Shown here piece by piece: positions 1-12,390 of a stretch of DNA of 12,390 bases. A program made the translations under genes and the position numbers. The stretch is from an uncultured Alphaproteobacteria bacterium (GTDB taxonomy: Bacteria; Pseudomonadota; Alphaproteobacteria; HIMB59), in assembly GCA_902575725.1 (NCBI GenBank), contig CACGSS010000012.1, positions 1-12,390 of the forward strand, written 5' to 3'. Position 1 is the first letter of the stretch, and each line of letters begins with the position of its first letter. The notes beneath the pieces were generated by a model. The model did no database searches. It worked only from the letters and a program-made list of their open reading frames with translations, and had not been told where the DNA came from.

Positions 1-236
1 AACCTTCTTCAAATCAGATGCCTGGAGGAAACAATAAAACTTGGGATTGGTCTCATTTTAAAAATATTAAAAAACTTCCTTATATTTTATCAGGAGGTCT
101 AAATGTCACTAATATCAAAAAGGCAATTAACTTAACAGGTGCAAATTTTGTTGATATAAATTCTGGTGTAGAGGAAAAACCTGGTGAAAAAAGCCTTAGT
201 TTGATAGATGGTATTATTTCATCAATTTATAATTAA
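1..236 (+). CDS. trpF: Phosphoribosylanthranilate isomerase, C-terminal part (5' end outside window)
   Basis: TrpF isomerises N-(5'-phosphoribosyl)anthranilate to the ribulose form (CdRP) in cytoplasmic tryptophan synthesis. The reading frame is already open at base 3, so the gene starts upstream and only about 78 residues are visible. Two blocks typical of the TrpF barrel's C-terminal half are present: the phosphate-binding strand with LSGGL near base 90, and the [15 protein letters not shown] stretch, which matches the family's D-x-S-S-G-V-E-x-x-P-G-x-K-D signature. The first S of that signature is N here. A tryptophan-containing KTWDW segment precedes them, as in other TrpF proteins. The TAA stop shares one base with the trpB ATG (TAATG), which implies translational coupling. 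The identity is also supported by the trpBA genes that follow. The ATG at base 18 is internal and not the true start. Confidence 0.93.
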
Positions 237-1441
237 TGAAAACATATAAACAACCTAGCACAGTTGGAAGGTTTGGTGAGTTTGGTGGAATGTACGTTTC
301 AGAGACATTAATGCCCCTATTATTAAATCTAGATAAATCTTACAAAAAAATTCAAAAGGATAAAAAATTTAAAAAAGAATTAAATGATCTTTTTAAAAAC
401 TATGTAGGTAGGCCCTCCTCTTTGCACTATGCCAAAAATTTGTCTAAATATGTTAATGGACCAAAAATATATTTAAAAAGAGATGAGCTAAATCATACAG
501 GAGCCCATAAAATTAATAATTGCTTAGGACAAATACTCCTTGCAAAAAAAATGGGCAAAACAAGAATAATTGCTGAAACGGGTGCTGGACAACATGGAGT
601 TGCAACAGCTACTGTTTGTGCTCTTTTTGGACTTCCATGTTATATTTACATGGGGTCTAAAGATATCGAAAGACAAAAACCTAATGTTTTTAGAATGAAG
701 CTTCTAGGAGCAACCATTATTCCCGTTGAGTCTGGCAGTAAATCTCTAAAAGATGCGATGAATGAAGCTTTAAGAGATTGGATTAAAAACGTCAGAGATA
801 CTTTTTATATTATCGGTTCTACCGCAGGTCCTCACCCCTACCCAAAAATGGTAAGAGATTTTCAATCAGTTATTGGAAAAGAAGCGAGAGAACAAATATT
901 AAAAGTAGAGAAAAAACTGCCAGATTATTTGATAGCTTGCGTTGGAGGCGGATCAAATGCTATGGGTTTATTTTATCCTTTTTTGAATGATAAAAAGGTA
1001 AAGATTATTGGAGTTGAAGCGGCTGGAAGAGGAGCTAAAACAGAAGAAACAGCAGCTACAATGACATCCGGAACACCCGGTATTTTACATGGTAGTTATA
1101 GTTATGTCTTACAAGACAATGATGGACAAATAAAAGAGGCTCATTCTATTTCTGCCGGCCTCGATTATCCTGGTGTAGGGCCCGAACACTCCTACCTAAA
1201 AGATATTAAAAGAGTTAAGTACTTTGGTGTAACTGATAAAGAAGCACTTAAAGCATTTCAAACATGTTCAAAACTTGAGGGAATCATTCCTGCACTAGAG
1301 CCTTCTCATGCCCTGGCCTACTTAATTAAAGCATTTAAAAATAAACATAAAAATAAAGTTATAATTTTAAATATGTGTGGTCGAGGCGATAAAGATTTAT
1401 TTACTGCAGCTAAAGCTATTGGATTTGATGCAGATGAATAA
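236..1441 (+). CDS. trpB: Tryptophan synthase beta subunit
   Basis: TrpB is the PLP-dependent subunit that condenses indole with L-serine to give L-tryptophan, in an alpha2beta2 complex with TrpA in the cytoplasm. The 401-residue length is normal for the family. The protein opens with a typical [13 protein letters not shown] block. The PLP lysine is K92 in HTGAHKINN, the catalytic glutamate is E114 in ETGAGQHG, and the PLP phosphate loop GGGSNA lies at 237-242. The C-terminal CGRGDKD carries Cys where the Salmonella enzyme has Ser377, a substitution I believe occurs in other TrpB proteins. The ATG overlaps the trpF stop by one base and no Shine-Dalgarno is obvious, so initiation is probably coupled to trpF translation. 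The 3' end overlaps trpA by eight bases. No defect is seen. Confidence 0.98.
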
Positions 1442-2210
1442 TCTAGACTCGCTTCCTAAGAAAAAAATACTCTCATTATTTATGACATGTGGGTTTCCTA
1501 CACTAAATCAAAGTAAAAAGATATTTAATGAAATGTTATCTCATCAACCAGATATTATTGAGTTTGGCCTTCCCTTTTCTGATCCGATGGCAGATGGCCC
1601 TATTATCCAAGAGGCAAATAAACTTGCACTAAGATCAAAATTATCAACGCAACAATCACTAGATTTAATAAAATATTTGAGTAAATCTAAAAATAATACT
1701 TCATTTGTTATCATGTGTTATTTAAATACTGTTCGTAAATTTGGATTAAATAAATTTATCAAAAATATTAAAAGTATTGTCGATGGTATAATAATTGTTG
1801 ATTTACCTTTTGAAGAAGAAGGTGAAATCAAAAAGTCATTGTCTAAAAATAACATACATTTGATCAAGTTAATCTCTCCGATGACAGATAAGAAAAGATC
1901 TCAAAAACTTTTAAAAGACTCAAAAGGATTTATTTATTATATATCAGCAACAGGAATTACAGGTTCGAATAGATTAGATTACAAAGAAATAAATAAAAAT
2001 GTTAAATCAATTAAAAAAATATGTTCAGTTCCCGTTTTAGTTGGATTTGGAATCAAGTCTAGAAAAGATGTAATAAATATAACAAAGAAAACTAAAGCAG
2101 ATGGTGTTATAATTGGCTCAGCTCTTATTCAAAAATACTTTGATTTAAAAATGGATTTTAATAGATATCTGAAAAACCTTAAAAAATTTATTATAGAGGT
2201 TAAGGTCTAA
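1434..2210 (+). CDS. trpA: Tryptophan synthase alpha subunit
   Basis: TrpA cleaves indole-3-glycerol phosphate to indole and glyceraldehyde 3-phosphate and passes indole to TrpB. I place the start at ATG 1434, which gives 258 residues. This spaces the two catalytic acids as in the family: E43 in [11 protein letters not shown] and D54 in MADGP correspond to Salmonella E49 and D60. The frame is open back to an ATG at 1377, but that would add 19 residues encoded inside the trpB C-terminus with no family resemblance. ATG 1428 is a possible alternative. Downstream are the [13 protein letters not shown] loop (about 165-177) and the phosphate-binding VGFGI (203-207) and [10 protein letters not shown] (222-231) segments. 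The start lies inside the trpB end (ATGAATAA overlap), so the two are translationally coupled. The protein is slightly shorter than the usual ~268 residues but complete. Confidence 0.97.
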
Positions 2211-2211
2211 A

Positions 2212-3057
2212 ATGAACTGGCTCACAGATTATGTAAAACCTAAATTAAACTCCCTTGTTAATCGAAAAGATCCTCCATCTAATTTATGGACTAAGTGTGG
2301 ATGTGGGGAAAGAACCTTGTATGTGAGTGATTTAAAAGAAAATCTTAATGTTTGTTCATATTGTGACTTTCATATGGGTATGGATGTAAATAGTAGATTA
2401 AAAAACTTATTTGATAACGAAAATTATGAATTAATCGAAGTACCTTTTGAAAATAATGATCCTCTAAAATTTAAAGATATTAAAAAATACTCAGACAGGA
2501 TGAAAGCTGCACAAAAGAAAACTGATCAAAAAGATGCCGCTATTTTAGCCAAAGGTGAAATTGGAAGCACAAAAGTTGTAGTTTTTATTTTAGATTTTAA
2601 TTTTATGGGTGGTTCAATGGGTCAATTTGTTGGTGAAGCATTTAAAATTGGTTCTCAAAACGCTGTTGATTTGAATTGTCCATTTATATCTGTTGCTTCC
2701 TCAGGAGGTGCAAGGATGCAAGAGGGAATTGTCAGTTTAATGCAGATGCCAAAAACAGTTGCGGCTGTGAATATGCTAGATCAACATAAAATTCCATACA
2801 TTAGTGTACTCACTCATCCTACTACTGGAGGTGTAAGTGCTTCGTTTGCTATGTTGGGAGATATTATTATTGCTGAAAAAGGAAGCATGATTGGTTTTGC
2901 TGGGAAAAGAGTTATTGAGGAGACAATTAAGGAACAATTACCAGAGGATTTTCAAACTGCCGAATATCTTCTTGAACACGGAATGGTTGATATGGTTGTC
3001 CATCGTAAAGAATTAAGTCAAACACTTTCAAAAGTTTTATCATTCGTAAAAAAATAA
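2212..3057 (+). CDS. accD: Acetyl-CoA carboxylase carboxyltransferase subunit beta
   Basis: AccD forms the carboxyltransferase with AccA, moving the carboxyl group from biotin-BCCP to acetyl-CoA to make malonyl-CoA for fatty acid synthesis. The 281-residue protein begins with the family's N-terminal zinc ribbon, with Cys 29, 31, 48 and 51. It continues with the crotonase-like fold: GGSMGQFVGEAF (133-144), the oxyanion-hole SSGGARMQEG (163-172), HPTTGGVSASFA (202-213) and GFAGKRVIEET (228-238). The first zinc pair is C-G-C rather than the C-x-x-C I recall for E. coli, with one compensating residue after it. An AAGG six bases before the ATG could serve as ribosome binding site. It sits one base after trpA and four before folC, the usual alphaproteobacterial order. 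Confidence 0.97.
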   Translation: MNWLTDYVKPKLNSLVNRKDPPSNLWTKCGCGERTLYVSDLKENLNVCSYCDFHMGMDVNSRLKNLFDNENYELIEVPFENNDPLKFKDIKKYSDRMKAAQKKTDQKDAAILAKGEIGSTKVVVFILDFNFMGGSMGQFVGEAFKIGSQNAVDLNCPFISVASSGGARMQEGIVSLMQMPKTVAAVNMLDQHKIPYISVLTHPTTGGVSASFAMLGDIIIAEKGSMIGFAGKRVIEETIKEQLPEDFQTAEYLLEHGMVDMVVHRKELSQTLSKVLSFVKK

Positions 3058-3061
3058 ATTC

Positions 3062-4309
3062 TTGAAAGATCCCATTTTTCAGAGGCTTTTAAATCTACAT
3101 CCAAAATTTTCAGATTTATCTTTAGGGAGAATTAAAAAACTTTTAAAGAAAATAAATTTTGATGAAAATTTACTGCCCAAAGTCATTCATATAGCTGGTA
3201 CTAATGGTAAAGGCTCAACAGCAGCTATTTTGAAATCAATTCTCAATCATCATGATTATTCAACACACGTATACTCCACGCCACACCTAGTAAAATTTAA
3301 TGAAAGAATTCAATTAAGGTCTAAAGAAATTTCCAATCAAAAATTATTAGAATATTTAAAGTTTTGCGAAGATAAAAATGAAGGGAATTTGATAACATTT
3401 TTTGAAATTACTACTGCGGCAGCGTTTAAAGCTTTTCAAGATCATAAAGCTGACTATCTAATATTAGAAGTTGGACTTGGAGGAAGATTTGATGCTACAA
3501 ATATTTTAAAAAAATCAAAGTATGCAGCTATTACTCCAATTTCTTTAGATCATCAAGATTATTTAGGGAATTCATTGGATCAAATTACTTTTGAGAAATT
3601 AGGAATATTGAACTCAAAAAGTACAATTTTTATTAATCTACAGAAAACAAATGTTATGAAATTTATTAAGTCACAATTAAAAAAAAGAAAATTAAATGCA
3701 AATCTATTTAATACTCATTGGAAAATAAAATCTAATTTTTATTTATCGAATGATATTAGAGTTAATTTATCAAAATTAAGTTTAAATGGATCACATCAAT
3801 TAATTAATGCTGGATTAGCAATACACTTAGCTAGGAATATATTGAAAGAAAAATTTGTAATAGAAAAAACAGAAAAAGCATTGATGAATTGTGAGTGGCC
3901 TGGGAGATTACAACAAATTAAGAGTGGACTTCTAAAGAAAAAAATAAAGAAATATAAAAATATTTATTTAGATGGGTTTCACAATATCGATGGAATGAAA
4001 GCATTACTTAAATCATTAACAAAAAATAGAAAAATACTTATATGCTCTTTTTTAAATAATAAAAAATATACTCAAATGCTCTCTAGCTTATCAAATCATT
4101 TTAATAAAATAATTGTTGTTAAAATGAACGAGGAAAACTCCATTACTGAAGATCTATTACCCAAATACCTGAAGCTTCATTTTGCAAATTCCTTATCAAA
4201 CTCATTTAAAATTATTAATAAACTTTCATCAAATCAGACCACAATTTATTTTGGAGGATCATTATATTTTATAGGTGAAGTGATAAAATTAAATCGTTTA
4301 AAAAATTAG
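3062..4309 (+). CDS. folC: Bifunctional dihydrofolate synthase / folylpolyglutamate synthase
   Basis: FolC ligates glutamate to dihydropteroate and then extends the polyglutamate tail of folates, using ATP, in the cytoplasm. The 415-residue protein starts with TTG at 3062. No ATG or GTG fits, and the first residues (FQRLLNLHPKFSDLSLGRI) already match the family N-terminus. The Mur-ligase-type P-loop is GTNGKGST (46-53). It is followed by the YSTPHLVKFNERI segment (71-83), EVGLGGRFDATN (136-147), SLDHQDYLG (161-169) and FEKLGI (177-182), which holds the lysine expected to be carbamylated. The C-terminal domain shows WPGRLQ (279-284), LDGFHN (303-308, usually DGAHN) and a closing FGGSLYFIGEV (397-407). 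The gap to accD is four bases. It is the last gene of the block and faces a convergent gene. Confidence 0.96.
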   Translation: MKDPIFQRLLNLHPKFSDLSLGRIKKLLKKINFDENLLPKVIHIAGTNGKGSTAAILKSILNHHDYSTHVYSTPHLVKFNERIQLRSKEISNQKLLEYLKFCEDKNEGNLITFFEITTAAAFKAFQDHKADYLILEVGLGGRFDATNILKKSKYAAITPISLDHQDYLGNSLDQITFEKLGILNSKSTIFINLQKTNVMKFIKSQLKKRKLNANLFNTHWKIKSNFYLSNDIRVNLSKLSLNGSHQLINAGLAIHLARNILKEKFVIEKTEKALMNCEWPGRLQQIKSGLLKKKIKKYKNIYLDGFHNIDGMKALLKSLTKNRKILICSFLNNKKYTQMLSSLSNHFNKIIVVKMNEENSITEDLLPKYLKLHFANSLSNSFKIINKLSSNQTTIYFGGSLYFIGEVIKLNRLKN

Positions 4310-4421
4310 ATTTTCTCCCTATATAGTGCCAAATAGCAAAAATATCCCCATTTATAAAGATATATTGATTGATCTAAATTTTATCAGAAAAGTAGTAATT
4401 AATAACTAACCTTAATCCTCC

Positions 4422-4473
4422 AGAACCATTCTTGTGGATTTCTTCAAGAATGGTTCTACTCAATCTTTTTTTT
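4422..4473 (+). terminator. Hairpin with downstream T-tract, probable terminator of the trp-accD-folC operon
   Basis: A perfect 13-bp inverted repeat has arms AGAACCATTCTTG (4422-4434) and CAAGAATGGTTCT (4445-4457), with a 10-base loop. It is followed on the + strand after eight bases by eight consecutive T residues (4466-4473). The right arm covers two bases of the stop codon of the convergent gene, and the T-tract is formed by that gene's final lysine codons. The T-tract is further from the stem than in a textbook intrinsic terminator, so efficiency is uncertain. In the minus direction no T-run follows directly. The rest of 4310-4421 is AT-rich and shows no other feature I can support. Confidence 0.55.
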
Positions 4474-4794
4474 GTTTTTCAAATAAAGCAGTAAAGCTAA
4501 TCCTTCGTATGCAATTTTCCATAATTGTCTAAATAATGGTAGCTTCAACAATAAAGAGAGGTATCTCCATCTAGGAATTGTATCCCATAAAACTAAAAAG
4601 GACTCTGATCCAGAGAAAATTTTTCCATCATGATATACATGCATTCTTCTAAATAAATCTTTTTTGGAGAGATGATTTATATGCTCATCTTTATTTTTTG
4701 AAATATCAACATAGTTTATATTACAGGTTTTCTTTTTATAGTGACTTATCTCTGCATTACAAATATTACATGAACCATTAAAGTATACTTTCAT
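4456..4794 (-). CDS. DCC-family (DUF393, YuxK-like) thiol-disulfide oxidoreductase-like protein
   Basis: This 112-residue cytoplasmic protein matches the DCC family, named for its N-terminal D-G-x-C-x-x-C motif. Here the motif is NGSCNIC (6-12), so the leading Asp is replaced by Asn while both cysteines, C9 and C12, remain. Following family hallmarks are visible: a beta strand ending in YVDIS (28-32), DGKIFSGSESFLVLWDTIPRW (about 56-76), and a leucine-rich LPLFRQLWKIAYEG segment with the usual Tyr near the end. The family is predicted to have a thioredoxin-like fold, but its substrate is not known. It is the last gene of a minus-strand operon, five bases after the glutathione transferase gene, which suggests a thiol-related role. 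Its lysine-rich tail (KNKKKIE) overlaps the probable terminator of the opposite operon. Confidence 0.85.
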   Translation of the reverse strand: MKVYFNGSCNICNAEISHYKKKTCNINYVDISKNKDEHINHLSKKDLFRRMHVYHDGKIFSGSESFLVLWDTIPRWRYLSLLLKLPLFRQLWKIAYEGLALLLYLKNKKKIE

Positions 4795-4799
4795 TTTGA

Positions 4800-5414
4800 T
4801 TATACGGGTGGTGGTTTTGAGCCATCTTTAAATAGATCATATCCCTTTAAGACAGCAGGTCTAATTGATATTTGATTATACCAACGCAATAGATTGCTAT
4901 ATTTATTCAGACCTATATCATGAATTGGATGTCTAGCGATCCAAGGAAATGTTGCGATATCTGCAATTGAATATTCATTTGCCAAATATTCATTTATAGA
5001 TAAATGATCATCTAAATTTTTGTATATCGTTTCTGCAATTTTAAAATATCTATCTTCACCAAAATCACTTTTACCGGGATTATAATGATGAAATTGATGA
5101 TGCTGACCTAACATAGGGCCTATATAACCCATTTGAGCCATCAACCACTGGGTTGTTAAACTTTGATTTGAGCCATAAAATTCTCCTGATAAATTTGCCA
5201 AGTAAATTAAGATAGCACCAGACTCAAATATGGTCTTTTTATTATGTCTTAAAACAGGAATTTTTGAAAATGGAGAAATTTTTTTAAACTCCTCGTTGAA
5301 TTGTTCGCCCTGATTTAAATTAATTAAAGTCAAATCATAACTCTCATTAATCTCCTCTAACATTATTGAAATTTTTCTTGCATTTGGAGTTGAGTCTGCA
5401 AATAACTCAAACAT
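4800..5414 (-). CDS. Glutathione S-transferase, nu-class-like (YfcG/Ure2p type)
   Basis: The 204-residue protein is a two-domain glutathione transferase. The N-terminal thioredoxin fold starts with a STPNARKISIMLEE stretch (8-21), close to the TPNG-K motif of YfcG and YghU, whose Thr and Asn contact glutathione. It continues with the cis-proline segment KIPVL (51-55) and the gamma-glutamyl-binding ESGAILIYLA (64-73). The helical domain has the TQWLMAQMGYIGPMLGQHHQFHHY block (88-111) that is characteristic of the YfcG group, and the folding motif SIADIATFPW (149-158). Family members often show disulfide reductase activity more than conjugation, so a GSH-dependent redox role is a reasonable inference. 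The ATG directly abuts the upstream gene's TGA, and the DCC gene follows after five bases, which indicates one operon. The exact substrate cannot be read from sequence. Confidence 0.93.
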   Translation of the reverse strand: MFELFADSTPNARKISIMLEEINESYDLTLINLNQGEQFNEEFKKISPFSKIPVLRHNKKTIFESGAILIYLANLSGEFYGSNQSLTTQWLMAQMGYIGPMLGQHHQFHHYNPGKSDFGEDRYFKIAETIYKNLDDHLSINEYLANEYSIADIATFPWIARHPIHDIGLNKYSNLLRWYNQISIRPAVLKGYDLFKDGSKPPPV

Positions 5415-5750
5415 TCAAATTAAACTCATAATATATTTATGAACAAAATATCCTATTACGAGTAAAGTCAATCCAATCAAATAAATTAACCAAAAATTCA
5501 TATTGAGATTTTTTGCAAAGAAAAAAGGTAAAAAAAATAAGTATGAGACAGGTACCCCAATAAGAATGCTTTTTGCAAATATTACAGTATTTTCAGTATT
5601 TTTATGCTCTAAGAAAGAGAAGGCTATGGCTATTATACTGGCTATTGGAAGAGCGATAATAAATCCAGATAGCTCAGGTTTTTTACCGGAAAGCCAGCTT
5701 GCAAATGCAATCACAAGAGCAGCAAATAAAACTTTTAAAGCAAAAATCAT
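5415..5750 (-). CDS. Small four-helix membrane protein, DUF3147-like
   Basis: The 111-residue protein is almost entirely hydrophobic, with four predicted transmembrane segments at about 2-20, 28-47, 57-77 and 84-106. The first loop, SGKKPELSGFIIALPI (21-36), with a short charged turn followed by a Gly-Phe and a proline in the second helix, resembles the DUF3147/GlpM-like family of small inner-membrane proteins. A small charged loop (LEHKNTEN, 47-54) separates helices two and three. The function of that family is unknown and none is assigned here. It is the first gene of the minus-strand operon, and its TGA touches the ATG of the glutathione transferase. The family call is from pattern memory, while the membrane topology is directly visible. 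Confidence 0.7.
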   Translation of the reverse strand: MIFALKVLFAALVIAFASWLSGKKPELSGFIIALPIASIIAIAFSFLEHKNTENTVIFAKSILIGVPVSYLFFLPFFFAKNLNMNFWLIYLIGLTLLVIGYFVHKYIMSLI

Positions 5751-5766
5751 AATTATCTATTTTATA
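5751..5766 (-). promoter_or_regulatory. Possible -10 region for the DUF3147-GST-DCC operon
   Basis: On the minus strand the 30-base gap upstream of this operon contains TATAAAAT (5766-5759), eight bases before the ATG. The first six bases are one mismatch from TATAAT. A matching -35 is not clear and would lie at the 3' edge of the upstream gene. The region is very AT-rich, so chance occurrence is possible. Confidence 0.3.
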
Positions 5767-5780
5767 CTAATTAATAATAA

Positions 5781-6614
5781 TTAAAGATTATTTTCAGGTA
5801 TTAAGAAAGTTGTTGATGCCCAATCACTATGCCAGATTGGCTCATTTTTATCTGGGTCTGCTTTTAATGGATAAATCACAACTGAATCTAAAAGGTATTC
5901 CCTTCCTTGCTCAATATCATAAGTGAATTTTCCTTTATCATCCGTTATGGTATTTACAATTGATAAATTTGTATTTTTATATTTCGAAAAAATTGTAACA
6001 AGATTTTTTTTTAGTGGTTTTTTTTTGTAATATAAAGTTCCACTCATTTGCTTTAGATTCAATGCTTTGTAAGGATTTTGGTCTAAAACAAATTCAAATA
6101 GAAGTCCTGTTTTTTTATCCTTCCCCTCACTGCCATTTAGTGTAATAAGAGATTTTGCATAACGACGATAACTCTCAATAAAATTACTTTCAGGAAATCC
6201 TTTCTCAAAATGAGTATTGATTAGTTGCTGGTAACCTTTTTCATTAACAAAATCCTCGAATTTTTGAAACTTTTTATAATCAACATATTTATCTTTAGTT
6301 TCATGATAAATAATTAATAAATTATCTAAATTAGTCGTTATATTAATTGCAGGCACATCACCTAGTATGCCCTTTATTTTTTCTTTTTTATTTTTGGATC
6401 CAGATAATATTTTAAATGTTTTAAAATCTTGTGGATTATACATTAAAACCATACCTTGAAATTCTTGTCCTACCCTCAAGTGAGCATTTATTAAGTCATC
6501 ATTAAGTTGATATTGCGTAGGCTCGATCCAAAATTCATGAGCGTTTGCTCTAATAGAATAAGCAATAAGGAGCAAAAAAATATAAAGAATTTTTAGGAGA
6601 ATTTTGTTAAACAT
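5781..6614 (-). CDS. Exported DUF4198-family protein, putative periplasmic metal-related protein
   Basis: The 277-residue protein starts with a clear signal peptide: a basic start, a hydrophobic core (about 6-20) and an ANA cleavage site after residue 25. The mature protein would begin HEFWIEP, the hallmark opening of DUF4198 proteins. The long middle part is a soluble region. The C-terminal third (about 190-277) looks like a beta-rich carboxypeptidase-regulatory-like domain, with a TDDKGKFTYDIEQG turn and DPDKNEPIWHSDWASTTF near the end. DUF4198 proteins resemble accessory components of nickel and cobalt uptake, but their role is largely unproven. The start is six bases from the divergent HupE/UreJ_2 gene, and no later ATG would preserve the signal peptide. 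No clear Shine-Dalgarno precedes it. Metal binding is inferred only from the family, the N-terminal His and the neighbour. Confidence 0.83.
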   Translation of the reverse strand: MFNKILLKILYIFLLLIAYSIRANAHEFWIEPTQYQLNDDLINAHLRVGQEFQGMVLMYNPQDFKTFKILSGSKNKKEKIKGILGDVPAINITTNLDNLLIIYHETKDKYVDYKKFQKFEDFVNEKGYQQLINTHFEKGFPESNFIESYRRYAKSLITLNGSEGKDKKTGLLFEFVLDQNPYKALNLKQMSGTLYYKKKPLKKNLVTIFSKYKNTNLSIVNTITDDKGKFTYDIEQGREYLLDSVVIYPLKADPDKNEPIWHSDWASTTFLIPENNL

Positions 6615-6620
6615 GACCGA

Positions 6621-7724
6621 ATGATTAAGTACTTATTTTTTCTAATTTTAATATTGAGCTCTCCTCTGTATTCACACGAAATTAAACCCGCGGTGATGGA
6701 TATTACCATTATTGAAGGAAATGCATCAATCGAATTTAAATTAAATGCAGAAACTGTTCTTTCTGAAATTGATGCCTCTTTATATCAGGATACCAACGAC
6801 TCACCTCAATCTCAAAAATATGATGCGTTACGTGCCCTTTCCACTGAAGAAGTAGAGAAAATGGTCATAGAAAATGAAAACAAATTTACAGATAAGATTA
6901 AAATCAATATCGGAGATCAAACTATTCCTCTTTCTTTAAGAAATGTAGATACTTTTCAAGAAACTAACGATGAATTTCCCAGAGATACAACTTTAAACAT
7001 GGGTTTTGAAATAAAAGATGAGTCTTTTACCATTCAATTTGAAAAAGAATTGGGTCCCGTGGTAATTAGACATTTTGAGGATTTATCAAAAGAGTCTGTT
7101 TTATTTACAACTTATTTACAACCTGCTGAAAGATCATCACTCATATCCCAACAGACAAGGTCTTCAGCTTTAAGTACAACAATTGAATATTTAGTTTTAG
7201 GGATAGAGCATATTGTTCCTAAGGGACTTGACCATATCTTGTTCATAATAGGTATCTTTTTTTACGCCATCAAATTTAAACCTTTATTACTTCAAGTCAC
7301 AATGTTTACAGTTGCGCATTCGATCACACTTATTCTAGCTAGTTTTAATTTAATTTTTATACCGGCTACTATTGTTGAACCATTAATAGCATTGTCTATA
7401 AGCTATGTTGCAATTGAGAATATATTTCAAAGACGTTCAACTTTACTTCGGTATTTAATAATTTTTATTTTTGGATTAATTCATGGTTTAGGTTTTGCAT
7501 TTGTGCTGGGAGATATTGGGTTAAATACTAGTCAACTTGTTTTAAGTTTAATCTCATTTAACATTGGGGTAGAAATAGCACAGATAGCAATTATTATCTT
7601 AGCATCAATTATCTTTATAATACCTTCACGTCAAAGTTGGTATAGAGCATTTTTGCAAATTCCTATTTCGATTATAATTTCAATGATTGGTTTATATTGG
7701 TTTATTGAAAGAGTATTCTTTTAA
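6621..7724 (+). CDS. HupE/UreJ_2-family membrane protein with N-terminal periplasmic domain
   Basis: The 367-residue protein has a signal peptide (1 to about 18, SPLYS before His19), a periplasmic domain of about 170 residues, and a membrane domain from about 185 with six hydrophobic segments. The membrane part carries the HupE/UreJ_2 signature: GIEHIVPKGLDHILFI (194-209) with H197, D204 and H205, TVAHSITL (230-237), ALSISYVAIEN (257-267), HGLGFAF (288-294) and NIGVEIAQ (314-321). Conserved histidines and acids inside the membrane are known for this family, which is linked to nickel or other metal transport, but the ion here is not determinable. It is divergent from the DUF4198 gene with six bases between starts, and its stop overlaps the convergent phosphatase by four bases. 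An AGGAG at 6595-6599 is 21 bases from the ATG, too far for a normal ribosome binding site. Confidence 0.88.
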   Translation: MIKYLFFLILILSSPLYSHEIKPAVMDITIIEGNASIEFKLNAETVLSEIDASLYQDTNDSPQSQKYDALRALSTEEVEKMVIENENKFTDKIKINIGDQTIPLSLRNVDTFQETNDEFPRDTTLNMGFEIKDESFTIQFEKELGPVVIRHFEDLSKESVLFTTYLQPAERSSLISQQTRSSALSTTIEYLVLGIEHIVPKGLDHILFIIGIFFYAIKFKPLLLQVTMFTVAHSITLILASFNLIFIPATIVEPLIALSISYVAIENIFQRRSTLLRYLIIFIFGLIHGLGFAFVLGDIGLNTSQLVLSLISFNIGVEIAQIAIIILASIIFIIPSRQSWYRAFLQIPISIIISMIGLYWFIERVFF

Positions 7725-8278
7725 AAATTTATTTTAATAGTGCCAAGAACTGATAGAGATTTATCTGTTATCACTATTTCTCCTGAACTTGGATAATAAT
7801 CAAGAAAACCACCAACAATTACATAATGGGTTACAAAAATTAAATTACCTTGACTGTCGTCCCAATTTTTAATGAATTGATTTAATTCATACATTTGTTT
7901 TGAATAGTTTTTTTGATAATCAGCTGAAAATGTTGAATTTAAGGCACTTAAACTCTCAAAATTTCCAAATGCCAGACGAGCGGTTTCTTTGCAACGACAC
8001 CATTCGCTGGAATAAACAGAGTCTATTGGAATAGAATATTTAGAAAATAATATACCCATTCGTTTAGATTGATTAATTCCTTGTTCATTTAAATTTCTTT
8101 GTGTTGAACAATCGTATAATTCAAAATTATTGGGATCACCGCCTCCAGGAGCATATGCATGACGAATAAAAACTACTTTGCCACCCTCTTTTAATAATTC
8201 CCAACTTGTTGTTTCATCAGATAAAGAGCTATATGTAAAAAATACAGAAATTAAGAAAATTAAATTAATAATTTTCAT
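7721..8278 (-). CDS. Exported histidine phosphatase family protein
   Basis: The 185-residue protein has a signal peptide (1 to about 19) and one phosphoglycerate-mutase-like histidine phosphatase domain. The phosphate pocket is visible: R39 and H40 in VVFIRHAYAPGGGD (RHA in place of RHG), R61 in STQRNLNEQG, R96 in SSEWCRCKETARLAF, and the second catalytic His, H151, in FVTHYV. The RHA-x-APGGGDP pattern, with cysteines in DCSTQRNL and EWCRC, defines a recurrent group of small secreted histidine phosphatases of unknown substrate. C57, C94 and C96-adjacent positions could form a disulfide in the periplasm, which is inference. The start overlaps the gamma-glutamylcyclotransferase-like gene by four bases (ATGA), so the two are co-translated. 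Its stop overlaps that of the convergent HupE/UreJ_2 gene. Confidence 0.9.
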   Translation of the reverse strand: MKIINLIFLISVFFTYSSLSDETTSWELLKEGGKVVFIRHAYAPGGGDPNNFELYDCSTQRNLNEQGINQSKRMGILFSKYSIPIDSVYSSEWCRCKETARLAFGNFESLSALNSTFSADYQKNYSKQMYELNQFIKNWDDSQGNLIFVTHYVIVGGFLDYYPSSGEIVITDKSLSVLGTIKINF

Positions 8279-8772
8279 TGTTGAGAGAGGTATTGATGAT
8301 ATGCCTGCTTTTTTACGTCATTCCAATATTGATCTGCCTCTTCAGCTGTATATTTTCCGAAAAGTTGCATCCAGAGATCGGTTGTCACTAAGGATAAAAC
8401 CTCCTCTTTTTCTTTCCACTCATCATAGATCCAAGGGTCTGAAGAGGGCTCAACTCCTTTTTGTGAAAAATAATTGACCTCTTCATGAATTCCCCCTATG
8501 TCTATAATCATTGTTTTAGGAGAAAACTCTACATCCTCGAAAAAACGTATACGTGCTATATCTTCTTTGGTTAATCCTTTAACCACTATACCTTCAACGC
8601 CAGAATAATTTTCACCGAAGATTATTACAGGGAAGTTTTCATTAATGACTAAACGCAATTCACTTTTGGGTGCAAAAGCTTTAGTTATTTTTAAGTGATC
8701 AGTTTTTCCTCCAATAACCTTCTCTAATATTGCAATAGAGCGAAGAGTGCCGTAAAAAAAATAATTATTCAT
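8275..8772 (-). CDS. Gamma-glutamylcyclotransferase-like (AIG2-like) protein
   Basis: The 165-residue cytoplasmic protein starts with FFYGTLR (5-11), the substrate-binding YGTL loop of the gamma-glutamylcyclotransferase fold. It continues with NFPVII (46-51) and YSGVEGIVV (56-64), the strand pair typical of AIG2-like domains. A RIRFFEDVEFSP segment (75-84) contains E79, the likely catalytic glutamate. The C-terminal extension is helical and aromatic (WIYDEW at 114-119, then LWMQLFGKYTAEEADQYW at 133-150), as in alphaproteobacterial members. Enzymes of this fold cyclise gamma-glutamyl amines or amino acids to 5-oxoproline. That fits its position seven bases downstream of pxpA, whose product helps destroy 5-oxoproline. 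It overlaps the phosphatase gene by four bases. The actual gamma-glutamyl donor is unknown. Confidence 0.85.
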   Translation of the reverse strand: MNNYFFYGTLRSIAILEKVIGGKTDHLKITKAFAPKSELRLVINENFPVIIFGENYSGVEGIVVKGLTKEDIARIRFFEDVEFSPKTMIIDIGGIHEEVNYFSQKGVEPSSDPWIYDEWKEKEEVLSLVTTDLWMQLFGKYTAEEADQYWNDVKKQAYHQYLSQQ

Positions 8773-8779
8773 TTTAGTC

Positions 8780-9556
8780 TTAGAAAAATTCTGGAAGAGC
8801 TGCTTTTTTTATCTTCATTTCATGAAGGAGTATGCAAATTTGTTCAGAAATTTCAACACTATTTGGCGTATCACTGTGAACACACACTGAATGAATGTTT
8901 GTTTTGAGAGTATTCCCATTACGTGAAATAATCCCTCCTTGTATAAGCATGGCTTTTACATGCTCCTTGGCGCTTCTAGGATCTGTTATCAAAGAGTCAT
9001 TAATGGAACGAGGTGTTAAAGTAGCATCATCTTCATAAGTGCGATCTGCAAAAATCTCAAGGGCGGTGGGTATGTTGCTATTCATACCGATTTTAGCAAG
9101 TTCACTTAAAGCTGGTGCAAGTAATATCATTGATGGGTAATTTTTTTTTAAAACATCTACTATTTCATTAGAAAGGTCTTGGTCAACGCATGCCATATTA
9201 CTCAAAGCTCCATGAAGCTTAACATGTGTTATTGGAAAATTAATATCAGATGCAAGATTATGGATAAACATTAATTGGTCTTTGACAATTTCTTGGATTA
9301 GTTTTTTGTTCCAATTAGTTTTTGTGCGCCCAAAATTGTCTCTATCTAAAAAAGAAATATGTGCACCAACTGATACACGTTTTGTTTTACAGTAACTTAG
9401 TGCTTTGAAAACAACGTCTTTTGATCCTCCATGATATAAGCATGAGAGATTAGCAGAGGCAATTTTATTTATTAGCTGCATATCAACAGTCTCGAAAAAA
9501 CTGAGATCTTTTTCTGCGATATCAGAATTTAAATTAATTTTATTCAAATGCACCAA
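8780..9556 (-). CDS. pxpA: 5-oxoprolinase subunit A (LamB/YcsF family)
   Basis: PxpA works with PxpB and PxpC in the cytoplasm to hydrolyse 5-oxoproline to glutamate with ATP. The 258-residue length suits the family. Recognisable blocks are INLNSDIAE (7-15), ASANLSCLYHGG (33-44), VSVGAHISFLDRDNFGR (61-77), HVKLHGALSN (111-120), EIFADRTY (167-174), DATLTPR (177-183) and CVHSDTP (225-231). Several positions differ from the usual pattern: NSD for NCD, YHGGSKD for FHAGDP, and HVKLHG for HVKPHG. It is therefore a divergent member, but the overall match is clear. The start is TTG at 9556 or GTG at 9553, since no ATG is available. No Shine-Dalgarno precedes it, but CATAAT lies six bases upstream. 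It leads a minus-strand operon with the cyclotransferase and phosphatase genes and is divergent from pxpB. Confidence 0.92.
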   Translation of the reverse strand: MVHLNKINLNSDIAEKDLSFFETVDMQLINKIASANLSCLYHGGSKDVVFKALSYCKTKRVSVGAHISFLDRDNFGRTKTNWNKKLIQEIVKDQLMFIHNLASDINFPITHVKLHGALSNMACVDQDLSNEIVDVLKKNYPSMILLAPALSELAKIGMNSNIPTALEIFADRTYEDDATLTPRSINDSLITDPRSAKEHVKAMLIQGGIISRNGNTLKTNIHSVCVHSDTPNSVEISEQICILLHEMKIKKAALPEFF

Positions 9557-9576
9557 AGTTACATTATGATATTAGC
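9557..9576. promoter_or_regulatory. Bidirectional -10-like element between pxpA and pxpB
   Basis: The 20-base gap between the divergent starts contains TATGAT on the + strand (9565-9570) and CATAAT on the - strand (9568-9563), each one mismatch from TATAAT and overlapping by four bases. Each is followed by exactly six bases before its start codon (GTG 9577 on +, TTG 9556 on -). No Shine-Dalgarno fits in the gap. This geometry would place transcription starts at or very near the start codons. A weak -35-like TTCAAA lies at 9543-9548 on the + strand, 16 bases upstream. No convincing -35 is seen for the - strand. Confidence 0.5.
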
Positions 9577-10296
9577 GTGTATTTCAAAGGAATAAATTCT
9601 TATGGAGATCGGGGTTTAGTCTTAGATTTTGGAAATGAAACCTCAAAATCTATATCACAGGAGGTAAATGAGGCATTTTTAAATATTTCAAACCTTAATC
9701 TTCAATCACTAAACATTGTTCCCTCATTTAATAAAATTGTTGTAATTTTTGAAAATTCTAAAATACGAGATCAAAATAAAGACAAAATTAGTATAGAAAT
9801 GAGAGATACAAACTCTCAAACTAACAAAAAAATCAATAAAACATGGGAAATACCGGCATGTTATAATGAAGACTTTGCTTTAGATATTAAGATCATCCAA
9901 AAACTTCACCAGATTACAAAAGAAGAAGTTATCAATCTTCACTCATCAGTTCGTTACTATACATATTATATAGGCTTCATGCCGGGTTTTCCATATTTAG
10001 GGGATGTTCCATCCCAATTAATTACACCGCGGTTACCTACTCCAAGGGTAAAAATTCCTGCTAGATCCATTGGCATAGCAAAAAACCATACCTGTATATA
10101 TCCAAAAGTTTCACCTGGAGGTTGGAATATAATTGGACAAATACCATTTGATATTTTTGATTTACAAAGTCCTAAGCCTTCCCTTTTTCTTCCAGGTGAT
10201 GAAGTAAAATTTTACTCCGTATCACTTTCAGAGTTTCAAAAAATTAGAAAATATAATTTTTCTTTAAATGAATTGATCAAGGAATACTCGTCATGA
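9577..10296 (+). CDS. pxpB: 5-oxoprolinase subunit B (KipI-like)
   Basis: PxpB is one of three subunits of the prokaryotic 5-oxoprolinase and forms a complex with PxpC. In Bacillus the homologue KipI inhibits the sporulation kinase KinA. The 239-residue protein shows the family's C-terminal cyclophilin-like domain: YYIGFMPGFPYLGDVP (130-145), PRLPTPRVKIPARSIGIA (151-168), YPKVSPGGWNIIGQ (175-188) and FLPGDEVKF (204-212). The N-terminal part, beginning with INSYGDRGLVLDFG (6-19), is the usual more variable domain. The start is GTG at 9577, as no in-frame ATG lies nearby. There is no ribosome binding site, but a TATGAT hexamer ends six bases before it, so a leaderless transcript is possible. 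The stop overlaps pxpC by four bases (ATGA), indicating tight coupling. Confidence 0.95.
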   Translation: MYFKGINSYGDRGLVLDFGNETSKSISQEVNEAFLNISNLNLQSLNIVPSFNKIVVIFENSKIRDQNKDKISIEMRDTNSQTNKKINKTWEIPACYNEDFALDIKIIQKLHQITKEEVINLHSSVRYYTYYIGFMPGFPYLGDVPSQLITPRLPTPRVKIPARSIGIAKNHTCIYPKVSPGGWNIIGQIPFDIFDLQSPKPSLFLPGDEVKFYSVSLSEFQKIRKYNFSLNELIKEYSS

Positions 10297-11171
10297 ACTC
10301 AATCATAATCACTCGTGCAGGGACTCATTCAACCATACAAGACTTTGGAAGATTTCAATGTCAGCACTTAGGAGTTTCACCAAGTGGAGCAATGGACCAA
10401 AGAATTATTAAAGAACTACAAAAAATTATACCCAACCATCAAAATCAATTTCTAGAATTTGCATATGTGGGACCATCAATAAAAGTAAAAGAAGGATCTG
10501 TTAAGATTTGTGTTGGTGGTAATTGTAATATGAGTATTCAGAAAAATAACAACAGCCAGCTTGAGTGCCAGCCCTATAAAAGTATTAATTTATTTGAGGG
10601 TGATGAATTGATTATTCACAATACAATAGACTCAGTATATGGATACATAGCTTTTGAGCATGGACTTGGGTTAGAGCCTTGTCTTAATAGCTACTCTACT
10701 GACACAAAAGCAGGAATAGGTTCGATTAATCGACTTTTAAATGATGAAGATATATTTCACATTAGCAAAGATGTAAGCTCTTGGGATCTTATCTCTATAC
10801 CAGAACCTGATTTAGAGAAGGTAACCAATTTCAAAGTTTATCCCGGTCCTCAACTTCAATATTTCTCAGACAATACTCTACAATCTTTTATTAGCGGTGT
10901 TTTTACAATAACTAATCAAAGTGATCGAATGGGTATCAGGCTCAAAGGTGAGAGTCTCATTAGTTCTAAGTCTCATGATATTTTGTCTGAAGGAATATTA
11001 CCTGGGTCTATTCAAGTGCCAAGTGATGGGCAACCCATTGTATTAATGCGGGACATTCCTTGTACTGGCGGGTATCCAAAAATTGCAATTTTAAATGAAG
11101 TGGATATTTCAAGAATCTCTCAGCTCCCCCCTGAAACCAAAATCACCTTCGATTTACAAACAATCTATTAG
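10293..11171 (+). CDS. pxpC: 5-oxoprolinase subunit C (KipA-like, biotin-dependent carboxyltransferase-type domain)
   Basis: PxpC pairs with PxpB in 5-oxoproline hydrolysis and belongs to the fold shared with urea amidolyase and allophanate-related enzymes. The 292-residue protein carries AGTHSTIQDFGR (9-20), LGVSPSGAMDQ (26-36), VYPGPQ (182-187), NQSDRMGIRLKG (208-219), EGILPGSIQVPSDGQPIVLM (233-252) and TGGYPKIA (258-265). These are all standard blocks in the standard order. It is slightly shorter than the 310-330 residues common for the family, and the C-terminus ends soon after the last conserved strand, but no truncation is apparent. A ribosome binding site, AAGGAA, lies eight bases before the ATG, and the ATGA overlap with pxpB adds coupling. 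The photolyase-like gene follows after 24 bases. Confidence 0.95.
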   Translation: MNSIIITRAGTHSTIQDFGRFQCQHLGVSPSGAMDQRIIKELQKIIPNHQNQFLEFAYVGPSIKVKEGSVKICVGGNCNMSIQKNNNSQLECQPYKSINLFEGDELIIHNTIDSVYGYIAFEHGLGLEPCLNSYSTDTKAGIGSINRLLNDEDIFHISKDVSSWDLISIPEPDLEKVTNFKVYPGPQLQYFSDNTLQSFISGVFTITNQSDRMGIRLKGESLISSKSHDILSEGILPGSIQVPSDGQPIVLMRDIPCTGGYPKIAILNEVDISRISQLPPETKITFDLQTIY

Positions 11172-11184
11172 CACAGATTTTATG

Positions 11185-11190
11185 TATAAT
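11185..11190 (+). promoter_or_regulatory. Consensus -10 hexamer before the photolyase-like gene
   Basis: An exact TATAAT occurs in the 24-base gap after pxpC and ends five bases before the GTG start of the next gene. No good -35 is seen at 16-18 bases upstream. No Shine-Dalgarno lies between it and the start, so if used it would give a leaderless or near-leaderless transcript. In AT-rich DNA an exact hexamer can occur by chance. Confidence 0.4.
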
Positions 11191-11195
11191 TAAAA

Positions 11196-11933
11196 GTGAA
11201 AATCTCAAGTGTTCAAGATCTAATACCAATATCGAAAAATTCGAATAGCTCCATGTTATCAAGACATGATGCACTGGAAAAATTCAATTCTTTTAATCCT
11301 GCTCTCTATGCAAAAACAAGAAACTTTTTGAATGGACAAATTTCAAGATTATCAGCCCATATAAAATATGGAATCATCACTAACAAAGAGCTCTATCAAT
11401 ATATTCGAGAAAAATATAATTTTGTTGAGAGTGAAAAGTTTATTCAAGAATTAGCATGGAGAGATTTTTGGAGAAGCTATGCCTACCATCATCCTGATCA
11501 ACTATGGACAGATGTAGAAGAATATAAAACTGGATTTCAAGCTCAAGAATATCAAGATAACTTGCCTGAGGATGTTATGTCAGCAACAACACCAACACAG
11601 ATTATTAATATTTTCATCGAGCAACTCACTAGCACTGGGTACCTTCATAACCATGCACGTATGTATTTGGCTTCTTATATTATTCACTTTAGAAGAGTGA
11701 AGTGGCAAGCTGGAGCAAAGTTTTTTATGAGTCATTTACTGGATGGAGATATTGCAAGTAATAACTTCTCTTGGCAGTGGATCGCGAGTACCTTTGCAGG
11801 AAAACCTTATATATTTAATTTAGAAAATGTTCACAAATACTGTCACAAAAGCATAGATATTATCCCTGAGAAGAATAGAGAAATAGATGGCAGCTATGAA
11901 GAAATTAGCTCGAGGCTCTTTCCCAATTTATGA
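11196..11933 (+). CDS. Stand-alone FAD-binding domain of the DNA photolyase/cryptochrome family
   Basis: The 245-residue protein corresponds to only the C-terminal, FAD-binding half of a class I photolyase or cryptochrome. Visible blocks are SRLSAHIKYG (50-59), FIQELAWRDFWR (82-93), the TSTGYLHNHARMYLAS segment (145-160), KWQAGAKFFMSHLLDGD (169-185) and NNFSWQWIASTFAGKPYIF (189-207). By recalled alignment to E. coli photolyase, substrate-pocket residues E274, W277, N341, M345 and W384 are kept (E85, W88, N152, M156, W195), as are FAD-side D372, D374 and N378 (D183, D185, N189). Two of the three electron-transfer tryptophans are present (W170, W193), while the third aligns with Y110. The start is GTG 11196, and ATG 11253 is an alternative near the domain edge. 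Its TGA overlaps the next gene by four bases, and that gene resembles the missing N-terminal half. DNA repair or light sensing are both possible. Confidence 0.9.
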   Translation: MKISSVQDLIPISKNSNSSMLSRHDALEKFNSFNPALYAKTRNFLNGQISRLSAHIKYGIITNKELYQYIREKYNFVESEKFIQELAWRDFWRSYAYHHPDQLWTDVEEYKTGFQAQEYQDNLPEDVMSATTPTQIINIFIEQLTSTGYLHNHARMYLASYIIHFRRVKWQAGAKFFMSHLLDGDIASNNFSWQWIASTFAGKPYIFNLENVHKYCHKSIDIIPEKNREIDGSYEEISSRLFPNL

Positions 11934-12325
11934 ACTTAATTTATTTATATGACGAGTTTATGAGAGTGCCAGCCGGTATTGAGGGTAATCCTGTTTACAT
12001 CTTTGATGATACTTTAACAGAAGGCTATGAGCTTAGTGACAAAATCATTGAAAATAGATACTTTTTAGCCAAAGAGGCAGGGGCTGAAATCTATAGAGGT
12101 AATACATATGAGATATTGCAAGAAATTCATAACCAAAACACCATATCCAAAATTATAACAAAATCTACTTTTAGACCTATTTACCAAAATTTGTTTCAAA
12201 AATTCGGTGAAAAATATGATTTAGAGCAGTTACCCGATTACTTCTTATTGCAGGAGAATTATCTTCATCCAGCAAAAAGATTTTTTCAGTATTGGAACAA
12301 AATTAAGAAAAATTTAAAATATTAG
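11930..12325 (+). CDS. Small protein resembling a reduced N-terminal alpha/beta domain of photolyase
   Basis: The 131-residue protein is not a standard annotated family to me, but its layout follows the photolyase antenna domain. It has a first strand, LIYLYDEF (3-10), then NPVYIFDD (20-27), a helix with ENRYFLAKEAGAEIYRGNTYEILQEI (41-66), and ISKIITKSTFRPIYQNLFQKF (72-92). In photolyases these places hold the first strand with WFRxDLRxxDN, the strand giving V-x-x-V-F-x-x-D, the helix and strand ending in a G-x-x-x-x-v-l region, and a strand followed by a Y-E-P-Y-like turn. The WFRxDLR motif and the DN are absent and the segment between strands one and two is shortened. A basic aromatic tail (110-131) ends the protein. 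The ATGA overlap with the FAD-domain gene strongly suggests the two products act together. A chromophore site cannot be asserted. Confidence 0.6.
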   Translation: MNLIYLYDEFMRVPAGIEGNPVYIFDDTLTEGYELSDKIIENRYFLAKEAGAEIYRGNTYEILQEIHNQNTISKIITKSTFRPIYQNLFQKFGEKYDLEQLPDYFLLQENYLHPAKRFFQYWNKIKKNLKY

Positions 12326-12327
12326 TC

Positions 12328-12390
12328 ATGGCTGAAAAATGCAAATATTGCGAGGGAGAGTTATCAGTCATGGACAGTGTGTATATTGAA
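12328..12390 (+). CDS. Start of a small CxxC-containing protein (3' end outside window)
   Basis: Two bases after the preceding stop, an ATG opens a frame that stays open for 21 codons to the window edge. The visible peptide has a CKYC pair at residues 5-8 followed by an acidic stretch, which looks like the first half of a zinc-binding or redox CxxC site. The tight spacing suggests it belongs to the same transcription unit as the photolyase-like genes. It is too short to assign a family. It does not show the CPVCGRPF pattern of DUF2256, a small protein sometimes found near photolyase genes. Confidence 0.5.
   Translation, partial: MAEKCKYCEGELSVMDSVYIE

Follow-up and report, generated by a model that had tools for sequence, protein, structure and literature searches.

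A photolyase encoded by two genes in reversed domain order is already known from picocyanobacteria. In 2012, the two-gene cluster SynWH7803_0267/0266 of Synechococcus WH7803 was suggested to encode a heterodimeric photolyase (PMC3441193, available passages), and the passages of PMC9426592 available to us name such genes phr4 and phr5, note their reversed order, a fused phr6 and possible frameshifting, and place Phr4/Phr5 and the fused Phr6 in marine Synechococcus, Cyanobium and Nostoc punctiforme. The same passages describe UV-C survival that was 20-30 times lower in a phr4 mutant of Synechococcus RS9916 and protection of an E. coli photolyase/SOS mutant by phr4/phr5 after UV-C, a phenotype seen with UV-C and not with UV-B, as well as four Fe-S cysteines in all Phr4/Phr6 and a gap of 7 bp between phr4 and phr5. 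As such, these reports precede our study, and the sequence-only reading of the locus described here, according to which no two-gene, domain-swapped system had been characterised, fails in its claim of novelty, since phr4/phr5 of marine Synechococcus had already been described.

Here we analyse a gene pair at the right end of a 12,390-bp stretch of DNA (the window; GC 24-36% in 1-kb steps) from a marine alphaproteobacterium. As in Phr4/Phr5, a gene for a FAD-binding domain (A) lies upstream of a gene for a photolyase alpha/beta domain (B), and just as a heterodimer was proposed and a fused form exists for Phr4/Phr5, so the family of the window pair has fusions (PMC9426592, available passages). 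It differs from the pair described there in its host, in a 4-bp overlap and in the lack of the four Fe-S cysteines. Judged by sequence profiles, the window pair and the cyanobacterial pair belong to common gene families, as a B profile built without cyanobacterial rows (A3) found B beside A in Anabaena, Anabaenopsis and Nostoc loci, while Phr4/Phr5 of RS9916 is likened to it by description. What is new here is the strict pairing of A and B across phyla and the variant free of Fe-S cysteines.

The short photolyase-like class (SPL), as presented in passages of citing papers, has no alpha/beta domain and is a possible photolyase ancestor (PMC9649867, PMC9178010, PMC9498864, PMC13274461), and one of these sources describes it as CPD-repairing and ascribes an Fe-S cluster to it (PMC9649867). 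A resembles SPL in being short, in having no N-terminal alpha/beta domain in its chain and in forming its own clade, and from these descriptions we infer that family A is SPL. Unlike SPL, for which the available passages mention no partner gene, A is accompanied by B, and the window A has no four-cysteine motif, in contrast to the cluster ascribed to SPL. In the literature covered, which includes little of the subscription literature, no paper was found that links SPL to a partner gene in hosts other than cyanobacteria. NewPHL (Dinoroseobacter shibae, Methylobacterium mesophilicum; Phr7 of Prochlorococcus) shares with the window pair the FAD domain in first and another domain in second place, but is a single chain in a separate clade, whereas the window has two reading frames outside the NewPHL-like clade. 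Class I CPD photolyases (E. coli, Anacystis nidulans) have homologous domains, and most of their lesion- and FAD-contacting residues are kept in A; however, they are single chains with the alpha/beta domain first, and A lies outside their clade.

The locus and its two domains

Table 1. Features of the A-B locus in the window.
Feature	Position	Strand	Details
Gene A, short photolyase FAD-binding (catalytic) domain	11196..11933	+	245 aa, GTG start
Gene B, stand-alone photolyase alpha/beta (HUP-type, antenna) domain	11930..12325	+	131 aa, ATG start
ATGA overlap, A stop and B start	11930..11933	+	sequence; 29/29 same-genus pairs

Both overlapping frames proposed by the sequence-only reading were recovered (Table 1), and neither is a chance ORF. 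The possibility of B being a pseudogene or chance frame was rejected given that the overlap is kept throughout the same-genus pairs and that dN/dS (4 members, 6 pairs for each gene) amounted to 0.06-0.21 for B, next to 0.05-0.09 for A; the exceptions among the 29 B-bearing genomes are one B with a frameshifted C-terminus (G028) and one cut by a contig end. The ATGA overlap makes translational coupling of the two genes probable. The nearest genome, G001, has 53% of sampled words in common with the window, and the closest named relatives of A among the best 80 of 560 loci of a genome-wide scan are uncultured Alphaproteobacteria and one Pelagibacteraceae. The stretch 9577-12390 of the window carries 5-oxoprolinase-type carboxyltransferase genes (CT_C_D, CT_A_B) 24 bp before the pair and, after it, the beginning of a gene for a small CxxC protein, which is 66 aa long in locus L006; carboxyltransferase genes, pair and CxxC gene are possibly one operon. 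Across loci, a scan of 94 flanking proteins of 106 picked revealed no dominant context, flavin amine oxidase being the commonest neighbour (12/94).

A matched PF03441 (FAD_binding_7) at 1.2e-24 and the photolyase profiles 1tez/1owl at 2e-30. Compared with class I, the PF03441 match stops at profile position 134 of 203 (positions 1-134), so that about the last 70 domain positions are missing from it. The FAD-binding half of a class I photolyase had been proposed for A; the FAD domain stands, whereas the class I assignment was rejected, as a midpoint-rooted tree of 98 FAD domains, in which the bootstrap was not quite settled and 10 near-copies among the 80 loci were left out, placed A-type sequences in one group (99/99) apart from the class I rows, 10 sequences so labelled by layout. 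In the same midpoint-rooted tree, 14 NewPHL-like proteins, named by length and domain order, formed a separate clade (100/99) as sister of the A-type group. The Fe-S type was a single clade of 32 rows (98/99), among which were three fused proteins and a single row lacking the pattern (L120), and the window A, with only one cysteine and no four-cysteine motif, fell outside it. Among A relatives (best 80 of 560 loci), the Fe-S cysteine pattern was present in 28/80 and in none of the 10 nearest to the window.

The residues of A were mapped by hand from an alignment to the Anacystis nidulans photolyase, from which we take E85, W88, N152, M156 and W195 to be lesion-contacting positions, N189 to be the position next to FAD N5, and W193 and W170 to be the first two electron-transfer tryptophans. 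N152, W88, W195, N189 and W170 are invariant in all 81 A rows, E85 and M156 are each kept in 71/81 and W193 in 73/81, being replaced by F in the remaining eight (L083, L102, L108, L109, L114, L115, L122, L129). Their conservation in the active site makes CPD repair the predicted activity of A. The third electron-transfer tryptophan has no aligned counterpart, which recalls the tryptophan dyad reported for NewPHL in the available passages of PMC8948257.

B has the photolyase antenna-domain fold, with family and profile evidence in agreement, as had been proposed from its strand-helix pattern. Photolyases and cryptochromes hold all of VIA ranks 1-30, PF00875 was matched in 19/42 B relatives at E<=1 (best 6e-06), and hhalign aligned 147 columns to photolyase N-domains versus 38 to USP; thus, the profile search against photolyase N-domains and PF00875 led to photolyases and to no unrelated fold. 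Taken alone, the window B gave no Pfam or NCBIfam match above cut-off, PF00875 included, and DUF3567, HAD, kinase and ubiquitin-like assignments were rejected as sub-threshold matches. Conserved in the family are D26, K38, Y44, G57 and a C-terminal R117-F118-x3-W122, and the weak B-profile matches among 240 genomes of the class all (9/9) lay close to the N-terminal end of ORFs containing a photolyase FAD domain as well. A weak profile similarity links B to the C-terminal part of NewPHL (prob 39; score 31.6 versus at most 19.9 in 40 shuffles).

Pairing and fusion of A and B across genomes

B was present in 29 of 37 same-genus genomes. In all 29, A immediately precedes B and the two genes share the ATGA overlap, even where B identity falls to about 62%. 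The eight same-genus genomes without B, which are 55-93% complete, yielded no A of the window type, and 23 further genomes of the order yielded no B. One same-genus genome without the pair, G025 (L226), encodes a NewPHL-like protein of 383 aa that may take its place. Strong matches to A and to B fell in the same 7 of the 240 class genomes and in the same 58 of 292 cyanobacteria, with thresholds for 'strong' placed by eye where the ranked scores showed a gap (class: A at least 310 bits versus 165 for the next, B at least 131 versus 25; cyanobacteria: A at least 262 versus 221, B at least 68 versus 35, with the A search at E<=1e-40 and a B profile, A5, that contains cyanobacterial rows). The 221-bit cyanobacterial case, G337 (L234), is borderline and is not counted among the 58. 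The 451-aa ORF concerned, on the minus strand, has an A-like FAD domain (219-221 bits) and a C-terminal part that ends in RSFSQFW and is touched by the B profile at 6 bits, and the genome has no B; this ORF is perhaps a further single-chain form.

In 39 of the 58 cyanobacterial pairs B lies at most 2.5 kb downstream of A, and the other 19 are not adjacent, 10 being at least 0.48 Mb apart on one contig, one at 5.4 kb and 8 on different contigs. Searching genome-wide with a diverse alignment of A proteins gave 560 confirmed loci. In the best 80, a selection that favours close relatives, B was found downstream within 154 bp in 66, while in each of the other 14 B was matched at another place in the same genome, in one case partially and in one at a distance of 5.4 kb. 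These 80 loci come from Alpha- and Gammaproteobacteria, Acidobacteria, Chloroflexi, Cyanobacteria and others. Thus, the proposed survey of co-occurrence found A and B together in every set examined. The surveyed genomes are related and many are incomplete, so the pairs do not count as independent events; genes that lie far apart still co-occur, however, which argues against mere hitch-hiking.

In one cyanobacterial genome, A and B share a single 582-residue frame. A protein search with this fusion, which by its length favours fused proteins, returned 3215 proteins; in each of the best 120, A precedes B and an Fe-S cysteine pattern, loosely spaced, is present, and two source names among them are Cyanobium sp. 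Lists of homologous proteins throughout were held to the best 120 of 944, 5960 and 3215 matches. For the naturally fused A-B protein P0305, AlphaFold modelling from an 80-row alignment reached a pLDDT of 61.7, with poor quality over the A half.

A proposed two-chain photolyase and its alternatives

Taken together, the fold and homology of B, the A-B partnership, the A-B fusions, the conserved catalytic residues and the published phr4/phr5 phenotypes support a model in which A and B each contribute half of a single photolyase as separate chains, to which we assign a probability of about 0.72; the reversed-domain, split-photolyase interpretation given by the sequence-only reading was thus right in its anatomy. 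According to this model, translation of the two proteins would be coupled, and the products would assemble into a heterodimer. In it, A would bind FAD and the lesion and split cyclobutane pyrimidine dimers by blue-light electron transfer; it might act on single-stranded DNA, as NewPHL is reported to do. B would replace the usual N-terminal domain as a scaffold and might hold an antenna chromophore.

Alternatively, the pair might be a blue-light sensor or another non-repair flavoprotein of the cryptochrome type, since repair could be redundant in the nearest genome, where three further, longer PF03441 frames accompany A, and E85 is replaced by Q and M156 by L in 10/81 A rows, nine of which are followed by a flavin amine-oxidase gene. 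The window A, however, keeps E85, N152, M156, W88, W195 and N189, and phr4/phr5 of Synechococcus contributes to UV-C survival according to the available passages of PMC9426592, which makes this reading unlikely. It seems a little less likely still that the pair is a (6-4) rather than a CPD photolyase, as suggested for Phr4/Phr5 in the same passages and favoured by an effect after UV-C and not UV-B (PMC9426592): the suggestion rests on Fe-S cysteines, which the window A and its ten nearest scan relatives lack, the lesion-contacting residues of A match those of class I CPD photolyase, and SPL is described as CPD-repairing in the passages of PMC9649867.

Programmed frameshifting at the junction, raised for phr4/phr5 in PMC9426592, would instead yield A and B as one chain, in keeping with the existence of fused proteins and with the phr4-phr5 spacing that is precisely kept in marine Synechococcus (PMC9426592, available passages). 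Yet in the 66 adjacent pairs, with B starts chosen by script, the distances from A stop to B start were -4 (31 pairs), -8 (11), -1 (7) and 1 to 154 bp (17) and span all three phases, and 19/58 cyanobacterial pairs are not adjacent, so that fusion by recoding cannot be general; it was rejected as a general mechanism, and we regard it as very improbable for the pair. Hardly credible is the view of B as an unrelated nucleotide-binding protein of the HUP/USP type, just co-transcribed with A, given its VIA ranking, the PF00875 matches of its relatives, its far longer alignment to photolyase N-domains than to USP, and a co-occurrence with A that persists when the genes are far apart.

With regard to variation within family A, E85Q and M156L always occur together (L090, L094, L096, L100, L101, L104, L106, L110, L113, L119), and in all of these rows other than L113 a gene for a flavin amine oxidase of about 320 aa lies -4 to 35 bp from B. 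PF01593 was matched in 10/10 tested amine-oxidase neighbours, namely those nine and that of L099; the neighbour of L112 clusters with flavin amine oxidases as well, and the A proteins of L099 and L112 keep E and M. The E85Q/M156L rows may represent a non-repair subfamily with a third gene.

Implications for short FAD proteins

Returning to the proposed two-chain photolyase, every genome with a clear short FAD protein in the surveyed sets also encodes the missing domain, adjoining or elsewhere, in a pairing that spans Alphaproteobacteria, Cyanobacteria and further phyla (the borderline cyanobacterium G337 stands outside this count). We tentatively propose, at somewhat less than even odds, that the SPL class, put forward as ancestral on account of its missing antenna domain, is an obligate two-protein photolyase with its alpha/beta domain always provided in trans, and that the canonical (B-A) and the NewPHL/Phr6 (A-B) arrangements are separate fusions. 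If so, these fusions would have joined two originally independent genes. The proposal predicts a trans-acting antenna or scaffold subunit for the short FAD protein, and assays of this protein alone may hence miss its partner. If family A is indeed SPL, the case for SPL as a primitive, antenna-less form would be weakened. In addition, the pair without Fe-S cysteines, as found in marine bacteria with small genomes, sets the role of the cluster apart from the two-gene design.
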